A DNA stretch of 64,000 nucleotides, taken from the NCBI GenBank assembly GCA_022824365.1, contig JAJEAA010000002.1, positions 124,001-188,000 on the forward strand, written 5' to 3'. Below the pieces are notes generated by a model. It had not been told where the DNA came from and did not search any database. It saw only the letters and a program-made list of their open reading frames with translations. A program made the position numbers and the translations under genes. Origin of the DNA: Anaerolineae bacterium (lineage in GTDB: Bacteria; Chloroflexota; Anaerolineae; Aggregatilineales; Phototrophicaceae). Within the stretch, counting starts at the first letter, position 1. The number at the start of each line of letters is the position of its first letter. Positions 1 through 64,000 of the stretch are shown here, piece after piece.

Positions 1-834
1 CTAAAGCGCTTACCCTTCATTGCCAGCAAGATGGCCTATGTTCCGATGGGCAGTTACATTTCGGGTGCGACGAATTACGCATCGCTCTGGGGCGCTATCC
101 GCCGCGAAACTGGCGCCGCCTTTCTCAAACTCGAGCCGGGCCACTTTCCCGATGGCGAGTCGCCCAATTTGGCTGGCGCGGGATTTCTGAAAAGCCCGCA
201 ATCCATACAGCCAGCCGCAACCATCATCATCGACCTCAATGCAGATGACAACAAGATAATGCGGCGAATGAATCAAGGCACGCGCCGCAAGATTCGCAAG
301 AGCCTCGCCGGCGGTATCGTATATAAGGAAGGCGGCCGCGCAGATTTGCCTGTGTTCAACCGGCTCATGCAGCAAACCGGCGCTCGCAACGCCTTTGGCG
401 TGCATGATGCTGCCTATTTCGCGGCGGTTCACGATCTCTTCATGCCCGAGCGCGGCGCGCTGCTCCTGGCGCTGCATGACGACGAGTTGCTGGCGGCGAT
501 CATGGTCTTCGCTGTGGGCGATACAGCCTGGTATCTCTACGGCGCATCTTCGCGGTCAAATAGCAATTTATACGCCACCTACGGCATTCAATGGGAAGCG
601 ATACAGTGGGCGAAACGCCGCGGCTGCCGCTATTATGATCTGTGGGGTGTGCCTGACCACGACCCGGCGACGCTTGAAGCCGAGTTCAAAAATCGCAACG
701 ACGGTCTCTGGGGCGTATATGGCTTCAAACGTGGCTGGGGCGGCGAGGTCAAGCGTACTCCAGGCGCTTGGGACTGGCCATGGAATCCCATCATCTATAA
801 AGCCTATCGCGCCGCGCTCAAGCTGAAACGCTAG
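1..834 (+). CDS. FemAB-family peptidyltransferase, 5'-partial
   Basis: The reading frame is open from the first base, so the true start lies before the window; the first ATG inside is at 31. FemAB/GNAT-fold enzymes transfer amino acids from aminoacyl-tRNA to the peptide of lipid II in the cytoplasm. The protein has the basic TRRKIRKS segment, a WYLYGASS strand and the closing pattern YDLWGVPD...GLWGVYGFKRGWGG typical of the family. A paralogue with the same signatures (TRRKVR, WYFYGASS, YDMWGAPD, GVYQFKRGF) lies at 30444-31505. Family assignment is firm; the exact amino acid and acceptor cannot be read from sequence. Confidence 0.85.
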   Translation, partial: LKRLPFIASKMAYVPMGSYISGATNYASLWGAIRRETGAAFLKLEPGHFPDGESPNLAGAGFLKSPQSIQPAATIIIDLNADDNKIMRRMNQGTRRKIRKSLAGGIVYKEGGRADLPVFNRLMQQTGARNAFGVHDAAYFAAVHDLFMPERGALLLALHDDELLAAIMVFAVGDTAWYLYGASSRSNSNLYATYGIQWEAIQWAKRRGCRYYDLWGVPDHDPATLEAEFKNRNDGLWGVYGFKRGWGGEVKRTPGAWDWPWNPIIYKAYRAALKLKR

Positions 835-1341
835 CCTGAGTCTAATCCGAAGAAAGTAGCGTGCTGGTCCCCGTCCTCCTGCCGCCAGTCACCGAAGCGC
901 CCATACCCTCACCGAACGGCGCATCTGCTCCCTCGAGCGCTCCTTTGTATCCCTCAGTGCCCGGCGAAGGAATCTCTGTCAGGTTCGACAACTACGCAAA
1001 AGCCTTATCGTCTCCATGAGCGCGGGACTCCGCTCAAAGAACGCTCGACTACACGCTGATGGCGCCAAGCGCAGAAGTTTATTCTGGGTTTTGGAGCGGC
1101 TCTGCTTTTCACTGCGATGGACAGGCGCTCGGAGATCTTGCGCACCATCATTCGCCTTTCCCCGTATGATTCCGTCAATCGTCGCCAGCCTGCCCTGGCG
1201 CTTCATGCTGACGGGTCCGCGGCGCTCGGAGCTGGTGGAGGCTACTGGTCGAATGTGGATGTGGAAGCGAGCGGTCTCTATCCGAAAGCCGTGAAAAGCG
1301 ATTGGCCGGCAAGACCTCTCGTATCAACCGGGCGTACGGAT
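835..1341. other. intergenic region, no supported gene
   Basis: About 500 bases lie between the convergent FemAB and SDR genes. Overlapping ORFs here have no recognisable product. One plus-strand frame (861-1169) reads as a proline-rich stretch followed by a more globular-looking stretch, but is broken by an in-frame TGA at 1017; it may be a decayed gene. No terminator with a T-run was found. Confidence 0.5.
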
Positions 1342-2145
1342 TCATCTCAAAGGGTAGACCGTCTCCGGAGAATTGCTCCAACTTTGCAGCGTTTGTCCGC
1401 CATCAATCAACAGGGAGGCGCCGGTGATATGGCTCGCATCGCCGGATGCGAGAAAAGCGACCGTAGCCGCAACATCCTCCGGCTGGCCGACCCGCCGCAG
1501 CGGAATCCTCTCGGCAAAGCGGGTAAAGAACTTTTCCCAGGCGGCCGGGTCGTCCTCCGCCTGACGAAAACTCAGCGGCGTCTCGATGATACCGGGGCAG
1601 ACGGCGTTCACACGGATGTGATATCGCGCCAGCTCCAGCGCCAAGTTTCGCGCCAGCGCCTTGACAGCTTCCTTGCTCGTCATATAGGGTCCGGAGCCCA
1701 GAATGGTGTCCCAGCCACCAGTAGAAGAGCCCATCAAAACGATGGAGCCGCCGCCTGCATCAATCAAGGCGGGCGTTGCCGCCTTGCATGTGAGCACCAT
1801 GCCGCGCAAGTTCACATCCATTACGCGATCCCATTCTTCAATCGGCAGGTCGACGAACTCGACTTTCTCACCGCCGATGCCGGCATTGACGAAGACCACA
1901 TCCAGCTTGCCAAAATTGTCTTGAGCCGCTTGTACCATCGCTTCACAGTCTTCGGAACGCGTCACATCGGCTCGGACAGCGATGGCGTCTGAGTCGATTT
2001 TGGCAGCGACCTGAAGCGCGCCGTCCAGATCCAAATCGGCGACGACGACAGACGCTCCCTCCTCGGCGAAGCGTACCGCGCTCGCGCGCCCTAAGGCGCC
2101 GCCACCGCCAGTGACCAGAGCTACTTTGCCCGCGAATCGATTCAT
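1342..2145 (-). CDS. short-chain dehydrogenase/reductase (SDR)
   Basis: A classical 267-residue SDR, a cytoplasmic NAD(P)-dependent oxidoreductase. The nucleotide-binding motif TGGGGALG is at residues 12-19, the NAG motif at about 87-89, the catalytic serine at 140/141 and YMTSK with Tyr154 and Lys158. The C-terminal ASLLIDGGQ is typical. Its ATG overlaps the TGA of the upstream amidohydrolase by one base (TGATG at 2145), so the genes are translationally coupled and it is the last gene of the long minus-strand operon. The substrate is unknown; a hydroxy intermediate of the sugar or N-heterocycle pathway encoded upstream is plausible. Confidence 0.9.
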   Translation of the reverse strand: MNRFAGKVALVTGGGGALGRASAVRFAEEGASVVVADLDLDGALQVAAKIDSDAIAVRADVTRSEDCEAMVQAAQDNFGKLDVVFVNAGIGGEKVEFVDLPIEEWDRVMDVNLRGMVLTCKAATPALIDAGGGSIVLMGSSTGGWDTILGSGPYMTSKEAVKALARNLALELARYHIRVNAVCPGIIETPLSFRQAEDDPAAWEKFFTRFAERIPLRRVGQPEDVAATVAFLASGDASHITGASLLIDGGQTLQSWSNSPETVYPLR

Positions 2146-3299
2146 CAGCTCACCTCGATTTGTCGGCGTGCCGGTGGCGTATGGATGCTCTTGCGGACGA
2201 CCACTTCGCCATCAATGATCACGCCGGATATGCCGGGTGTGTCGCCGATCCGGAGCGTCTCGAGCGCGTCTGCGGCGGCGCTGCCGATTGGTGCGTCCAT
2301 GACAACCAAGGCGGCTTGGAGACCCGGAGCTATTCTTCCGGCTGGCAGGTTGTAGATCGCCGCCGTCGTGCCGGTCGCCATTGCTATCGCAGCTTCGGGC
2401 GGGATATCGCCCAAGGCGCTGACCCAGGCGATCGTGCGCAGCATTCCCAGCGGGATCACCCCAGTGCCAGATGGCATGTCGGTGCCAATGATGACGCGAT
2501 CAAGGGCTGCGTGCTGGCGAGCGAGGTCGAGAATGCGCGGGATGATGGCGGCGTTGCCACATTGAATGATTTCGAGGGCGGCATCGGTCTCTGCGATAAT
2601 CCGTTCAATATCAGCGAGCGAAGGCGCGGTCGGTCCACCGTTCAGATGGGAAGCGATATGCGGCTGCACTTTGATTGCATGTTCTGCGCCGATGGCATCG
2701 CTGCCGGGTATGGATGCGCCGCCGATGTGCATCATGACCGTCATGCCGCAGTGTTTTGCCCATTGCACCATTTCCGCGATTTTGTTCCAGTCGTGATAAC
2801 CGCCGAGTCCAACCTCACCCAGGTGCTTCACACCGGCCGTCGCCATTTCCTCGAAATCAGCTTCGGTCAGACCCGCTTGCAGTAGCAGCCCGCCACCCTG
2901 TACTTTCATGCCGCCGGGTCGGCAATTACCCCAGGCTTTCGCGCCGACAATGGCCATGGCTTTCGTGCCGATGGCGCCGGTGGGGCGGCCGGGCATATGG
3001 ACCTCACCGGCGGAAATCATGCGCGTGACGCCGCCGTGAACGCAGCTTGCGATGAAGTCGACGACCCTTTGTCGCGGGCTGTAGTCGCCGATGACGGGAT
3101 GAACATGCGAATCGATGAGGCCCGGTATCACAGTTGTTCCATCAGCGTTGATGGTAGTCGCGTCGGCGTCGGCAGAGAGTCCATAACCTACCTCAGCGAT
3201 TAAGTTATCACGGATGAGAATCGAATCGCCGTCGATAAACGGAGAGGCGAAATCGCCGGAGACGATTTGGCCGATGCTGTGAATCAGCATTTCCTTCAT
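2145..3299 (-). CDS. metal-dependent amidohydrolase, enamidase-like
   Basis: A 384-residue amidohydrolase-superfamily enzyme. It has the beta-sandwich N-terminus leading to IPGLIDSHVHP with metal ligands His65 and His67, later candidate metal histidines in MMHIGG and SHLNGG, and the conserved aspartate in IGTDMPSG. The NGGPTA and IIQCGNAAI segments remind me of bacterial enamidase (6-oxotetrahydronicotinate hydrolase), but that is memory, not a search. The start overlaps the stop of the cysteine-hydrolase gene as ATGA (3296-3299). With that hydrolase it suggests opening of a cyclic amide and removal of the resulting amide nitrogen. A dihydroorotase or hydantoinase-like role is the main alternative. 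Confidence 0.75.
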   Translation of the reverse strand: MKEMLIHSIGQIVSGDFASPFIDGDSILIRDNLIAEVGYGLSADADATTINADGTTVIPGLIDSHVHPVIGDYSPRQRVVDFIASCVHGGVTRMISAGEVHMPGRPTGAIGTKAMAIVGAKAWGNCRPGGMKVQGGGLLLQAGLTEADFEEMATAGVKHLGEVGLGGYHDWNKIAEMVQWAKHCGMTVMMHIGGASIPGSDAIGAEHAIKVQPHIASHLNGGPTAPSLADIERIIAETDAALEIIQCGNAAIIPRILDLARQHAALDRVIIGTDMPSGTGVIPLGMLRTIAWVSALGDIPPEAAIAMATGTTAAIYNLPAGRIAPGLQAALVVMDAPIGSAAADALETLRIGDTPGISGVIIDGEVVVRKSIHTPPARRQIEVS

Positions 3300-3934
3300 G
3301 AGTCTGCCTCGCGCTTGCGCTGAAGAACGGTAAGCACCGCTTCGAGATTGGTGACATCGCCGTAGTGGGTATCGATATCGTATAAAGTGACTTCCTGAGC
3401 TTGCGGGCTGGTGGCCATCACCAGATCTTCAGGTACCAGCACCTTGTAACGCAGGAAGAAAGCATCGTGGACGGTGGAGCGCACGCAGATATTGGTGACC
3501 ACGCCGGTGACAATGACAGAATCGATGCCCCGCTCACGCAGCGTGAGATCGAGCGTGGTCTGGAAGAAGCCGCTGTAGCGCCGTTTGGGGATGACGATAT
3601 CGTCCGCTTCGACTGGCAGCTCGTCCACGACTTCGGCGCCCCATGAGCCGGCCAGGCAGTGCACGGTGCGCATTTCGAAGAGGCTGTCGTCTGGCGGCAG
3701 GCTTTGATTGAGCCAGAGGACGGGCATGCCCGCGGCGCGCGCCGCCGCCAGAAGTTTCTGGTGAGGCGCATACAGCGCGTCGCCGCCTTCAAGAACCATC
3801 GCACCGCCGTCCTTGAAGAAATCTTTAAGCATATCGACCACGAGCACAGCGGTGGTCGCCGGGTCAAAATCAGTGATCTTGTGCCGCTGCTGATCCGACT
3901 GCTTCTCGGAGAATGAGTTGCTGGTTATTGACAT
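3296..3934 (-). CDS. isochorismatase-like cysteine hydrolase
   Basis: A 212-residue cysteine hydrolase of the isochorismatase fold. The catalytic triad is visible: Asp34 (VVDMLKDFF), Lys117 (IPKRRYSGF) and Cys150 (VTGVVTNICVRST) with the expected cis-peptide pattern just before the cysteine. Relatives include N-carbamoylsarcosine amidase, ureidoacrylate amidase, nicotinamidase and maleamate amidase, all cleaving a small amide. Its stop overlaps the start of the enamidase-like gene by four bases, a strong sign that the two act in sequence. The exact amide cannot be told from sequence. Confidence 0.85.
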   Translation of the reverse strand: MSITSNSFSEKQSDQQRHKITDFDPATTAVLVVDMLKDFFKDGGAMVLEGGDALYAPHQKLLAAARAAGMPVLWLNQSLPPDDSLFEMRTVHCLAGSWGAEVVDELPVEADDIVIPKRRYSGFFQTTLDLTLRERGIDSVIVTGVVTNICVRSTVHDAFFLRYKVLVPEDLVMATSPQAQEVTLYDIDTHYGDVTNLEAVLTVLQRKREADS

Positions 3935-3988
3935 GCCTTTCGCCCCCCAATTCGCTCGCAGCGCCGGCTGGCTGGTCGAGCCGTTTAT

Positions 3989-4558
3989 TCATGTCTGATC
4001 ATCTTTACGTTCGATGTCACTTAACTTGAGGCCGCCGACGCGCGCATGCGGTCGGCCGCCATCGGTGACGGCGACGATGACCACAATTTCGTCCGGCGCT
4101 GGGGCATCATCTATGTAAAAGGCGATGGCGTCGAAATGCGATCGCAAGTACATCTCATCTTTGTGGTGCAGAGGCACATCAATGGTCGTGCCCGGTCCGC
4201 CGGATTTCTTCGCCGACGGGATGATCGCCCGTCCGCCACCGACGGCTTCGCGCAGTGGCGCGCCCAAGGACGGGTGCAGCAAGGCGGCCGCGTGTTCAAG
4301 TTCGCCGCTCGCGCCAACGATGGCCGCTTTGCCGTAACTGTGCGGATCGCCAACGAGTTGCGCGACGGCAGTTTCGCCGAGCAACTTGCCGAGCGCGGCG
4401 CCAGTCTCGTAGAGCTCGCTGAGATCTCCTACATAGCGCCCGGCACAGGGATTCTTGATGACAGCGCCGGTCGCAACTCTGCGCAGTGGTTTCGCTAAAC
4501 GCCGGAATCCCTCGTTGTGAATGACGTCGGCAATGGTCCGAATTCGGACTAAGTCCAT
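3989..4558 (-). CDS. AA_synth (DUF1185, PF06684) family protein
   Basis: A 189-residue protein with the hallmark segments of the amino acid synthesis family: VIKNPCAGRYVGDL, SYGKAAIVG, GELEHAAALLHP, AIIPSAKK and IDVPLHHKD, ending in AVTDGGRPHARVGGL. The family name is historical; no reaction is established to my knowledge, though members often sit in catabolic operons with amidohydrolases. The gene overlaps the upstream epimerase by about ten bases (4549-4558), so it belongs to the operon. A small ring-opening or isomerising hydrolase is a guess only. Family assignment is confident, function unknown. Confidence 0.8.
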   Translation of the reverse strand: MDLVRIRTIADVIHNEGFRRLAKPLRRVATGAVIKNPCAGRYVGDLSELYETGAALGKLLGETAVAQLVGDPHSYGKAAIVGASGELEHAAALLHPSLGAPLREAVGGGRAIIPSAKKSGGPGTTIDVPLHHKDEMYLRSHFDAIAFYIDDAPAPDEIVVIVAVTDGGRPHARVGGLKLSDIERKDDQT

Positions 4559-5400
4559 TCGTAGTCCTCCCAGCAGAACTGTGCCTCATAACCGAGCCTA
4601 GCCTTCGCTTTGGACGTGTCAAACAGCGATTGATTGCCCCATAAACGCGACCGTACGCTGGCCCGCGGATAATACTGTTGCGCCAGTGCCGTCGAGTCCA
4701 TTTTCATGAAGGTGTTCGCCGCACTGATATAGAAGGCCTCATGTTCGCTGATCTCGGCTTCCAGCGCGAGCCAACAGGCTTGAGCGACATCGCGCGTATC
4801 GACATAACCCCAGAGGTTGGTCGCGCCGCCCTCCGGATCGTCCCAAAGAGGCGTCAGCACCGATTTGAAGGTCTCCGGTGTGTGAATCCAAGGGAAGCGC
4901 AGGCTGACTACGGAGAGCGTCCCCGCCATCCGCCGAACAAAGGCCATAGCGATATCTTCGCCCAAGGCTTTCGACAGGGCGTAGGCATCTTGCGGCGCGT
5001 GCGGATGCGCCTCGTCGATGGGAAGATACGCCAAGCGGATGGGCGTATACGAGAACGGCAGCCCCAAGACCGACATGCTGCTGACATAAACGACGCGCGG
5101 TATTTCCAGAGTGGCGGCGGCATTGAATATGTTAAAGGTCGCCATGATATTGGTGCGGAAGACTTGATCGGGCGTATGGTGAATGGGGCGGGGGATAGCG
5201 GCCAGATGCACGATGGCGTCAACGCCGTAGCAGGCACCGTAGACCTGTCCCAAATCGGTACAGTCCACAAGGCGAAATTCCGCCACAGGGCATTGCGGCG
5301 GAGCGCGGTCGATGCTGACGACATCGCAACCCTGCTCCAAAAGGTGCGACACGACAGCCGAGCCAGCCAGTCCGCTGCCGCCGGTGACTGCGACTTTCAT
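4549..5400 (-). CDS. NAD-dependent epimerase/dehydratase
   Basis: A 283-residue extended-SDR protein. The N-terminal GGSGLAG (residues 7-13) binds NAD, VYVSSMSVLG carries the catalytic serine near 108, and YALSK gives Tyr140 and Lys144. These enzymes epimerise, reduce or dehydrate sugars or sugar acids; uronate dehydrogenase is one relative of similar size and catabolic context. It overlaps the AA_synth gene downstream and follows the cupin gene, all on one strand. I infer oxidation or epimerisation of the sugar imported by the ABC system of this operon. Confidence 0.85.
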   Translation of the reverse strand: MKVAVTGGSGLAGSAVVSHLLEQGCDVVSIDRAPPQCPVAEFRLVDCTDLGQVYGACYGVDAIVHLAAIPRPIHHTPDQVFRTNIMATFNIFNAAATLEIPRVVYVSSMSVLGLPFSYTPIRLAYLPIDEAHPHAPQDAYALSKALGEDIAMAFVRRMAGTLSVVSLRFPWIHTPETFKSVLTPLWDDPEGGATNLWGYVDTRDVAQACWLALEAEISEHEAFYISAANTFMKMDSTALAQQYYPRASVRSRLWGNQSLFDTSKAKARLGYEAQFCWEDYEWT

Positions 5401-5437
5401 TTCGATCGCGCTCCGCCCGCGCCGAAGACGAGGGACA

Positions 5438-5809
5438 TCAGGCGTCGGTCACTGGTTCCATCCAGTGGGGACCGCCCACGGTGGTGATACTCATGTGTGT
5501 CATGTTACTGCCTTCAACCGCGCCATGCCAATGTCTTTCGCCCGGCGGAAAATGAATGACATCGCCCGTCTTGGCGACGCCGCCTTCACCATCCTCATTG
5601 CCAAAGCGGCATTCGCCCGCAGTGACAAGAAGCACCTGCTCGCCTGGATGTGTGTGCCAGTTGGTGACGGCGCCGTCTGTGAAATGCACCAGCGCCACTG
5701 ACACGCCGCCTTCAGTCTGCGCGGCTATCAGCCGCTCCAGCTGGCATGAACCGCCAGAAACGTAAACATTGGCGCTAGATTGCCGTTCATCTTTCGGCAC
5801 ATGTTTCAT
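5438..5809 (-). CDS. cupin-domain protein
   Basis: I take the ATG at 5809 as the start because a clear GGAGG lies just upstream on the minus strand; the frame could be extended to 5881 without such a site. The 123-residue product is a single small cupin barrel. Metal ligands are visible in NWHTHPGEQ (His52, His54, Glu57) and GERHWHG. Such proteins act as metal-dependent isomerases, dioxygenases or sugar-binding regulators. The protein is soluble, with no signal peptide. It lies between the transporter and epimerase genes, so a role in the same sugar pathway is likely, but the reaction is not known. Confidence 0.85.
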   Translation of the reverse strand: MKHVPKDERQSSANVYVSGGSCQLERLIAAQTEGGVSVALVHFTDGAVTNWHTHPGEQVLLVTAGECRFGNEDGEGGVAKTGDVIHFPPGERHWHGAVEGSNMTHMSITTVGGPHWMEPVTDA

Positions 5810-5831
5810 CGGTATCCTCCTTGATTCCCAA

Positions 5832-6848
5832 TCAAGCCGAGCGCAGCAGCGCCCAGCGCAAGTATAAAACACCGGCGACATAAAGCGCGGCGCCGGCCGC
5901 GATCAACAGATACGACTTTCGCGGCGCGCCCTTAAACTCGCCCGTTGCCAAGCCCCAAACATAAGTCCATAGCTGCGATGTTGTGCCTATTGGCCAGGAG
6001 ACGGCGGCGGTTAGGGCGCCGGTGGCGAATGCGTTGATGAGGTTGCCGCCATAGTGCGCGCCAGCGGCGATGAGCGAGTAGCGGTACATCCGCCAGCCCG
6101 CACGGAGAAACAGCGACCACTGGCGGCGCAGCGTCAAGACAGCGCCGGATGTCAACGCCACGCCGATGAGCGAACCGGTCGCCAATACGATCATAAAGGC
6201 AAGCGGTGTCAGCCCGTAGTCACGGCCAGGCGCTCGCAGAGAATATGACAATCCCAGCGGGTAAGTGATGATAATCGCCGATGCCAGACCGACCAACAGA
6301 ATGCTTTTAGCGAGCAGACGTTTGCTTCTCTCCCCGAGAGCGTCGCGCAATTGTGATGCCGCCCCTTCAAATAGCGTGCGGTCGCGCCAGATCTGGGCCT
6401 GGACAGTTGCCATGGCAGCGGCGAAGAACAGCAGACAGGCGGCAATGAGATCAAGCAGGGAGATGGCCGCCGGTATGCCGCCAATGATAGCGGCCAGCGA
6501 CGTGCCCAATATCAGGCTCATGAAGGATTGTATGGGCGCGGTGATCGATAAGCCGACAGAAGTGAATACCGTCAAGGTAAACCGAATGCCTATGACATAA
6601 GTTGCGCCGGCAATCAGCGCAACAATGATAACCGCCGGTCGTTCCTGCCAGACCTGTGCCATCTCTTTGAATAGTTCCTCACCCAGCGCGACCAAGGCAA
6701 TAATCCACACGCATATGAATGAAAAGATGTACAAGCCGAGGAAAAAGGCATCCAAAGGGTAATTGCGCAACTTCTTGAGGACGACCGCCCAAGATCCCCA
6801 AAGGAAAGCGTTAAACAGCCCGCCCAGTATGGCGACTTCCTGAGTCAT
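5832..6848 (-). CDS. RhaT/GRP-type sugar permease (DMT superfamily)
   Basis: The likely start is the ATG at 6848, which overlaps the TGA of the Gfo/Idh/MocA gene as ATGA; the longer frame to 7130 is antisense-like and arginine-rich. The 338-residue product has about ten hydrophobic segments and the features of L-rhamnose/proton symporters: NAFLWGSWAVVLKK near the start and HYGGNLINAFATGAL late in the chain. It would bring a sugar across the membrane by proton symport, alongside the ABC importer of the same operon. The substrate is unknown; rhamnose itself is not implied because no rhamnose enzymes are nearby. Confidence 0.75.
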   Translation of the reverse strand: MTQEVAILGGLFNAFLWGSWAVVLKKLRNYPLDAFFLGLYIFSFICVWIIALVALGEELFKEMAQVWQERPAVIIVALIAGATYVIGIRFTLTVFTSVGLSITAPIQSFMSLILGTSLAAIIGGIPAAISLLDLIAACLLFFAAAMATVQAQIWRDRTLFEGAASQLRDALGERSKRLLAKSILLVGLASAIIITYPLGLSYSLRAPGRDYGLTPLAFMIVLATGSLIGVALTSGAVLTLRRQWSLFLRAGWRMYRYSLIAAGAHYGGNLINAFATGALTAAVSWPIGTTSQLWTYVWGLATGEFKGAPRKSYLLIAAGAALYVAGVLYLRWALLRSA

Positions 6849-7909
6849 CGGACTTGGATGGCGCGGACCATTTCGACCGCTAGCTCGACGTCGGCATTGG
6901 CGTCGGCGCCGGACGTGCGTACTTCTCGGTCTTCGCAAATGCAATCGTAGAAATGCAGCCACTCCAGGCGAAACGCTTCCTCGTGTGAAACCGGCGCCAC
7001 TTTGGTAATTGGCGAACCGCCTTCGTTCTGTTGAATGGTTACGGTTGTCGGCGCATATTTGACATATGGATTGGGGAATTCGATGCTGATGGTCTCGCTC
7101 TTGCCGTATGCCGTCAACTGCTCGTCCCACCAGAGGTAATCGGGCCAGACGCCTGCTTCAAAGACACATCGTCGCTGCGGACCGAAGTCGAGCACCGACA
7201 GTATTTCGGTCGGCGAAATGGCGTCGCTGAAGAGGACGCCCTCGGCCGCGCCAAATGCGCCACGCAGGATCGACAGATCGTGGCTCGAAAGCATCAGCAG
7301 CATATTGTATAGGCTGGACAGATGCGTGTGGTTTGGTCCCAGGGCTTTCGTGGATGCGGCGTCGATTTTCGCTGCGCCATCAGCGAGAACATCCTGGGGA
7401 ATGTCATCGCCGGTGACCAAGGTGTAGAGTGGCTCATGCACGGTGAAATCACCGGCGAAATCGTGGACTCGAATCAGCCGCACATCGTCCATCGCCCGCA
7501 TCCGCGCCATACCATACTCATAACCGGGATCATAACGTTTCATATAGCCGACCATGAGCTTGACGCCATTGCGCGCGGCCGCGCTCAAGACGCGGCGACC
7601 TTCGGCCGGGTCAAAGCAGAAGGGCTTTTCGACGAAGAGATGTTTTCCGGCTTCGGCGGCCGCTTCGGCGATATCGCTATGATCCATCGTCAGAATCGCG
7701 ACGATATCGATATCGGATTGAGCCAGCAGCGCCTCAAAATCGACATAGCGATCACTAACGCCGTACCACTCGCCGACCGTATTCACAACTTTAGCTGAAA
7801 TATCGCAGACGGCGCCAATCTCATAATGCGGCAGTTCCATTAGATAAGGCAGGTGCATGATCTGGGCGATCTGACCGCAGCCGATGATGCCTACACGTAA
7901 TCTTTCCAA
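6845..7909 (-). CDS. Gfo/Idh/MocA-family oxidoreductase
   Basis: A 354-residue NAD(P)-dependent sugar or inositol dehydrogenase-type enzyme. The Rossmann motif is VGIIGCGQIA near residues 6-14 and the family signature EKP is Glu94-Lys95-Pro96 in LFVEKPFCFD. The C-terminal alpha/beta substrate domain follows. Its end overlaps the transporter start by four bases and its start lies 31 bases after the upstream permease gene. Relatives oxidise a ring hydroxyl of sugars, sugar acids or inositols, which fits an operon for an imported carbohydrate. Confidence 0.88.
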   Translation of the reverse strand: MERLRVGIIGCGQIAQIMHLPYLMELPHYEIGAVCDISAKVVNTVGEWYGVSDRYVDFEALLAQSDIDIVAILTMDHSDIAEAAAEAGKHLFVEKPFCFDPAEGRRVLSAAARNGVKLMVGYMKRYDPGYEYGMARMRAMDDVRLIRVHDFAGDFTVHEPLYTLVTGDDIPQDVLADGAAKIDAASTKALGPNHTHLSSLYNMLLMLSSHDLSILRGAFGAAEGVLFSDAISPTEILSVLDFGPQRRCVFEAGVWPDYLWWDEQLTAYGKSETISIEFPNPYVKYAPTTVTIQQNEGGSPITKVAPVSHEEAFRLEWLHFYDCICEDREVRTSGADANADVELAVEMVRAIQVR

Positions 7910-7940
7910 CTTACGCCTCTTTCTCTCTTGAATCGAGCGG

Positions 7941-8825
7941 TCAACTCTTGACGGCGCCGGCGGTCAAACCTTCGATGAACCAGCGCTGCATAGCGACGTA
8001 CAGAACGATGACCGGAATTGTGACCATGCTGAGCGCGGCAAAATAGAGCGTCCAATCGGCCGAGTAGCGATAGAAGAAGTTGACCAAGCCCAAGGGAATC
8101 GTCTGCAGTTCGGCCTGGCGGATAAAAATGAAGGCCAGAAAGAATTCGTTCCAGAAAAACATACCTTGAAAGATTGCGACCGTTGCCAGCCCGGGCCGTG
8201 CCAGGGGTAGCACAATATGCCAAAATACCTGCAATCGGTTGGCGCCATCGACCAGAGCGGCGTCCTCCAATTCCGGCGGAATCGACATGAAGAAGCCGCG
8301 CAGGAGAAAGATGCTAAAGGCCATAGAGGTGCCGGCGTAAACAAATACGAGCCCGAAACGGCTGTTAAGTATGCCCAGCGTTCTGACCACGATGAATAGA
8401 GGTATGACGGTGACCTCTGGAGGAATCATCATGGTCGCCAGAATGATGAGAAAGATCGCCTGACGACCGGGGAACTGCAGGCGGGCCAAGGCATATGCGG
8501 CAATCGACGACACGATCAACAGCACGGTCAAGCTGAGCACGGTGATGATGATGCTGTTGCCGATGCGCGCGCCCAGATCAGCGATGCGCCAGGCATCGAC
8601 GTAGTTCTGCCAGATCATCATCCGAGGCGGTCCCCAGACATTATTGAACAGATCTGCGTCAGTTTTCAGGGAGCCGAAGACCATCCAAAACAGTGGATAG
8701 ATAGTTTGAACGGTAGCGACGATGAGAATCGCGTAGACCAGCAGCAGCTTGAGACGATCGCTGAAATGCCTCGAAAACAGATCGGAGTAGATATCGGAAT
8801 TCCTTTGCCTGACGGCGGTCGCCAT
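7941..8825 (-). CDS. ABC sugar transporter permease, MalG type
   Basis: A 294-residue inner-membrane permease with about six transmembrane segments. The cytoplasmic EAA loop that contacts the ATPase is clear (ELEDAALVDGAN, then LPLARPGLAT). It pairs with the MalF-type permease 14 bases upstream and the binding protein at 10860-12173 to form a carbohydrate importer of the CUT1 kind. No ATPase gene is present in the operon, so a shared MsmX-like ATPase elsewhere is likely. Substrate unknown. Confidence 0.92.
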   Translation of the reverse strand: MATAVRQRNSDIYSDLFSRHFSDRLKLLLVYAILIVATVQTIYPLFWMVFGSLKTDADLFNNVWGPPRMMIWQNYVDAWRIADLGARIGNSIIITVLSLTVLLIVSSIAAYALARLQFPGRQAIFLIILATMMIPPEVTVIPLFIVVRTLGILNSRFGLVFVYAGTSMAFSIFLLRGFFMSIPPELEDAALVDGANRLQVFWHIVLPLARPGLATVAIFQGMFFWNEFFLAFIFIRQAELQTIPLGLVNFFYRYSADWTLYFAALSMVTIPVIVLYVAMQRWFIEGLTAGAVKS

Positions 8826-8839
8826 GTGCTCTCCTGGCC

Positions 8840-9691
8840 TCAGAAGTTATAAGCGCCGCTGCGGCCAATGCGAATATAGGTGAAGGCGATGACCGCTACG
8901 ACGACAAACAAGGCGAATCCCATGGCCGAAGCGTAACCCAACTTGCCGAAGCGGAAGGCCTGCGTCACGAGGTGGGTCAGCACAACCTCGGTGGTGTGAT
9001 TGGGTCCGCCGTCGGTCATCACGAAGACCAACTCGAAGTTTCTGACGAAGGCGCCATTCAGTGACAGTAGCACGCTGATAAAGGTCACCGGGGCAAGCAA
9101 GGGCAGGGTGATGCGGGTGAGCCGCGCCCACGCGCTGGCGCCGTCAATGATCGCCACTTCGTACAGATCCTTCGGGATCGATTGCAGGCCGGCCAAGAAC
9201 AGGACCATATGAAAGCCGGTCCATTTCCAAATGTCGACCGTGATGATGGCGCCGAGCGCGGTCGCCTGATCGCTTAGCCAAGCGCGAATCAGGTTGTCCA
9301 GCCCCAGCAATTCCAGCCCGGCATTGAGCAGACCGAAGGTGGGATTGTAGATCCAGGACCAGAGCAAGCCGATAACGACAAAGGAAAGCGTAACCGGCAG
9401 AAAGAGGGCAGTGCGAAAGAAGATAACGCCCTTAATCTTTTGGTTTACGAGCAGCGCCAGGAAGAGCCCCAATACATTTTTGAACAGCACGACTGAGACG
9501 GCGAAAATGATCGTATTTGTCACCGCTTTCAGAAACACATCATCGCGTTCAATCAGCCTGACGTAATTCCTTGTGCCGATGAAGACGGGCGAATTGAAGC
9601 CATCCCAACGATGAAAGCTCAAGTAAAAGCCGTAAATTATTGGGATGATGACGAAGATGATCAGGAGGATGATGGCTGGCGTCATCATCAT
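8840..9691 (-). CDS. ABC sugar transporter permease, MalF type
   Basis: A CUT1-type permease with about six transmembrane segments and an EAA loop (LYEVAIIDGASAWARLTRI). The first ATG (9691) begins three consecutive methionines directly before transmembrane helix 1, with no ribosome-binding site. The frame stays open for 38 more codons upstream to a TAG at 9806-9808, and these encode a basic stretch (KRKRYPRVYRHLSAY) that looks like a normal cytoplasmic N-terminus of this family. There is no ATG, GTG or TTG there. Either a rare start codon is used, such as ATT at 9798-9800, or the sequence has an error. Confidence 0.88.
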   Translation of the reverse strand: MMMTPAIILLIIFVIIPIIYGFYLSFHRWDGFNSPVFIGTRNYVRLIERDDVFLKAVTNTIIFAVSVVLFKNVLGLFLALLVNQKIKGVIFFRTALFLPVTLSFVVIGLLWSWIYNPTFGLLNAGLELLGLDNLIRAWLSDQATALGAIITVDIWKWTGFHMVLFLAGLQSIPKDLYEVAIIDGASAWARLTRITLPLLAPVTFISVLLSLNGAFVRNFELVFVMTDGGPNHTTEVVLTHLVTQAFRFGKLGYASAMGFALFVVVAVIAFTYIRIGRSGAYNF

Positions 9692-9842
9692 ATAAGCTGA
9701 CAGATGCCGGTATACGCGCGGGTATCGTTTCCGCTTTGCAGTGTCCGCGTCAGCCGCGAAAGCTGATGCCCGGTTAGTTCGACTTGAAAGCGTCTTAATG
9801 GTCTTCTATTCCCAGAAATCGCTCGCCAGGAAGCCCAACTCC

Positions 9843-10748
9843 CTAGACGATATTGAGCTTTAGGCCCAGGTCCTTCACAACATAGTCGATGCTCTCAAGG
9901 CAACTCTGCTCGGCCGTCTTGTGCGACGCATCCAACTCGATGAGCGCCAACCCGTCGTAGTCGCTTTCCAACATGATCTCTATCATAGCAGGAAAATCAA
10001 CCACACCGGCGCCCAGCTCGCAGAAAGAAAGATAGCGCGCGTAGCCTTCCAGCCCCTCGAAGTCTTTCGCATCCTTGAAGTGAATGTAATCGATGTGCTC
10101 CATATAGGCGCGCATGACGTCCACGGGATCGGTGTCCTTGATGACCAGATGGGCGGGATCAATGCAAAGGCCGACCAGGTCTGTGTCCACTATCGCCATG
10201 AAGCGGTCGAGCTGCTCGCGCGTTTCGATGAAGCAGTCCAGATGCGGATGGTAAACAGTGCGGATGCCGAGCTTGTTGCTAAAGGCGCCCAATTCTTCCA
10301 GCGCATTGGCGAAGTTCCGGAAGTCGTCGTCGGTCTGCGGCTTAGCGCTGACCGGGGGACCGCCGCCACAGACAAGAATCTTGGAGCCGAAACTTTGGAG
10401 AAAGCGTGTCACCGCCATCACGCAATCGCGTTCGTAGGGCCATAACTCGGCATTGGTGTATTCGCAATTGGCGTAGAGCGACGACAGCCGCAGTCCATAG
10501 TCTTCCTGCGCCTTGTTGAAGAGATGTATTCGGCGTAAGAAGTCGGTGTCGGTCAACATCTCGGGCGGGCCCGAATCCTGAAGCGTCATAAAGCGCCGAG
10601 CAAAGTAGTCGCTGAGGCTGTTGAAGATCAGCGCTTCGTACCATACGAATCCAACTTCGGCGAGAAAAGGGAAACCTTCTTCCGGTCGGCCTTCAAAGTC
10701 CCATGTATTGAGATGATAGCCTATCTCAAACTTTTGCTCTTTTGGCAT
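9843..10748 (-). CDS. sugar phosphate isomerase/epimerase (TIM barrel)
   Basis: A 301-residue protein of the xylose isomerase-like/AP endonuclease 2 TIM-barrel family. Metal-site segments are visible: YHPHLDCF, LCIDPAHLVI, DYIHFKDA and ALIELDAS near the C-terminus. Members include IolE, IolI and sugar or keto-sugar epimerases. It sits between the binding-protein gene and the permeases of the same operon, which argues for isomerising the imported sugar or inositol derivative. A short (G)AGGACACTTATCC-type leader precedes the ATG. The substrate is inferred only by context. Confidence 0.82.
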   Translation of the reverse strand: MPKEQKFEIGYHLNTWDFEGRPEEGFPFLAEVGFVWYEALIFNSLSDYFARRFMTLQDSGPPEMLTDTDFLRRIHLFNKAQEDYGLRLSSLYANCEYTNAELWPYERDCVMAVTRFLQSFGSKILVCGGGPPVSAKPQTDDDFRNFANALEELGAFSNKLGIRTVYHPHLDCFIETREQLDRFMAIVDTDLVGLCIDPAHLVIKDTDPVDVMRAYMEHIDYIHFKDAKDFEGLEGYARYLSFCELGAGVVDFPAMIEIMLESDYDGLALIELDASHKTAEQSCLESIDYVVKDLGLKLNIV

Positions 10749-10859
10749 GGATAAGTGTCCTCATTTGCGGGGCAGTATTTAGCAATGGCGGATGGATCTG
10801 TCCCGCGCAAACGGGATAGATCCACCACTATCTATTTTGTCAGACGATGATTAACTCAC

Positions 10860-12173
10860 TCAGTCATCGTAGGAATAACCATCGAAGACGAGATCGTCGT
10901 AGACATTCTGAATCGAAGCCATGCCTTCTTCAGCCGTGATCGTCCCGCCGACAATACCCTGGATGGCGCTCTGGAAAGCATCGTTAATTTCAGTCGGCCA
11001 AATCCAGTCGAGAAAGCGCGCGGTATTGGGGAAGTGGTTAGAACGCAAGTCATCGGCGATATCCGATTCGACAACCGTCACACCCTTGATCGAAGTTGCT
11101 AGCGGCTCCATGATGCCCAAGTGCTTGTCGGCGATCTCTGGTCTCGAAAGGTATTCGAGGAATGCGACAGCATGCGGCAACGCTTCCTCGCTGACCCCGC
11201 TGTAAATGCAGTAGCCCGAATCGGGACCGCCGCCGTGACCACGCGTGCCCGGTACATCGGCTAGCTGCGGGAATTCGAATACGCCCCATTCAAAATCCAT
11301 CACGTTGGCCTCAATCCAGGGCAGTTCCCAGGTGCCGCCATAGTAGATCGCCGATTGCTGGCTGGCGAAGGCGCTGCGCATACCATCCCAGTCGACCGAG
11401 AGCGAGTCCCGATCGAGGATGCCGTCATCGACAAATTGGCCGATCCGCTCCAGCGCTTCGACATCGGGAGCATCAGTGAATTTGGATTCGCCACGCAGGT
11501 TCTGCACCGTCTTGGCAACGGAATCGCCCATGGTTTGGGCCGCGGTTTCAAAGTACCACATCGGCCACATCCAAACATTCTTGCCTTGATGTAAGACCGG
11601 TACATACCCTGCCTCATCCAGTGCCGCTGCTGCCGCTATGAAGTCCTCATACGAATCCGGTTCCGCCAGACCGAGTTCATTGAATACATCGACATTGTAG
11701 AAGAAGGAAGAAGTGGAGACCGGCGAAACCGGAATACCATACACCCGGCCGCCAATAGTATAAGCGTCAAGCGATGCCGGCTCGAATCGGTCAACCCAGG
11801 CTGCGATATCGTCCGTGATGTCGCGTAGAACGCCACGTCGTACATAAGCGCCATTAGTCGGGTTAGCGGCACAGCCAATGACATCCATGCGTTCGCCGGC
11901 AAGGTGAGCGGTTAGGAGTCGTGTCACACCACCATCGATTGGCCCTTGCGCGTCCCATACGACATTAGATACATCAGGGTTCTCCGCCAAGAATCCGTCA
12001 ATGACTTCCTGCTCCACTTGCGCTTGAATTTCATCCGGAGCCATGGAGCCGAGGTTATCGAGCGAGGTCGGACCAAAAACATGGAGAACAAACCCATCTT
12101 GAGCGGCGACGCCGCCAATTGCCAGCAGCGCCAAAACAGCAAACATCAAACATAAGAGAAGTCTTTTTGACAT
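10860..12173 (-). CDS. ABC transporter sugar-binding protein
   Basis: A 437-residue extracellular solute-binding protein of the MalE/UgpB class. It starts MSKRLLLCLMFAVLALLA and has a hydrophobic signal peptide ending near GGVAAQ, with no lipobox cysteine. The body has the usual SBP_bac features (DRDSLSVDWDGM, GGTWELPWIE, PEIADKHLG). It is the first gene of the operon and is preceded by a recognisable promoter (12228-12256). It would capture an oligosaccharide or polyol outside the membrane and deliver it to the MalF/MalG permeases downstream. The ligand is not known. Confidence 0.9.
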   Translation of the reverse strand: MSKRLLLCLMFAVLALLAIGGVAAQDGFVLHVFGPTSLDNLGSMAPDEIQAQVEQEVIDGFLAENPDVSNVVWDAQGPIDGGVTRLLTAHLAGERMDVIGCAANPTNGAYVRRGVLRDITDDIAAWVDRFEPASLDAYTIGGRVYGIPVSPVSTSSFFYNVDVFNELGLAEPDSYEDFIAAAAALDEAGYVPVLHQGKNVWMWPMWYFETAAQTMGDSVAKTVQNLRGESKFTDAPDVEALERIGQFVDDGILDRDSLSVDWDGMRSAFASQQSAIYYGGTWELPWIEANVMDFEWGVFEFPQLADVPGTRGHGGGPDSGYCIYSGVSEEALPHAVAFLEYLSRPEIADKHLGIMEPLATSIKGVTVVESDIADDLRSNHFPNTARFLDWIWPTEINDAFQSAIQGIVGGTITAEEGMASIQNVYDDLVFDGYSYDD

Positions 12174-12193
12174 TGAACATTGCCTCTTTTCTA

Positions 12194-12217
12194 GAGAAAA
12201 TTTTTCGAAAGTTTTTC
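12194..12217 (-). repeat. A-rich leader element, copy 1
   Basis: On the minus strand this 24-base element (GAAAAACTTTCG, then AAAAATTTTCTC) in the 5' leader of the binding-protein gene matches 20 of 24 bases of 30021-30044 on the plus strand. Function unknown; a shared leader or regulatory element is possible. Confidence 0.4.
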
Positions 12218-12227
12218 TTGCATGGCG

Positions 12228-12256
12228 AATATAACATGTCTAACTCCGCGCCGCAA
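12228..12256 (-). promoter_or_regulatory. promoter of the first sugar ABC operon
   Basis: On the minus strand TTGCGG (12251-12256) and TATATT (12228-12233) are separated by 17 bases, with TGT before the -10 forming an extended -10. It is followed by an A/T-rich leader (12194-12217) and the binding-protein ATG at 12173. Read by eye only. Confidence 0.5.
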
Positions 12257-12960
12257 CATCATCGGCGCCCTGTGTTCAGCTTTGCATTGTGGCAGCAAAA
12301 GAATGTCTGTTGCTGAGTACCGCGACAATCGCGGCAGTGGACAATATGCGCTACGGCCATAACGAGATCAGACTTCCCATATCTTGGAGAAGCGCTTTAC
12401 GCAACCCGAGTTCAACTGCCACAAAGCGCTGGAAAGAGTACTCATTTGTCAGTTATGTGCTGCTAGCAGGTGAATATGTATAGCAGTTTGCTTCACCTAA
12501 GCCCCCTTCTGTGAAGCAACATAAGCATACTTAGTGTGAAATTAGGCCTTTTAGATATTATTATCCCTCTCTAGGCGCTTCACGAAAAGTCGCGAAGTGC
12601 TTCAGCGACCATCCGGCAGCCTTCAAGAATGGATGGATTACTACTGCAAATGGCTGTCGTAGACACGCGGTCGGAACCGGTGACAAATAAGGTCCAGCGC
12701 CGCCATCGACTATGATCTCGCATAATTGATCATGAGTACAAGCGATAATCTGACTTGTTGGAACAAATAGCTTGATCGGACTACGGTACTGAAAGACATG
12801 CCAACGCCCTTTCGCGCGGACTCAGAAAGAAGAAGGGCGATTCGCCGTCGCAAGATTCCCTTGCGATCTAGGCTTCACAGAGAATGAACTGTCCTTTGAA
12901 GACATATGTGGCCAGATTTACATACCAGTAGCGCCGCCTATCGCGCGGAACGCCCACCCT
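12257..12960. other. non-coding stretch with inverted repeats
   Basis: No convincing ORF lies here. Two structured pieces stand out. TTGCTTCAC (12488-12496) and GTGAAGCAA (12511-12519) form a perfect 9-base inverted repeat around a 14-base loop. A second hairpin spans 12575-12600 with a GAAAAG-type loop and one mismatch, and reuses the CTTCAC half. Neither has a T-run, so they are not obvious intrinsic terminators. Confidence 0.5.
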
Positions 12961-13012
12961 CGTCTACAGTTTCGCGCGATTTACCGGCGTGACTCCTGGC
13001 GCGCATGCTGCG

Positions 13013-14134
13013 CTAGAGCACATCCCACTCGACTTCAACCACGCCCTGACGGATGCCATATAGCTTCCGATGCAAGATGATGGTGCTGTCGGTATAACCC
13101 ACGATGAAATCAAGCAAATCGCCCACCTTAACCCGCTCATCGGCGCCCTCGAGCGTGATGATGCCGTGCTCCGCCGATGAAACATGGTTCTTGACAGCTT
13201 CCAGGTCAATACCTCTGGGCTGAGCGTGCCAGATAGGCAGCGCCTTGAAACCGGCGTCGATAATGATGCGATCGGGGGCGGGCCGACTGCTGACAATAGT
13301 CCTGACGAAGAGGCAGGGTGTGGTTTCTACGCCCCAACTCTGATAGATGATATCGCAGAAAATGGCGCCGCCGGCTTGAATCTCGGTCATGCCCTTGATG
13401 AAAGGCGTCGTCTTGTAGGTGCCGCTGCCGCCGCCGCTCACGATGGATACCTCCAGCCCGGCCGCGCGGCAGTCATCGGCCATGGTCAACAGTTGCTTGA
13501 TTGCGCCTGTGGTCGCCCGCGCGCGCTCCGCGGGATCGGCGATTGCCAGGGTATGGCCTTCCCAGGTCATCAAGCCGAGAAAGCGCAGTCCCTCACTGTG
13601 GTCGACGGCTTGCGCCAACCGGAGGACCGCGGGTCCGGGCAGCAGCCCGGTGCGGTTCATGCCGGTATTGACATCAACCAGGACGCCGATCCCCGCGCCG
13701 TGCCTGAGAGCCGCCATGCTCAATGCGCGGACGTTTTCCGCGTTGTCGACGATGACCTTGACGTCAGCCAGGCGGCAAAGCTGCGCCAGCCGAGAAATCT
13801 TGCGCTCGCCGACCATCTCATTAGCAATCAGGATGTCCTTCACGCCGCTTTCCGCCATCGCTTCGGCTTCACGGATGGTGGCGCAAGTCACGCCGATTGC
13901 GCCCAGGGCGATAGCTTTATGCGCGATAGCTGGCACGCGTATGCCTTTCATATGGGGACGCCATTGCACCTGCGCCACCGCGAAGTGGCGCGCCAATTCC
14001 GCGATATTCCGCTCCAAGGCATCCAGATCCACCCACAGCGCCGGCGTATCCAGTTCCGCCATTGTTCTTGCCGCTTTGCTCATGCTGTTGCTCCCGCTTT
14101 CGGCACGGTTGTTGGCCGCTTCAACATCACTCAT
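13013..14134 (-). CDS. D-threonine aldolase/D-serine dehydratase-like PLP enzyme
   Basis: I choose the ATG at 14134 because it overlaps the TGA of the aldo/keto reductase gene as ATGA and has GGGGA upstream; the frame can be read from 14146. The 373-residue product is an alanine-racemase-fold PLP enzyme of the DSD1/low-specificity D-threonine aldolase family. DTPALWVDLDALERN opens the barrel and WRPHMKGIR holds the PLP lysine at the usual RPHxK position. Members cleave or dehydrate D-beta-hydroxy amino acids; BhcC-type 3-hydroxyaspartate aldolases belong here. With the FAD oxidoreductase nearby, a D-amino-acid or hydroxy-amino-acid catabolic role is likely. Confidence 0.82.
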   Translation of the reverse strand: MSDVEAANNRAESGSNSMSKAARTMAELDTPALWVDLDALERNIAELARHFAVAQVQWRPHMKGIRVPAIAHKAIALGAIGVTCATIREAEAMAESGVKDILIANEMVGERKISRLAQLCRLADVKVIVDNAENVRALSMAALRHGAGIGVLVDVNTGMNRTGLLPGPAVLRLAQAVDHSEGLRFLGLMTWEGHTLAIADPAERARATTGAIKQLLTMADDCRAAGLEVSIVSGGGSGTYKTTPFIKGMTEIQAGGAIFCDIIYQSWGVETTPCLFVRTIVSSRPAPDRIIIDAGFKALPIWHAQPRGIDLEAVKNHVSSAEHGIITLEGADERVKVGDLLDFIVGYTDSTIILHRKLYGIRQGVVEVEWDVL

Positions 14135-15090
14135 GGCAGTCCCCATGTGCTGGGGTCCAGCAAGTCGGCCTGATCGCAGCGCAGCCGCCGGAAGCGCTCG
14201 ACGGTCGCATCGCTCCAGCGAGGAGCGCCCGCAGCCGCCAGGCTTGCTTCCAGCTCGGCGATGTCGCGGACGCCGACCAGCGCGGTAGCGATGGACTCAT
14301 GCGCCAAGACGAACTTTAGAGCCGCCGCTTCGCGTGTCAGTGGCGGCGAAAGCGCGGCAGCGATTCGCTGGACAGCGCTGGACCGCTCCTTCAGCGTCGC
14401 CAGACGCGCCGGCAAGTACTCCGCTCGCGGGCTGAGCGCGCCTTTGAGAAACACCGACCGCACGATAATGCCCGTCCCCGCGGCTTTGGCGCAAGGAAAC
14501 ACCTCAGCAGCCAGGCGCTGATCCAGAATGTTAAAGGCCGCTTGCAGCGCGTCTACCCCCTGAGCGATGGCGATCCGCGAGGCGGCAGTTCCATAGGTTG
14601 AGGCGCCGATGAAGCGCGCTTTTCCTTGTGCCCGGAAGCGCTTCACCTCGGCAATCGCATCGCTATTTTCCAGCAAATCAGTTGAGGCGCTGTGCAAAAG
14701 CAACAGGTCGACATAATCCGTGCCCAGCAGCCGCAAGCTGATATGCAGCGACCTCGTCATCTGTTCAGCCAGTTCGGGACCAACCAAGGCGACGCCGTCT
14801 TTATTTTGACAAGTTACCTTCGTCGCCACCAGTACCTTATGCCGACGATCCCGCAGCGCTTTGCCAAGCAACTCTTCGCTGCGGCCGTAGGCGCGCGCCG
14901 TATCAAAGAAGTTGACGCCGCGGTCGATGGCATGGTGGATAAGCGCGATCGCCTCGCTGTCAGTCGGCGGAGGCGCCCCTCCTGCGCCAGGCGCCTGCGC
15001 GTCCAGGCCGTAGGGCATGCCCAGCGCAACCGTGCCCAGCGACAGCTCCGAGAGGCGCAGATCCGTTTTTCCTAGCTGACGATATCTCAT
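14131..15090 (-). CDS. aldo/keto reductase
   Basis: The start is the ATG at 15090, with GGAGA seven bases upstream; a TTG precedes it. The 319-residue product is an NADPH-dependent aldo/keto reductase of the L-galactose dehydrogenase/YajO type. The catalytic tetrad segments are present: FFDTARAYGRSEELLG (Asp, Tyr), VLVATKV (Lys) and YVDLLLLHS (His). It lies between an FAD oxidoreductase and the PLP enzyme in one operon and overlaps the latter by four bases. It probably reduces an aldehyde or keto group, or oxidises the matching alcohol, from the imported substrate. Confidence 0.88.
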   Translation of the reverse strand: MRYRQLGKTDLRLSELSLGTVALGMPYGLDAQAPGAGGAPPPTDSEAIALIHHAIDRGVNFFDTARAYGRSEELLGKALRDRRHKVLVATKVTCQNKDGVALVGPELAEQMTRSLHISLRLLGTDYVDLLLLHSASTDLLENSDAIAEVKRFRAQGKARFIGASTYGTAASRIAIAQGVDALQAAFNILDQRLAAEVFPCAKAAGTGIIVRSVFLKGALSPRAEYLPARLATLKERSSAVQRIAAALSPPLTREAAALKFVLAHESIATALVGVRDIAELEASLAAAGAPRWSDATVERFRRLRCDQADLLDPSTWGLP

Positions 15091-15105
15091 CAAAGATTCT
15101 CCGAA

Positions 15106-16305
15106 TCAGTGCCGGCGCAAAAATGCGTCTTGCTGCCTCAGTCTCAAGTTCAAATAGGCGTCTGTTGCGGCGGCGCTGAAGCGGGCGGGCGAGAAGGCCG
15201 AGATATCCAACTCGGTTTCGCCCGCAGTCGCCAACTCCGCCAGCAACTTGCCTGCCACCGGATTGTAGGCAAAACCGCCCGAATGAAAAGCGGCGCCAAC
15301 CAACAGGCCCGGCAATTCCGGCACTGTCCCCAGTACCGGTTCGCCGTCCATGCTAAAAGAGATAAGCCCAACCTGTTCCTCAGTGAAAGGATGTCGCTCG
15401 AGGGCGGGCAGCAGCGGCTGGACCTTGTCGCGCAGGCTGTCACTGAAGCCGCTCGGCGCATTAAGCTCGGCCATATCAAAGGCGAGCGAAGGCGTCGCCA
15501 ACTCGAGACGGCCGGCTGTTTCGCCGCCGACCAAAATGCGATTGCCATTGGCGGGGCGCAGATAAGCTTCATAAGGATTGGCGTTCAGCGCCGGTAGTTT
15601 TGCCGCTCGGTCCAGCGGCATGGTCAGATAGCGCTGATGCACAAATGATTTGATGGGCAATTGCCTGCCGACCTCAGCTAGCAGACGATTCGTCCAGCTA
15701 TGCGCGGCGCAAATGACCCGGTCCGCTTCCAGCAGTTTGCCATCAACGAGGACCCCTGTGACCCGTTCACGCTGCCTGACGAATCCCGTGACCGTGACGC
15801 CCTCACGGATGTCAACGCCTAGATCGCGACATTTCTGCGCCAGCGCCGGGACATAGTCATCCGGCTCGCTGTAGCCGCCTAGCGGATCAAATAGGCCGAT
15901 CGCGTCATCTTGAGGCGTCAACAGGGGCCAACGTTGGCGAATTTCAGCGGCGTCGATGATTTCGTAGGGCGCCTCGCATTCGTCATACAAGGGCAATAAT
16001 CTCTCTCGCTCAGACCAAGCAGCCGGCGAAAACAAATTCAAGCAGCCCACCGCCTGATACTGATATCCGTAGGCCTCAAGTTCCTCAGACAGCTCGCGAT
16101 AGAGACGCAAACTGATCTTGCGCGCTTTGACGCCCGTCTTGCTCCAAAGATGTCCCGTGATGATGCCGCCAGCGCGCGAGCTTGAGCCAGCGCCGACCGC
16201 GTCCTTTTCCAGCAGGGTCGCGCGGACGCCGCTCTGCGTCAAGTGATAGGCGGCGCTCAATCCGATGACGCCTCCGCCGACAATGATAATACGGTTTACG
16301 CTCAT
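15106..16305 (-). CDS. FAD-dependent amine/D-amino-acid oxidoreductase (DAO family)
   Basis: A 399-residue flavoprotein of the DAO/glycine oxidase/sarcosine oxidase family. The FAD-binding motif VGGGVIGLSAAYHL is at the N-terminus, followed by a glutamate at the end of strand 2 (LLEK) and SSSRAGGI. The C-terminal segment GAAFHSGGFAYNPVAGKLLAEL closes the FAD site. It oxidises a secondary or D-amine to an imine. It is the gene before the aldo/keto reductase (15-base gap) in the second ABC operon, consistent with catabolism of an amino acid or amine derivative. It is soluble; no signal peptide. Confidence 0.85.
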   Translation of the reverse strand: MSVNRIIIVGGGVIGLSAAYHLTQSGVRATLLEKDAVGAGSSSRAGGIITGHLWSKTGVKARKISLRLYRELSEELEAYGYQYQAVGCLNLFSPAAWSERERLLPLYDECEAPYEIIDAAEIRQRWPLLTPQDDAIGLFDPLGGYSEPDDYVPALAQKCRDLGVDIREGVTVTGFVRQRERVTGVLVDGKLLEADRVICAAHSWTNRLLAEVGRQLPIKSFVHQRYLTMPLDRAAKLPALNANPYEAYLRPANGNRILVGGETAGRLELATPSLAFDMAELNAPSGFSDSLRDKVQPLLPALERHPFTEEQVGLISFSMDGEPVLGTVPELPGLLVGAAFHSGGFAYNPVAGKLLAELATAGETELDISAFSPARFSAAATDAYLNLRLRQQDAFLRRH

Positions 16306-16368
16306 GCTGATGCTGCCTCCAGATATGCCTGGCAGCAGCCCGGCGCGCAGGGACTGACAGCGTCTCTG

Positions 16369-17166
16369 TCACTCGTTAGGATCATACCGCGCTCGGAAGA
16401 TCGTGTTCTGTGTATTCATTTGCGTCGTTCGCGAATAGTGATTCACCGAGATGCTGTCGCTCAGCGGCGTCGGCGCCTGCAAGATGAACTCAGCCCAGTC
16501 CGCCCGGTTGAAAGCTACGTAAGCCAAACGGAAGCTGTCGATCCAACTGTTGTTATCCGCGCTCAAGTCCGGGAATAAGATCGGTCCGGTGTCCACCTGA
16601 TAAATCCACTCGCGCTCGTTGGCGTTCATCGTCTTTATGGGAAAGTCAATCTCGATGTCGTAACGGTTGTACAGGTGGTAGGCGCAGCGCCCGACCAGCA
16701 GTTCATCCGCCAGCGTCGCCTGAACGATCGCTTCAGCGCCGATCAACTCTCGCGCCGCTACTTGGCGAAGATTGATGGCGACGCGCTCGTAAGTATCGCT
16801 GACGCGCCCGGACTGGCGCTCGGGCTGTTCCCCAAGCGAGGCCGGATAGCGCATTACGCCCTTGTTGTTGCGATCCCAACTCTTAAGAATCAGAAACGAT
16901 TCATCAGACAGAATGATGCAGAAATCAGCGTTGGGCTCCGTCCATATATCCCGGTCGATGCCTACGTATTCGGTCTTGCAAGATGCGCCAAGCACAAAGG
17001 TCTGCGCCACGCCGGTCGCGCGATCTCTGATTTTGCAACTGGACTCGATCTGAATCCGCGCATTGTTAAGCGTAAAAGGCGGCTTATGCGATGAAGTGAG
17101 GCTCGGTTTCAAGTTCCAATCAATACGGAAGGTCAAGAAAGATGCGGCAAAGTCAGGGACTATCAT
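16369..17166 (-). CDS. hypothetical protein
   Basis: I do not recognise this roughly 265-residue protein. The ATG at 17166 is preferred to a TTG at 17172. The protein is rich in beta-strand-like segments, with no signal peptide, membrane helix or repeated motif. Visible landmarks are ILKSWDRNNKGVMRYP, VGRCAYHLYNRYDIEI and a C-terminal FRARYDPNE. It lies between the MalG-type permease gene and the FAD oxidoreductase gene on the same strand, so it probably belongs to that operon. The general look recalls galactose-mutarotase-like sandwich proteins, but this is weak. Confidence 0.6.
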   Translation of the reverse strand: MIVPDFAASFLTFRIDWNLKPSLTSSHKPPFTLNNARIQIESSCKIRDRATGVAQTFVLGASCKTEYVGIDRDIWTEPNADFCIILSDESFLILKSWDRNNKGVMRYPASLGEQPERQSGRVSDTYERVAINLRQVAARELIGAEAIVQATLADELLVGRCAYHLYNRYDIEIDFPIKTMNANEREWIYQVDTGPILFPDLSADNNSWIDSFRLAYVAFNRADWAEFILQAPTPLSDSISVNHYSRTTQMNTQNTIFRARYDPNE

Positions 17167-17275
17167 CAGCAATTCCGCTTAGGAAAGGCACAGGGTGAAC
17201 AAGCGTCTGTCATGATCGGCAAAAGATCGTCCAGGCGAACAGGCCTCAGGGAGATGCAATACCGAAGTCATTCGC

Positions 17276-18172
17276 CTATCCTTTGAGCGCGCCGACGGTA
17301 ATGCCTTTGATAAAGTAGTTCTGGAATAACAGGAAAATCAGCAGCATGGGGATGAAGGCGAAGGTCGCGCCCGCCATGCCAACGCCGATGTCAATGCTGC
17401 CAACGCCCGATGCGGTCAGCTTGGCCACGCCCACCGGCAGCGTCAGCCACAACTCGTCAGTCGCCATCACCAACTGCCACAAGTAATCATTCCAGCCGGC
17501 CATGAAGGCGAAAATGGCGATGGCGCCGATGGCCGGTCGGCTGAGCGGCAAGATGATATGCCGGAAAAGCTGTATTTCGCTGGCGCCATCCATCTTGGCT
17601 GCTTCAAGCAATTCATCCGGGATAGACTGCATATACTGGCGCATGAGGAAAACGCCGAAGGGATAAACGAGATAGGGCGCGACCATGCCCTGGTAACTGT
17701 TGAACCAGCCAAAGTTCTTCATCAATACGAAGAGTGGAATCATGTAAATCTGACGCGGCAGCATCATGGTCATCAAGATCAGCCAGAAGCAGATCGTCCG
17801 ACCGGGGAATTGCTTTTTGCCAAAGGCGTAACCGGCGCAAGTGCTGGTGACGACGCCGAAGAAAGCGATGCCGCCGGCGACCACAAATGAATTCAGCAAC
17901 CAACGCATGGAAGGCCGGTTGATCAGCAGCCGCTCCCAGTTATCCAAAACCGGATTGCTGGGAATCAACTCCGGCGGGTAGGCAAGAGCGACGCGCTGGA
18001 TCTTGAATGAGCCGAGCAGCATCCAGACGATCGGAATCAGCAGAATAATCGCCAGCGCCAGCACAATCGCCAACGCCAGATAGCGCAGCCAACGTCCGAC
18101 AAAATAGCGCCGGCGTAAGCTGCTGTCCACAGGCATCAGATTGTTTACCGGGCTATAGGTGTTTTGCGCCAT
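17276..18172 (-). CDS. ABC sugar transporter permease, MalG type
   Basis: The start at 18172 (MAQNTYSPVNN) is chosen over 18253, because the longer version overlaps the upstream permease gene by about 50 bases. The product has about six transmembrane helices and an EAA loop (LLEAAKMDGASEIQLFRHI). It forms the second half of a CUT1 importer with the MalF-type gene just upstream and the binding protein at 19279-20598. As in the first ABC operon, no ATPase gene is present. Substrate unknown. Confidence 0.9.
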   Translation of the reverse strand: MAQNTYSPVNNLMPVDSSLRRRYFVGRWLRYLALAIVLALAIILLIPIVWMLLGSFKIQRVALAYPPELIPSNPVLDNWERLLINRPSMRWLLNSFVVAGGIAFFGVVTSTCAGYAFGKKQFPGRTICFWLILMTMMLPRQIYMIPLFVLMKNFGWFNSYQGMVAPYLVYPFGVFLMRQYMQSIPDELLEAAKMDGASEIQLFRHIILPLSRPAIGAIAIFAFMAGWNDYLWQLVMATDELWLTLPVGVAKLTASGVGSIDIGVGMAGATFAFIPMLLIFLLFQNYFIKGITVGALKG

Positions 18173-18203
18173 GATGCAACTCACTAATCCGCCGGCCGAC
18201 CGC

Positions 18204-19115
18204 TTAGGTAACCTGCCGGTCAAGCAGCTTAAATTGAATAATCGCCAGTACACTGACTATCGCCAGCAAAATGACCGCCATCGCCGAGGCATAGCCGAAC
18301 TTCGCGCCGACGATACCCGTCACCCAAATGCGGAAGACGATGGTTTGCGTGGCGTTGGCCGGCCCGCCCAAGGTCATTAGTTGGACGACGACGAAGACTT
18401 GAAATACGGCAATGGTTAGGACGACCAGGACAAAAAGCATGGTCGGGCGGAGCAGCGGCAATGTGATCTTCCAGAAGGACTGCCAGGAATTGGCGCCATC
18501 AATCTTGGCCGCGTCGTAGAGCGTCTCCGGGATCGCGCCCAGCCCGGCGAGGAAGAGAATCAAGGGCTGCCCCAGGCTCCAGCTCAACACGACGATCGCC
18601 AGCGACAGCAGCGCCGTATCCGTCTGTGCCAGCCAGCCGATCTTCTCACCCTCATTCAAGAGGTTGAGCAAGCCGAAGGACTCAAATATATAATTGAGCA
18701 AACCGTATTCTTGGCTGTAGATGTAAACCCACACCATCGCCAGTACGACACCGGCGGATACCACCGGCATATAAAAAGCGGCGCGGAAAAAGCTCTGCTT
18801 GCGCTGGCTGAGCGGGTAGATCAACACAGCCACAAACAGACAGATAATCATCGCCGCCGGCACCACCCCCAGGACAAACAAGAAAGTATTCTTGATGGCG
18901 GTCGGGAATACCGGATCGCGCGTTAGTAAATTGGTGTAATTCTTAAGGCCGATATATTTCCACTTGTCGCGATTGACGCCCGCTTTGTAGAAGCTGAGCA
19001 GCAAGCCCTGCACCAAGGGGTAGCCGGTGAAAATCACAAAGGGGATCATTGCCGGCGCGATGAAGATATAACCCCAACGCCCGTCCCAGACTCGCTTGCC
19101 GAAGCTCGCTAACAT
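18204..19115 (-). CDS. ABC sugar transporter permease, MalF type
   Basis: The ATG at 19115 (MLASFGKRVWDGRWGY) is preceded by an AGGG-like site and starts just before the basic stretch ahead of helix 1; a TTG at 19169 would add 18 residues without a ribosome-binding site. The protein has about six transmembrane segments and the EAA loop LYDAAKIDGANSWQSFWKI. It pairs with the MalG-type permease downstream. The order binding protein, MalF, MalG matches typical CUT1 operons. Confidence 0.9.
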   Translation of the reverse strand: MLASFGKRVWDGRWGYIFIAPAMIPFVIFTGYPLVQGLLLSFYKAGVNRDKWKYIGLKNYTNLLTRDPVFPTAIKNTFLFVLGVVPAAMIICLFVAVLIYPLSQRKQSFFRAAFYMPVVSAGVVLAMVWVYIYSQEYGLLNYIFESFGLLNLLNEGEKIGWLAQTDTALLSLAIVVLSWSLGQPLILFLAGLGAIPETLYDAAKIDGANSWQSFWKITLPLLRPTMLFVLVVLTIAVFQVFVVVQLMTLGGPANATQTIVFRIWVTGIVGAKFGYASAMAVILLAIVSVLAIIQFKLLDRQVT

Positions 19116-19278
19116 GCGCTTGCCCTGTCGGCAAACATTAGCCGCCGCGGAGTGAGCGATAGGATGCAAAACTGATTATTCGTCTTCATTATGCAGGCTG
19201 CTTGCTCAGTCAACATGATGATCAAGAGAGGAAGGCATCCGACAGCCGCCGGATACCTTCGGTTCTGCTATACCGCGT

Positions 19279-20598
19279 TTACATATCCAGGATGAAGGCC
19301 GCTTCGTCAGCCAATGCCTGCAGCGCTTGCTCAGGCGTTTCCTGGCCCAGGAACATCGCCTGCCAATGCGGCGGCTGCGAAATGCGTACTTCGTAGAAGC
19401 CCGGGCAAGCCAAGCCCAGATTCTCGGTACCGCGTTCCTGAATCAGCGATAGGGTCAGCGCGTAGTTCTCGTCGTCCGCCAAGGGAACGCCGGCGGAAGC
19501 GCGCGCCGGGAACTGCGCGTTGTTCTGCGTGTAGGTGATTTGCGACTCGGTGGAATTCAGGAAGAGCAGGAATTCAATGACCCACTCCATCTCATAATCC
19601 GAGCGGCCCTTGTCGAATACGGCGAATCCCGACGGACCAACGCCCAAGCCGGATACTTCACCCTCAGCGTGCGGATAGGTCACAATGACCGGGTCCATAT
19701 CAACCGTGACTTCGCCGTTGGTGATGGCGTTGCCGATGGTGTTGTTGAGGACGCCCATGCCGCCGCCCATGATGGCGCTCTTGCCCGTGAACAGGTTGTT
19801 GGTCTGGTCGGCGTAGGCCGCGGTGGTGGCGTCAGAATTGATTAGCCCCTCTTGATAGAGCTTGTTGACGAATTCCAGGCCCGCCAGGGTTTTGGGATCG
19901 TCAAAGCCCGTGGAACAATCCGGATTCCAAATCTCGCCGCCCGCGCCCCAGATGAAAGCGTGGAAGTCGTAATCGCCCTGTTCCGACGCTACCTGCAAGG
20001 TGTAGGGGAAGTCGACGCCGATGCCGGCTTCTTTGATAGCGGTAGCGGCGGCATAGAATTCGTCCAGAGTCCAGTCGCGGTCGTCCACCGGAATCATTTC
20101 ACCCAAGCCCGCTTGGTCGAAGAGCGCCTTGTTGACGATCATCGCGTGATTCCAGAAGTAGGTCGGCATGGCGTGCAAGGCGCCATCGATGGTGTAGAGA
20201 CCAACCAAGCCCGGCAGCAAATCGTCGATTTCTTCCTGCGGCAGCAGGCCAAAAAGATCAACCGTTACGCCTTCGACGCCATAGCCCGAGGTGCGTCCCA
20301 GGTAGTCTTTGAGGATGTCCGGCGGGTCACCGGCGGCCAATGCGGTCGGCACCACGGTCGAAAGGTCCGGCCAATCCAAGCCGCGCACTTCTACCGTGAC
20401 ATGCGGGTGCATTTCCATGAATTGTTCAGCTTGCCAGGTTTCAAAGGCAGCCAACTCGGTAAATTGCGGCAGGCTGACGGGTTGTGCCAGGGCGGGATCA
20501 GTCCAATACGTGATCGTGACCGGTTCTTGCGCCTGCGTCGGCGCCAGCAAGATAACCAGCACGGCCGCTAGTACGAGAAGCAATCGTAGGTGTTTCAT
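19279..20598 (-). CDS. ABC transporter sugar-binding protein
   Basis: A 439-residue periplasmic-type binding protein. The N-terminus MKHLRLLLVLAAVLVILLA is a signal peptide with likely cleavage after TQA; no lipobox is seen. The body has typical MalE-family features (GDPPDILKDYLG, FPYTLQVASEQGDYDFHAF, GKSAIMGGGMGVL). GGGAG-like bases (GGGAGC) lie before the ATG. It is first in its operon after the GntR-type regulator gene. It would bind a sugar or related compound; the ligand cannot be read. Confidence 0.9.
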   Translation of the reverse strand: MKHLRLLLVLAAVLVILLAPTQAQEPVTITYWTDPALAQPVSLPQFTELAAFETWQAEQFMEMHPHVTVEVRGLDWPDLSTVVPTALAAGDPPDILKDYLGRTSGYGVEGVTVDLFGLLPQEEIDDLLPGLVGLYTIDGALHAMPTYFWNHAMIVNKALFDQAGLGEMIPVDDRDWTLDEFYAAATAIKEAGIGVDFPYTLQVASEQGDYDFHAFIWGAGGEIWNPDCSTGFDDPKTLAGLEFVNKLYQEGLINSDATTAAYADQTNNLFTGKSAIMGGGMGVLNNTIGNAITNGEVTVDMDPVIVTYPHAEGEVSGLGVGPSGFAVFDKGRSDYEMEWVIEFLLFLNSTESQITYTQNNAQFPARASAGVPLADDENYALTLSLIQERGTENLGLACPGFYEVRISQPPHWQAMFLGQETPEQALQALADEAAFILDM

Positions 20599-20741
20599 GT
20601 TAGCTCCCTTTTCTCAGTTAGTTTGCGCCGCTCTTGCGAGCAGCGTCATGACGTATAAGGTATTGCGTTCTGATTTATGTGTGTTATTGGCGCCTCCCTG
20701 CTTATCCACTAACTATCCGAGAAAGACAGGCGATGAATGGC

Positions 20742-21503
20742 TCAGCGATCATCAGCTGTCGCCGGATACACTTTTATGACCAGATCGCGTTCGAAATCCA
20801 TATGCGCCCGCAGCGCAGCTTTCGCCCCTTCAGGATCCCTGTTTGCGACGGCGTCCAGAATGTCCCGATGAAGCTTGACCTGAGATTCCCTCAACTGTTG
20901 CAAGTCAATCGACTTGGGAAAGCTGAATTCTCGCTCGCGCAGTGTCTGCGGAACAGCTTGGATGGCGGCTTTGACCAGCATCACGTTGAAGGGATTTTGC
21001 GACATGTCGGCCAAGGACAGGTGAAAATCCGCGTGGGCAGCTAAATAACGCGGGTCGCTGAAGTCATCAATATAGAGCACGTAGTCAGCGAAGGTGGCGC
21101 GCCACTGGTCAAGTTGCTGCGGTTTTGCCCGGAGAGCCGCCTGCCCGGCGATCTCAACCTCAATCATCCGCCGCGCCTCTATCAACTGCAAGCGCATCTC
21201 CCGCTGCAAATTGTCCGACAGATCCGGCTTGGATAGATCCGGAATAAAGCTGTGCAGGTTGCTCTTGACATAGCTGCCCTGGCCCGGGCGCACCTCCACC
21301 AGCCCCATCATGACGAGACCCTGCAGCGCCTCGCGAACCGAGGACCGCCCCACCCCCAGCATTTCAATCAACTGCCGTTCGGAAGGCAATTTGTCGCCCG
21401 GTTGCAGCGTGCCGCTTTGTATATGCTCGACCAGTTGCTCCACAATCGAAGCGACTAGCGTGATTTTGCGCGGCTGCTTTAGGGTAATACCGGCTTCTGC
21501 CAT
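20742..21503 (-). CDS. GntR-family regulator, FadR subfamily
   Basis: A transcription factor with an N-terminal winged helix (GDKLPSERQLIEMLGVGRSSVREALQGL, shown here as the family signature spanning about residues 35-62) and a C-terminal all-helical FCD ligand domain with metal-type residues (RRMIEVEIAG, AHADFHLSLADMS, HRDILDAV). I take the ATG at 21503, with AAGGA eleven bases upstream; ATG 21515 and GTG 21617 are alternatives. It is divergent from the Gfo/Idh/MocA gene at 21750 and upstream of the second ABC operon, so it probably controls both. A matching operator palindrome lies at 21664-21676. Confidence 0.88.
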   Translation of the reverse strand: MAEAGITLKQPRKITLVASIVEQLVEHIQSGTLQPGDKLPSERQLIEMLGVGRSSVREALQGLVMMGLVEVRPGQGSYVKSNLHSFIPDLSKPDLSDNLQREMRLQLIEARRMIEVEIAGQAALRAKPQQLDQWRATFADYVLYIDDFSDPRYLAAHADFHLSLADMSQNPFNVMLVKAAIQAVPQTLREREFSFPKSIDLQQLRESQVKLHRDILDAVANRDPEGAKAALRAHMDFERDLVIKVYPATADDR

Positions 21504-21643
21504 GTTTGACGGCATCCTTAGAAACAACGCCCTCCGGACTGGCGACAGAATTCCCTGCCGTTTCAACGGAACCTGTTGAGCGCTAACCTTGACGATCGTC
21601 CTGCTCGCTCCTGACACGCGGTTTTGACATCCGCCGCAAAGTC

Positions 21644-21676
21644 GACATAATATGTCATGTCAGCTAGTCAGACCAG
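21644..21676. promoter_or_regulatory. divergent promoter region with two palindromes
   Basis: Between the regulator and the divergent dehydrogenase gene lie GACATAATATGTC (21644-21656), a perfect inverted repeat, and CTAGTCAGACCAG (21664-21676), an inverted repeat with one mismatch. The second resembles FadR-type GntR operators (TnGTnnnACnA). The first contains TATTAT on the minus strand, a possible -10 for the regulator gene, with the second covering the matching -35. Autoregulation is inferred. Confidence 0.5.
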
Positions 21677-21749
21677 TCGCATGAGTAGACTAAGATTATA
21701 GCGGGCGCTCAAGTTTTGTCAAATTTTTCCGCAAGGCGAGGCGGCAAGG

Positions 21750-22754
21750 ATGAATAAAAACAGACGCTTCTTGGTCATCGGCGGCGGCTCCATGGGCAAG
21801 CGCAGGATTCGCTGTCTTCAGGCGCATGGCGTGCCGGCGCGGGATATCCGCTTGATTGACCGGCGAGCCGATCGCCGCGTGGAAAGCTACGAACGCTACG
21901 GGGTGGAGAGCTTAGACGATCTCGCCGCTGGCTGGGCTTGGAATCCGGATGTGGTCATCGTATCAACGCCGACGAAGCGCCACATGCGCTACTGTCTGGA
22001 GGCGGCCCGCGCCAAGAAGGATTTCTTCTGTGAAATTGCCCTGTCAGACAAGCTTGACGGCGCCGACGAGTTGTTGACGCTGGTGGACAAGCATGAACTT
22101 GTCGCCGCGCTCGGCATCAACAATCCCTGGCATGCTGTCATGCGGCAGGCAAAAGCCTGGCTGGGAGATGAGAGCTTCGGCGCGCCGCTGACCTATCAGA
22201 TGTCGTTTGGCAACTACCTGCCCAACTGGCATCCTTGGGAACGGTATCAGGAATTCTACGACGAGACGCAGATCATGGGTGTCATCGCTCAAGAGCTCGG
22301 CACAATGTATACGCTGCTGGGAACGCGCCTGAGCGAGCTATACGCCCAATCGCAGCGATCGAGCGCGTTGGAAATCGAGGGACCGGATAACCTGCAAATC
22401 CTGGCGCGGACCGCCGCAGGCACAGCCGTCACGCTGCAGCTCGATCTCTTGCAAGACCGTCAGGTCTACCAGTATCGTATCGTCAGCGCTAGCGGCGTGA
22501 TTGAAGTCGAGCTGCTGCCGGAAGCCCGCGCCTGGCGCCATTTAAATGCTGCCGGACAAGTCGACGAGATGCTACCGCCCATCGGCTACACCTTCGAGCA
22601 AGCCTACATCGATGAATTTGGAGCGTTCCTCGAGGCTCTGGATTCGCGACAGGAGTGGTACCATCCACTGCGGGACGGCGTTCAGATTCTGCGCTGCCTC
22701 GACGCGGTGAAACAGAGCGGCGCCACCGGACAACGGGTTGTGATAAGCGCATGA
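21750..22754 (+). CDS. Gfo/Idh/MocA-family oxidoreductase
   Basis: A 334-residue Rossmann-fold protein beginning FLVIGGGSMGKRRI. It is divergently transcribed from the GntR-type regulator. The usual EKP signature after the second half of the fold is replaced by Glu95-Ile96-Ala97 (CEIALS), so the conserved lysine is missing; the enzyme may have altered chemistry or be non-catalytic. The C-terminal domain keeps a plausible substrate face (NNPWHAVMRQAK, FGNYLPNWHPWERY). It probably acts on the same class of compounds as the neighbouring operons. Confidence 0.85.
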   Translation: MNKNRRFLVIGGGSMGKRRIRCLQAHGVPARDIRLIDRRADRRVESYERYGVESLDDLAAGWAWNPDVVIVSTPTKRHMRYCLEAARAKKDFFCEIALSDKLDGADELLTLVDKHELVAALGINNPWHAVMRQAKAWLGDESFGAPLTYQMSFGNYLPNWHPWERYQEFYDETQIMGVIAQELGTMYTLLGTRLSELYAQSQRSSALEIEGPDNLQILARTAAGTAVTLQLDLLQDRQVYQYRIVSASGVIEVELLPEARAWRHLNAAGQVDEMLPPIGYTFEQAYIDEFGAFLEALDSRQEWYHPLRDGVQILRCLDAVKQSGATGQRVVISA

Positions 22755-22767
22755 CGAGATTTGGGAA

Positions 22768-22946
22768 ATGAGTCTGCCTGGCAAGACAGCGCTGATTACC
22801 GGCGCAGGGCGCGGCAGCGGCAGACGCCGATCAGCAATCGCAGTCTGGATAGCGCAGACCTGGATTGCAACTTCGGCGGCGACTTCGCTTTGATGAACGT
22901 CCTGCGGAAACCCAGCGCCGAACTGGAAAAGATGCTGGCTGAATAG
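22768..22946 (+). pseudogene. short-chain dehydrogenase remnant
   Basis: The ATG at 22768 opens a perfect SDR N-terminus (MSLPGKTALITGAGRGSGR) that is cut after about 20 residues and ends at a TGA at 22891-22893. In another frame the last stretch (NVLRKPSAELEKMLAE, ending 22946) looks like a real protein C-terminus. The most economical reading is a gene that lost its middle by deletion and shifted frame. It sits six genes' worth of catabolic enzymes away from intact SDRs, directly after the Gfo gene. Confidence 0.55.
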
Positions 22947-22959
22947 GTCCGCCAAACAC

Positions 22960-23886
22960 TCAGTATGGCAGCCAGTCGGCGTATTTGCTCTCGAGCAGAC
23001 GCTTGCAGGCTTGAAACTGCGCCTCGCTGAAACCGTGATAGGGCGAGAGCAAGCGCAGCGGCATCGCCTCGAAACCGCCCAGGCGCACCCATAGCTTGTC
23101 ATAGGCGCCATCAATGTGACGTTCGCCAGCCAAGATTTCGAATAAATCCGCCAGTATATCGTGAAATCCGCGTTGTAATTGCAACATACGCGGGTAATCG
23201 GCAGTTTGGGCAGCGGCGAAATAAGCTTTGACTTGCTGCGGCGATAGCGATCCGAAAGTCGCCAGCAAGGAGCATTCGCCGTACAGACAGCCTTGCAGGA
23301 AATTCCCCTCGCCCAGGAAGTGCTGTAACTCGCCGACCTGGCTGACTAGCTCGGCAGCGCGTTTATGCCCCCCACCGGTGTTCTTGGTGGCGACCAGATT
23401 AGGCAGCGCGTCAACCAGCGGGCGATAATCACGCGCTTCCAGCACCCGCCCGGCCCGCGGCAAGTTGTAATGCAAGAATTGCGCCGCGGGAAAAGCCCCG
23501 CAGACATCGCAGAAAAAGGTCATGACTTCGGCATCGGTCAAAACACCCCAGGAGGGTAGCGAAATTTGGAAGGCGCGGAAGCCGCGATCGTAGGCGTTTT
23601 GCAGCTTCTCCAGCACGATCGAGGTCGACATACCGATCAAACCAACCATAGGATATATATTGTCGCCGCGCGTTTCCTCGTAGAAGATGTCGACAATGCG
23701 CCGAAACTGCGCCTGACTCACCGCATAGCCCTCGCCGGCCGTGCCAAAGATGTATAGATGATTGAAATGCTGCAGCGTCGCCTGCACCGAGCGCCGGAAG
23801 ACAGCTTCCAACAGCACTGCGTTCTCGTCCCAGGGGATCTCACAAGAAACCAGAATCGCTTGCGGATAGCGAATTCTTGCCTTCAT
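22960..23886 (-). CDS. dihydrodipicolinate synthase/N-acetylneuraminate lyase family aldolase
   Basis: A 308-residue class I aldolase of the DapA/NanA superfamily. FGTAGEGYA matches the GTTGE motif, Tyr140 (FLHYNLP) is the proton-relay tyrosine and Lys168 (NLVATKN) forms the Schiff base. These TIM-barrel enzymes make or cleave alpha-keto acids with pyruvate; the clustering with a sialidase-like gene leans toward catabolic cleavage rather than lysine synthesis. Its ATG overlaps the stop of the ferritin-like gene as ATGA (23883-23886). It is the last gene of the minus-strand operon. Confidence 0.85.
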   Translation of the reverse strand: MKARIRYPQAILVSCEIPWDENAVLLEAVFRRSVQATLQHFNHLYIFGTAGEGYAVSQAQFRRIVDIFYEETRGDNIYPMVGLIGMSTSIVLEKLQNAYDRGFRAFQISLPSWGVLTDAEVMTFFCDVCGAFPAAQFLHYNLPRAGRVLEARDYRPLVDALPNLVATKNTGGGHKRAAELVSQVGELQHFLGEGNFLQGCLYGECSLLATFGSLSPQQVKAYFAAAQTADYPRMLQLQRGFHDILADLFEILAGERHIDGAYDKLWVRLGGFEAMPLRLLSPYHGFSEAQFQACKRLLESKYADWLPY

Positions 23887-25100
23887 GAGGCCTCCTCGCG
23901 CTGGCGATGCAGGGGCAATTCGCCTGACATATATTCCCGGCGCCAGAGGTCAACAGTTTCCTCGATGAATTGATCTAGCGGCAGGTCGATATTATTCTGC
24001 GTCATCAGCTCAAGCAGCCATTTGCTGCCATAAGCCACATGCTGCCGCTCGTCGGCGATATCGTAACTGACGTATTGGGCGGAGAGCAGGTCGCCGGCGG
24101 CTTCATATTGCGCCAGGCTTTTATGGCGGAAGGGAAAGGCATGCGCTTCATTGCCGCGCGTTAGCAGGCAATATTGCGTGGCCGGATCGTATTGACTGCG
24201 CCATTCGTAGATGCGGATATTTTGCGGCACTCTCGCGTAATCCAGCCCGTGCTGTTCCATCCATTCGATGCCCAGCAGGCAGTGGCGGGTTTCGTCGTAG
24301 CAATGCCGCGCCGAGTCATAGACAAAGCCCCAGGGCATTTCCGGCGAGAGGTGAATGATTAGGGCGACAGTTTCCGCGGCCAGCATTTCTTGGCTGTAGT
24401 TCTCGAATTCGGCGAGGCGGCGCTCAGCTTCTTCGTCTTTTGCGCGGGCGGTGGCGTCGCCCCAAGGCTGCGTCATGATCGCGAAGCGCTCGTCTCGGGC
24501 AGCTGTCAAGGGCGTTTTGAAGGGCTTGCGACAGGCGGACGGACTGCTTAACGCAGGGCGGTCGCTGTCACCCGTGACGCCGCCGGCATGGGCGAGGAGG
24601 TCGGCGATGTAGCGCTCCCAATCGTCAGCGGGATGATCGGCGAGTTCCGCCTCGGCCCAGGCGAGATGCTCTGTTTCGTCAAGCAGAATGTGACGCAGCG
24701 CGTAGAGGGTGGGCGCATCGGGATTGGCGAAGGTCTGTGTGATATGCCAACGGTAAGCGGCTGCCAGCGCCGGCTTGATGACGCGGAACAAACCCGCCAG
24801 CAGGCTGCGCTCATCCGGCGCGTTGATCGCCTCCGCCATCAGTTCTTCCAGAGCGGGATCATCCGGCGGCCGAAAAGCCGGTGTCTGAACCTCGCGAAGA
24901 CGGCGGTAGAGATGCTGTACATGCTGCGCTTCTTCCCAGATGAAGCGCCCGAGAGCCAGCTTGTACTCCATGCGCGCGGTCGCCGGCAGCCAAGCCGCCA
25001 GGATGCGCAGAGTCTCATATTCAATGTAGCGATAGCGATTCAGCAAGCGTTTGTTGCGCGCCATATCAACTTGTTCAACGGGCTTGACGATCTGCATCAT
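23883..25100 (-). CDS. duplicated ferritin-like (putative diiron) protein
   Basis: I take the start at 25100/25097 (MMQIVKPVEQVD) because AAGGAG lies just upstream; the frame to 25277 is antisense to the SDR. The 405-residue protein appears to have two ferritin-like halves. Four acidic-x-x-His pairs suited to a diiron site are visible: EEAQH and DETEH in the first half, DETRH and DERQH in the second. Helices around them fit four-helix bundles. Related proteins include DUF455-like and Rubrerythrin-like oxidases or oxygenases. The exact family and reaction are unknown. It is coupled to the aldolase gene by ATGA. Confidence 0.65.
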   Translation of the reverse strand: MMQIVKPVEQVDMARNKRLLNRYRYIEYETLRILAAWLPATARMEYKLALGRFIWEEAQHVQHLYRRLREVQTPAFRPPDDPALEELMAEAINAPDERSLLAGLFRVIKPALAAAYRWHITQTFANPDAPTLYALRHILLDETEHLAWAEAELADHPADDWERYIADLLAHAGGVTGDSDRPALSSPSACRKPFKTPLTAARDERFAIMTQPWGDATARAKDEEAERRLAEFENYSQEMLAAETVALIIHLSPEMPWGFVYDSARHCYDETRHCLLGIEWMEQHGLDYARVPQNIRIYEWRSQYDPATQYCLLTRGNEAHAFPFRHKSLAQYEAAGDLLSAQYVSYDIADERQHVAYGSKWLLELMTQNNIDLPLDQFIEETVDLWRREYMSGELPLHRQREEAS

Positions 25101-25107
25101 GCGCTCC

Positions 25108-25914
25108 TTACCAAGCTGTCCAGCCCCCATCAACCAGGATATTCTGCCCGGTGATATAGCTGCCGGCGTCGCTCGCCAGCAGCAAGACGACGCCCTTGAG
25201 TTCTTCCGGCTTGCCCATCCGGCCCAAGGGCACCTTGGTCTCCAGGCGCTCGATAAAGCCGGGATGCGCCTCGTCAATGGCCGGCATCTTGGGAAAAGGA
25301 CCCGGGCTGATGCAATTGACCCGTATATTGTATTGCGCCCAATATGCCGCCAGGTGGCGTGTCAGATGCACCAGGCCGCCTTTGAGTCCATGATAATTCG
25401 GCGGGCTGTTGATGCTCAAGCCGGCATAGGCATCGGGGTAACTGGCGACCACGCCGTACATGCTGCCGATATTAATAATGGAGCCGCCAGCGCCGCGCTC
25501 GCGCAAGTGCAATGCGACATCCCGCGCCAACAGGAAATAAGCCGTGACGCCAGTGTGATAAGCCTGGTCGAAATCGTCGGCGGTGGCGCTATCGATATCG
25601 GCTGGCGGACCGCCATAGGCGTTGTTGACCAGAATGTCGATCGCGCCCATACGCTCAACGACGTCCGCAACGAAACCGGGGATGCTATCTGTGTCGCCCT
25701 GCGAGAAGGTCAATCCTAAATGCCCGGCGCCTGGCAACCCCCCAGCGAAGGCTTCCGCCTGGGCGGCATCCCGACTCGTGACGACCAGACGCGCGCCCGC
25801 TTCCGCCAGTGACCGGCTCATCGCTGAACCCAACCAGCCAGCTGCGCCAGTCACGATTGCGACTTTCCCCCTCAAGTCCATCAAGCTATGAACACTGCGT
25901 TCCGACACCGGCAT
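25108..25914 (-). CDS. short-chain dehydrogenase/reductase (SDR)
   Basis: A 268-residue classical SDR. TGAAGWLG is the cofactor loop, NNAYGG the NNAG-like motif, INIGSMYG carries the serine, and YHGLK the Tyr and Lys. The end QNILVDGGWTAW is typical. NAD(P)-dependent oxidation or reduction of a hydroxyl or keto group is expected. It lies seven bases before the ferritin-like gene and 14 bases after the amidohydrolase gene, inside the six-gene operon. Confidence 0.9.
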   Translation of the reverse strand: MPVSERSVHSLMDLRGKVAIVTGAAGWLGSAMSRSLAEAGARLVVTSRDAAQAEAFAGGLPGAGHLGLTFSQGDTDSIPGFVADVVERMGAIDILVNNAYGGPPADIDSATADDFDQAYHTGVTAYFLLARDVALHLRERGAGGSIINIGSMYGVVASYPDAYAGLSINSPPNYHGLKGGLVHLTRHLAAYWAQYNIRVNCISPGPFPKMPAIDEAHPGFIERLETKVPLGRMGKPEELKGVVLLLASDAGSYITGQNILVDGGWTAW

Positions 25915-25928
25915 GGGTCCCTCCCCGG

Positions 25929-26951
25929 CTAAGGTTGGCGAGTAAAAAGCTGATTTGCGTTATTGTAGAAGATATCCTCGATTTGGCCGTCGCGCAGGCG
26001 CATCCGCCAGCAAGCCAGGCGCAACGCGCGCAGCGACTCCAAGCCGACCAGCACCGGCCGCAGTTCGGCGTGCTTCTCCGCCAGCTTGATTTCATCGGCA
26101 TAAATCCAGTGGAAGGAATCACCGATGGCGACGCAGCGACCGCGTAAGTGACTGACCGGAAAGTCCGACCCGTAGAGCAAGCGCCCATGCCCCATGACAT
26201 CGATGATCGCCTCAAAGGCGCCAGCTTCGGTCACGGCCGATGTATCGAAGAAGACATTGTCCAATCCGCGCAAGCTTTCAATGCCCTCTATAGTATGCCA
26301 GGGATTGAAGCCGCGTCCGGCGTGAGCCAGGATCAAACGCATATCGGGGTAATGTTCACAATAGCGCCGGATGGTGTCTTGATTCAATGCGTCAGCCAAG
26401 GCGCGGTCCCGCACTATGTGCAGGGTAATGGAAAGCCCCAACTCATCGGCGACCGCGACCTGATGCTCCGGCAGATATGCTTCTATCGGCGCCGTCCAGG
26501 TGTGCTCGAGGCCGGACGCCAGCGTATGATAAGGCTTCAGCCCGACGAAGCCTTCAGCTATCACCGTCTGGTAAATCGTCTCCGCAGTCATATCGGGCGC
26601 GATGATCATCTGCCCGAAGTCGCTTTCCAGCGGCGACTCGCAAACTTCGGCGGTGACGAAGCGGTTGTTGCGCTCGCGATCGCCGGTAAAAGCCAAACCA
26701 AAGAAAAGCCCGCCGCGGGTTCGGCCCCCAGGATGAACCCACTCGATGAAGTTGTAATAGCTCGCCAGATCCAAGCGTAGCGGCATGTCTCGATAGCCAG
26801 CCGGGAGTGGATCAAAATGCGCATGACAGAAAAGATGAGCGTGCGCGTCAAAAATCCGGTCGGGCAAGAATGGCTCAATATCGCGCGCGATGAACTCGCG
26901 GTCGGCGTCCGTCAGTGACCAACGCGCCATATCATGCTTCCCAGGCGGCAT
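25929..26951 (-). CDS. amidohydrolase-2 family TIM-barrel hydrolase
   Basis: A 340-residue member of the amidohydrolase-related family (PF04909 type). FDAHAHLFCH gives the HxH metal pair, SITLHIV and ILAHAGRGF give later histidines, and LLYGSDFPVS the conserved aspartate. Known relatives are decarboxylases and lactonases as well as hydrolases, so the reaction is open; sugar lactone hydrolysis or decarboxylation would fit. It lies in a tight operon with the sialidase-like gene 11 bases upstream. Confidence 0.82.
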   Translation of the reverse strand: MPPGKHDMARWSLTDADREFIARDIEPFLPDRIFDAHAHLFCHAHFDPLPAGYRDMPLRLDLASYYNFIEWVHPGGRTRGGLFFGLAFTGDRERNNRFVTAEVCESPLESDFGQMIIAPDMTAETIYQTVIAEGFVGLKPYHTLASGLEHTWTAPIEAYLPEHQVAVADELGLSITLHIVRDRALADALNQDTIRRYCEHYPDMRLILAHAGRGFNPWHTIEGIESLRGLDNVFFDTSAVTEAGAFEAIIDVMGHGRLLYGSDFPVSHLRGRCVAIGDSFHWIYADEIKLAEKHAELRPVLVGLESLRALRLACWRMRLRDGQIEDIFYNNANQLFTRQP

Positions 26952-26962
26952 GGCGCCGTCGG

Positions 26963-28078
26963 TTACAGCGACAAGCGCGCATAGTGAATATCCATCGCCC
27001 GCTGATCGCCGGCATAATAAACGACCATGACATCGCCGTCCTCCAGCGTCTCGGCGTAGGGCAAGCCATAAGTCCAGATGCTCATATCATCCAGCGTACC
27101 GGTAGTGCCGCGCGTCTGTCTTGCCTTTTCGCTGTGCTTATATATGACGACTTCGCTGGCTGGGTCAAAGTCGGCGCAGGCATCGGCCGCGGCGCGGGCG
27201 CGGATTGAGCCGCTGCCGAAGCGATCGACCCAAGCTAGGATAATCCGCCCGTCGAGCAGCATGGCTGGATGCCCGGCTTGGTCGGCGATGCCGATGTCCT
27301 GCGCTGCCGACCAGACTCGGCCCGAATCCGAACTGACACGGCGGTGAATATTGCAATAGCGCGCGTCCAGCGTGTCGTAGACCCAGGCGAAGCTGACCAA
27401 GCGCCCGTCAACAGTCAAGCCAATGCGCTGATCCCAATTGAAGATCCGGCCAGACGGATCATAGCCAGCATCGCTCGGCGCGTCCCAACTCAGTCCGCCG
27501 TCGTAAGAGCGCAGCGCGACGACGCGCTGATACCACTTGGAGTCGTCTTCGTAGCGCTTGTTGGTCTCAACCGAGAGCAGCAAGGCGCCGTCAGGGAGCT
27601 TGATCAAGGGGTTGGTTAAGCTGGGCGGTCCAATATCGGCGGGCAATTCCACCTGTCGCCAAGCGCTCCAACTACGCCCGCCATCAAACGAATCCGCCAG
27701 AAAGATGCCCATCGGCAGGCAGCCCTCCGTGCGGGGATTGAAGAGCGGCGCGCCCGGATGCGTCTCGCGGTCGATCCACATCGACGCCGCCAGCAGATGA
27801 CCCTCATTGATCTCGGTCAGATAAACGACGCGTAAAGAACTCCCCGCGCCCCCAACTTTCGCTGCCGGAAATTCGCTATCAATGCGACCCCAGCGCCGCC
27901 CGCCGTCAAGAGAGCGATACAATTCAACCCATTCATCGGCGCAGTCTTTATCCGACCCGCGCCGGCAAGTCAGCAGCAGCGACCCATCGCGACAGGCCAG
28001 CAGCGCCGGAAAAGTAAAAACAGCGCGATCCGTCCCGGGCGCGCTTTGGGTGATGGCGCCTGCGTCAACGATCCTCAT
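26963..28078 (-). CDS. sialidase/neuraminidase-like BNR-repeat protein
   Basis: A 371-residue six-bladed propeller protein. Asp-box repeats are visible: SLDGGRRWG, SFDGGRSWS, SYDGGLSWD and SSDSGRVWS. The N-terminus RAVFTFPALLACRDGSLLL is sialidase-like. No signal peptide is present, so if active it works inside the cell on imported glycosides. The combination with a DapA/NanA-family aldolase suggests breakdown of a sialic-acid-like or other keto-sugar, but classical sialidase catalytic residues were not all located. Its start overlaps the aminotransferase stop by four bases. Confidence 0.75.
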   Translation of the reverse strand: MRIVDAGAITQSAPGTDRAVFTFPALLACRDGSLLLTCRRGSDKDCADEWVELYRSLDGGRRWGRIDSEFPAAKVGGAGSSLRVVYLTEINEGHLLAASMWIDRETHPGAPLFNPRTEGCLPMGIFLADSFDGGRSWSAWRQVELPADIGPPSLTNPLIKLPDGALLLSVETNKRYEDDSKWYQRVVALRSYDGGLSWDAPSDAGYDPSGRIFNWDQRIGLTVDGRLVSFAWVYDTLDARYCNIHRRVSSDSGRVWSAAQDIGIADQAGHPAMLLDGRIILAWVDRFGSGSIRARAAADACADFDPASEVVIYKHSEKARQTRGTTGTLDDMSIWTYGLPYAETLEDGDVMVVYYAGDQRAMDIHYARLSL

Positions 28079-29412
28079 CGCACTAGCCGGCGAAACGGTT
28101 CTTTAGTCAAGTCGCTCTCCAACAGCTGTTGCAGATCGCCGCTATCCAAGCCGCTTTTGATCAGGGCGAAAGCTTCGGCAGCGCAATCCGCCGTCCGCTC
28201 TATATCTTCCAGACTGTGCGCCAGGGTCGCCTTGAAGCTCATATTGCAGTGAATGCCGCGGCGCGCCATCTCCTGGATAAAGATGGTGTTGGCGACCGGG
28301 CGCAGGCTTTCCTCCGGCAAGTCCAAATGAATCCCCGGATTCCAAAACATGCCGCCGCATGAACCCGCCATACCGGCTTCGCGCAGCGCCTGATTCAGAC
28401 GGTTGATGAGTTCCCTGCCGATTGCCTCGAAGCGCTGGGCGGAATTGCGCCGTTCGAGTTCGCGTATGGTCCTCAGGCTTGCCGCCAGGCCGAGGTTGTC
28501 GCTCCAATACGAACTCGAAATGAACATGCGGCTGGCTGGTTCCATCACGGCGCGCGAACCGACCACCGCGCCCATTGGATAGCCGTTGGACATCGCCTTC
28601 GCCAGCACAGTCATATCGGGCGTCACGCCCAGGTAGGCTTGCACGCCACCGATCCGCGGGCGAAAACCACAGGAGACTTCGTCAAAAATTAGCACGGCGC
28701 CATGTATCCGCGCCAGTTGCTGCACGCCTTCCAGATAACCCGGCGGCGGCGGCTCCGAACGCATCGGCTCCATCATGATTGCCGCCACCTCGCCTTCATG
28801 CGCCCGCAGTAGAGCGCGCAGCTCGGCCAAATCACCCCAGACGAAGGGCAGAGCCGTGCCCGCCAATTCTGACGGCACGCCGATCGGCTCAATGCCGGCG
28901 AAGGGAAACTCCCCGCTCTCAGGATCAACCAGATAATTGGCTGACTGGTACCAATCGTGCCAGCCATGATAACCACTGAAGAGGATCAGGCTCCGGCCAG
29001 TGGCGCCACGGGCGATGCGCGCCGCCGCCGCGTTTGCCTCGCCGCCGCCTTTGGTATAACGCGCCATCTCCGAGCTGGGAATGACCTCGTTGAGCAATTC
29101 GGCCAGTTCGATCTCCAGGGCGCTGTTGAGTGTGAAGATGCTGCCCCGGTCGATCTGCGCCTTGACCGCGCCGTCGACGGCATCGTCCGCATGGCCCAGG
29201 ATGACAGCGCCAACCGCGTTGACCCAGTCGATGTACTCATTTTCATCCACATCGATAAAGCGCGCGCCCTTGGCTCGGCTGGCGTATATCGGGCTGTTTC
29301 CATGCGCGAACTGGCTTGACCGCCGGCTTATCAACTGCGTCCGCCCAGGTATAAGCGCTTCCGCTCGCCGGTAAAGCTCCAGGGATCGCGCCACGCGTTC
29401 CTGATCTGGCAT
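28075..29412 (-). CDS. class III aminotransferase (GSA aminomutase-like)
   Basis: A 445-residue PLP enzyme of the class III aminotransferase family, closest in look to glutamate-1-semialdehyde 2,1-aminomutases. NAVGAVILGHADD, YTKGGGEANAAA, LIFDEVSCGFR (PLP aspartate) and LAKAMSNGYPMGAV (Schiff-base lysine) are present. Being first in a catabolic operon rather than near haem genes, it is more likely a transaminase or aminomutase of an amino-sugar or amino-acid intermediate. GGAGTCCCAT lies before the ATG. Confidence 0.88.
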   Translation of the reverse strand: MPDQERVARSLELYRRAEALIPGRTQLISRRSSQFAHGNSPIYASRAKGARFIDVDENEYIDWVNAVGAVILGHADDAVDGAVKAQIDRGSIFTLNSALEIELAELLNEVIPSSEMARYTKGGGEANAAAARIARGATGRSLILFSGYHGWHDWYQSANYLVDPESGEFPFAGIEPIGVPSELAGTALPFVWGDLAELRALLRAHEGEVAAIMMEPMRSEPPPPGYLEGVQQLARIHGAVLIFDEVSCGFRPRIGGVQAYLGVTPDMTVLAKAMSNGYPMGAVVGSRAVMEPASRMFISSSYWSDNLGLAASLRTIRELERRNSAQRFEAIGRELINRLNQALREAGMAGSCGGMFWNPGIHLDLPEESLRPVANTIFIQEMARRGIHCNMSFKATLAHSLEDIERTADCAAEAFALIKSGLDSGDLQQLLESDLTKEPFRRLVR

Positions 29413-29810
29413 ATGGGACTCCTATGCTTCGTCCACACAACTTAAAATAACGCGCAAAACGCACGCTGCAAATGCTATATTTCTGGGGAGTGGTGAATAG
29501 GCGGTTATGAATACCGTGCCAAGCAAACAAGAAACCTCTGAGCCCTCAGTAGAACCAACAAAGTAATGAGAAAATATTGCAAGGTAAAGAGAATGGCAAA
29601 AACCGAAATCATTGTAGGGGCGACTCTGTGAGTCGCCCGCGTACAACATCCACTACATTTCATTTGTCGCATGACTAACTTGGTTTTACTTCTGTGTTCT
29701 CTGTGGTGAAAAAACCTGTGTCGTCTTCGCTAAGAGGGATTTATCCGCGATGTTCACCACTCCCGTCTGCGCGCCCCTCAGTGGCAATGCTTCTTGTGTT
29801 TCAATCAAAA
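29413..29810. other. non-coding stretch with short dispersed-repeat sequences
   Basis: No gene is supported. A plus-strand TGCTATATT (29473-29481) looks like an orphan extended -10. GGGCGACTC-TGT-GAGTCGCCC (29618-29638) is a perfect 9-bp hairpin of the REP-like kind seen scattered in Chloroflexota and other genomes. The following TCTGTGTTCTCTGTGGTGAA stretch (around 29690-29710) also resembles a widespread low-complexity intergenic repeat. Confidence 0.45.
29618..29638. repeat. REP-like perfect hairpin
   Basis: Two 9-base arms are fully complementary around a 3-base TGT loop. There is no T-run on either side, so it is more likely a dispersed palindromic element than a terminator. Confidence 0.5.
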
Positions 29811-29827
29811 AGGATTTACCTCCTCGC

Positions 29828-29868
29828 GAACATTTGGTCTACCATTCCCCACCCTAGCCTGCTATAAT
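29828..29868 (+). promoter_or_regulatory. promoter A with LexA-like box
   Basis: GAACATTTGGTC (29828-29839) resembles the GAAC-N4-GTTC operator of Gram-positive LexA. TACCAT (29840-29845) and TATAAT (29863-29868) are 17 bases apart, with TGC completing an extended -10. The same arrangement and spacing occurs at 54154-54194. It reads toward the FemAB gene about 575 bases away. Confidence 0.55.
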
Positions 29869-29930
29869 TGTCCCATGAATGCCTGCGCCCGTATCTCGAC
29901 CGTCCCCTGCCTGTCCGCCTCGCCGCTTGG

Positions 29931-29956
29931 CCAGATGGCCAGATGGCCAAAAAAAC
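29931..29956 (+). repeat. octamer repeat plus A-tract, copy A
   Basis: Two tandem CCAGATGG octamers are followed by CCAAAAAAAC. A near copy (CCAGATTG twice, then CC and eight A) is at 54234-54260 downstream of the matching promoter B. Confidence 0.6.
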
Positions 29957-30020
29957 ATTTGCGCGTCGAAGTGGCCGCGACTACCAGAATCTCTCGAACA
30001 AAATATAGTTCTCTTTCCGA

Positions 30021-30044
30021 GAAAAACTTCCGAAAACATTTCCC
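30021..30044 (+). repeat. A-rich leader element, copy 2
   Basis: GAAAAACTTCCG then AAAACATTTCCC matches 20 of 24 bases of the minus-strand element in the binding-protein leader at 12194-12217. Function unknown. Confidence 0.4.
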
Positions 30045-30185
30045 AACAACCTCGCGGCGCGCTGTCCCGATCCCTGCCCCTAGCATCCTGCAATCCAGAA
30101 TCAAAGCAACTCTACATGATTGTTCAAATATCTCTCCCGATTTCGAGTCCATATCAATACTGCAAGGGGATAACGAGCATACTTG

Positions 30186-30361
30186 GCTTGTCCTTTGCTT
30201 GTCCAATACTTATCCGATACTTATCCGATACTTATCCAATACTTATCCGATACTTATCCGATACTTATCCGATGCTTATCCGATGCTTATCCGATGCTTA
30301 TCCGATGCTTATCCGATGCTTATCCGATGCTTATCCTTTATTGGTCCTTTTATGTCCTTTT
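30186..30361 (+). repeat. 11-bp tandem repeat array, about 16 units
   Basis: Near-perfect units of ACTTATCCGAT (30208-30273, one with AAT) pass into GCTTATCCGAT units (30274-30328) without change of phase. Decayed units flank them on both sides (GCTTGTCCTTT and GCTTGTCCAAT before; GCTTATCCTTT, ATTGGTCCTTT and TATGTCCTTTT after), so 176 bases hold 16 periods. Eleven bases are close to one turn of B-DNA. The array lies between promoter A and the FemAB gene. Repeat peptides read from it (LSDTYPILIR) are not taken as protein. Confidence 0.9.
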
Positions 30362-30443
30362 TTCATCTTTTTTCATCCTGCTTTCTTGGGATCCGCCTGC
30401 GCGCGCGGCATACTCGGTTCTACTGGGAAGGACGCCGAACATC

Positions 30444-31505
30444 CTGAAGATCTATGAGATTCATCAGCGCGACCGCTGGAACGACGCCCTGCGGCAACTG
30501 CCCTACGCCCATATTCTGCAATCCTGGGAATGGGGCGAGTTCAAACGCGTGACCGGCGGCTGGAGTATCGAACGCCTGGCATTTGAGCGCGATGGCGCTG
30601 TCGTGGCGATAGCGAGCCTGGCGACGCGTACGATGGGACCGCTGAAAGTGATGGTGGTCAGCAAGGGTCCCGCGCTTGATTACAGCGATATCGACCTGGC
30701 GCGTGAAGTATTCGACGAGCTAGCGCGGCGCGCAAAAGGCTTTGGCGTCATCTGGCTTAAGATTGACCCCGATGTCATCGCCGCGACCGGCCTGCCGGCC
30801 AGCGCCGACGAACGCCAGGACGAGCGCGGCAACCAGGTAATTGACTTGCTCAAGTCGGGTGGCTGGCGCTTTTCCGATTCCCAAGTGCAGTTTCGCAATA
30901 CACTGACGATCGATCTGAGCCGCAGCGAGGATGAACTGCTCGCGGCGATGAGCGGCAACACCCGCCGCAAAGTACGACTTGCCCAGAAGAAGGGCGTGGA
31001 GATCCGACCGGCGACGGTGGAGGATCTTCCCCTGCTCTATCAACTGTATCGCGTCACCGGCGAGCGCGACAAGTTCTTGATCCGACCGCTCGAATATTAT
31101 CAGCGCGCCTGGCGGGAGTTCATGTCGGCCGGGCTGGCGCATGGCTTGATCGCGGAATATCGCGGCCAAGCTTTAGCCCACGTCATCCTGTTTCACTTCG
31201 GGCGGAAATGCTGGTACTTCTACGGCGCTTCTTCAAATGAAGAGCGCGGACGCATGCCCAATTACGCCCTGCAATGGGAGGCGATAAAGTGGGCACAGGC
31301 GCAAGGCTACGCCGTCTACGATATGTGGGGCGCGCCTGACGTCTTTGACGAAAGCGATAGAATGTGGGGCGTCTATCAATTCAAACGCGGCTTTCGCGGG
31401 CAACTGGTAAGGCATATCGGCGCTTGGGATTTTGCGCCCCAGCCCTGGCTGTATCATACTTATGCTGGCGTCATGCCGCGGCTGTTGAGCTTGATGAGGC
31501 ACTAG
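30444..31505 (+). CDS. FemAB-family peptidyltransferase
   Basis: Homology-like sequence begins at KIYEIHQRDRWNDALRQLP, just after the repeat array. No ATG, GTG or TTG is available there. A GGGAAGGA at 30425-30432 best serves the CTG at 30444, eleven bases downstream; this start is an inference. The about 353-residue product shows two GNAT-like halves with HILQSWEWGEFKR, NTRRKVRLAQKKG, CWYFYGASSNEERGRMPN and YDMWGAPD. It should transfer an amino acid from tRNA to the peptidoglycan precursor in the cytoplasm. It is a paralogue of the gene at 1-834 and lies 10 bases before the dioxygenase gene. Confidence 0.85.
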   Translation: MKIYEIHQRDRWNDALRQLPYAHILQSWEWGEFKRVTGGWSIERLAFERDGAVVAIASLATRTMGPLKVMVVSKGPALDYSDIDLAREVFDELARRAKGFGVIWLKIDPDVIAATGLPASADERQDERGNQVIDLLKSGGWRFSDSQVQFRNTLTIDLSRSEDELLAAMSGNTRRKVRLAQKKGVEIRPATVEDLPLLYQLYRVTGERDKFLIRPLEYYQRAWREFMSAGLAHGLIAEYRGQALAHVILFHFGRKCWYFYGASSNEERGRMPNYALQWEAIKWAQAQGYAVYDMWGAPDVFDESDRMWGVYQFKRGFRGQLVRHIGAWDFAPQPWLYHTYAGVMPRLLSLMRH

Positions 31506-31515
31506 GAGATGCAAG

Positions 31516-32328
31516 ATGGTTGAAGACAGGCTGGTCAAAGAATTTCACGATGTCGGTTACGTCGTGGCGCGCGGTATATTTGCGCCGGACGAAATCGAGC
31601 GCATCAAGTCGCGCTTCATGGCGCTGAACCGCGCCGGTCATGGCTACGAAGGCGATCGGAATACGCTGCTGGGCGATGATGACCCGCTGAAAGCGTACCC
31701 GCGGCTCGTACATCCGCATCGCTTCGACAGCTTCTCGCTGGACTGGCTGCTGGATGAGCGCCTGCGCCGCTGGACCACCGCCCTGCTCGGCCGCGAACCC
31801 TATGCCGCGCAGACGATGTTCTACTACAAGCCGCCGGGCGCGCGCGGTCAAGCGCTACATCAAGATCAGACGCCGCTGAGAGTGCATCCGGGCACCTGCC
31901 TGGCCGCCTGGATGGCGGTAGACGACTGCGATGAAGAAAACGGCTGCTTGCAAATCGTTCCGCGAACGCATGACTTGCCAAGGCTTTGCACGATTGACGC
32001 CGATACTGCCCAGAGCTTCAGCGCCTCAACCGTGCCGCTGCCGCCGGGCAGTGAAGCCGCGCCCGTCATTATGAAGGCCGGCGATGTCGTCTTCTTCAAC
32101 GGCCAAGTCATCCACGGCAGCTATCCCAATACCAGCAAGACCCGCTTCCGCCGCGCTCTCATCGCCCATTATGTCGTCGGCGAAGCGGAGAAGGTCGCCG
32201 AGTTCTATCACCCGCTGCTGACATTTGACGGCGAAGTGGCGGATCTACAAGTGAGCGACAAAGGCGGCCCCTGCGGCATTTTCGTTGACGAGGATGCTTC
32301 CGCTGTTAAGATGGTTGATCCCGCTTAA
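31516..32328 (+). CDS. phytanoyl-CoA dioxygenase (PhyH) family protein
   Basis: A 270-residue Fe(II)/2-oxoglutarate-dependent oxygenase. The metal triad is His115 and Asp117 (LHQDQTP) with His200 (VIHGSYPN), and Arg210 fits the 2-oxoglutarate carboxylate. It hydroxylates an unidentified small molecule in the cytoplasm. AGGAG precedes its ATG and it follows FemAB by ten bases, so the two are co-transcribed. Its stop is only seven bases from the stop of the convergent macroglobulin gene. Whether it modifies an amino acid used by FemAB is only an idea. Confidence 0.85.
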   Translation: MVEDRLVKEFHDVGYVVARGIFAPDEIERIKSRFMALNRAGHGYEGDRNTLLGDDDPLKAYPRLVHPHRFDSFSLDWLLDERLRRWTTALLGREPYAAQTMFYYKPPGARGQALHQDQTPLRVHPGTCLAAWMAVDDCDEENGCLQIVPRTHDLPRLCTIDADTAQSFSASTVPLPPGSEAAPVIMKAGDVVFFNGQVIHGSYPNTSKTRFRRALIAHYVVGEAEKVAEFYHPLLTFDGEVADLQVSDKGGPCGIFVDEDASAVKMVDPA

Positions 32329-32335
32329 GGACAGC

Positions 32336-35300
32336 TTATTTGGCAACGGTAAATCTAGCTCCATCGCCGCGCCCATAAACTTCCGGGAAATAGAGCGCTT
32401 GGGCGACCGGCGGGATCACGTTGAACTCGCCAACGACGGTCGGGCGGATTGTGTAGATGAATTCGTAAACCCCCGGCGGCAGAGCGCTGGCATAAATGAC
32501 AGCTCTCTCGTCGTGGAACTCGATGTGATCAAAGTGCCACCAGCCCCAGCCCTGCTCGCGCGGATCAAGGCGCTGGCTCCGCGGCATAGCCCCAAGCTGC
32601 GGGCTTATCGCCAAATCAGGATTCACCGCCTCCGCGCCGGCCGGGAAGAAGTCTTCGATCACGACATAGCGCAGTGTGTTAGGCACGGTAATCCGTAGGC
32701 GCCCCTGAACAGTGCCTCCGATGGAAGCGCCGGTCACAGGCGAGCCCGATTCGTCCTCCGGCAGGCTATAAGTCCGCGATACTTCAATGCCTTGACTGTA
32801 TGCCTCTACTCGGTCAACCGGAACATCGAGATTCAGATGCGCCGTGTAGTAGAGAACACCCGCGCCTTCATCGCGCTGGAATTCGACGATATTGCTTTCG
32901 CGCTCCTTCAAGTCGGCCAGGTCAATGCTTATCGCGTCGGCAACCAGCGCGTTCTCGGGCATGGCAAGATCCCGCAAGAGCTCAGCATCGTTCACAGCGA
33001 CGCTATAGACGTAATCGGGTTTGAGTTCGCCACTGAACAGCATCCAGTCGGTCAGCGCGATGATCGACCAGGTATTCTCCTGTGATGACGGCCAATAACC
33101 ATTCCCGTCCCGCGCCGTGACTAGACGCCTGACGATATTCGGCAGAAGATCGCTCTCCGGGCGGAGCTTGAGCAGCGCAGTCAGCGCCAGCGCCGTCGAC
33201 CGGATATCAGTTGACCAATTCCAGCGGTCTTCGTAGGTCTCCTCAAAGAAGGCGCCGCTCGCGCGCAGAACCGCCCGATTGAGCATGAGCTGCGTCAGCG
33301 CGTCCAGCCGCAAGTGATCCGCCGGATTGATTCGATGAAGCGTCAAAGCCAGAAAGGCAGTCGCGTCCAGATTAAGGCGATCGCGACTTTCGTAGAGTGT
33401 CGTGCTGCGGGCGATATCGGGCGCGCCCGATTCAGCCAGGGCGTACAAGAGAAAAGCCTGCCGATTTAATTGCCACTGCTCGATCTCCAGCGAAGGCCTG
33501 ATAAGTTGCTCCCGTAGGTAGCGCTGCGCCCGCCGGATGACGTTGGCGTCGACCGGATAGCCTTGCGTTTCCGCCACAGCCAAGCCAATAAGGGCATAAG
33601 CGGAGGTCATGGCATCCGCCTCCGGATAAGCGCACCAACTCCAGCCTCCATTCGCAAGCTGCCGCCCATACAATGTCTGCAAGCCATCCGACGCCAACTC
33701 ATCCAGCTTGTTCTCGAGCGTCGGCCGCGACAGAGCCAATTCTTTCAGGGCGCGGTATGAGACGATGTTTGGCAAGAAACGGTTGACGACTGCCGAGTTG
33801 CATTCGCTGAATCGCCGTGTTTCCGCGTCCAGGAAGGTCAAGCTCTGGTTGGTCAGGCCGGCGAGCGACTTGTCGAGGCGAATATCGATGCGGCCGACGG
33901 CCGCATCGAAACCGCGCGGCAGCCTGACCGCTTCCGAACGCGAGCCCGCTTCAGCAAGTTGACCAGCCGCGCCAACCGTCTCCCTTACATCGTATCGGTA
34001 TACTGGCAGTCTGCCTTCGTCATCGCTGCTCACGGGAGAAATGCTGGCGTCAGCGAATGCGCCATCCACGCTGCGCGCGACAAAAACTGGCGCGACCGAA
34101 GCCACATCCGCCACCCCCGCCGTCCATGTCACCCGCTGCCGTCCGCCGGCGGGTATCGTCACTGTCTGGACTTGATCGACCGACGCTGACAGCTCCAGCC
34201 CGGAGAAGCTTTCAAGCGAAACGATGGCGCTGATATCCTGACCGGTGTTGTTGTTCACCAACGCCGCCAACTGCGCGCTGTCGCCGACGACAAAGAAACG
34301 CGGCGTCACGGGCCGAATAAGCAGCGGACGTGTGCTGATCAGGTCGAAAGTCTTTTCGCCAACCAGCAGCCTGCCGTCCCGCCCCGCGGTCAAGGCGCGC
34401 GCGTCCAGCCGCCAGGTCGTCAGATTGTCCGGCAGTCGCGCCTCAACCACCGCTTCGCCGTTGGCGTCGGTGATCACGCTTGGGTTCCAATAAGCCGTAT
34501 CGATGAACTCTCCGCGCAGATCTACAATGCCCGACTCGAAGATACCACCGCCGCCGCCCTTCCGCTCCGACACGCTGGCGGTGAAGGCTTCGGCGCTCAC
34601 GATTAGCGAGCTTGAACTGCGCACGCTTAGTTCCTGAGGTCCATAGAAAAATTCCAGTATCGGCTCGCTATTGCGCTCGCCCACCGATAGCGCCGCCAGG
34701 TCAGTCACGCCGATGCCGACCTCAGCCGTCACCGGCTCGCCGCGATAATCCGTCACACGCAACCGGTATTCGATATAGTCTTGAGGCGCGGCGACATCGG
34801 TATCGGCGCTAATGTCGATATTCAGCGCTTTCTGGTCAATATCAACCAGCAGTTGCGTCATGCCCGCGCGCCAGGACACCGTCTCATGATTGGCGTCGCG
34901 GGGCTTCACGAGAAAGACGTTAACGAATATGTTGGGCGCGTACCGCGGCAGAATCTCGAATTCGTAGATCTGCGAATTGCTGTTTAGGCTGACGCGTTCG
35001 GTGCTGAGGACATCTCCGCGCTCGATGCTGATCAGAGCCTCCGCCCGCCCTTGAAACGGCGAGGCGATCAAGATTTTCGCGCGGTCGCCAACGCTGTAGT
35101 TCGTCGATTCCGGCACGAGCTGAATGGTGTTGTTGTTTTCCTGCCGCCAACTCACATAGTCCGCCCCGGATACCCAGGCATAGGTAGCAGCGCGCGCCTG
35201 AAAACCGGCCGCATCGCGGGTGGATACAATGATCTTGTAGATGCCGCCATTCGGGGGCCGGTAGACGAAACTTGTTCGTCCATCGTCGGCGGTTGTCGCG

Positions 35301-38300
35301 TTGCCAGCCGCCACCGGAATCTCCTCGACATCCCAGGTCCAGGCAATCGCGCCGGTAGCCGGGTCTTGCTCTTGCAGGCTTATCCAGCGGCGCTCAACAA
35401 TCTGAATATCAATCGGCTGGTCCGCTATCGGCTGGCTATCCCAATCAACCGCGATGAGATCAATCCGGCTGTCTTCGCCAGCGACACTGACTGTGTTCGC
35501 GGCCCTCGCGCCGATATAGAGCATCGCCTGGTGCGCTATCAGGCTCGCGCTATCATAAATCGCCTGGCCCGCTTCATCGCGGATCGCCGCCTCCACCTGC
35601 CATTGTTGGCTGCGCGCCTCGCCCGATAAATCGCCGACCAAGGCGAAGCTCGCCGTACCGTCGCTATCGGTGAACAGGCTGCCTTCGGCGATGACGCGGT
35701 TCAAATCGTAGCCTTCGCCGCCGAGTTCATAAATGTCCCGGTCGACAAAATCGTAGCGGCCATCACCTGTATAGTTAAATTCATAAGGCCTAGCGTAGAC
35801 GACATATTCGGCAGCGGCATCCGATACCGGTCCGCCAAAGAAATACTGCCCTTCAAGATCGAAAGTGGCGGAGGCGCCCTGCAAGATTTCTGGCGAATCT
35901 GTGGCAAGCGTCACTTGATATTCCGGCGGGCGATATTCGGCGACCAGGAATGTAATAGCGTCCCCTTCCTGAATGAAGTCGTCTTCCTGAGGCAGGCTGA
36001 CTTCCAAGGTATAGGCGCCCAGCGATGCCTCCTGAGCGATGTCGAATTTACCGCTGAAGCTACCGAAGTCGTTCAGCGGAAGATCGCGCTGAAAGACGAT
36101 TTCGCCCTGCGCGTCACGGATTGTCACGGGCGCCGTCTGATATGGCGCCGGCATGTATACGACATCGTCCTTGCTCCGCACGATACCGCGGAAGTAAACC
36201 GGCTGCCCCGTGCGGTAAACCGGGCGATCGGTATAGAGATAAGTCTGGTAGGCGCGCGGCGACCAAGAAAAGCGATAACCGAAATTCCAGGGCTCGGCGC
36301 CGTCCGACCAACTTGTATAGCCGATGCCGAAGTGGTCTTCCGCCGATAGCGCCACGACAAAGGGTGAATAGAGATCGCGCGTGTAGGGGATATCCACTAT
36401 TGCGATACCGTCTTCGTCGGTTGTGCCGCCGCCAACAAGCGCGCCGTTCCCGCCGTACACAGCGATGCCTTCTTCCCTGATCGGCTCGCCGCTCTCCACA
36501 TCAACCGCCCAGATCGTCAAGCGATCGGTCGCCTGTTTGACCGTCACAACGGCGGTGGCGACATTCAGAAAGTGCTTGTTCTGCCAGGCGAAGCGCTCCA
36601 GGCCGGGCGAATTCGCCTCGAGGAAATAGATGCCCGGTTCCAAACCCGACCCGTCGCGCTCTTCAGCGCCTGGTTCGAGGAAATACTCATCGCCGATGCC
36701 CTCGGCGACCCAGGCGCTCCGGCCATCCTGCAAGGCGACTTGCCACCAGTTCACGCCATCCAGGCAGCTCGGTCCGGCGGTCACGGCAAGCTCATAGCCG
36801 GCATAAAGCAACTGCATGACCGCGCCAGTTGCCGGCGTCAGCCGCGCTCTGAGAGGAGTCGTCGTGGTAGACACGCGGGCGGATTCCCCGCTGCGCAAGC
36901 GAGTAGGCAGCGCGCCCGCGCAGGCGGCTTCCGTAGCAGCGTCCTCGTCGCTCAACGAGAGCAGTTCATAACGCGTGGCATTTTCCGGCGTATTGGATCC
37001 GATACGCCAGCGTCGGATAAGTTGATCCTCCGCCGGGTCAAAACTGGTCGCAGGGTCGTAGTGCTCCTCCTGTGTGAGGCGGCCGATGAAGTCCGTCAGC
37101 GGCACATGGCTTAGCTCGAGGTCAACATATTCCACGCCGCGATGATAGAGATAAAGCTCAGTCCGCGGACGGTAGGCGTTATAGAAGCCTACGGGACCGG
37201 GCACGTTTAATCCCAGTTCGGGTGAGCGCGGGCTGGTCGTATAGCTGAAGGTCAGCGTTTCGCTGATCGCGTTGCCGTAAATGTCTTCCATGCCCGGCGC
37301 GATGCGGATGGTATACGAGGTGGAAGGCTCCGCGTCAAAGGACACAGTATAGCGTTTGCTCCATTCGCTGAAGTAGTAACGCGGCCTCAACTCAGGCTCG
37401 GGCTCAATCGTGATCCGATCGGGCAAAGATTCTATGTTCATCATCGAGGCGAAGAACAGCGAGAAACCGCCTCGGTCGGTAGTTTCGGCGCCATCGACCG
37501 GCTCGGTTGTGGTGATGGCCGGCGGGGGAACAGTATTGTAAGTCCAGGAGCCGCCCGGCAAATTGCTGAATCGCAAGTCCGGCAGCAATTCCGCGGAAAA
37601 ACCCGCCTCATATACCGAATCCAACTGCAGGCTTTCGCTTGGCGCGAAGGCAACCCCCATGCCATCGTCGGCCCAGGTGAAGACGCCGCTTACGTCAGCG
37701 CCGTCTGCGTCCGGCAGCGCGCGCAGATAGAAGGCGCGCTCGATGTCGACACGGTCCAGCGCTTGATTGAAACGCAACTGCAACATGGGGTCGAGCGCCA
37801 GATCCGGTGTGCCCGGAGGCGGATCAATCGAAACAAGCGATGGCGCCGCCGTTTGAAATGTCCAGGAATAAGCGCTCTGCAAAACCGCGCCGTCTATTGC
37901 CGTCAAGTCTTCGTCGATGATGGCTGTATACCGGCTATCGCTCTTGAGGGGCGCCGCCGGCTTGAACTCGTATATCGCGCTGTTGATCCATTCGCCCGCG
38001 CCAGCGACCGAGGGAGAAAGTGTAATCGGCTGCGGCAAGTCTTCCACATCCATGGAGGTAGTCAGCGGCACGACAGGGCGATCAAAAACAACTGTGATAG
38101 CCGAATCGGTCGGCACGGGTCCCGCCTCTTGGCTCGGCAAGACCTCCGCCACTTGCAGATAGCCGACGGTGAGATAGCTCACTTGGTAAGGATCAACAAG
38201 AATGGCCCCGTCTTTGGCATACAAGGGCGGCATCAGCATGAAAGTATATGTCGTCTCCCGCTGGTAGCCACTCCGAGGCGAGAAGGTCAAGCTGAATTCG

Positions 38301-38545
38301 TCACAGGTCAGATCCCCGTCTATCGCCGGCGCCCAGTGAAAAGCCGCCTCAGCGTCTTGGCAGTCCACCCGCCGATTGAATACCAGGGTGACTGCCTGGT
38401 CCAGCGCCAGTGGAGCGACCGGCGTCGGACGCGCGTCAAAGACCTGCAGATAGGCGGCGCGATTGACCTGCGCTTCCAAATGCGGGAAGCCGCCCAAAAC
38501 CAGCGCGCTAAACATCAGGACAAATGAAACACACCAGCGGCGCAT
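32336..38545 (-). CDS. alpha-2-macroglobulin-like protein without thioester
   Basis: A 2069-residue exported protein with signal peptide MRRWCVSFVLMFSALVLGG and no lipobox. The N-terminal third holds Ig-like/Big-type domains (SITVVFDRPVV, MLQLRFNQALD); an SH3b-like domain (about residues 540-625, RARLTPATGAVM to DGRSAWVAEG) follows, then macroglobulin MG domains (YLYTDRPVYRTGQPVYFRG, about 780-800), the ANG domain and the alpha-helical thioester-domain fold near 1570-1850. The bait-trap cysteine region reads SECNSAVVNRF (Cys1582) instead of the CxEQ thioester. It should still trap or bind proteins at the cell surface but cannot form the covalent bond. No penicillin-binding pbpC neighbour is present. 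Confidence 0.85.
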   Translation of the reverse strand: MRRWCVSFVLMFSALVLGGFPHLEAQVNRAAYLQVFDARPTPVAPLALDQAVTLVFNRRVDCQDAEAAFHWAPAIDGDLTCDEFSLTFSPRSGYQRETTYTFMLMPPLYAKDGAILVDPYQVSYLTVGYLQVAEVLPSQEAGPVPTDSAITVVFDRPVVPLTTSMDVEDLPQPITLSPSVAGAGEWINSAIYEFKPAAPLKSDSRYTAIIDEDLTAIDGAVLQSAYSWTFQTAAPSLVSIDPPPGTPDLALDPMLQLRFNQALDRVDIERAFYLRALPDADGADVSGVFTWADDGMGVAFAPSESLQLDSVYEAGFSAELLPDLRFSNLPGGSWTYNTVPPPAITTTEPVDGAETTDRGGFSLFFASMMNIESLPDRITIEPEPELRPRYYFSEWSKRYTVSFDAEPSTSYTIRIAPGMEDIYGNAISETLTFSYTTSPRSPELGLNVPGPVGFYNAYRPRTELYLYHRGVEYVDLELSHVPLTDFIGRLTQEEHYDPATSFDPAEDQLIRRWRIGSNTPENATRYELLSLSDEDAATEAACAGALPTRLRSGESARVSTTTTPLRARLTPATGAVMQLLYAGYELAVTAGPSCLDGVNWWQVALQDGRSAWVAEGIGDEYFLEPGAEERDGSGLEPGIYFLEANSPGLERFAWQNKHFLNVATAVVTVKQATDRLTIWAVDVESGEPIREEGIAVYGGNGALVGGGTTDEDGIAIVDIPYTRDLYSPFVVALSAEDHFGIGYTSWSDGAEPWNFGYRFSWSPRAYQTYLYTDRPVYRTGQPVYFRGIVRSKDDVVYMPAPYQTAPVTIRDAQGEIVFQRDLPLNDFGSFSGKFDIAQEASLGAYTLEVSLPQEDDFIQEGDAITFLVAEYRPPEYQVTLATDSPEILQGASATFDLEGQYFFGGPVSDAAAEYVVYARPYEFNYTGDGRYDFVDRDIYELGGEGYDLNRVIAEGSLFTDSDGTASFALVGDLSGEARSQQWQVEAAIRDEAGQAIYDSASLIAHQAMLYIGARAANTVSVAGEDSRIDLIAVDWDSQPIADQPIDIQIVERRWISLQEQDPATGAIAWTWDVEEIPVAAGNATTADDGRTSFVYRPPNGGIYKIIVSTRDAAGFQARAATYAWVSGADYVSWRQENNNTIQLVPESTNYSVGDRAKILIASPFQGRAEALISIERGDVLSTERVSLNSNSQIYEFEILPRYAPNIFVNVFLVKPRDANHETVSWRAGMTQLLVDIDQKALNIDISADTDVAAPQDYIEYRLRVTDYRGEPVTAEVGIGVTDLAALSVGERNSEPILEFFYGPQELSVRSSSSLIVSAEAFTASVSERKGGGGGIFESGIVDLRGEFIDTAYWNPSVITDANGEAVVEARLPDNLTTWRLDARALTAGRDGRLLVGEKTFDLISTRPLLIRPVTPRFFVVGDSAQLAALVNNNTGQDISAIVSLESFSGLELSASVDQVQTVTIPAGGRQRVTWTAGVADVASVAPVFVARSVDGAFADASISPVSSDDEGRLPVYRYDVRETVGAAGQLAEAGSRSEAVRLPRGFDAAVGRIDIRLDKSLAGLTNQSLTFLDAETRRFSECNSAVVNRFLPNIVSYRALKELALSRPTLENKLDELASDGLQTLYGRQLANGGWSWCAYPEADAMTSAYALIGLAVAETQGYPVDANVIRRAQRYLREQLIRPSLEIEQWQLNRQAFLLYALAESGAPDIARSTTLYESRDRLNLDATAFLALTLHRINPADHLRLDALTQLMLNRAVLRASGAFFEETYEDRWNWSTDIRSTALALTALLKLRPESDLLPNIVRRLVTARDGNGYWPSSQENTWSIIALTDWMLFSGELKPDYVYSVAVNDAELLRDLAMPENALVADAISIDLADLKERESNIVEFQRDEGAGVLYYTAHLNLDVPVDRVEAYSQGIEVSRTYSLPEDESGSPVTGASIGGTVQGRLRITVPNTLRYVVIEDFFPAGAEAVNPDLAISPQLGAMPRSQRLDPREQGWGWWHFDHIEFHDERAVIYASALPPGVYEFIYTIRPTVVGEFNVIPPVAQALYFPEVYGRGDGARFTVAK

Positions 38546-38626
38546 GATCTTTGCCTTTGGCTCGCGAATGTATCAACTTTAATTATAAGACGTATTGAAG
38601 CGGCCAGCGGCTATTCCAGGCAACGC

Positions 38627-39658
38627 TTAAGCTATGTCCGCATCGGATTCTGCCGTGACTTTCTGGAAAATGGCGGAGGCCCGGCGCGCGCGCTCTATCA
38701 CATCACCGGGCTTGAACAGGCGCTTGAATTCGCGCAGTGACGCCTGCAAATCCTGCTCCCCAAGTTCCGTCGAGAGAAAGACGCGTTCGCCGTAGTCGCC
38801 GAATTCCTGTATGACCCAATCGTACTTGTAATAAGCCAGAGCGAGCCAATTAATGTCGTCATCGCCGTAGCCTTCAAAGAAGGCCTCGGTGAAGTCGCTG
38901 GCATGTCCGTCAAGCACAAAGAACATCAGATCGCGTTCTTTAGGCGCGATCACGGTTTCGTCCCAGTCGACAATCCGTATCCGTTCGTCCGCGTCGATGA
39001 TGATGTTGGCTGTGTGAATATCGGCATGACAGAGTACAAATGGCGGAGGCTGCGCCGAAAGTTGCGCGCCAAATTCGAGGTATCGATTTCGACATAGCTC
39101 GATCTCCGCTTCATGCTCGCGCCATTCTTGCGCCGTGGCGGCGGCGATATCACCGCTGAAGTCGCCGCGCGCAATGACTTCCTCTACGCGCGAAATTGTG
39201 GGCAGCCACTTGACGCCAAAGACCTCGCTCGGCGTTGCGGCAGCAATGGCCGGGCTTAACGCAGCGCTATGAATTCGGCGCATGATTTCCCCCCATCGGC
39301 GCGCTTGGGTCGGAGCAAGAGACATGCCCCAGGCCGATCTGCCCTCGATATAGGGATAAAGGATTAAATCAAAATCCCGGTATGAGACGCGCAGGTCTCC
39401 CGAGTTCGCAGCCAGCGGCGCTAGCACCTGGTCTATGCCCATACGCCGTAATTCCCGAGGGACGATCAAAGCCGCCTGTCGCGTGCCGCCTTTCCGCAAT
39501 TTAAGGAAATAATCGCCGGAATCGGCAAATGCGCGATAGGCATAGGCGCGCTGATCGTTGCCGATGGGCAAGAATTTGAGCGCGTCTACATTAAGCTGAT
39601 AATTCGCCTCAAGCAACTCGATAATGTCTTCGTCCGGCAAATCAGGTTTTTCCAGCAC
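38627..39658 (-). CDS. aminoglycoside phosphotransferase/kinase-like protein
   Basis: A 343-residue protein-kinase-fold small-molecule phosphotransferase (APH family). The catalytic Brenner motif is HADIHTAN with Asp213 and Asn218, and the metal-binding DWDETVIAPKERD with Asp231. The N-lobe has YFLKLRKGG with the ATP-binding lysine. Substrates in this family range from aminoglycosides to choline, homoserine and hydroxyurea-type sugars; resistance is not implied. It lies after the macroglobulin on the same strand but 81 bases away. Likely a housekeeping metabolic kinase. Confidence 0.8.
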   Translation of the reverse strand: MLEKPDLPDEDIIELLEANYQLNVDALKFLPIGNDQRAYAYRAFADSGDYFLKLRKGGTRQAALIVPRELRRMGIDQVLAPLAANSGDLRVSYRDFDLILYPYIEGRSAWGMSLAPTQARRWGEIMRRIHSAALSPAIAAATPSEVFGVKWLPTISRVEEVIARGDFSGDIAAATAQEWREHEAEIELCRNRYLEFGAQLSAQPPPFVLCHADIHTANIIIDADERIRIVDWDETVIAPKERDLMFFVLDGHASDFTEAFFEGYGDDDINWLALAYYKYDWVIQEFGDYGERVFLSTELGEQDLQASLREFKRLFKPGDVIERARRASAIFQKVTAESDADIA

Positions 39659-39842
39659 GGATATCCTCTTGCGGCGGCAGCTCGTCGTGTCTGGTTAACA
39701 ATGAAGCAGTCACACGATGCGACAATGATACTCGGACCGCGCGGATTCAACGATAGCCGCTTCCCGCCCGTCATTGTAAAAACTTGGCCTTTGCCCCGCT
39801 TAAGCCCCTCCTTGCATTCGGCAAACGCGTCCATTCGTGGTA

Positions 39843-39848
39843 TATAAT
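39843..39848 (+). promoter_or_regulatory. -10 element of the HNH endonuclease gene
   Basis: TATAAT within GTGGTATATAATAGG, with TGG at the extended -10 position for the overlapping TATATA. About 55 bases before the GTG start. The -35 is weak. Confidence 0.45.
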
Positions 39849-39902
39849 AGGTGCGAATAGCTGGAAGGCATTTGTCAACCGAGTTCTGAGGTCGGGAAAA
39901 CA

Positions 39903-40451
39903 GTGTCGAGCGTTAGAGTTTTGCAGCAGCGCGTCTTGCTCCTTAACGGCAGTACCTGGGAACCGCTCTCGGTGATCACGGTTCAGCGCGCTATCAATCT
40001 TATGCTCGGTGGCAAGGCTATTGCTGTCGAGATGACCGGCCTGTACCTCAGAACCGTGCGCAGCAGATTCGAAGTGCCATCCGTCATCGCCTTGAAGTCT
40101 TACGTGAACGTGCCGCGCCGCAAGTCGCACTGGAGCCGCAAGGGCGTGCTGGTGCGAGATAATTACACCTGCATCTACTGCGGTCTTAGACTTGGCGCCC
40201 AAGTCCGCGGCAAAGTCCTCAGCAAGCGGGATTTCACGATCGACCATATTATCCCGCGCTGCAAAGGCGGCAAGGACACCTGGTCCAATACCGCCTGCGC
40301 CTGCGCCAAATGCAATCACCGCAAGGGGAATCGCTTGCATAATGTCGCCGGCATGCGCCTTCTTTGGGAACCCAAAACCCCGCGGACCAGCTACCTCGTC
40401 ATCGCGCTTGGGTCAGGTCCCGAGGTCTGGAAACGCTACGTCGAGATATAA
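39903..40451 (+). CDS. HNH endonuclease family protein
   Basis: A 182-residue protein starting at GTG 39903 (no in-frame ATG exists after the upstream TAG). The HNH domain is clear: RDNYTCIYCG with the first zinc pair, FTIDHIIPRCKGGKDTW holding the catalytic histidine, and ACAKCNHRKGNRL with the second pair. The N-terminal WEPLSVITVQRAINLMLGGKA is the usual partner segment of the solitary chromosomal HNH family found widely in Cyanobacteria and Chloroflexota. Its role is not established; it is not accompanied by a methyltransferase. Confidence 0.88.
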   Translation: MSSVRVLQQRVLLLNGSTWEPLSVITVQRAINLMLGGKAIAVEMTGLYLRTVRSRFEVPSVIALKSYVNVPRRKSHWSRKGVLVRDNYTCIYCGLRLGAQVRGKVLSKRDFTIDHIIPRCKGGKDTWSNTACACAKCNHRKGNRLHNVAGMRLLWEPKTPRTSYLVIALGSGPEVWKRYVEI

Positions 40452-40573
40452 GGACGGCTCGATCACCACACAGTACCTGATGCTGGTGGCTGCCAATACG
40501 ACTTGCCCGCTCATATTTTGTCGGTCGTTGATCGCTGCATAGAAGGGGCGGAACCTGAGTAAGAGAAATCTGG

Positions 40574-41206
40574 CTAGAGTAGTCCAAGCGCCATCTGCGT
40601 GGTTTGCAACAAGAGCGCAAGTCCCATATAAGCGAGAAAAACAGCGCAAGCCAGGTTAATCCAGCGGAAGAGCCGTTGGCTGAGGAGCCGTCTTCCAAAT
40701 TCAACCACAGTCGCGAAGAAGAAGCACCAGCAGACCTGCGCGATCATGAAGCCACTGAAGAAGACTAGGATATGAAGAGGTTCCGGATCAAGAAAACCTA
40801 AAGCAACGATGATGCCGCTCATGCCCAGCCAAGCGGTGATGTTTTGCGGATTGGACAGAGAGAGCATCGCGCCGGCGACAAAATGATTGCCGCGTTTGTT
40901 ATCCGCAGCGGCAACTTCGACGCCGGAGCGGGAAGCCTGCCAGGCATCCCAGGCGAATCGCAGAAGCAAGCCACAGCCGAAAAAACCCAGCAAGAGCGTC
41001 ACTAGCGGATTCTGAAACAAGACGGCGGCGCCAACCAAGGCGATCAGCGCCCAGAAGCCATCACCCACCAGGGAGCCCAATTCGACGCGCAGCGCCGCGC
41101 CCCAGCCATGGGAGATGCCGCGCCGCAATGCCTCGAAGCCGATGGGACCGGGCTGAACGGCAAATGTGATCGCCATGACAAATGCAGAAATGAACAGCGT
41201 TTCCAT
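40574..41206 (-). CDS. LysE-family amino-acid exporter
   Basis: A 210-residue membrane protein with about six transmembrane helices and the family signature QPGPIGFEALRRGISHGWGAAL near residues 17-40 (shown piecewise: AVQPGPIGFEAL). LysE/RhtB exporters remove surplus amino acids or homoserine derivatives using the proton motive force. It lies convergent to the HNH gene with 122 bases between. No regulator of the LysG type is adjacent. Confidence 0.85.
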   Translation of the reverse strand: METLFISAFVMAITFAVQPGPIGFEALRRGISHGWGAALRVELGSLVGDGFWALIALVGAAVLFQNPLVTLLLGFFGCGLLLRFAWDAWQASRSGVEVAAADNKRGNHFVAGAMLSLSNPQNITAWLGMSGIIVALGFLDPEPLHILVFFSGFMIAQVCWCFFFATVVEFGRRLLSQRLFRWINLACAVFLAYMGLALLLQTTQMALGLL

Positions 41207-41373
41207 CTGACGATACTCGTGAGCGTAGAAACTATAGATACCGATAGTAGCGAGTCAAATGCTCGATAAAAGGGGTATATCCGCCAAGTCTTGCAACAGT
41301 GAATTGTGCGAACTTGACAAGGCTGAGTAAGCCTTATGGCAAATTGCGCCAGAATAGCGCGGAGTGCATTGGC

Positions 41374-42501
41374 CTACCATTCCATCAGGATGGCGGCTAT
41401 GAGTGTGGCTTGGCGCGGAAGGCTATCGATAATCACATGTTCGTGCAGGGCGTGAGCGCCATCGCCGTGCGCGCCCAAGCCATCAAGCGTCGGTATGCCC
41501 ATAGCCGCAGTGAAGTTGCCATCGGAGCCGCCGCCTGTGCCGGCTTCGTAAATGGTCACGCCATAGCGCTCGCCGATCGCGGCCGCCTTCTCAAACAAGC
41601 CGGGGCGCCTTTCCATCGGTGGACGGCCGTGCTGGCGCTCGCATGTCACTGTCGCTCCGGGCATTTTGGGATAGAGATCGCTCAAAGCCGCGTGTAGATT
41701 TTCCATCGCTTCCAGCGTCAGCACGCGAGTGTCGATATGCGCCCGAACCTGAGCGGGAATCACATTGCCGGCGGAACCGCCTTGAACCATTGTGATTGAT
41801 ACCGACGTGCCATACTTGAGGTCGTTTAGCCGGTTGATCTCCAGCGCCTGCTGAGCGAACTCGATGATCGCGTTGATGCCTTCTTGCGGCGCGATGCCGG
41901 CATGCGCGGCCCGGCCCTTGACGATCAGCTCATATTTGCCGCCGCCTTTGCGCCAGGTCTTGATCGCGCCTTCTTTTGTCGCCGGCTCCGTCACCAACGC
42001 CAAGGCGCAATCCGCCGCCAACGCTTTGATCAGCAACTCGCTCTGCGGGCTGCCGATCTCTTCATCAGTGGTGATCAGCAGATGAATGGGCCGATCCGGC
42101 AATTGGTCACGCTCTCGCAGCGCTCGAATCGCCTCCAGAACGATGAGCAAGCCAGCCTTCATATCCAGCGCTCCAGGCCCGTAGTAGCGCCCGTCTTCCA
42201 GGCGTATCGGCATTGACGACAAACTGCCGATTGGATGCACGGTATCAATATGGACCATAAACAGGTAAGGCTGGCCCGGCGAATTGGCATTCCAGGTCGC
42301 TTTTAAGAAGTCCCCTACTTCGTCCTGCGGAAAGCGCTGAACAGTATCAGCGCCGAGCGCATCAAGCTTTGCCGCCAAAAAATCGATCAGCCGGTCAACC
42401 ATGACTTTGTCCCGCGTGAAGGATTCCCGCTTTACCATCTCGGTCAAGAGGTCGAGCATTTCGCCTTGTCGACCCCGAAAGTATTCCAATAGTTCAGACA
42501 T
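41374..42501 (-). CDS. M20-family metallopeptidase (carboxypeptidase G2-like)
   Basis: A 375-residue dizinc peptidase or deacylase. FMVHIDTVHP carries the first zinc histidine and aspartate, GPGALDMKAG the bridging aspartate, TTDEEIGSP the catalytic and zinc glutamates. The lid domain and late HEHVIID histidine complete the site. It hydrolyses N-acyl amino acids or dipeptides in the cytoplasm. It sits alone on the minus strand before the lipoprotein gene. Confidence 0.88.
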   Translation of the reverse strand: MSELLEYFRGRQGEMLDLLTEMVKRESFTRDKVMVDRLIDFLAAKLDALGADTVQRFPQDEVGDFLKATWNANSPGQPYLFMVHIDTVHPIGSLSSMPIRLEDGRYYGPGALDMKAGLLIVLEAIRALRERDQLPDRPIHLLITTDEEIGSPQSELLIKALAADCALALVTEPATKEGAIKTWRKGGGKYELIVKGRAAHAGIAPQEGINAIIEFAQQALEINRLNDLKYGTSVSITMVQGGSAGNVIPAQVRAHIDTRVLTLEAMENLHAALSDLYPKMPGATVTCERQHGRPPMERRPGLFEKAAAIGERYGVTIYEAGTGGGSDGNFTAAMGIPTLDGLGAHGDGAHALHEHVIIDSLPRQATLIAAILMEW

Positions 42502-42538
42502 AATCAGCCTGCCCTTCCGCCTACGGTCTATATTTGGC

Positions 42539-43405
42539 TTATCGTGTAGCCAACTGGCTTTGCAGCCAAACGATCAATTCATCTTGCAAGGCGGGCTGGA
42601 ACTGCAGCATATCCGCGCCCCGTCCCTCTGCCGCGAGTACGGTTATCGCCTCGCCTTGCGCCGCTTCTGCCAAGGCCGCGGCCGTGTTCCGGGCTTCCGC
42701 GTCATTGTCGCCGGCGGCCAGCCAAAGCGGCCGCAACCCGTATGACGGCAGGATGTTCAGCAGCGTGTCGTGTGAAAGGGGGCTGAGCAGCGCCAGCGCA
42801 TCGCAGAGAGAATTCACGGCACAACCCAACAATGCCAAGTCGGCCGCCCGGCCCGCGCCGACAACGCCGATCACGCCGGGATCGACGCTTGGCAAGGCGA
42901 TCAAGGACTGCAACATCGTTTCGACCTGCCGCGCTTGCGTCGTCGCATCGGTCTGCAGAACAAGCGCAACATAACCGGATTGCGATAATCTCCGAGGAAA
43001 ATTGCCCCAAGCCCTCAAGTCCTCGCCGAGAAGCAGGACACCGGGCTGTCGCAGCCCATCCGCTTGATAAAGCTCGCCGTCAATTGAGGTCGCGGCGTCC
43101 AGCAATATTGTCACAGCGCGCTCCGAATCGCCGACGCGCTCAGGCGGCAGGACCGCGCCCGCCGGCAGCGATGCCAGTCGCGGACTGGTTTCGCCGATGG
43201 CTCGGCTGTCCTCGCCGTAGAGTTCATCCGAACTGATTATCGCGATCGTCGGCGTCAGGTTCAAACGCGGCGCGAAGGCGGCTGCTTGCGTTGCGGTGGC
43301 CGCGGCCTCCTCAGGCATGCGACAACTGGCCAGCAACATCACACAGAGCATGGTCCCAAAGAGATATCGCCGCGGATGTGGAAATTTTCGCCGGGCGCCG
43401 AGCAT
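42539..43405 (-). CDS. putative lipoprotein with alpha/beta-hydrolase-like domain
   Basis: The frame opens at 43432 or 43405. A basic N-terminus, a hydrophobic stretch (YLFGTMLCVMLLASC) and the LLASC lipobox mark a lipoprotein anchored outside the membrane. The rest looks like a dienelactone-hydrolase-type alpha/beta fold (FPRRLSQSGYVALVLQTD, then IGVVGAGRAADLALLGC). The nucleophile elbow reads GAGRA instead of GxSxG, so the serine appears missing and the protein may be non-catalytic. Fold assignment is tentative. It is close behind the methyltransferase gene. Confidence 0.6.
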   Translation of the reverse strand: MLGARRKFPHPRRYLFGTMLCVMLLASCRMPEEAAATATQAAAFAPRLNLTPTIAIISSDELYGEDSRAIGETSPRLASLPAGAVLPPERVGDSERAVTILLDAATSIDGELYQADGLRQPGVLLLGEDLRAWGNFPRRLSQSGYVALVLQTDATTQARQVETMLQSLIALPSVDPGVIGVVGAGRAADLALLGCAVNSLCDALALLSPLSHDTLLNILPSYGLRPLWLAAGDNDAEARNTAAALAEAAQGEAITVLAAEGRGADMLQFQPALQDELIVWLQSQLATR

Positions 43406-43415
43406 ACTTCGCAAG

Positions 43416-44183
43416 TCAAATGCCGACCGCATATACGATCATCCGCTCGCTCTCGGCATCATAAGGATTGCCATCCCCGTCGCCTTGTACCGTTCGCAGA
43501 GCGAAGCCGCAACGCTCCAGCAGCAGCCGCAATTCCGGCAAGAAGAAATAGCGCAGTCGATGCGGCGCGACCAGACGCCTGACCACGCCTGCGCCATCAA
43601 TCTCATCGTATATCCATTCCACGCTCAGGATCTGCTCCGCGCGATCAAGATAGCTGACCGACTGCAGCATAATCAGATGGCCCGTATCGGGATCAAGGAA
43701 GCTGCGCTCAAGGTTAAGAGCGTCGCTGTCTTCCGAGGCAAAGGCGGGACCGGCATTTGGCAAGTCGATTACCAGAGTGCCGTCAGCGGCGAGGCAGCCT
43801 CGCAGATTCCGCAGCAGCGCGATCTGCTCTTCCAACTCATGGAAGTGCATCAATACGTTGTAGGTCAGCAGGATCAGGCCGAATTCTCGTGTCCATCGGT
43901 GGCTCAGCGCATCGCCGCATATGTAAGAGATGCGCTCGCGAAGCTGCGGCCTCATGTTCAGCTTTTCTTCCAACCGATCCAGCATCGCGCGGTCCCTTTC
44001 GATGCCATGCGCCGAGTGTCCCGCACCCGCCAGATGTATCAGCACCCGCCCCGTGCCGCAGCCTACATCAAGAATATCCCCGGCCGCCTCCGCCGCCAGC
44101 CTGCTGTATATGGCGAGATCATCAGTCTTGTCGCTGTTCTCGGCATCGTAGAAGCGCGCCACTGTCGTATAAAACGCGGACAT
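43416..44183 (-). CDS. SAM-dependent methyltransferase
   Basis: I prefer the ATG at 44183 (MSAFYTTVARFYD) with AGGGGCTGAGG just upstream; 44219 is possible. The product is a class I methyltransferase with ILDVGCGTGRVL (motif I), GIERDRAMLDRL and LVIDLPNAGPAF. The Leu-rich N-terminus ARFYDAENSDKTDDLAIY is common in small-molecule methyltransferases. Substrate unknown. It lies 42 bases past the DUF262-HNH gene on the same strand but is not obviously part of the defence operon. Confidence 0.85.
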   Translation of the reverse strand: MSAFYTTVARFYDAENSDKTDDLAIYSRLAAEAAGDILDVGCGTGRVLIHLAGAGHSAHGIERDRAMLDRLEEKLNMRPQLRERISYICGDALSHRWTREFGLILLTYNVLMHFHELEEQIALLRNLRGCLAADGTLVIDLPNAGPAFASEDSDALNLERSFLDPDTGHLIMLQSVSYLDRAEQILSVEWIYDEIDGAGVVRRLVAPHRLRYFFLPELRLLLERCGFALRTVQGDGDGNPYDAESERMIVYAVGI

Positions 44184-44225
44184 CCTCAGCCCCTGGAATC
44201 TTCGTGATGACCAGCGCAACCAGTC

Positions 44226-45320
44226 TTATTTCGCCGACTTCTCTCGGTTGCATTTGCGGCAGAGCATTTGACAGTTGGCTTCTTCTGTCTTGCCGCCTTC
44301 AGACCAAGGCGTTATGTGGTCGGCTTCCATATCAGAAATGTCAAACGACTTATCACATTTCTTGCATTTGCCCGCTTGCTTCTCATAAACGCGCTGCTTC
44401 ATGCCATCGGTAAAGGCGCGGATATTCAGATGCTTCTCTTCGCCAGTGAGTAGATAGGGATAAATCCCTCGTTGGCTCGTAACATCATCATCAAGGATAA
44501 GCCGTTGGGTGTCCGCTTCAATCCGCGCGGAGTCCAGGTCCGCGTCTTTGTAGGCATTGTATAAACTGCCCCAGTCGACGCCTTTCATGATTTTCACCCG
44601 TTTCTTGGTGAATGTCGATTCAATCCAGTCGATGACATCCATAAAGTAATCCCACAAAGGGGCGGCGCTTTTATCGTGCTGGTGAATGCCCATGTAATCT
44701 TTGATGTTGCCGTCGCTAATCCACTTGATAACCGTTTCGAGATGGGCTTGGCGATTCGGGGAGCCGCTCAAATAATCGCCGCCCAAGCCCGCGGAGGGAC
44801 CGCCTGTTTTGCTGAAATAGCGCTTGGCGTCGGATACCCATGGCCCCGAGTAAATCGCGTTGCGCAACTCTTGATTCGATAGCTGTTTCCCCGCGATATT
44901 GATGATCTTAAACCACTCCAGCTTTTCGCTAGGTTCACCACTGCACACATAGACCATCAGCTTGTAATTGAGTATCCGTTCCTTTACATCGGACGGTTGA
45001 TTGTCAAATCCAAGCCCCTCAAAGAAGAAGCCCGGCTTTTGCGCCACATATCGGGCGATTGATATTGTGCGTTGCTGGCCGTCGATGATCTCGAATCTTC
45101 CATCCGGTCGGTCGAACCAGTACATGACATTGAGCGGGAAACCCTTCAAAATGGAGTTAATTACAGCGTCGCGCTCCTTGGGATCGTAGATGAATTCGCG
45201 CTGAAAGGGCGGGCGAATATCCAGCTTGCCGCCGTAGCCGACCACGCCGCCCTCGCCGTCGTCATGGTAGCCCTTGACGAGATCGCGGACTGTGAGATCT
45301 GTCAGCAACTGGATTTTCAT
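44226..45320 (-). CDS. DUF262-HNH nuclease (GmrSD-like)
   Basis: The ATG at 45320 overlaps the TGA of the upstream membrane-protein gene as ATGA; an ATG four codons earlier (45332) is less likely, because the paralogous ORF at 46233 starts at the same residue. The 364-residue protein has an N-terminal DUF262 ParB-like domain (RPPFQREFIYD, then FEIIDGQQRTISIARY with the IDGQQR motif) and a C-terminal HNH domain (CKKCDKSF, MEADHITPWSEGG, CRKCNREK). GmrSD-type proteins hydrolyse nucleotides and cut modified or foreign DNA. In this operon it is the presumed effector nuclease, last of five coupled ORFs. Confidence 0.85.
   Translation of the reverse strand: MKIQLLTDLTVRDLVKGYHDDGEGGVVGYGGKLDIRPPFQREFIYDPKERDAVINSILKGFPLNVMYWFDRPDGRFEIIDGQQRTISIARYVAQKPGFFFEGLGFDNQPSDVKERILNYKLMVYVCSGEPSEKLEWFKIINIAGKQLSNQELRNAIYSGPWVSDAKRYFSKTGGPSAGLGGDYLSGSPNRQAHLETVIKWISDGNIKDYMGIHQHDKSAAPLWDYFMDVIDWIESTFTKKRVKIMKGVDWGSLYNAYKDADLDSARIEADTQRLILDDDVTSQRGIYPYLLTGEEKHLNIRAFTDGMKQRVYEKQAGKCKKCDKSFDISDMEADHITPWSEGGKTEEANCQMLCRKCNREKSAK
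45225..45294. repeat. direct repeat, DUF262 start, copy 1
   Basis: The first about 70 bases of the intact DUF262 gene are nearly identical over the CGACGGCGAGGGCGGCGTGG core to bases at 46141-46210. The match marks the paralogous start of the collapsed second DUF262 gene. Confidence 0.75.
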
Positions 45321-46057
45321 TGTTGTAACCATTCTGCGATTTGGATGATCGCTAATACAATAGATACCCAGAACGCTATTTTCCCAGCGTATTTTTCATA
45401 CCATGATGGCTCACATAACAACTCAAAAGCAGCATTTGTCATTACGTATCTGTCAAAGGTGTCTTCTTCAGTCTTTTCCGCATATCCTAATGCAACCATA
45501 GCATCTAGTAGCCACTCAGAGTCGCATTTTTCATTTATCCCTACAATACTAGAGTTCCGAGAAATGGGCTGTTCTATCCTGAACAAGAGATACCGCCATA
45601 ATCGACTTCTTCCAGGATTGTCATTTGTCATTCGAAGCTGAAGAAGTTGGTTATGACAGAAGAGCTCGTTTTCCCAATACCTGCTCAAAACTCCATGAGC
45701 GAGTTCCTTTGTAATAGTTTGGACATATGCAAAATAGTCTGTGTTTGTTGGTATGATATTATCGTCTAGAGCTAAGCGCCAAGACTCGTATTCAGCTTGG
45801 AATTTCGTTTTTTCTGGTGCAACGTACTTTACTTTATGTCTTTCTGCATACTTAATGACAGAATCATAGAAACGGGATGATATTAGGAAAATAGTCTTTG
45901 GCATTGGTGCATGATAGCTCTTAGAATAAGCGAGTATCTGTTCGTCACGCTTTAGTAGAAGAAATCCGTATTTTCCCAATGCTGTTCTATCGAGAAGTTC
46001 AGTGGGGTCATTTTCAAGATCAATGATCTCTAGTTCTGGGTCTGGTATAAGTTTCAT
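45317..46057 (-). CDS. unknown protein with C-terminal membrane helix
   Basis: I do not recognise this 246-residue protein. It has a soluble N-terminal part (KYGFLLLKRDEQILAYSK, FLISSRFYDSVIKY), a middle with many aromatic residues, and one C-terminal transmembrane helix (KIAFWVSIVLAIIQIAEWL) right at the end, so most of it probably faces the cytoplasm. Its A/T content appears higher than its neighbours. ATGA overlaps join it to the chimeric ORF upstream and the DUF262-HNH gene downstream, so it is an integral part of the module. A membrane-anchored sensor or regulator is one possibility. Confidence 0.75.
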   Translation of the reverse strand: MKLIPDPELEIIDLENDPTELLDRTALGKYGFLLLKRDEQILAYSKSYHAPMPKTIFLISSRFYDSVIKYAERHKVKYVAPEKTKFQAEYESWRLALDDNIIPTNTDYFAYVQTITKELAHGVLSRYWENELFCHNQLLQLRMTNDNPGRSRLWRYLLFRIEQPISRNSSIVGINEKCDSEWLLDAMVALGYAEKTEEDTFDRYVMTNAAFELLCEPSWYEKYAGKIAFWVSIVLAIIQIAEWLQQ

Positions 46058-46233
46058 CCTATTAGCGCCATTTTCTGCCTCTTGTTGCGAATAATGATCC
46101 GCGCGTATTTTCTGTCGCCTCTGTCATAGAATCTGCCGAGCTTGCCCCCGTAGCCGACCACGCCGCCCTCGCCGTCGTCATGGTTGCCGGCGACGAGGTC
46201 GAGGACGGTGAGGTCACGCAATTCGATTTTCAT
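46054..46233 (-). pseudogene. chimeric DUF262 / methyltransferase remnant ORF
   Basis: This 59-residue ORF is not in the usual size range. Its first 32 residues repeat the start of the DUF262 protein (MKIELRDLTVLDLVAG against MKIQLLTDLTVRDLVKG, then HDDGEGGVVGYGGKL in both). The next 27 residues (RFYDRGDRKYARIIIRN, then KRQKMALIG) resemble the C-terminus of the EcoRI-family methyltransferase nearby (IDGKRKYRRIVMRRRKLA). It overlaps the 155-residue gene by 20 bases upstream and the 246-residue gene as ATGA downstream. The best explanation is an in-frame deletion fusing the start of a lost DUF262 gene to the end of a lost methyltransferase gene. Confidence 0.75.
46141..46210. repeat. direct repeat, DUF262 start, copy 2
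   Basis: Copy within the chimeric ORF, differing from copy 1 at only a few bases over the central 45 and at more toward the codons for LTVLDLVAG. Confidence 0.75.
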
Positions 46234-46681
46234 GGGCGTACTCTATTAGTTCTTTTCTTGACATTCCAAGCCAGCCGTCCGGGTACTTTGCGAAGCTTTT
46301 ATAAGGCTTAAGGACATAGGCTTCCATGTTTTTCTCGTAGTAAACTCTGTCGCCCTCTTTCCGTTTGTAGGTAAGACTTAGCAAGCTCGGGTTGAAAAAA
46401 CGGGTAATGTAGTTCATGCATCTTTTATATTTTTGGGGCTCGGAATCTATATGCACGACGAGCTCGAATGCTTCAACTCTACCCGTCTTCACGTCGATAG
46501 GGCTGCGAATCTCTCCTCTTTCCTCGTCGTGGGCGAAGACTGTGACGCGACTAAGTACGTCCCTTTCCCACTTCCGCAAATCATGGGCTTGGTAGAGTGC
46601 TTTAAGGCCGCCAGTTCCAACAGTGCCTAGAAACCAGCCCAGGATTGTGTACCAAACTTCGGAGGGAACTTGTTCCATCAT
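46214..46681 (-). CDS. unknown protein with N-terminal membrane helix
   Basis: A 155-residue protein I do not recognise. A hydrophobic segment (WYTILGWFLGTVGTGGL, about residues 10-26) near the start is followed by a soluble, charged domain (ERGEIRSPIDVKTGRVEAFE, EGDRVYYEKNMEAYVLK). Its ATG overlaps the methyltransferase stop as ATGA (46678-46681), so it is co-translated with it. It occupies the same place after a methyltransferase as the 246-residue protein does after the methyltransferase remnant. It probably anchors or senses something at the membrane. Confidence 0.7.
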   Translation of the reverse strand: MMEQVPSEVWYTILGWFLGTVGTGGLKALYQAHDLRKWERDVLSRVTVFAHDEERGEIRSPIDVKTGRVEAFELVVHIDSEPQKYKRCMNYITRFFNPSLLSLTYKRKEGDRVYYEKNMEAYVLKPYKSFAKYPDGWLGMSRKELIEYAHENRIA

Positions 46682-47682
46682 GCTAGTTTCCTGCGTCGCA
46701 TTACGATCCTGCGATATTTCCGCTTCCCGTCGATCTTAAACATGCTGTCTCCCGCGCCACTGTCTCTAAGAAGTATCCAACACAACCCGTCAATCTCAAA
46801 TTGGTCCGGATTGTATTTGTTCAAGAAGGTAATTGGCACGCCCATTGCGCCGTCCCAATCTCTCGGAATATTCGCGACCTTTGACACTTCAATCGCATCG
46901 TAGTTGTCGTAATGAGGGTATTCCTCGGGCGAGTAGCTCTTATACAAAATCAGTTCTTCGTGCCTTTGCCGGTAGTCCAGATTGGTATACCAGGATGCGC
47001 TGCCCAACCTTCCGTAAACAACGCCATCTACGATCCTGTATGCGCTGCCCTCTTTCTTCGTCGCCACCAGTTCTTTGGCATAATCTTCTGGAACATCAAA
47101 CAGCATGTCCTTTCCGCGAGGCGTGATGCCAAGCCACAATTTGTTGTCTTTAATCAAGGGGAATATCTCTTTATAGGTAATCGCGTTCTGATGACCGACT
47201 ATCAGAAACTTCTTGTCATATTCAATCAACTGCGCCACATATTCGCGGAACAGCGAAAAGGGCGGGTTTGTCACCACAATATCAGCCTGTTTGAGCAGCT
47301 CGATACATTCCGCGCTTCTGAAATCGCCATCGCCTTGGAGATAGTGTATGCCGATGTCTTCGACTGACGGAACGCCGGTCTCGTTCTCTGTCCCGTCGTA
47401 TTCCAGCCAGATTGCCTTTTCCGCATCGTGCTGGCTGAACATATCCATTTGCTGGTTCTTGTAGCAAGTCGTAATCAGTTTCTCTAAGCCGAGCACGCGG
47501 AAGTTGTAGGCGAAGTAATGAAAGAAATTGCTCACTCGCGGATCATCGCAGTTGCAATAGACTACCTTGCCGCGAAAGTGCTCGCTGTAATGACGGAGTT
47601 CATTCTCTATATCGACAAGCTGAGTGTAGAACTCGTCTTTCTTGTTGGACTTCGCTTTGTGCAGGTTTCGGTTCGCCGACAT
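46678..47682 (-). CDS. EcoRI-family adenine-specific DNA methyltransferase
   Basis: A 334-residue enzyme of the EcoRI methylase family (PF13651 type). The signature opening MSANRNLHKAKSNKKDEFYT and YCNCDDPRVSNFFHYF, then DIVVTNPPFSLFREYV (NPPF catalytic motif for N6-adenine), match that family. It methylates adenine in a specific DNA site and would protect host DNA from the DUF262-HNH nuclease encoded downstream. GGAAA-type bases precede the ATG. It begins the minus-strand module of five coupled ORFs. Confidence 0.88.
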   Translation of the reverse strand: MSANRNLHKAKSNKKDEFYTQLVDIENELRHYSEHFRGKVVYCNCDDPRVSNFFHYFAYNFRVLGLEKLITTCYKNQQMDMFSQHDAEKAIWLEYDGTENETGVPSVEDIGIHYLQGDGDFRSAECIELLKQADIVVTNPPFSLFREYVAQLIEYDKKFLIVGHQNAITYKEIFPLIKDNKLWLGITPRGKDMLFDVPEDYAKELVATKKEGSAYRIVDGVVYGRLGSASWYTNLDYRQRHEELILYKSYSPEEYPHYDNYDAIEVSKVANIPRDWDGAMGVPITFLNKYNPDQFEIDGLCWILLRDSGAGDSMFKIDGKRKYRRIVMRRRKLA

Positions 47683-47716
47683 TTTTCCTCTCGCAGGCGC
47701 TAAACCGCATAATCCC

Positions 47717-48901
<1,185 letters not shown>

Positions 48902-48987
48902 GTGCTTCTCCTCACTTTCGCGTCCGCCCGCTCTATGACATACTTTTCGGCGGATTCTGACCAACTCTCGATTTTTCCTACCCAGCC

Positions 48988-51375
48988 TCAATTCCGCAGC
49001 GGCTTGTTCGTCTGCAACATGTGCATGATGCGCTCCTGCGTCTTCGTCTCCATGATCAAGCTCAGAAACGCTTCCCGCTCCAGATTCAACAGAAACTGCT
49101 GATCCACCCACTGCGGTTCCGCCAGCGCCGCGCCCGTCAAGATGTAAGCCAACTTCCGCGCGATCAGAGCATCATGCTCGCTGGCATAACCTGCCTCCAA
49201 GAAGCCCGCCACGCCGAGCAACAAAGCGGCATGAGCATCACGACCGGCAGCGTAAACCGGCTCCGGCGGCCGCGGAATGGCGGTTTCGCTCATAGCCAGA
49301 GCCTGCTTCTTCGCCTCGCCCAGCAGATGCGCGCGGTTCATCACGACCTTGTCCGACTCAGCCAGCAAGCCCAGGGCCTTGGCTTCTTTGGCGCTGCCGC
49401 TCACCTTGGCCATCGCTATCGTCTCGAAGGCTTTCTGCAAGCCCGCCAGCACATCGTCCGCGCCGCCGCGCGCGAGCGGATTGACCAACCGCCGCGTCAT
49501 CTCCTTGCAGCCGCCGCCCGCCGGGACCAAGCCGACGCCGACCTCAACCAAGCCCATATACAACTCGATATGGGCCACGACAGCCGTCCCCGACATCACC
49601 AGTTCCGCGCCCCCGCCCAGCGCCATATTATGCGCGGCGACCACAACCGGTTTTGGCGCGTATCGCAAAGCCTGCGTCAAATCCTGCAGGCTGACCAGCG
49701 CCTTCTCAATGCCCTCCAAACCAGCCATCAACGCCGCCGGATCCAGGTTCGCCCCGATAGAAAAGCGCTCGCCATCATTGCCGATCACCAGCGCCTTGTA
49801 GTCGTCTCGCGCCAGCATATCCAGCGCCTGCCAGCCGGACTCGACCAGACCCGGCGTGACGGTATTCTGCTTGGTATTGAACTCCCACAGCAGAGCGCCG
49901 TCGCCCATATCGTAGATCCTGCCATCGCCATTGCTGTAAACTTCGGCGTCGGACGCGCGCAAATCGGCAATCGCGATCTCACGCGGGTCCCGAGCCAGCG
50001 GCCGATAATCGCGCTCTTGCGGACTGTAGAAACCCGTGACCTTGCCCTGCGCGTCCCGTTGATAAAAGGTCGCATGCCCGTCGGCGAGCATCGCCTTGAC
50101 CCAATCCGCCACTGGATAGCCATCAGCCTCGAAGCGCTCAATCGTCTCCGCCACGCCGATGGCATCCCAAATCTCGAAAGGTCCCATCTGATGCGCGAAA
50201 CCCCACTTTTGCGCGTTGTCCACATTGACGATGGTATCGGTCACTTCCGGCACGCGGTTGGAGGCGTAGGCCAGCAGGAAGGCGTGCAGGTGATAGAGGT
50301 ATTGCCCGGCGCGGTCATCGGCGTTGATCAGCAGCCGAATGCGTTCGCCCAGCGGCTCTACCTTGCGGTACTGCCCGACAGAATCAAAACGCGGTTTGCT
50401 CGGCGGCTCATACTCCAGCGTATCCAGGTTGAGCGCCCACAGTTCTTTCTTCCCGCCATCGCGCCGCATGTGGTAAAAACCTCGGCCCGTCTTGCGTCCC
50501 AGCCAACCGCGCTCCAGCAATTCATCCGATAGCGCGGCATTCTTCTCGTGCATCAGCAACTCGCGCGCCGGGTCGTCAGGAATCGCATGATAAAGATTGC
50601 GCGCCACGCCGACGGCGATATCAAAGCCGACCAGATCATTGAGGTTAAAGGTCGCGGTCTTGGGGCGTCCGATCAGAGGACCGGTCAGCGCGTCAACTTC
50701 TTCCACCGTGTAACCATGGTCGAGCGCGTAATTTGTCGCCTGCATGCCCGACATCGACATGAAGCGATTGCCGATGAAGTTCGGCGTATCGTTGCAAAGC
50801 ACCGTGCCCTTACCCAAAGTCTCGGCGCCGAAGCGCATCATGAAGTCGACGATCTCGCGATCGCTGCCGGCATGCGGGATGATCTCCAGCAAGCGCAGAT
50901 AGCGCGGTGGATTGAAGAAATGCGTCCCGAGAAAGCGGCGCGTGAACTCCGGCGGCAAGCCCTCGGCGATGCTGGAAATGGGAATACCGGATGTATTTGT
51001 CGTCACGATGGCATCGTCACGTACGACATCGACCAGCCGCTTCATCAAACCGCGCTTGATATCAAGATTCTCCACGATAACTTCAATGACCCAGTCGGCA
51101 TCCGCTGCCTGATGCAAGTCGTCTTCGGTGTTGCCGATGCGGATATTCCCCAAGTCATCGGCGCTGAAAAGCTGCGGCGGCCGGCTTCTGCCCAGCGCCT
51201 TGAGATTGCGCGCCACAATCGCGTTGCGGACCTTTGCTCCATCCCCGGGCGATGTGTCCGCGGGCGGAATATCCAGCAGCAGCGTTTTGATGCCGACGCC
51301 AGCCAAGAGCGAGGCGATGCCCCCGCCCATCGTGCCCGAGCCAATCACAGCCGCGCTTTTGATCTGAAAGCCCAT
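48988..51375 (-). CDS. fadN: 3-hydroxyacyl-CoA dehydrogenase/enoyl-CoA hydratase, FadN-like
   Basis: The ATG at 51375 (MGFQIKSAAVIGSGTMGGGI) is preferred to the extension to 51471, which overlaps the SDR gene. The 795-residue fusion has an NAD-binding and dehydrogenase half first (GSGTMGGGIASLLAG, GTHFFNPPRYLRLLEIIP, KDLVGFDIAVG-like NLNDLVGFD) and a crotonase half last (IGANLDPAALMAG, AHNMALGGGAELVM, ELYMGLVEVGVGLVPAGGG). The order fits FadN rather than FadB. It hydrates enoyl-CoA and oxidises 3-hydroxyacyl-CoA, feeding the thiolase encoded next. Confidence 0.9.
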   Translation of the reverse strand: MGFQIKSAAVIGSGTMGGGIASLLAGVGIKTLLLDIPPADTSPGDGAKVRNAIVARNLKALGRSRPPQLFSADDLGNIRIGNTEDDLHQAADADWVIEVIVENLDIKRGLMKRLVDVVRDDAIVTTNTSGIPISSIAEGLPPEFTRRFLGTHFFNPPRYLRLLEIIPHAGSDREIVDFMMRFGAETLGKGTVLCNDTPNFIGNRFMSMSGMQATNYALDHGYTVEEVDALTGPLIGRPKTATFNLNDLVGFDIAVGVARNLYHAIPDDPARELLMHEKNAALSDELLERGWLGRKTGRGFYHMRRDGGKKELWALNLDTLEYEPPSKPRFDSVGQYRKVEPLGERIRLLINADDRAGQYLYHLHAFLLAYASNRVPEVTDTIVNVDNAQKWGFAHQMGPFEIWDAIGVAETIERFEADGYPVADWVKAMLADGHATFYQRDAQGKVTGFYSPQERDYRPLARDPREIAIADLRASDAEVYSNGDGRIYDMGDGALLWEFNTKQNTVTPGLVESGWQALDMLARDDYKALVIGNDGERFSIGANLDPAALMAGLEGIEKALVSLQDLTQALRYAPKPVVVAAHNMALGGGAELVMSGTAVVAHIELYMGLVEVGVGLVPAGGGCKEMTRRLVNPLARGGADDVLAGLQKAFETIAMAKVSGSAKEAKALGLLAESDKVVMNRAHLLGEAKKQALAMSETAIPRPPEPVYAAGRDAHAALLLGVAGFLEAGYASEHDALIARKLAYILTGAALAEPQWVDQQFLLNLEREAFLSLIMETKTQERIMHMLQTNKPLRN

Positions 51376-51406
51376 GAATGCCGTCACCCTTTCTGAGGCT
51401 GAAGAC

Positions 51407-52111
51407 CTACCAGTCCAACTCCGTGCCATCATAACGGTAAAAGTTGCCGTTATCTGAAGCGCCAAGCCCATCGATGACCGTGAGCAAAGCGCTCGCCGAT
51501 TCTTCCGGCGCTAGACTTGCCGCCGATCCTCCCATATCCGTCCGCACCCAGCCAGGCGCCATAGTCACCGTCGTAATGCCCGCCATCGCCTCATCAAAAG
51601 CGAGGACGCGCGCCGCCATATTCATCGCCGCCTTGCTCATGCGATAGGCGTAGGCGCTGCCATCGGCGCGAGCCAGGGAGCCCAAGCCCGACGAAATCAT
51701 CACCACGCGCGGATTGTCGCCTTTCTTCAATAGCTCGCGACAGGCTTGCGTCACGATCAGCGAACTGACGGCGTTTGTACTAATCACATGGCTGACTTCA
51801 CTTGACGTCAGCTTCCCCATGATTCGAGCGTGGTCGTCGCCGCTGATGCCCGCATTGTTGATAAGCGCGTCCAAAGCGCCCGTGCCCGCTCTAAGCGCGT
51901 CGGCAGCCCGATTGATGGACGCCTCGTCTGTGACGTCCATTTGCAGGACGCGGAGTCGCTCGAAGTTTGTCTCAGCCAGGGCATTCAACTCCGCCGCGCC
52001 TGCCGGATTCCGACAAGATGCGAAAACGCGACTATTGCCCTTGGCTAGATATTTTTTAGTCAGCGCGCGGCCGATGCCGCGGTTCGCGCCTGTGATGAGT
52101 ACGTTTTGCAT
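51407..52111 (-). CDS. short-chain dehydrogenase, C-factor/CsgA-like
   Basis: A 234-residue SDR with ITGANRGIGRALTKKYL, NNAGISG, VMISSGLGS and YRMSK at the catalytic Tyr/Lys. Short C-factor-type SDRs of this length often act as carbonyl reductases. It lies between the Mrr gene and the FadN-like gene on the same strand; a reduction step linked to acyl-CoA or aldehyde metabolism is plausible. The gap to the Mrr stop is 41 bases. Confidence 0.88.
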   Translation of the reverse strand: MQNVLITGANRGIGRALTKKYLAKGNSRVFASCRNPAGAAELNALAETNFERLRVLQMDVTDEASINRAADALRAGTGALDALINNAGISGDDHARIMGKLTSSEVSHVISTNAVSSLIVTQACRELLKKGDNPRVVMISSGLGSLARADGSAYAYRMSKAAMNMAARVLAFDEAMAGITTVTMAPGWVRTDMGGSAASLAPEESASALLTVIDGLGASDNGNFYRYDGTELDW

Positions 52112-52131
52112 GAGTTGTCTCGTTATCCTTA

Positions 52132-52154
52132 ATTGATTGTCGATAGTCGATCTT
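52132..52154. repeat. inverted-repeat element flanking Mrr/TetR, left
   Basis: AATTGATTGTCGATAGTCGAT here matches, inverted and at 17 of 21 bases, the palindromic element at 54375-54402. Confidence 0.4.
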
Positions 52155-53325
52155 ACTGGGCGTCGCTTCCATCTTCCGTTTCAAATTGGCTCAGGCTTTC
52201 GCCGTCAAACTCAAGTATTCTTATTTCGCGTCTGCGGATGCCGATGTTGTGTTCTACAAGCAAATCTAACAGAGTTTCCCCATCAATGAGGGTTATGGGA
52301 GCGACGCCCTTTTCAAACGCTGCCTCTTGCGCCCCTTTTGTGAAACCACTGGTTGTTATGATTGTGGCTCGAACCGCGTCAAAGCGATGGAGAGATCCTC
52401 TAAGGCTGTCCAGAATACCCCGCCCGACATTCGATTGCTGACGCTTGACCTGTATGACTTCGCGGACACGACTAATACCAAGCTCGATATCGCCAACGAC
52501 GTCAACGCCTTTGTCATTACTAGGCGCGGTCACTACAACACCGTCATAGCCCATTTCATTCAGCAGACGCTCGATAAGATGCTCAAACTTGTAGGGATTC
52601 ATTGACTGTAAGAACTCGGCAAGCTGCTGGCGCGCCTTCGCGTTGCTGCTCTGGCTAAGTCTCGCTATTGCAGGATTGGACGCGTCGCCCCCAATTACGG
52701 CGCCGTGACGACCAAGGTGCTCGAGGCCCATGTGAGTTACCTGGTAGGAATGTCCGCTCTTGTCTATGAGCCTGCGATCGACAAGATTGTTGAGTCTATA
52801 GATGAGGCTCGAGATAATCGAGGAGTCAGCTGCGTAGGTTGTTTGGGCGCGGCAGAACTCGGCATAACGGTCTTCAAAATCACGACGCCGCCCAGGCCCC
52901 TTAGCGGCGACTTCAGACAACACCAATAGCAAACCATCGTAGTCATCCATTTCTGCCAAGACGTCTTCATTGCCAGCGACAAACCTCTTACCACGTTCAG
53001 TAAGCTGTATGACGCCGTTTTGAATAGACGACAATTTGTGGATTTTACACAGGTAGTAGGGTCCAAATGTATGACGCGGATTGACGAGGTGATCAGAATG
53101 CCGCCAAAAACGGAGCGCCAGGTCACGACTATCATCGGTCAGTAATCGCGGTATCCAATCTTCCGGTTCTTTCCAGTTAAATGGATCTTTGGGACTACGG
53201 ATATGCTCGTAGATTGCTTTTTCCATAGTTCTATACTGAAATTCACTTACGCCGTCTATGATTTGAAGAAAGCGCCGTCCAATTTCGTATGGCGGCAAAT
53301 CTGCCGTAAGTTGCCTTCTTTCCAT
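52153..53325 (-). CDS. Mrr-family restriction endonuclease
   Basis: The ATG at 53325 overlaps the TetR stop by one base (TAATG) with GGAAAGGAACGG upstream. The 390-residue protein has an N-terminal winged-helix part (Mrr_N type: LPPYEIGRRFLQIIDG and IVQLTERGKRF-like VIQLTERGKRF) and a C-terminal PD-(D/E)xK nuclease: YKFEHLIERLLNEMGYDG, NDKGVDVVGDI with the aspartate and VIQVKRQ with the catalytic lysine. Mrr-type enzymes cut methylated DNA. No modification enzyme is adjacent, as expected for a type IV system. Its coupling to TetR is unusual. Confidence 0.85.
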   Translation of the reverse strand: MERRQLTADLPPYEIGRRFLQIIDGVSEFQYRTMEKAIYEHIRSPKDPFNWKEPEDWIPRLLTDDSRDLALRFWRHSDHLVNPRHTFGPYYLCKIHKLSSIQNGVIQLTERGKRFVAGNEDVLAEMDDYDGLLLVLSEVAAKGPGRRRDFEDRYAEFCRAQTTYAADSSIISSLIYRLNNLVDRRLIDKSGHSYQVTHMGLEHLGRHGAVIGGDASNPAIARLSQSSNAKARQQLAEFLQSMNPYKFEHLIERLLNEMGYDGVVVTAPSNDKGVDVVGDIELGISRVREVIQVKRQQSNVGRGILDSLRGSLHRFDAVRATIITTSGFTKGAQEAAFEKGVAPITLIDGETLLDLLVEHNIGIRRREIRILEFDGESLSQFETEDGSDAQ

Positions 53326-53972
53326 TAGCCGTTCCTTTCCCCCAACGCCGCCAGCCAGGTATCCACCATCACATCCGCCACCGCCTCGCCCGATAGCCGA
53401 CCGCCCTCCTTGAACCACACGCCCACCCAGTTATGCGCGCCCAGCATCGCCTTGGTCACGATCGCCGCGTCCACCTCGCGGAACTCGCCCGACTCTATCC
53501 CGGCCCGCACAATATTGCGAAACAAACCCTCAAAATAATCGCGCCGGGCAAAGAACTGATTCCGCCGCGCCACAAATTCTCTCGTAAAACTCTCGTCGCT
53601 ATTCTTCGCGCCGACGCTCACATTGAGCAACGCGCGGATTTCGAAGACCATCGCCGCGCCCACCGCCACGTTGCCCGTCACGCTGACGACATGCGAGCGA
53701 ATCATTGCGCTCAGCTTTTCGACGCAGGACCGGTCGGAAGCGTCAATTCTTTCCAGTTTGTCGATGGTGAGGTCCAGCCCGACTTCAAGCACATTTAGCA
53801 AGAGAAAATCTTTATTCTTGAAATGATGATACAAACTAGCGGCAGTTAAATTGACCTGCGCCGCAATGTCTTTCATCGTCGTCGCTTCATAGCCGTTGCG
53901 GTGCAGGACCTCCGCCGCCGCCCACAAGATGTCTTCGCGGTCGACGGATTGATCAGCCGGTTTTCTTGCCAA
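53325..53972 (-). CDS. TetR-family transcriptional regulator
   Basis: A 215-residue repressor. The N-terminal helix-turn-helix reads ILWAAAEVLHRNGYEATTMK then DIAAQVNLTAASLYHHFKNK, followed by an all-helical ligand domain. TetR repressors of this type (for example FadR of Bacillus or Thermus) often control beta-oxidation genes, and this one heads an operon Mrr, SDR, FadN, FadA. Binding of acyl-CoA is therefore a reasonable guess. No operator palindrome was confirmed. Confidence 0.85.
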   Translation of the reverse strand: MARKPADQSVDREDILWAAAEVLHRNGYEATTMKDIAAQVNLTAASLYHHFKNKDFLLLNVLEVGLDLTIDKLERIDASDRSCVEKLSAMIRSHVVSVTGNVAVGAAMVFEIRALLNVSVGAKNSDESFTREFVARRNQFFARRDYFEGLFRNIVRAGIESGEFREVDAAIVTKAMLGAHNWVGVWFKEGGRLSGEAVADVMVDTWLAALGERNG

Positions 53973-54153
53973 GCCTGCGCTCCTTCACGCCGATGACGGC
54001 GCCCAAGAATCAAATGACTGTTCGATTATAGGGGAGCGGACTAAGGCATTCAAGCGGCTTAATTTCGCGCTTGCCAGCGCCCGTCTCTCACTCGACCAGG
54101 GCGCCCCATGCCCGCTTGCTTCAATCTCGAGTTTCAGACCTTGAGCAATTCTG

Positions 54154-54194
54154 CAACATTTGTTCTATCATTGCGCCCGGATCTATGCTATGCT
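54154..54194 (+). promoter_or_regulatory. promoter B with LexA-like box
   Basis: CAACATTTGTTC (54154-54165) abuts TATCAT (54166-54171); TATGCT (54189-54194) follows after 17 bases with TGC before it. The layout equals that of promoter A at 29828-29868, including the TCTAyCATT core and 13 bases from CATT to TGCTAT. Confidence 0.55.
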
Positions 54195-54233
54195 GGTCTC
54201 ACATGCGCATTAACAAGCGAAGCTCGCCCTGCG

Positions 54234-54260
54234 CCAGATTGCCAGATTGCCAAAAAAAAC
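54234..54260 (+). repeat. octamer repeat plus A-tract, copy B
   Basis: Two tandem CCAGATTG octamers then CC, eight A and C. Matches copy A at 29931-29956. Confidence 0.6.
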
Positions 54261-54374
54261 TTTTCCCGCGGCCAAAGTACCGGGGGCAGCCGCTCTCTAC
54301 TCGTCAGATCTCGCCGGCCGCAAGAAAAAATTATCACAAAATTCCGCTTTTATGATAGAAAAAAGTTTTGCGCC

Positions 54375-54396
54375 TATCGATAATCGATTATCGATA
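54375..54396. repeat. 22-bp perfect palindrome
   Basis: Two 11-base halves (TATCGATAATC and its exact reverse complement) form a perfect palindrome, and a related inverted copy lies at 52132-52154. Possible dispersed repeat, operator or end of a mobile segment. Confidence 0.6.
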
Positions 54397-54464
54397 ATTG
54401 ATTGACCCGACCTGTCGCCTGCCTGACGGCGCGCTGGATTATCCGAGGAGACTTGCAGACCGCC

Positions 54465-54493
54465 GTACATTTCTGGCCGCAAAGGACTATAAT
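54465..54493 (+). promoter_or_regulatory. serB operon promoter
   Basis: TATAAT (54488-54493) lies 33 bases before the ATG and 17 bases after GTACAT (54465-54470). This near-consensus -10 is the probable main promoter of serB-HAD-serA. Confidence 0.5.
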
Positions 54494-54526
54494 GGTCGCG
54501 CTCTGATTAAATCGCGGAGACGCTTC

Positions 54527-55384
54527 ATGCAGCAAGCAAGCTGGCAAAGCTGCCAACTCATCTTCTTCGATTGCGACAGCACGCTCTCCGCCATCGAAGG
54601 CATTGACGAGCTCGCTCGCCTCAAAGGCAAAGAAGAACGCGTCGGCTTGCTGACCAACAAAGCGATGGACGGCGAGCTTGATCTGGCGGATGTCTACGGC
54701 AAGCGTCTCAAAGCGATCAAGCCGACCCTCGCCCAACTCAAGTCCATCGAAGAACGCTACTGGGAAACCGTCGTCGAAGATGCGCCGGAAGTCATCGCCG
54801 CCCTGCAATTTCTGGGCAAGCAGATATTCATCATCAGCGGCGGTTTGATCGATGCCGTCAAGGGATTCGGCCGCCGGCTCGGCGTCGCGCCCGAGCGCAT
54901 CCGCGCTGTCGAGCTGGAATACAACGAGCTGTCCGGTCGCTGGTGGGATTATCATGACCCCGGCGCGCAGCAAGCCAAAACCTACCTCGATTACAGCGAG
55001 GGTCCCCTGACCGTATCGAGCGGCAAGTCCAAGATCATCGGCGAACTCGCCGGCGACCTGCCCGGCAAGCGACTCATGATTGGTGACGGCGCTTCCGACC
55101 TGGCTGCAAGGGACGCGGTCGACCTATTCATCGGTTATGGCGGGGTGGTGGCTCGCGATGCCGTCAAGGCGAAGGCGGATATTTTCCTTCAGTCGCCGTC
55201 TCTCGCCGCCATCCTGCCGCTTGCCGCCGGATATCGGTCTTTTTCCGCCCTCCGCGGCAGCGCCCATGAAGCGGTCTTTCGCAAAGGCATCACACAGATC
55301 TTGGATGCTGAATCGGTATCTTTCCGCGCGTCTACCTTGCGCGAACAATTCATTGACGAATTTGAGGCGATTATCCAGACATGA
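54527..55384 (+). CDS. serB: phosphoserine phosphatase-like HAD hydrolase
   Basis: The ATG at 54527 has GGAG upstream (CGCGGAGACGCTTC); the frame to 54398 covers promoter sequence. The 285-residue HAD phosphatase has motif I FFDCDSTLSAIEG (Asp nucleophile), motif II FIISGGL and motif IV MIGDGASDLAA, like SerB. It dephosphorylates phosphoserine, the last step of serine synthesis, consistent with serA two genes on. Its stop overlaps the start of the next gene as ATGA (55381-55384). A C-terminal tail of about 80 residues is longer than usual. Confidence 0.85.
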   Translation: MQQASWQSCQLIFFDCDSTLSAIEGIDELARLKGKEERVGLLTNKAMDGELDLADVYGKRLKAIKPTLAQLKSIEERYWETVVEDAPEVIAALQFLGKQIFIISGGLIDAVKGFGRRLGVAPERIRAVELEYNELSGRWWDYHDPGAQQAKTYLDYSEGPLTVSSGKSKIIGELAGDLPGKRLMIGDGASDLAARDAVDLFIGYGGVVARDAVKAKADIFLQSPSLAAILPLAAGYRSFSALRGSAHEAVFRKGITQILDAESVSFRASTLREQFIDEFEAIIQT

Positions 55385-56049
55385 CATTTTCCGCGCTTAT
55401 TTTTGATATGGACGGCTTGCTCGTCGATTCCGAGCCAGTTTGGCATGAAGTCGAAATCGACCTCATCGAGTCCTATGGTTACCGCTATTCCGCTGAAGTG
55501 CGCGACCTGGGCATCGGCATGCGGGTGGACGAGTTTGCCGCCATCTTGCAGCAGCATTATCCCAAACTCGGGGATTCGCCCGCCGCCATCGAAGCAGCCA
55601 TCGTCGGACGCCTCTTGCAGCTTCCGCCGGAGCGCATCCGCGCGCGGCCAGGCGCCCAGGAAATCGTCCGTTACGCCGCCGAATTGAACATCCCGCGAGC
55701 GATCGCCTCCAGTTCATCACAAGTTGTCATCGAGCATTTTGTCAAGTTGATGGGTTGGCAAACCCTCATTCCCCGGCGTTATTCCGCCGAGTTCGTCCCG
55801 CGGGGGAAGCCGGCGCCGGATATCTACCTCGATGCCGCCCGGCAATTGGGCATCGCGCCGGAAGACTGCCTGGCGCTGGAGGACAGCCGCGCCGGAACCT
55901 TGTCAGCGCAAGCGGCCGGCATGACCTGCTACACCGTAGTTGACCTGTCGCATTCCAGCCTGGACGACTTTGCCGACATAAATGACAAAGTCTTCCGCAG
56001 CCTCTTTGAAGTGCTGGAAGACCTCAAGTCGAAAGGCCTATTCGCGTGA
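55381..56049 (+). CDS. HAD-IA family hydrolase (beta-PGM/2-deoxyglucose-6-P phosphatase-like)
   Basis: A 222-residue HAD phosphatase with FDMDGLLVDSEP (motif I plus helical cap), ASSSSQ at motif II, RGKPAPDIY at motif III and LEDSRAGTLSA at motif IV. It may remove phosphate from a sugar phosphate or damaged metabolite. It is translationally coupled on both sides (ATGA with serB, GTGA with serA), so it belongs functionally to the serine operon; it might supply an alternative phosphoserine or phosphoglycolate phosphatase. Confidence 0.85.
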   Translation: MTFSALIFDMDGLLVDSEPVWHEVEIDLIESYGYRYSAEVRDLGIGMRVDEFAAILQQHYPKLGDSPAAIEAAIVGRLLQLPPERIRARPGAQEIVRYAAELNIPRAIASSSSQVVIEHFVKLMGWQTLIPRRYSAEFVPRGKPAPDIYLDAARQLGIAPEDCLALEDSRAGTLSAQAAGMTCYTVVDLSHSSLDDFADINDKVFRSLFEVLEDLKSKGLFA

Positions 56050-57641
56050 GCCCGCGTCATGTCCTGGTCGCGACCGACCTTACGCCGGAAAGTATCGCGC
56101 TGCTCGAGGAGAGCGACGACATCCGCGTGACCTGTGTGCCGCCGAAGACCTCAAACGTGCGCGCCTCGCTCGTCGATGCCGCCGCGATTATCACCCGCTC
56201 CGATTTCAAACTGGATGCGCCGCTGCTCGAGCGCGCGCCGGAGCTGCGGTTGATCGCTCGCATGTCCGCCGGTTTGACCGGCATCGACATCGACGCCGCC
56301 ACCGAGCGCGGCATCCTGGTGATGAATACGCCGGGCGTCAGCGCCATCGCCGCTGCCGAACATACGCTTACGCTCATGCTAGCGCTGAATCGCAATCTGC
56401 CGGCTCTGCACGAAAGCCTGCGCGAAGGCTGGTGGCTCTACGACCGGCAACAACAAGTCGGCGCGCAGCTGCATGGCAAAACTATTGGAATCGTTGGCCT
56501 CGGCCGCGTGGGGCATCGCGTCGCGCGCCTCTGCCTGGCGCTGGGAATGACCGTCCTCGCCTGCGATCCCTACATCCGCGAAGAGCAAGTAGAAGACCAG
56601 CGCATCAGCCTGGTCGGCTTGCGCGAGCTTCTTTCATCAGCGGACTACGTCAGCATGCACGTGCCCGCGACCAAAGAAACCGTCGATTTCTTCAATGACG
56701 AAACTCTCCGTCTGATGAAACCCGGCGCCTGCTTTATCAACACGTCTCATGGCGGCATTATCAAGGAATCACTGCTGGCGGAAGCCCTGAAGGACGGGCG
56801 CTTGGGCGGCGTAGCCGTAGATGTCTGGAACGAAGAGCCGCCCTTTAACAGCCCCCTCATCGGCTTGGACCGCGTCATTCACACGCCGCATATCGGCGAC
56901 AACACGGCCGAAGCGCGACAGGATCTCTCCCTGCAAGTTGTCGAGCAAGTGCTGGACGCCCTCAACGACCGCGACTACCGAAACGTGGTGAACATGCCGT
57001 TGCTGCCCGGGGTGGGCTACGATGAAATTCGCCCCTTCATGCAGTTGGCGGAATGTATCGGCGCCCTCCACCATATTCTGACGCGCAGCCCTATCCGCCG
57101 CATCGCCATCGAGATCATGGGCGAAGACATGAACGGGCTGATCAAGCCGATGACGGTCGGCATTCTCAAGGGCTTGCTGAGTCCAATCCTGGGCGACAAG
57201 GTCAGCTTCGTTAACGCGCCGGTTCTGGCGGCCGAGCGCGGCTGGCATATCACTCAGGCCAAGGGCATCAAAATCAGCGAATATCGCAACACGATAACCT
57301 GCCAGACGACGCTCGAAGACGGCGAAGAAATCAGCATCGCCGGCGGTTTGCTGGACCGGCAAAAGCCCTATATTTTGCAGATCAACGACTATCGCATCCA
57401 CTTTGAGCCGCGCGGTCACCTGCTCATCATGGGCAGCTATGACCGTCCCGGCGTGATCGGCCAGGTCGGCAGCCTGATGGCGGAAAACGGCATTAATATC
57501 GCAAGCTGGCATACCGGGCGCGCCGAGCCCGGCGGCAATACCCTGACCGTGCTCGCCTTCGATGAGCCGCTGCCCGAATCGCTAATGGACATCCTCAGGC
57601 AGCAGGACTTCATCCGCCATGTGCATCAACTGCAGATCTAG
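56046..57641 (+). CDS. serA: D-3-phosphoglycerate dehydrogenase
   Basis: A 531-residue type I SerA starting at GTG 56046, which overlaps the previous stop as GTGA. It has the substrate domain, the Rossmann motif IVGLGRVGHRVARL, VDVWNEEPP with the catalytic glutamate, HTPHIGDNTAEA with the catalytic histidine, an allosteric ASB-like middle and a C-terminal ACT domain (HLLIMGSYDRPGVIGQVG). It oxidises 3-phosphoglycerate to start serine synthesis. The conserved arginine of NxSRGG/NTARGG is His235 here (INTSHGGII), which is unusual and may alter activity. Convergent with uvrC, three bases apart. Confidence 0.88.
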   Translation: MSPRHVLVATDLTPESIALLEESDDIRVTCVPPKTSNVRASLVDAAAIITRSDFKLDAPLLERAPELRLIARMSAGLTGIDIDAATERGILVMNTPGVSAIAAAEHTLTLMLALNRNLPALHESLREGWWLYDRQQQVGAQLHGKTIGIVGLGRVGHRVARLCLALGMTVLACDPYIREEQVEDQRISLVGLRELLSSADYVSMHVPATKETVDFFNDETLRLMKPGACFINTSHGGIIKESLLAEALKDGRLGGVAVDVWNEEPPFNSPLIGLDRVIHTPHIGDNTAEARQDLSLQVVEQVLDALNDRDYRNVVNMPLLPGVGYDEIRPFMQLAECIGALHHILTRSPIRRIAIEIMGEDMNGLIKPMTVGILKGLLSPILGDKVSFVNAPVLAAERGWHITQAKGIKISEYRNTITCQTTLEDGEEISIAGGLLDRQKPYILQINDYRIHFEPRGHLLIMGSYDRPGVIGQVGSLMAENGINIASWHTGRAEPGGNTLTVLAFDEPLPESLMDILRQQDFIRHVHQLQI

Positions 57642-57644
57642 GCA

Positions 57645-59531
57645 TCAATCCAGGTGGCTCTTGATATTGAGCGCCACTTCCTTCGTGATCCCATTGACCG
57701 CCGCCAACTCGGCGACGCTGGCGCTCTTGATGGCGTCAATCGAGTTTTCAAAATGCTTGAGCAAGACTTTGCGCCGCTTGGGTCCGACGCCGGGGATGGT
57801 CTCCAGCCGGCTGGCCAAACCCAGCTTGCGCCGCTGTTTGCGATGGCTGGTGATGGCAAAACGATGCGCTTCGTCCCGGGCTCGCTGCACTAGATACAAA
57901 GCTTCGCTGCGCCGCGGCAGCAGCACTGAGTCCGCCTTGCCCGGCAAGAAGATCTCTTCGATCCGCTTCGCCAACGACGCCAGCGGCACCCGATCAGCGA
58001 TGCCAAATTCTTCCAGCACCGAACGCGCCGCGCTAAGCTGGCCCTTGCCGCCGTCGATCAGCAGCAGGTCGGGCAGCAAGCGCCAGGTTTCGTCCTTGTC
58101 CCGGCCGTCCGGCGTGACCTCCCGCTCCCGTTCGGACGCGTTCTTCCAGCGCAGGAATCGCCTCGTCAGCGCCTCGTTCATGGACATATAATCGTCCGAG
58201 CCCGAGTGCGATACGCTGCGGATGTTGAAACGGCGATACTCGCTCTTCCGCGGGGCGCCGCGGACGAACACCACCCGGCTCGCCACGATCGCCGTCCCTT
58301 GCGTCGTGCTAATATCGAAACACTCGATGCGGTTCGGGACGCGCGGCAGTTCCAGCGCTTCCTGCAATTCCGCCATCGCTTGTTCGTGCTTGGTGGTATC
58401 GGCTTCGAATTGCGCCCTCATCATCTGCAAGCTTTCCAGCGCATTCTCCTGCGCCAGACCGACGAGCTTGCGTTTGTCGCCCCGCTGCGGCACATGGATC
58501 GTCACACGCGAGCCGGAACGTTTGTCGCTGAGCCAGCGCTCGATTATCCGCGCCTCCTCGACTTCCTTGGGCAGGATGAGTTCGCGCGGGATGTTGGACG
58601 AACTGGCGTAGAACTGGCTGATGAACTGCTCCAATACGGCGGCGTCGCTCTCGCCTTCGGTATTATCCATCATGCGCGAGTCGCTGCCGATCAGCTTGCC
58701 GTTGCGAATGAACATGATCTGCACGGTCGCGTCACGGTCATCGCGCGCCAGAGCGATAACATCATGATCGGTCATATTCTTGCCGACCGCCTTGTGCTTG
58801 TTCGTGATGAAATCTATCGCCTTCAGTTGATCGCGAATGCCGGCCGCCTTCTCAAAATTGAGCGCCTCGGCGGCGTGATTCATTTCGCTCACCAGGCGCT
58901 GCTGCACATCATTCGCCCGTCCGCTCAAGACATGCATCAGTTCCTGGATCATGAAGCGATACTCATCGCGGCTGACCGCGCCGATACAGGGCGCGTTGCA
59001 TAGCTTGATATCGTGAAACAGGCAGGCGCGCTCATCGTCGCCGGTGATATCCCGATCGCAGGTTAGATAGGGAAAGGCTTTCCGCAAGTCGCTCAGCGTC
59101 TTTTGCACCACCCACATCGCCGAATAAGGACCGAAATAGCGCGAGCCGTCATTGACGATGCGGCGCGTCGTTTCCACTTTGGGGAAGGCATCGCCCCAGC
59201 CGACGCGGATATAAGGATAGCGCTTGTCGTCTTTGAGCTCGATATTGAAGCGCGGCTTATGCTTCTTGATCAGCGTCTCTTCCAGGATCAGCGCCTTGAC
59301 TTCGTTCTCAGTGATGATGAAGTCGATATCCTCAACCTCGGCGCGCATGCGCAAGGTTTTGCTGTTGCCATCCGCCTGCGTCGTGAAGTAACTGCGAACG
59401 CGATTGCGCAAGCGCTTCGCCTTGCCGACGTAGATGATCTTGCCGCGCCCGTTCTTGAGCAAATAGACGCCGGCTTTGGCGGGCAAGTTCTTCAGAATCG
59501 TCTCGATATGCTGCGGCTTTTCGTAGACCAT
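57645..59531 (-). CDS. uvrC: excinuclease ABC subunit C
   Basis: A full-length 628-residue UvrC. The GIY-YIG nuclease domain is at the N-terminus (AGVYLLKNGRGKIIYVGKAK), the UVR UvrB-binding motif near residue 205-230 (AEALNFEKAAGIRDQLKAID), the RNase H-like C-terminal nuclease (IECFDISTTQGT, DLLLIDGGKGQLSAA) follows, and a helix-hairpin-helix DNA-binding end (LETIPGVGPKRRKVLLKHF) closes it. It makes the 3' and 5' incisions of nucleotide excision repair. No SD is evident; a TGCTAAAAT extended -10 lies upstream. Confidence 0.95.
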   Translation of the reverse strand: MVYEKPQHIETILKNLPAKAGVYLLKNGRGKIIYVGKAKRLRNRVRSYFTTQADGNSKTLRMRAEVEDIDFIITENEVKALILEETLIKKHKPRFNIELKDDKRYPYIRVGWGDAFPKVETTRRIVNDGSRYFGPYSAMWVVQKTLSDLRKAFPYLTCDRDITGDDERACLFHDIKLCNAPCIGAVSRDEYRFMIQELMHVLSGRANDVQQRLVSEMNHAAEALNFEKAAGIRDQLKAIDFITNKHKAVGKNMTDHDVIALARDDRDATVQIMFIRNGKLIGSDSRMMDNTEGESDAAVLEQFISQFYASSSNIPRELILPKEVEEARIIERWLSDKRSGSRVTIHVPQRGDKRKLVGLAQENALESLQMMRAQFEADTTKHEQAMAELQEALELPRVPNRIECFDISTTQGTAIVASRVVFVRGAPRKSEYRRFNIRSVSHSGSDDYMSMNEALTRRFLRWKNASEREREVTPDGRDKDETWRLLPDLLLIDGGKGQLSAARSVLEEFGIADRVPLASLAKRIEEIFLPGKADSVLLPRRSEALYLVQRARDEAHRFAITSHRKQRRKLGLASRLETIPGVGPKRRKVLLKHFENSIDAIKSASVAELAAVNGITKEVALNIKSHLD

Positions 59532-59686
59532 CAGAGTGATTATTGTATTGGCTTCTGAACTGATTTCTCATCATTTTAGCACGATCCGGCATCGCGGGGC
59601 ATTGAGCCGGCGGCGCCTTCGGACTCCCGAAATCCAGCCAACTGCACTATGCTTTAGGCGAGCCATACAATAACCGTTCACCAAAG

Positions 59687-60622
59687 ATGAAATCTCATAT
59701 TCCTGTGCTCTTGCCAGCTGTCATCGAAGCGCTGCGACCGGCTGATCCAGCGGTCCGGCGGCTGATTGACGGCACGGTCGGCGGCGGCGGCCACAGCCAG
59801 GCTCTGCTCGACGCCGGCATCGAGGAAGTCCTGGCGCTTGACCGCGATGCCAAGGCGATTGCCACAGCGCGTCAAAGGCTGGCGGCTTTTAATCGGCAAG
59901 TCGCCTTTCATCACGGCAGCTACCTGGAAATGCGGGCGGCAGCGGCAGCGCTCGGCTGGACGGCGGTCGACGCGATACTGCTCGATCTGGGTCTGTCGTC
60001 CCTGCAAATTGACGACCCCGCCCGCGGCTTCTCCTTCCGCTTTGACGCGCCGCTGGATATGCGCTTTGACGCCAGCGACGAAGGAGCAACCGCATTCGAT
60101 CTGGTCAATAGGCTGTCAAGCGATGAACTGGCGGACCTGCTATTTCGCTATGGCGAAGAGCGTCATGCGCGCCGCATCGCACGGGCGATCGTGGAGCGGC
60201 AGCCAATTTCATCCACACGCGAACTTGCCGAATTAGTAGCGAGCGCCATGCCGGCAGCGCCGCGCCGAAGGTCCAGAATGCATCCGGCCACGAAGACTTT
60301 TCAAGCGCTGCGCATCGCCGTCAATCAGGAATTGGACGCGGTCGAGCAGGTCATTCCAGTCGCCATTGACCTGCTGCGCCCAGGCGGCCGCCTGGCTGTC
60401 ATCACCTTTCACAGTCTCGAAGATCGGCTCGTCAAACAAGCCTTCAAGCGACAGGCGACCGAGTTGGTCTCACCGCCCGGCATGGCGTCCATCGAGGCAA
60501 AGCCGGCTGAAGTCATGTTGGTAAATCGCAAGCCTGTCGCGCCCGATCGCGCCGAGCTCGAGGCCAATCCGCGAAGCCGCAGCGCCAAACTGCGCGTCAT
60601 CGAAAAGCTGCAAGCCAAATGA
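59687..60622 (+). CDS. rsmH: 16S rRNA (cytosine1402-N4)-methyltransferase
   Basis: A 311-residue RsmH (MraW). LIDGTVGGGGHSQALLDAG is the SAM motif, LDRDAKAI and LLDLGLSSLQIDDPARGFSF the following motifs, HPATKTFQALRIAVNQELD and ITFHSLEDRLVKQAFKR the conserved C-terminal parts. It methylates C1402 of 16S rRNA and starts the dcw cluster. No mraZ gene precedes it, unlike in many bacteria. Confidence 0.95.
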   Translation: MKSHIPVLLPAVIEALRPADPAVRRLIDGTVGGGGHSQALLDAGIEEVLALDRDAKAIATARQRLAAFNRQVAFHHGSYLEMRAAAAALGWTAVDAILLDLGLSSLQIDDPARGFSFRFDAPLDMRFDASDEGATAFDLVNRLSSDELADLLFRYGEERHARRIARAIVERQPISSTRELAELVASAMPAAPRRRSRMHPATKTFQALRIAVNQELDAVEQVIPVAIDLLRPGGRLAVITFHSLEDRLVKQAFKRQATELVSPPGMASIEAKPAEVMLVNRKPVAPDRAELEANPRSRSAKLRVIEKLQAK

Positions 60623-60733
60623 ACTTGAGTTGCGCATAATCGCATTTCGTATACATTGGATAATGAGATGTTCGGCAGCTTAACGCAAGCTGTTGCCATC
60701 TGTCTGTTTCAGTCTGATGGGCGAGTCTGTCGC

Positions 60734-61204
60734 ATGTCGCAAGCCTGGTTTCAACATACATTCAGCCGCAAACGCTTCCGAACGCGTAGTCAGGCGACCG
60801 CGCTGGCGATATTAGGCGTCGCGATTCTGCTAATCCTGGGCAGTTTGTATTTGTCACAAGTGGCGTCCTTCGCCATCACCAATCGACAGATCGAAGATTT
60901 GATCAGCCGCCGGGACGCGCTAAAGCGACAGAACGAGAAACTTATTGGCGAGATTGCCAGTTACCGGACGGTCCCGCGCCTTTTCGCTCGCGCCGTCGAG
61001 ATCGGGTTCCGTCCCGCTACCAATGCCGATATCGACTACGTTCTGATCGAGGGGTATAAGCCCAACCGCAATCGAGCGTCGGCCACAACTGCCGAAGACA
61101 GCCGAATAGAGCCGGAGGCGCCGATCTATGAAGAAACATTCAGTGGCTGGCTGGAACAGCAGTTGGCGCTGGTGAGCAAACAATTTCAGTCATTTGGCAA
61201 TTGA
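60734..61204 (+). CDS. FtsL-like cell-division protein
   Basis: I take the ATG at 60734; earlier frames start at 60668 or a TTG. The 156-residue product has a short basic cytoplasmic end (FSRKRFRTRSQ), one transmembrane helix (ALAILGVAILLILGSLYLS) and a coiled coil (RQIEDLISRRDALKRQNEKLIGEI, given as a region) outside. Position between rsmH and a PBP, length and topology fit FtsL, which brings the division PBP and FtsQB complex together. Sequence similarity is weak, as usual for FtsL. Confidence 0.75.
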   Translation: MSQAWFQHTFSRKRFRTRSQATALAILGVAILLILGSLYLSQVASFAITNRQIEDLISRRDALKRQNEKLIGEIASYRTVPRLFARAVEIGFRPATNADIDYVLIEGYKPNRNRASATTAEDSRIEPEAPIYEETFSGWLEQQLALVSKQFQSFGN

Positions 61205-61218
61205 TGGGATAAGACGCC

Positions 61219-62973
61219 ATGCAAGGCCCGTCATCACAGAAGGCTACAATTCAAGCGCGTCTGCCCTTCGTGGCGATTTTTCTAATCTTATTGGCGGCTT
61301 ACCTGGTCATCAATCTCGCCAATTTCCAGTTCTTCCCGCGCTCTGTCCGGCAAGAGTTGGAAAAAATTGGCAATTCTATTACCAATACGACCTTGCGAAT
61401 CCCGGCCGAGCGCGGCCGAATCTACGATCGCGATGGCGAGCCCTTCGCCTTCAACGTCATCCAATACCGCCTCGGCATCAGCCCGGCGCTGGTTGCGGCC
61501 GGGTACGCCGAAAGCCTTAGCGAGACGCTTGCGGAAATCCTGGACCTGCCCGAGTCCGAGATAATTCGCAAAGCCACCAGCGAAAATGTCTGGGAATTCC
61601 TCGCTGGTCCAATATCAGCTGAGCAAGGACAAGCCATCGCCGCGCTCGATGAAATCTCACTGGGCTTGGAAGAGATCCCCAAACGCTTTTATCCACAAGG
61701 CGAGTTGGCGGCGCATGTCATAGGCATTGTCGTCGATGACGGTTTGCGCGGCGCGCTGGGCGTCGAAGGCGCTTATAACGACACGCTCTCCGGCCGCGTC
61801 CTTGATCTTTCGGTGAGCAATGTGCCGTTCGACTTGCCGGAAGATCGGCCCGCCGAACAGCGCGGGCAAGACATTGTCTTGACGATTGACCGCGATGTAC
61901 AGTTCTGGGTGGAAACCGAACTGAAGAATGCGATTGAGGAATACAATGCTTTCCGCGGCACCGTCATCGTGATGGACCCGCGCAATGGCGATGTCCTGGC
62001 TTTAGCCAATCATCCGTCTATCGACCCCAACAATTTTCTTGAAATCGCCGACCCTAACTTGCGCGTCAACCCGGCGATCAACGAGACCTACGAGCCGGGC
62101 TCGCTGATGCTTGTCCTGACTGTCGCCGGCGCGCTCGAAAAAGGCGTGATATCCCCTTTTTGGACCTATAACGACACCGGCTACATAGAAGTCGGCGGCC
62201 GCGATATATATAACGCCACCTACCGATCCTACGGGACGACTGATGTGACGACAATCCTGATGAGCTCTCTTAATGTCGGCGCGACAAAGATTGCCTTGGA
62301 AATGGGCACGAGCAATTTTTATGGCATGATGCGGGCGTTCGGCCTTGGGCAAGCAACCGGAGTCGGCCTCTTCGCGGAGGAGCGTGGGGAACTGCGAATA
62401 CCGGGCGACTCCGACTGGAGCGAGAGTTTTCTTGGCCTCAATAGTCATGGACAAAGCATTGAGGTCACACCGATGCAGATGATCACCGCCTTCGCCGCAA
62501 TCGCGAATGACGGCATCATGCGTCAGCCGCGCATCGTCCGCCAGGTCATCAACGCGGACGGCGTCGAAGACGCGCGCCCCTCGACGATCCGCCGGGTCGT
62601 TTCGGCGGAGACAGCCGCCCTTGTCAAAAATATGCTGATTCTCGTCGTGCGTGATGGCGCGCCCGCCGCAGAATTGCCCGGGTATTCTATCGCCGGTATG
62701 CCCGGCACCGCCAAGATTTCTACCGCCGTAGCCTTTGAAGAAGGGCGAAACGCCAAAATCCTGTCCTTCATAGGCTTCTTGCCCGCCGACGATCCGCAAG
62801 TGGCGGTCATGGTAAAAATGGACCGACCGGACGCCGACTTCGGCCACCAAGTGGCAGCGCCTTTATTCAGGCGTATTGCCGATCGCCTTGTTATTTTGCT
62901 CGAGATACCGGATGATAATGTAAGGGCTCGTTTGACAGACGTTGAAGCGAACCTTAACGGAAGCAATAATTAG
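61219..62973 (+). CDS. ftsI: class B penicillin-binding protein (FtsI/PBP2-like), degenerate active site
   Basis: A 584-residue protein with an N-terminal transmembrane helix (RLPFVAIFLILLAAYLVINL), the PBP dimer domain (PAERGRIYDRDGEPF) and a transpeptidase fold. The catalytic SxxK reads Ser295-Leu-Met-Leu298 (YEPGSLMLVLT), so the lysine is lost. SxN is kept (Ser350-Leu-Asn352). KTG reads Met494-Pro495-Gly496 (AGMPGTAK). Two of three motifs are thus altered, and beta-lactam binding or cross-linking is not expected. It may be a structural division factor or a pseudo-enzyme. No PASTA domains. GGGATAAG lies before the ATG. Confidence 0.85.
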   Translation: MQGPSSQKATIQARLPFVAIFLILLAAYLVINLANFQFFPRSVRQELEKIGNSITNTTLRIPAERGRIYDRDGEPFAFNVIQYRLGISPALVAAGYAESLSETLAEILDLPESEIIRKATSENVWEFLAGPISAEQGQAIAALDEISLGLEEIPKRFYPQGELAAHVIGIVVDDGLRGALGVEGAYNDTLSGRVLDLSVSNVPFDLPEDRPAEQRGQDIVLTIDRDVQFWVETELKNAIEEYNAFRGTVIVMDPRNGDVLALANHPSIDPNNFLEIADPNLRVNPAINETYEPGSLMLVLTVAGALEKGVISPFWTYNDTGYIEVGGRDIYNATYRSYGTTDVTTILMSSLNVGATKIALEMGTSNFYGMMRAFGLGQATGVGLFAEERGELRIPGDSDWSESFLGLNSHGQSIEVTPMQMITAFAAIANDGIMRQPRIVRQVINADGVEDARPSTIRRVVSAETAALVKNMLILVVRDGAPAAELPGYSIAGMPGTAKISTAVAFEEGRNAKILSFIGFLPADDPQVAVMVKMDRPDADFGHQVAAPLFRRIADRLVILLEIPDDNVRARLTDVEANLNGSNN

Positions 62974-62986
62974 GCATTTCGTATTC

Positions 62987-64000
62987 ATGGATGGTCAATT
63001 ACCACTGGCGCTGAGCGTTGGCGGCGCTACTTTTCTTCTCGGCGTCATCTGGGGCGGCCCATTTGTCGAGATTCTGCATCGCCTGAAGCTGGGCAAGCAG
63101 ATTCGCGCCGAGTTGATGGACAGCCACCACGTACAAAAGATCGGCACGCCGACCATGGGCGGCATCATGATCATCCTGCCGACCATTGCCATCACCCTGG
63201 CGCTCAATATCTCGCGCATCGTAGAGGAAGGATCGGGGCGAAGCATACTTGTGCCCTTGTTTGTTCTGATCGGTTTCGCCTTCCTTGGCTTGATCGACGA
63301 CTGGGAAGGCATACAGACCTCGCGCGGCAATATCGGTGAAGGGCTCTCCGGCACGATCAAGTTCGCCGGTCAAATCTTGTTGGCGCTGGCCGCTTCAATA
63401 ATCATCTCGCATTTTCAATTCTCGTATGCCAACTCGCTGCTTCTACCCTTGCTGCAAATCGAGATACCTTTGCATCCGGTGCTCTTCGTCAGCATCAGCA
63501 CCTTCATCATTGTCGCAACGTCAAACGCGACTAACTTCACCGATGGTTTGGATGGGCTTGCCGGCATCATTACGGCCACTGCTTTCGGCGCCTATGGCGT
63601 CATCGCCTTTCTGCATGAACAAATCTTTCTGGTCGAGCTTTGTTTTGTGGTCGTCGGCGCCTGCTTCGCCTTTCTTTGGTACAATGCGCACCCGGCGCAA
63701 CTTTTCATGGGCGATACCGGCTCCCTCGCCTTGGGCGCCGCATTGGGCACAGCGGCAGTGATGACTGGCCAGTGGCTGCTGCTGCCGGTTATCGCCATCG
63801 TGCCCGTGATGGAAATCCTGAGCGTGATACTGCAGGTCGCCTCGGCCAAGCTGAGCCGGCGCTTCTATGGCGTCGATATTCGACCATTCCGCCGCACGCC
63901 CATTCATCATCACTTTGAACTCGGCGGCTGGAGTGAAACACAAATCGTCCAGCGCTTTTGGCTGATCGGCATCTTGAGCGCATTCGTCGGCGTCGCCCTG
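62987..64000 (+). CDS. mraY: phospho-MurNAc-pentapeptide transferase, 3'-partial
   Basis: The ATG at 62987 opens a frame that runs to the end of the window with no stop (338 codons). The product is a multi-pass membrane enzyme that puts MurNAc-pentapeptide on undecaprenyl phosphate (lipid I). HHVQKIGTPTMGG, LGLIDDWEG, TNFTDGLDGLAG, FMGDTGSLALG and RRTPIHHHFELGGWSE are the MraY signatures with the catalytic aspartates. murE/murF do not lie between it and the PBP gene. It lies 13 bases after the PBP stop. Confidence 0.93.
   Translation, partial: MDGQLPLALSVGGATFLLGVIWGGPFVEILHRLKLGKQIRAELMDSHHVQKIGTPTMGGIMIILPTIAITLALNISRIVEEGSGRSILVPLFVLIGFAFLGLIDDWEGIQTSRGNIGEGLSGTIKFAGQILLALAASIIISHFQFSYANSLLLPLLQIEIPLHPVLFVSISTFIIVATSNATNFTDGLDGLAGIITATAFGAYGVIAFLHEQIFLVELCFVVVGACFAFLWYNAHPAQLFMGDTGSLALGAALGTAAVMTGQWLLLPVIAIVPVMEILSVILQVASAKLSRRFYGVDIRPFRRTPIHHHFELGGWSETQIVQRFWLIGILSAFVGVAL

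Follow-up and report, generated by a model that had tools for sequence, protein, structure and literature searches.

A putative type II restriction-modification operon with a variable internal cargo slot in Anaerolineae

Does the row of small genes between a methyltransferase and a nuclease in an Anaerolineae genome constitute a fixed defence system, or something more changeable? The locus lies in a 64,000-nucleotide stretch of contig JAJEAA010000002.1 (the window), and the original prediction was a new three-gene unit of EcoRI-type methyltransferase, membrane protein and DUF262-HNH nuclease, present as a collapsed tandem. A check of the window sequence and its open reading frames located all five coupled ORFs exactly where they had been placed, all on the minus strand (MT and RE denote the outer enzyme pair; L-, G- and P-numbers denote loci, genomes and proteins):

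46678..47682, minus strand: MT, an EcoRI-type N6-adenine methyltransferase (334 aa) of the putative type II restriction-modification (R-M) pair.
46214..46681, minus strand: T155, cargo gene 1 (155 aa), with a weakly hydrophobic N-terminal helix and a domain without family assignment.
46054..46233, minus strand: hybrid scar ORF (59 codons), an in-frame fusion of an RE head followed by an MT tail.
46137..46146, minus strand: junction GGCAAGCTCG (10 bp), common to RE heads and the L154-type MT tail.
45317..46057, minus strand: T246, cargo gene 2 (246 aa), with an N-terminal part without an assigned fold and a C-terminal hydrophobic helix.
44226..45332, minus strand: RE, a DUF262 (GmrSD_N)-HNH restriction endonuclease by profile matches, with a probable start at 45320.
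47717..49111, minus strand: thiolase (Thiolase_N/C), the upstream neighbour at chromosomal site A.
43416..44219, minus strand: SAM-dependent methyltransferase-domain gene (Methyltransf_25), the downstream neighbour at site A.

Four-base ATGA overlaps couple MT to T155, the hybrid to T246, and T246 to RE at the inner ATG (45320) that most aligned relatives use as their start; T155 and the hybrid overlap by 20 bases. The slot between the two enzymes holds two stacked cargo genes, T155 and T246.

Profile searches upheld the identities first proposed for both enzymes: MT scores 448 bits against PF13651 and 412 bits, over nearly its full length, against the PADLOC model MTase_II (PDLC03297); RE scores 69 bits against GmrSD_N, 52 bits against HNH and 413 bits against the PADLOC model REase_II (PDLC03418; residues 13-368), with an invariant DGQQR motif, an invariant H339 and a nearly invariant D338 in the alignment of its relatives. 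With a type II-family methyltransferase and a type II-family endonuclease in one operon, the pair matches known families and would be a type II R-M system. It resembles the known MTase_II/REase_II pair in that the match spans almost all of each enzyme, and differs in that cargo genes and copies of the RE head lie between them. An N-terminal DUF262 and an HNH-type nuclease are features in common with the type IV enzymes GmrSD and BrxU, as described in passages of PMC4619093 and PMC12707154, although those enzymes have DUF1524 whereas RE has a PF01844 HNH domain; RE is paired with a methyltransferase and therefore probably belongs to a modification-protected system, unlike GmrSD and BrxU. MT and RE also occur together on plasmids (Gordonia, Sulfitobacter, Aeromonas).

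Related loci of the same genus carry larger cargo genes between the R-M genes in 28 of 37 hand-typed cases, under 20 cargo labels, or 16 with all HEPN-like labels merged; the labels, set by hand, are restricted to larger genes and leave small coiled-coil genes uncounted, "TM" in a label was assigned by eye, L133 and L186 represent one place, and L139, L151, L157 and L158, from other genera or families, stand outside most counts for the genus (the MT and RE trees do include L139 and L151). The kinds of cargo include ApeA-type (ApeA_NTD1 in all three scanned proteins of a four-member cluster), TIR-YfbU (TIR_2 and YfbU in both scanned members of a three-locus cluster), HNH (both scanned members of a four-member cluster), T155, T246, and single cases of DUF6602 (NucC-like by PADLOC), a HerA-like ATPase and PIN. 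A further group of 12 linked proteins has a histidine that is invariant in a 12-row alignment (with L003 in place of L165); we read these proteins as HEPN-like, a Pfam scan having given no HEPN match for the members it covered and a PDB profile search only four hits, all with E values of 0.4-0.94.

Cargo genes are co-oriented with the R-M genes, frequently with an ATGA overlap to the gene that follows; effector-type genes lie between R-M genes on the same strand, as in known R-M-embedded effector cassettes. Portions of PMC3710099 and PMC4619093 describe such embedded effectors: PrrC in EcoprrI, HEPN/ApeA families (both in PMC3710099), and RloF between hsdS and hsdR. The loci studied here are alike in housing antiviral-type genes (ApeA-type, HEPN-like) inside an R-M operon, and differ in that the pair is of type II, cargo is often replaced at fixed sites, RE-start scars lie between cargos, and some cargo outlasts the R-M genes.

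T155 and T246 are evidently not chance ORFs: the concern that they might be noise was settled by eight homologues of T155 (47-86% identity) and two close homologues of T246 (71-73%), to which can be added four T246-like proteins in the same slot (L002, L162, L175, L182; 28-34% identity). A T155 copy in the slot of L186 is 83% identical with one in-frame stop, and a T155-like protein in that of L134 is about 32% identical. T155 has no match in Pfam, PADLOC or NCBIfam, and PDB profile searches with T155 and T246 gave no hits. The idea that both are membrane proteins would hold for T246, whose C-terminal helix reaches a best 19-residue mean hydropathy of 1.78 against a cut-off of 1.6 for hydrophobic segments; the N-terminal helix of T155 reaches 0.96, below the cut-off, and the term is therefore uncertain for T155. 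Judged from sequence, the two are most likely interchangeable defence effectors.

Comparison of chromosomal sites indicates that R-M units come and go, and that their cargo changes. At site A, all 34 genus genomes contain an 801-base part of the thiolase flank, and 33 of the 34 a 771-base part of the methyltransferase-domain flank; between them, 14 genomes are empty, 11 contain a two-component system, eight contain R-M genes and one is unresolved. The R-M unit, taken whole, is either there or missing at one exact position. Across sites A-D, where 42 stretches were placed and 37 typed (all except L130, L161, L174, L180 and L183), the distinct cargo states number 6 in 7 loci at A, 8 in 9 at B, 5 in 8 at C and 12 in 13 at D (6, 6, 5 and 10, respectively, with HEPN-like labels merged), and eight of nine recurrent cargo labels occur at more than one site. 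Cargo thus differs between species at four orthologous sites. With unmerged labels, same-site sharing of cargo was 3/103, and we considered whether sharing is lower within than between sites; this trend was not robust and disappeared once HEPN-like labels were merged (16/103 same-site versus 51/275), so cargo would simply be independent of site.

The enzymes themselves appear to have been largely reassorted. Site is not reflected in the MT tree (26 changes versus 25.4 when shuffled) and weakly reflected in the RE tree (17 versus 20.4, as low in 7 of 200 shuffles); vertical descent of R-M by site was accordingly rejected for MT and weakly retained for RE. Only four of 29 loci have the same nearest partner for MT and RE, and MT-RE distances still correlate over all 29 (rho 0.37, p 0.001). 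The correlations in cargo and cargo-free loci (0.14 and 0.18, or 0.10 and 0.07 in a stricter split) were in no case significant; weaker coupling specific to cargo loci was found in neither split, so reassortment is not tied to cargo. For the window, the closest MT is that of L008 (94% identical) and the closest RE that of L002 (92%); with such different nearest relatives, the locus looks like two fused MT-cargo-RE units.

The 59-codon ORF lies where two such units would meet, and it was correctly read at the outset as a DUF262 start joined to a methyltransferase end. Its first 97 bases resemble RE heads (85/96 aligned to the window's own RE, 85/97 to L149), and the part past the junction resembles the MT tail of L154 (55/59); the window's own MT tail matches poorly (best local match 18/24). 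Fusion of two units stands as a reading of the locus, whereas a deletion unique to the window was ruled out: junctions of the same type recur in L128, L141, L003 and L186, and by eye at the C-terminal ends of the T155 homologues P0126 and P0129. The stretches read contained no example of two complete units in tandem. The hybrid is evidently a recurrent type of scar, one of dozens of RE-head scars. Of the 32 genus loci whose RE start is intact, 14 have at least one extra copy of the RE 5' end, which is the fairer rate because the 62 genus stretches (at least two loci being split over two contigs) were partly fetched because of a head hit; with one method throughout, extra heads occur in 3 of 7 genus loci versus 0 of 69 other loci. 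Five of 66 raw head hits (L143 7299, L176 5912, L180 2152, L128 3029, L137 11018) were dropped as partial, overlapping, from a truncated RE, 28 bp long or RE-downstream.

The 54 remnant heads each begin at most 7 bases from the RE start, with 3' ends that vary; among heads having an upstream ORF, this ORF stops precisely at +3 for 13 of 32 remnant heads and 8 of 12 own heads. A remnant head precedes many cargos and an RE head follows them; RE-start copies mark the ends of many cargo modules. Parts of PMC3150448 describe a similar pattern in orphan toxin-immunity modules of CDI/Rhs systems, with arrays of variable modules and parent-gene fragments at conserved loci; the remnant heads fit this pattern by analogy only, the repeated fragment here being the 5' end of a restriction gene. 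A Pfam scan of 39 cargo proteins (six from outside the genus) found no CDI/Rhs domains, and none of the cargo was recognised as a secreted toxin.

Taken jointly, these observations are probably best explained by a type II R-M operon that carries cargo, mostly effectors, in an internal slot, together with fusion between units. Because units appear to have a common MT-cargo-RE layout, a crossover between units could fuse two of them; it would take place, by illegitimate or homologous recombination, at the 10-bp sequence common to the RE head and MT tail, yielding MT1-X1-(re1/mt2)-X2-RE2, with one MT, one RE and both cargos kept. Most cargo genes would be anti-phage effectors of abortive type, and T246 and, with less certainty, T155 may be membrane-linked effectors acting beside RE rather than through it.

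The rival that survives best, though we consider it somewhat unlikely, is that each cargo inserted at the RE start and in doing so copied about 60-110 bp of that sequence. Such insertion, with a long target duplication, has reportedly been proposed for R-M units by Kobayashi's group. The common starting point and variable 3' ends of the remnants fit such an origin, and for some remnants (two in L129, one in L140, two in L143, one in L148) the best-matching RE is the one in the same locus; moreover, remnants containing promoter-like sequences (8 of 61 at 2 mismatches or fewer, 0.46 expected) precede small cargos. The head::MT-tail hybrids, however, require an MT tail too, and several remnants (L008, L132, L141, L147) match another RE better than the one in their own locus; the balance of local and imported origins is mixed, the ungapped comparison undervaluing the window's own RE with its insertion of 3 bases. 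A precedent for R-M insertions with variable duplications of about 100 bp is Nobusato et al. 2000, as cited in a passage of PMC3874152; the loci here resemble it in the variable, similarly sized copies associated with their R-M genes and differ in that passengers lie inside the R-M unit and MT-tail hybrids are present.

Alternatively, R-M proteins might restrain a cargo effector that is freed when a phage blocks restriction, as in a PrrC-like guard. PrrC and other HEPN proteins in R-M operons offer a precedent (portions of PMC3710099 and PMC12707154), and ApeA-type, HEPN-like and TIR cargos here often overlap MT or RE. Against this, six of seven loci with a deleted RE core retain an assigned cargo ORF, and G510 (L182), a 94%-complete genome, has intact T246-like and HNH ORFs with no MT match (E 1e-10) and no RE match (E 1e-40), so restraint by R-M is not essential for these two cargo families. 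Persistence of cargo where RE or both enzymes are gone argues against a strict guard, which we regard as improbable.

Decaying hitchhikers without a role are less probable still. Broken copies (T155 in L186, TIR in L163), RE deletions and a relaxed codon-position pattern in remnants (0.105/0.131/0.207, versus 0.062/0.046/0.200 in RE heads) are compatible with neutral debris; cargo ORFs are nevertheless long and open in cargo-typed loci, the same labels recur at several sites, and several cargos match antiviral-type domains.

The fixed three-gene system, with a membrane partner as a working subunit, is very unlikely. The order MT-extra gene-RE does recur, exactly as MT-T246-like-RE in L002 and with RE deleted in L162, and cargos with segments of hydropathy 1.6 or more are found in L005, L141 (178 aa), L148, L150 and L154 and among four of five T246-like proteins. 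The partner, however, ranges over 16-20 families by label, of which many lack a hydrophobic segment, contrary to the original prediction that it is specifically a membrane protein. Among 29 genus loci with both enzymes, 9 have no larger cargo gene, or 11 by stricter labels that move L135 and L143 out of the cargo class (L132 is counted as empty although its contig begins inside the slot), and MT and RE overlap or lie 31 bp or less apart in 47 of 72 surveyed loci with MT upstream. With no single partner shared by most loci, the trio was dropped as a fixed system.

That the pattern is an artefact of assembling metagenomes with multi-copy R-M genes is hardly credible: the ends of several contigs fall inside an MT match or no more than about 125 bases from one, which is what multi-copy genes would cause, but extra heads occur in two record series (RHO3 L003; jk18x L005 and L008), in many other genomes and inside long contigs (227,699 bases for that of the window), and cargo families recur with similar junctions.

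The slot of this R-M operon is a concrete, scarred record of the capture, stacking and exchange of defence-type genes, processes so far mostly inferred from the statistics of defence islands, and its orthologous sites allow cargo turnover to be measured directly. It may also guide discovery, since T155, T246, the HEPN-like proteins and the membrane families are good candidate antiviral effectors. More tentatively, and with rather less confidence than we place in the fused operon itself, the locus may represent a cassette platform, perhaps without a dedicated integrase, in which R-M units exchange and stack antiviral effectors via the RE start and MT end, at a few fixed chromosomal sites, T155 and T246 being new and probably membrane-linked effector families. 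If so, a restriction operon would be a place where innate-immunity genes are swapped between species.

Five same-direction open reading frames (ORFs) lie on the minus strand of the window (contig C21 of genome G000), exactly where the original prediction had placed them:

46678-47682, minus strand: EcoRI-type methyltransferase gene (MT)
46214-46681, minus strand: cargo gene T155
46054-46233, minus strand: 59-codon hybrid ORF
45317-46057, minus strand: cargo gene T246
44226-45332, minus strand: DUF262/GmrSD_N-HNH nuclease gene (RE)

MT and RE each match PADLOC-listed type II methyltransferase or restriction enzyme families across almost their full length, and are assigned by Pfam to PF13651 and to GmrSD_N plus HNH, respectively; Pfam, PADLOC and NCBIfam at E 1 return no match for T155, T246 or the 59-codon ORF. 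RE has at least 8000 relatives, T155 has 8, and T246 has two close ones.

The MT-RE pair is most often only a pair, with no further gene. Among 80 RE loci surveyed in named genomes, 72 have MT upstream: the two genes overlap or are separated by at most 31 bp in 47, by 67-299 bp in 13, and by more than 300 bp in 12. Five of these 12 belong to the window's genus, one (L034) has an apparently shifted MT end, and six outside the genus have an ORF in the gap: near-identical Fic genes in two Paludibacteraceae bins (L073, scanned, and L081: 6009-6938), DUF4160 together with a DUF2442 match that falls below cut-off (L033), a protein with an N-terminus judged hydrophobic by eye (L032, a Gemmatimonadetes bin), a HEPN match far under cut-off (L017) and a short unassigned protein (L031). 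Across the order, 24 of 154 genomes yielded an RE match, and 22 of these 24, among them the window's own, belong to the genus; of its 34 genomes, 24 have an MT match and 27 a match to the 109-base RE start.

In the window's genus, the MT-RE gap is a cargo slot. Sixty-two genus stretches were read and their cargo grouped by blastp clustering and hmmscan. The cargo comprises a group of 12 linked proteins that we call HEPN-like, in which Pfam finds no HEPN among scanned members and a 12-row alignment, with L003 in place of L165, shows a single fully conserved His within the motif region; T246-like proteins (5); TIR-YfbU (3 loci, 2 scanned); ApeA_NTD1 (4, 3 scanned); HNH (4, 2 scanned); T155 (located in 3 places with tblastn and a genome search); and single or paired DUF6602/NucC-like, PIN, HerA-like ATPase (with hydrophobic segments by hydropathy) and further unassigned proteins. 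A second class consists of small coiled-coil proteins positioned after a copy of the RE 5' end (RE head), with one hydrophobic segment in 6 of 7 checked; they recur directly before RE (L005, L140, L143, L148, L152, L186 and others), some with a promoter-like sequence upstream. A gene in L003 (3766-4257) with a just-below-cut-off match to Y1_Tnp (IS200-like transposase) sits in the cargo array next to tandem hybrid remnants.

HEPN families including ApeA have been described as embedded in restriction-modification (R-M) operons, as has the PrrC guard (PMC3710099); RloF is located between hsdS and hsdR (PMC4619093), and guardian effectors (PMC12707154) and Rhs/CDI orphan modules (PMC3150448) are described. 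We recognised no description of cargo inside an EcoRI-type MT/DUF262-HNH unit among the literature matches listed (titles and abstract openings, mostly outside the subscription literature), and do not claim its absence from print.

Extra copies of the RE head mark the slot. After hand cleaning of 66 blastn matches, 61 remnants were kept, 54 of which begin no more than 7 bases from the RE start (at an ATG, GTG or TTG in 48) and end 33-110 bp on, the upper value being fixed by query length. At least one remnant is present in 14 of 32 genus loci with an intact RE start, and a search with each locus's own RE head finds remnants in 3 of 7 genus loci versus 0 of 69 other named-genome loci. A 70-bp remnant also lies immediately before RE, without cargo, in L158 (Chloroflexota, outside the order; approximately 8769-8852). 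The ATGA of the next head often supplies the TGA stop of the cargo (in 13 of the 32 remnants and 8 of the 12 own heads preceded by an ORF of at least 75 codons; a further 22 remnants and 20 own heads lack one). Differences per codon position are 0.062/0.046/0.200 in RE heads and 0.105/0.131/0.207 in remnants, the pattern expected of formerly coding and now relaxed sequence. Promoter-like sequences follow 8 of 61 remnants at up to 2 mismatches (against 0.46 expected and at most 3 in any of 50 shuffles) and 21 of 61 at up to 3 (4.5 expected); none occurs inside the 32 RE.

The window's hybrid ORF is such a head extending to GGCAAGCTCG, joined to an MT tail that resembles those of L154 (55 of 59 bases identical) and L142 (57 of 65) and differs from the tail of the window's own MT. 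Junctions of the same type occur in L003, L128, L141 and twice in L186, and, by eye, at the C-termini of two T155 homologues, P0126 and P0129. T155 plus hybrid precedes a HEPN-like gene in L186 versus T246 in the window; therefore, modules have recombined.

Flank comparison assigned 42 stretches to four orthologous chromosomal sites (A-D), the window's locus being at A. Among 34 genomes, site A is empty in 14 (9 from direct reading and 5 from coordinates, with the flanks 24-259 bp apart), holds two-component genes in 11 and an R-M unit in 8 (on one contig in 5, divided between contigs in 3), and lacks the downstream flank in 1. The two-component genes (L187-L197), a histidine kinase and a response regulator on the opposite strand, were checked by Pfam in 3 of 11 (L187, L191, L194) and otherwise by eye; about half are accompanied by a third gene, for an acidic or low-complexity protein. 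Site A is an insertion hotspot with alternative occupants across species. Insertions of R-M systems are described with variable target duplications on the order of 100 bp (PMC3874152).

Cargo of the seven typed R-M units at site A
Window: T155 and T246
L136: ApeA-type
L162: T246-like, RE deleted
L167: 242-aa protein
L128: TIR-YfbU
L131 and L153: without larger cargo

Cargo is not inherited along with the site. With our own labels for 37 loci at the four sites (28 with larger cargo), distinct cargo states number 6 of 7, 8 of 9, 5 of 8 and 12 of 13 typed loci per site, and a label is held in common by 3 of 103 same-site pairs and 27 of 275 different-site pairs (shuffled same-site mean 8.2). The same holds when HEPN-like cargo is merged into one family (16 families): 6, 6, 5 and 10 states, with 16 of 103 and 51 of 275 pairs in common (shuffled mean 18.3).

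The enzymes also reassort. The window's closest MT is that of L008 (94% identity; RE 72%) and its closest RE that of L002 (92%; MT 79%), and the nearest relative is the same for MT and RE in just 4 of 29 loci. Site labels are unclustered on the MT tree (26 changes versus a shuffled mean of 25.4) and weakly clustered on the RE tree (17 versus 20.4, a value reached or undercut in 7 of 200 shuffles). MT-RE correlation is 0.37 over all 29 loci (p 0.001), 0.14 in cargo loci (p 0.17) and 0.18 in cargo-free loci (p 0.23); with L135 and L143 reclassed as cargo-free, it is 0.10 and 0.07, both non-significant. By eye, the last approximately 35 MT residues (window 46678-46780; L154, L142, L004, L007, L145) exist in several dissimilar versions before a common KYARIxIR-like terminus, as if the MT end itself were exchanged. 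In L166, L170, L171, L183, L184 and L185, the contig breaks off inside an MT match or no more than about 125 bases from it, probably as a result of these genomes having several MT copies, and such arrays would therefore be under-assembled.

Cargo persists where enzymes are lost. A second R-M copy in the window's own genome (L159, site D) is degraded, with cargo, two heads, an RE cut down to its last 31 residues and no MT match. The RE core is deleted, the head being followed by the RE end within 120 bases, in L159, L162, L172, L174, L176, L177 and L186, and an assigned cargo ORF remains in six of these seven, L174 being the exception. L182 has intact T246-like and HNH ORFs in a genome (G510) with no MT match at E 1e-10 and no RE match at E 1e-40; therefore, strict PrrC-like reliance on R-M is unlikely for these two families.

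At the level of sequence, these comparisons establish the layout, turnover, scars and reassortment of the cargo slot. Crossovers between units of like layout may place cargos side by side and retain only a single MT and a single RE; the R-M operon would supply expression and coupling of the cargo. The cargo genes are candidate antiviral effectors, of which T246, with its C-terminal anchor, and perhaps T155 would work at the membrane.
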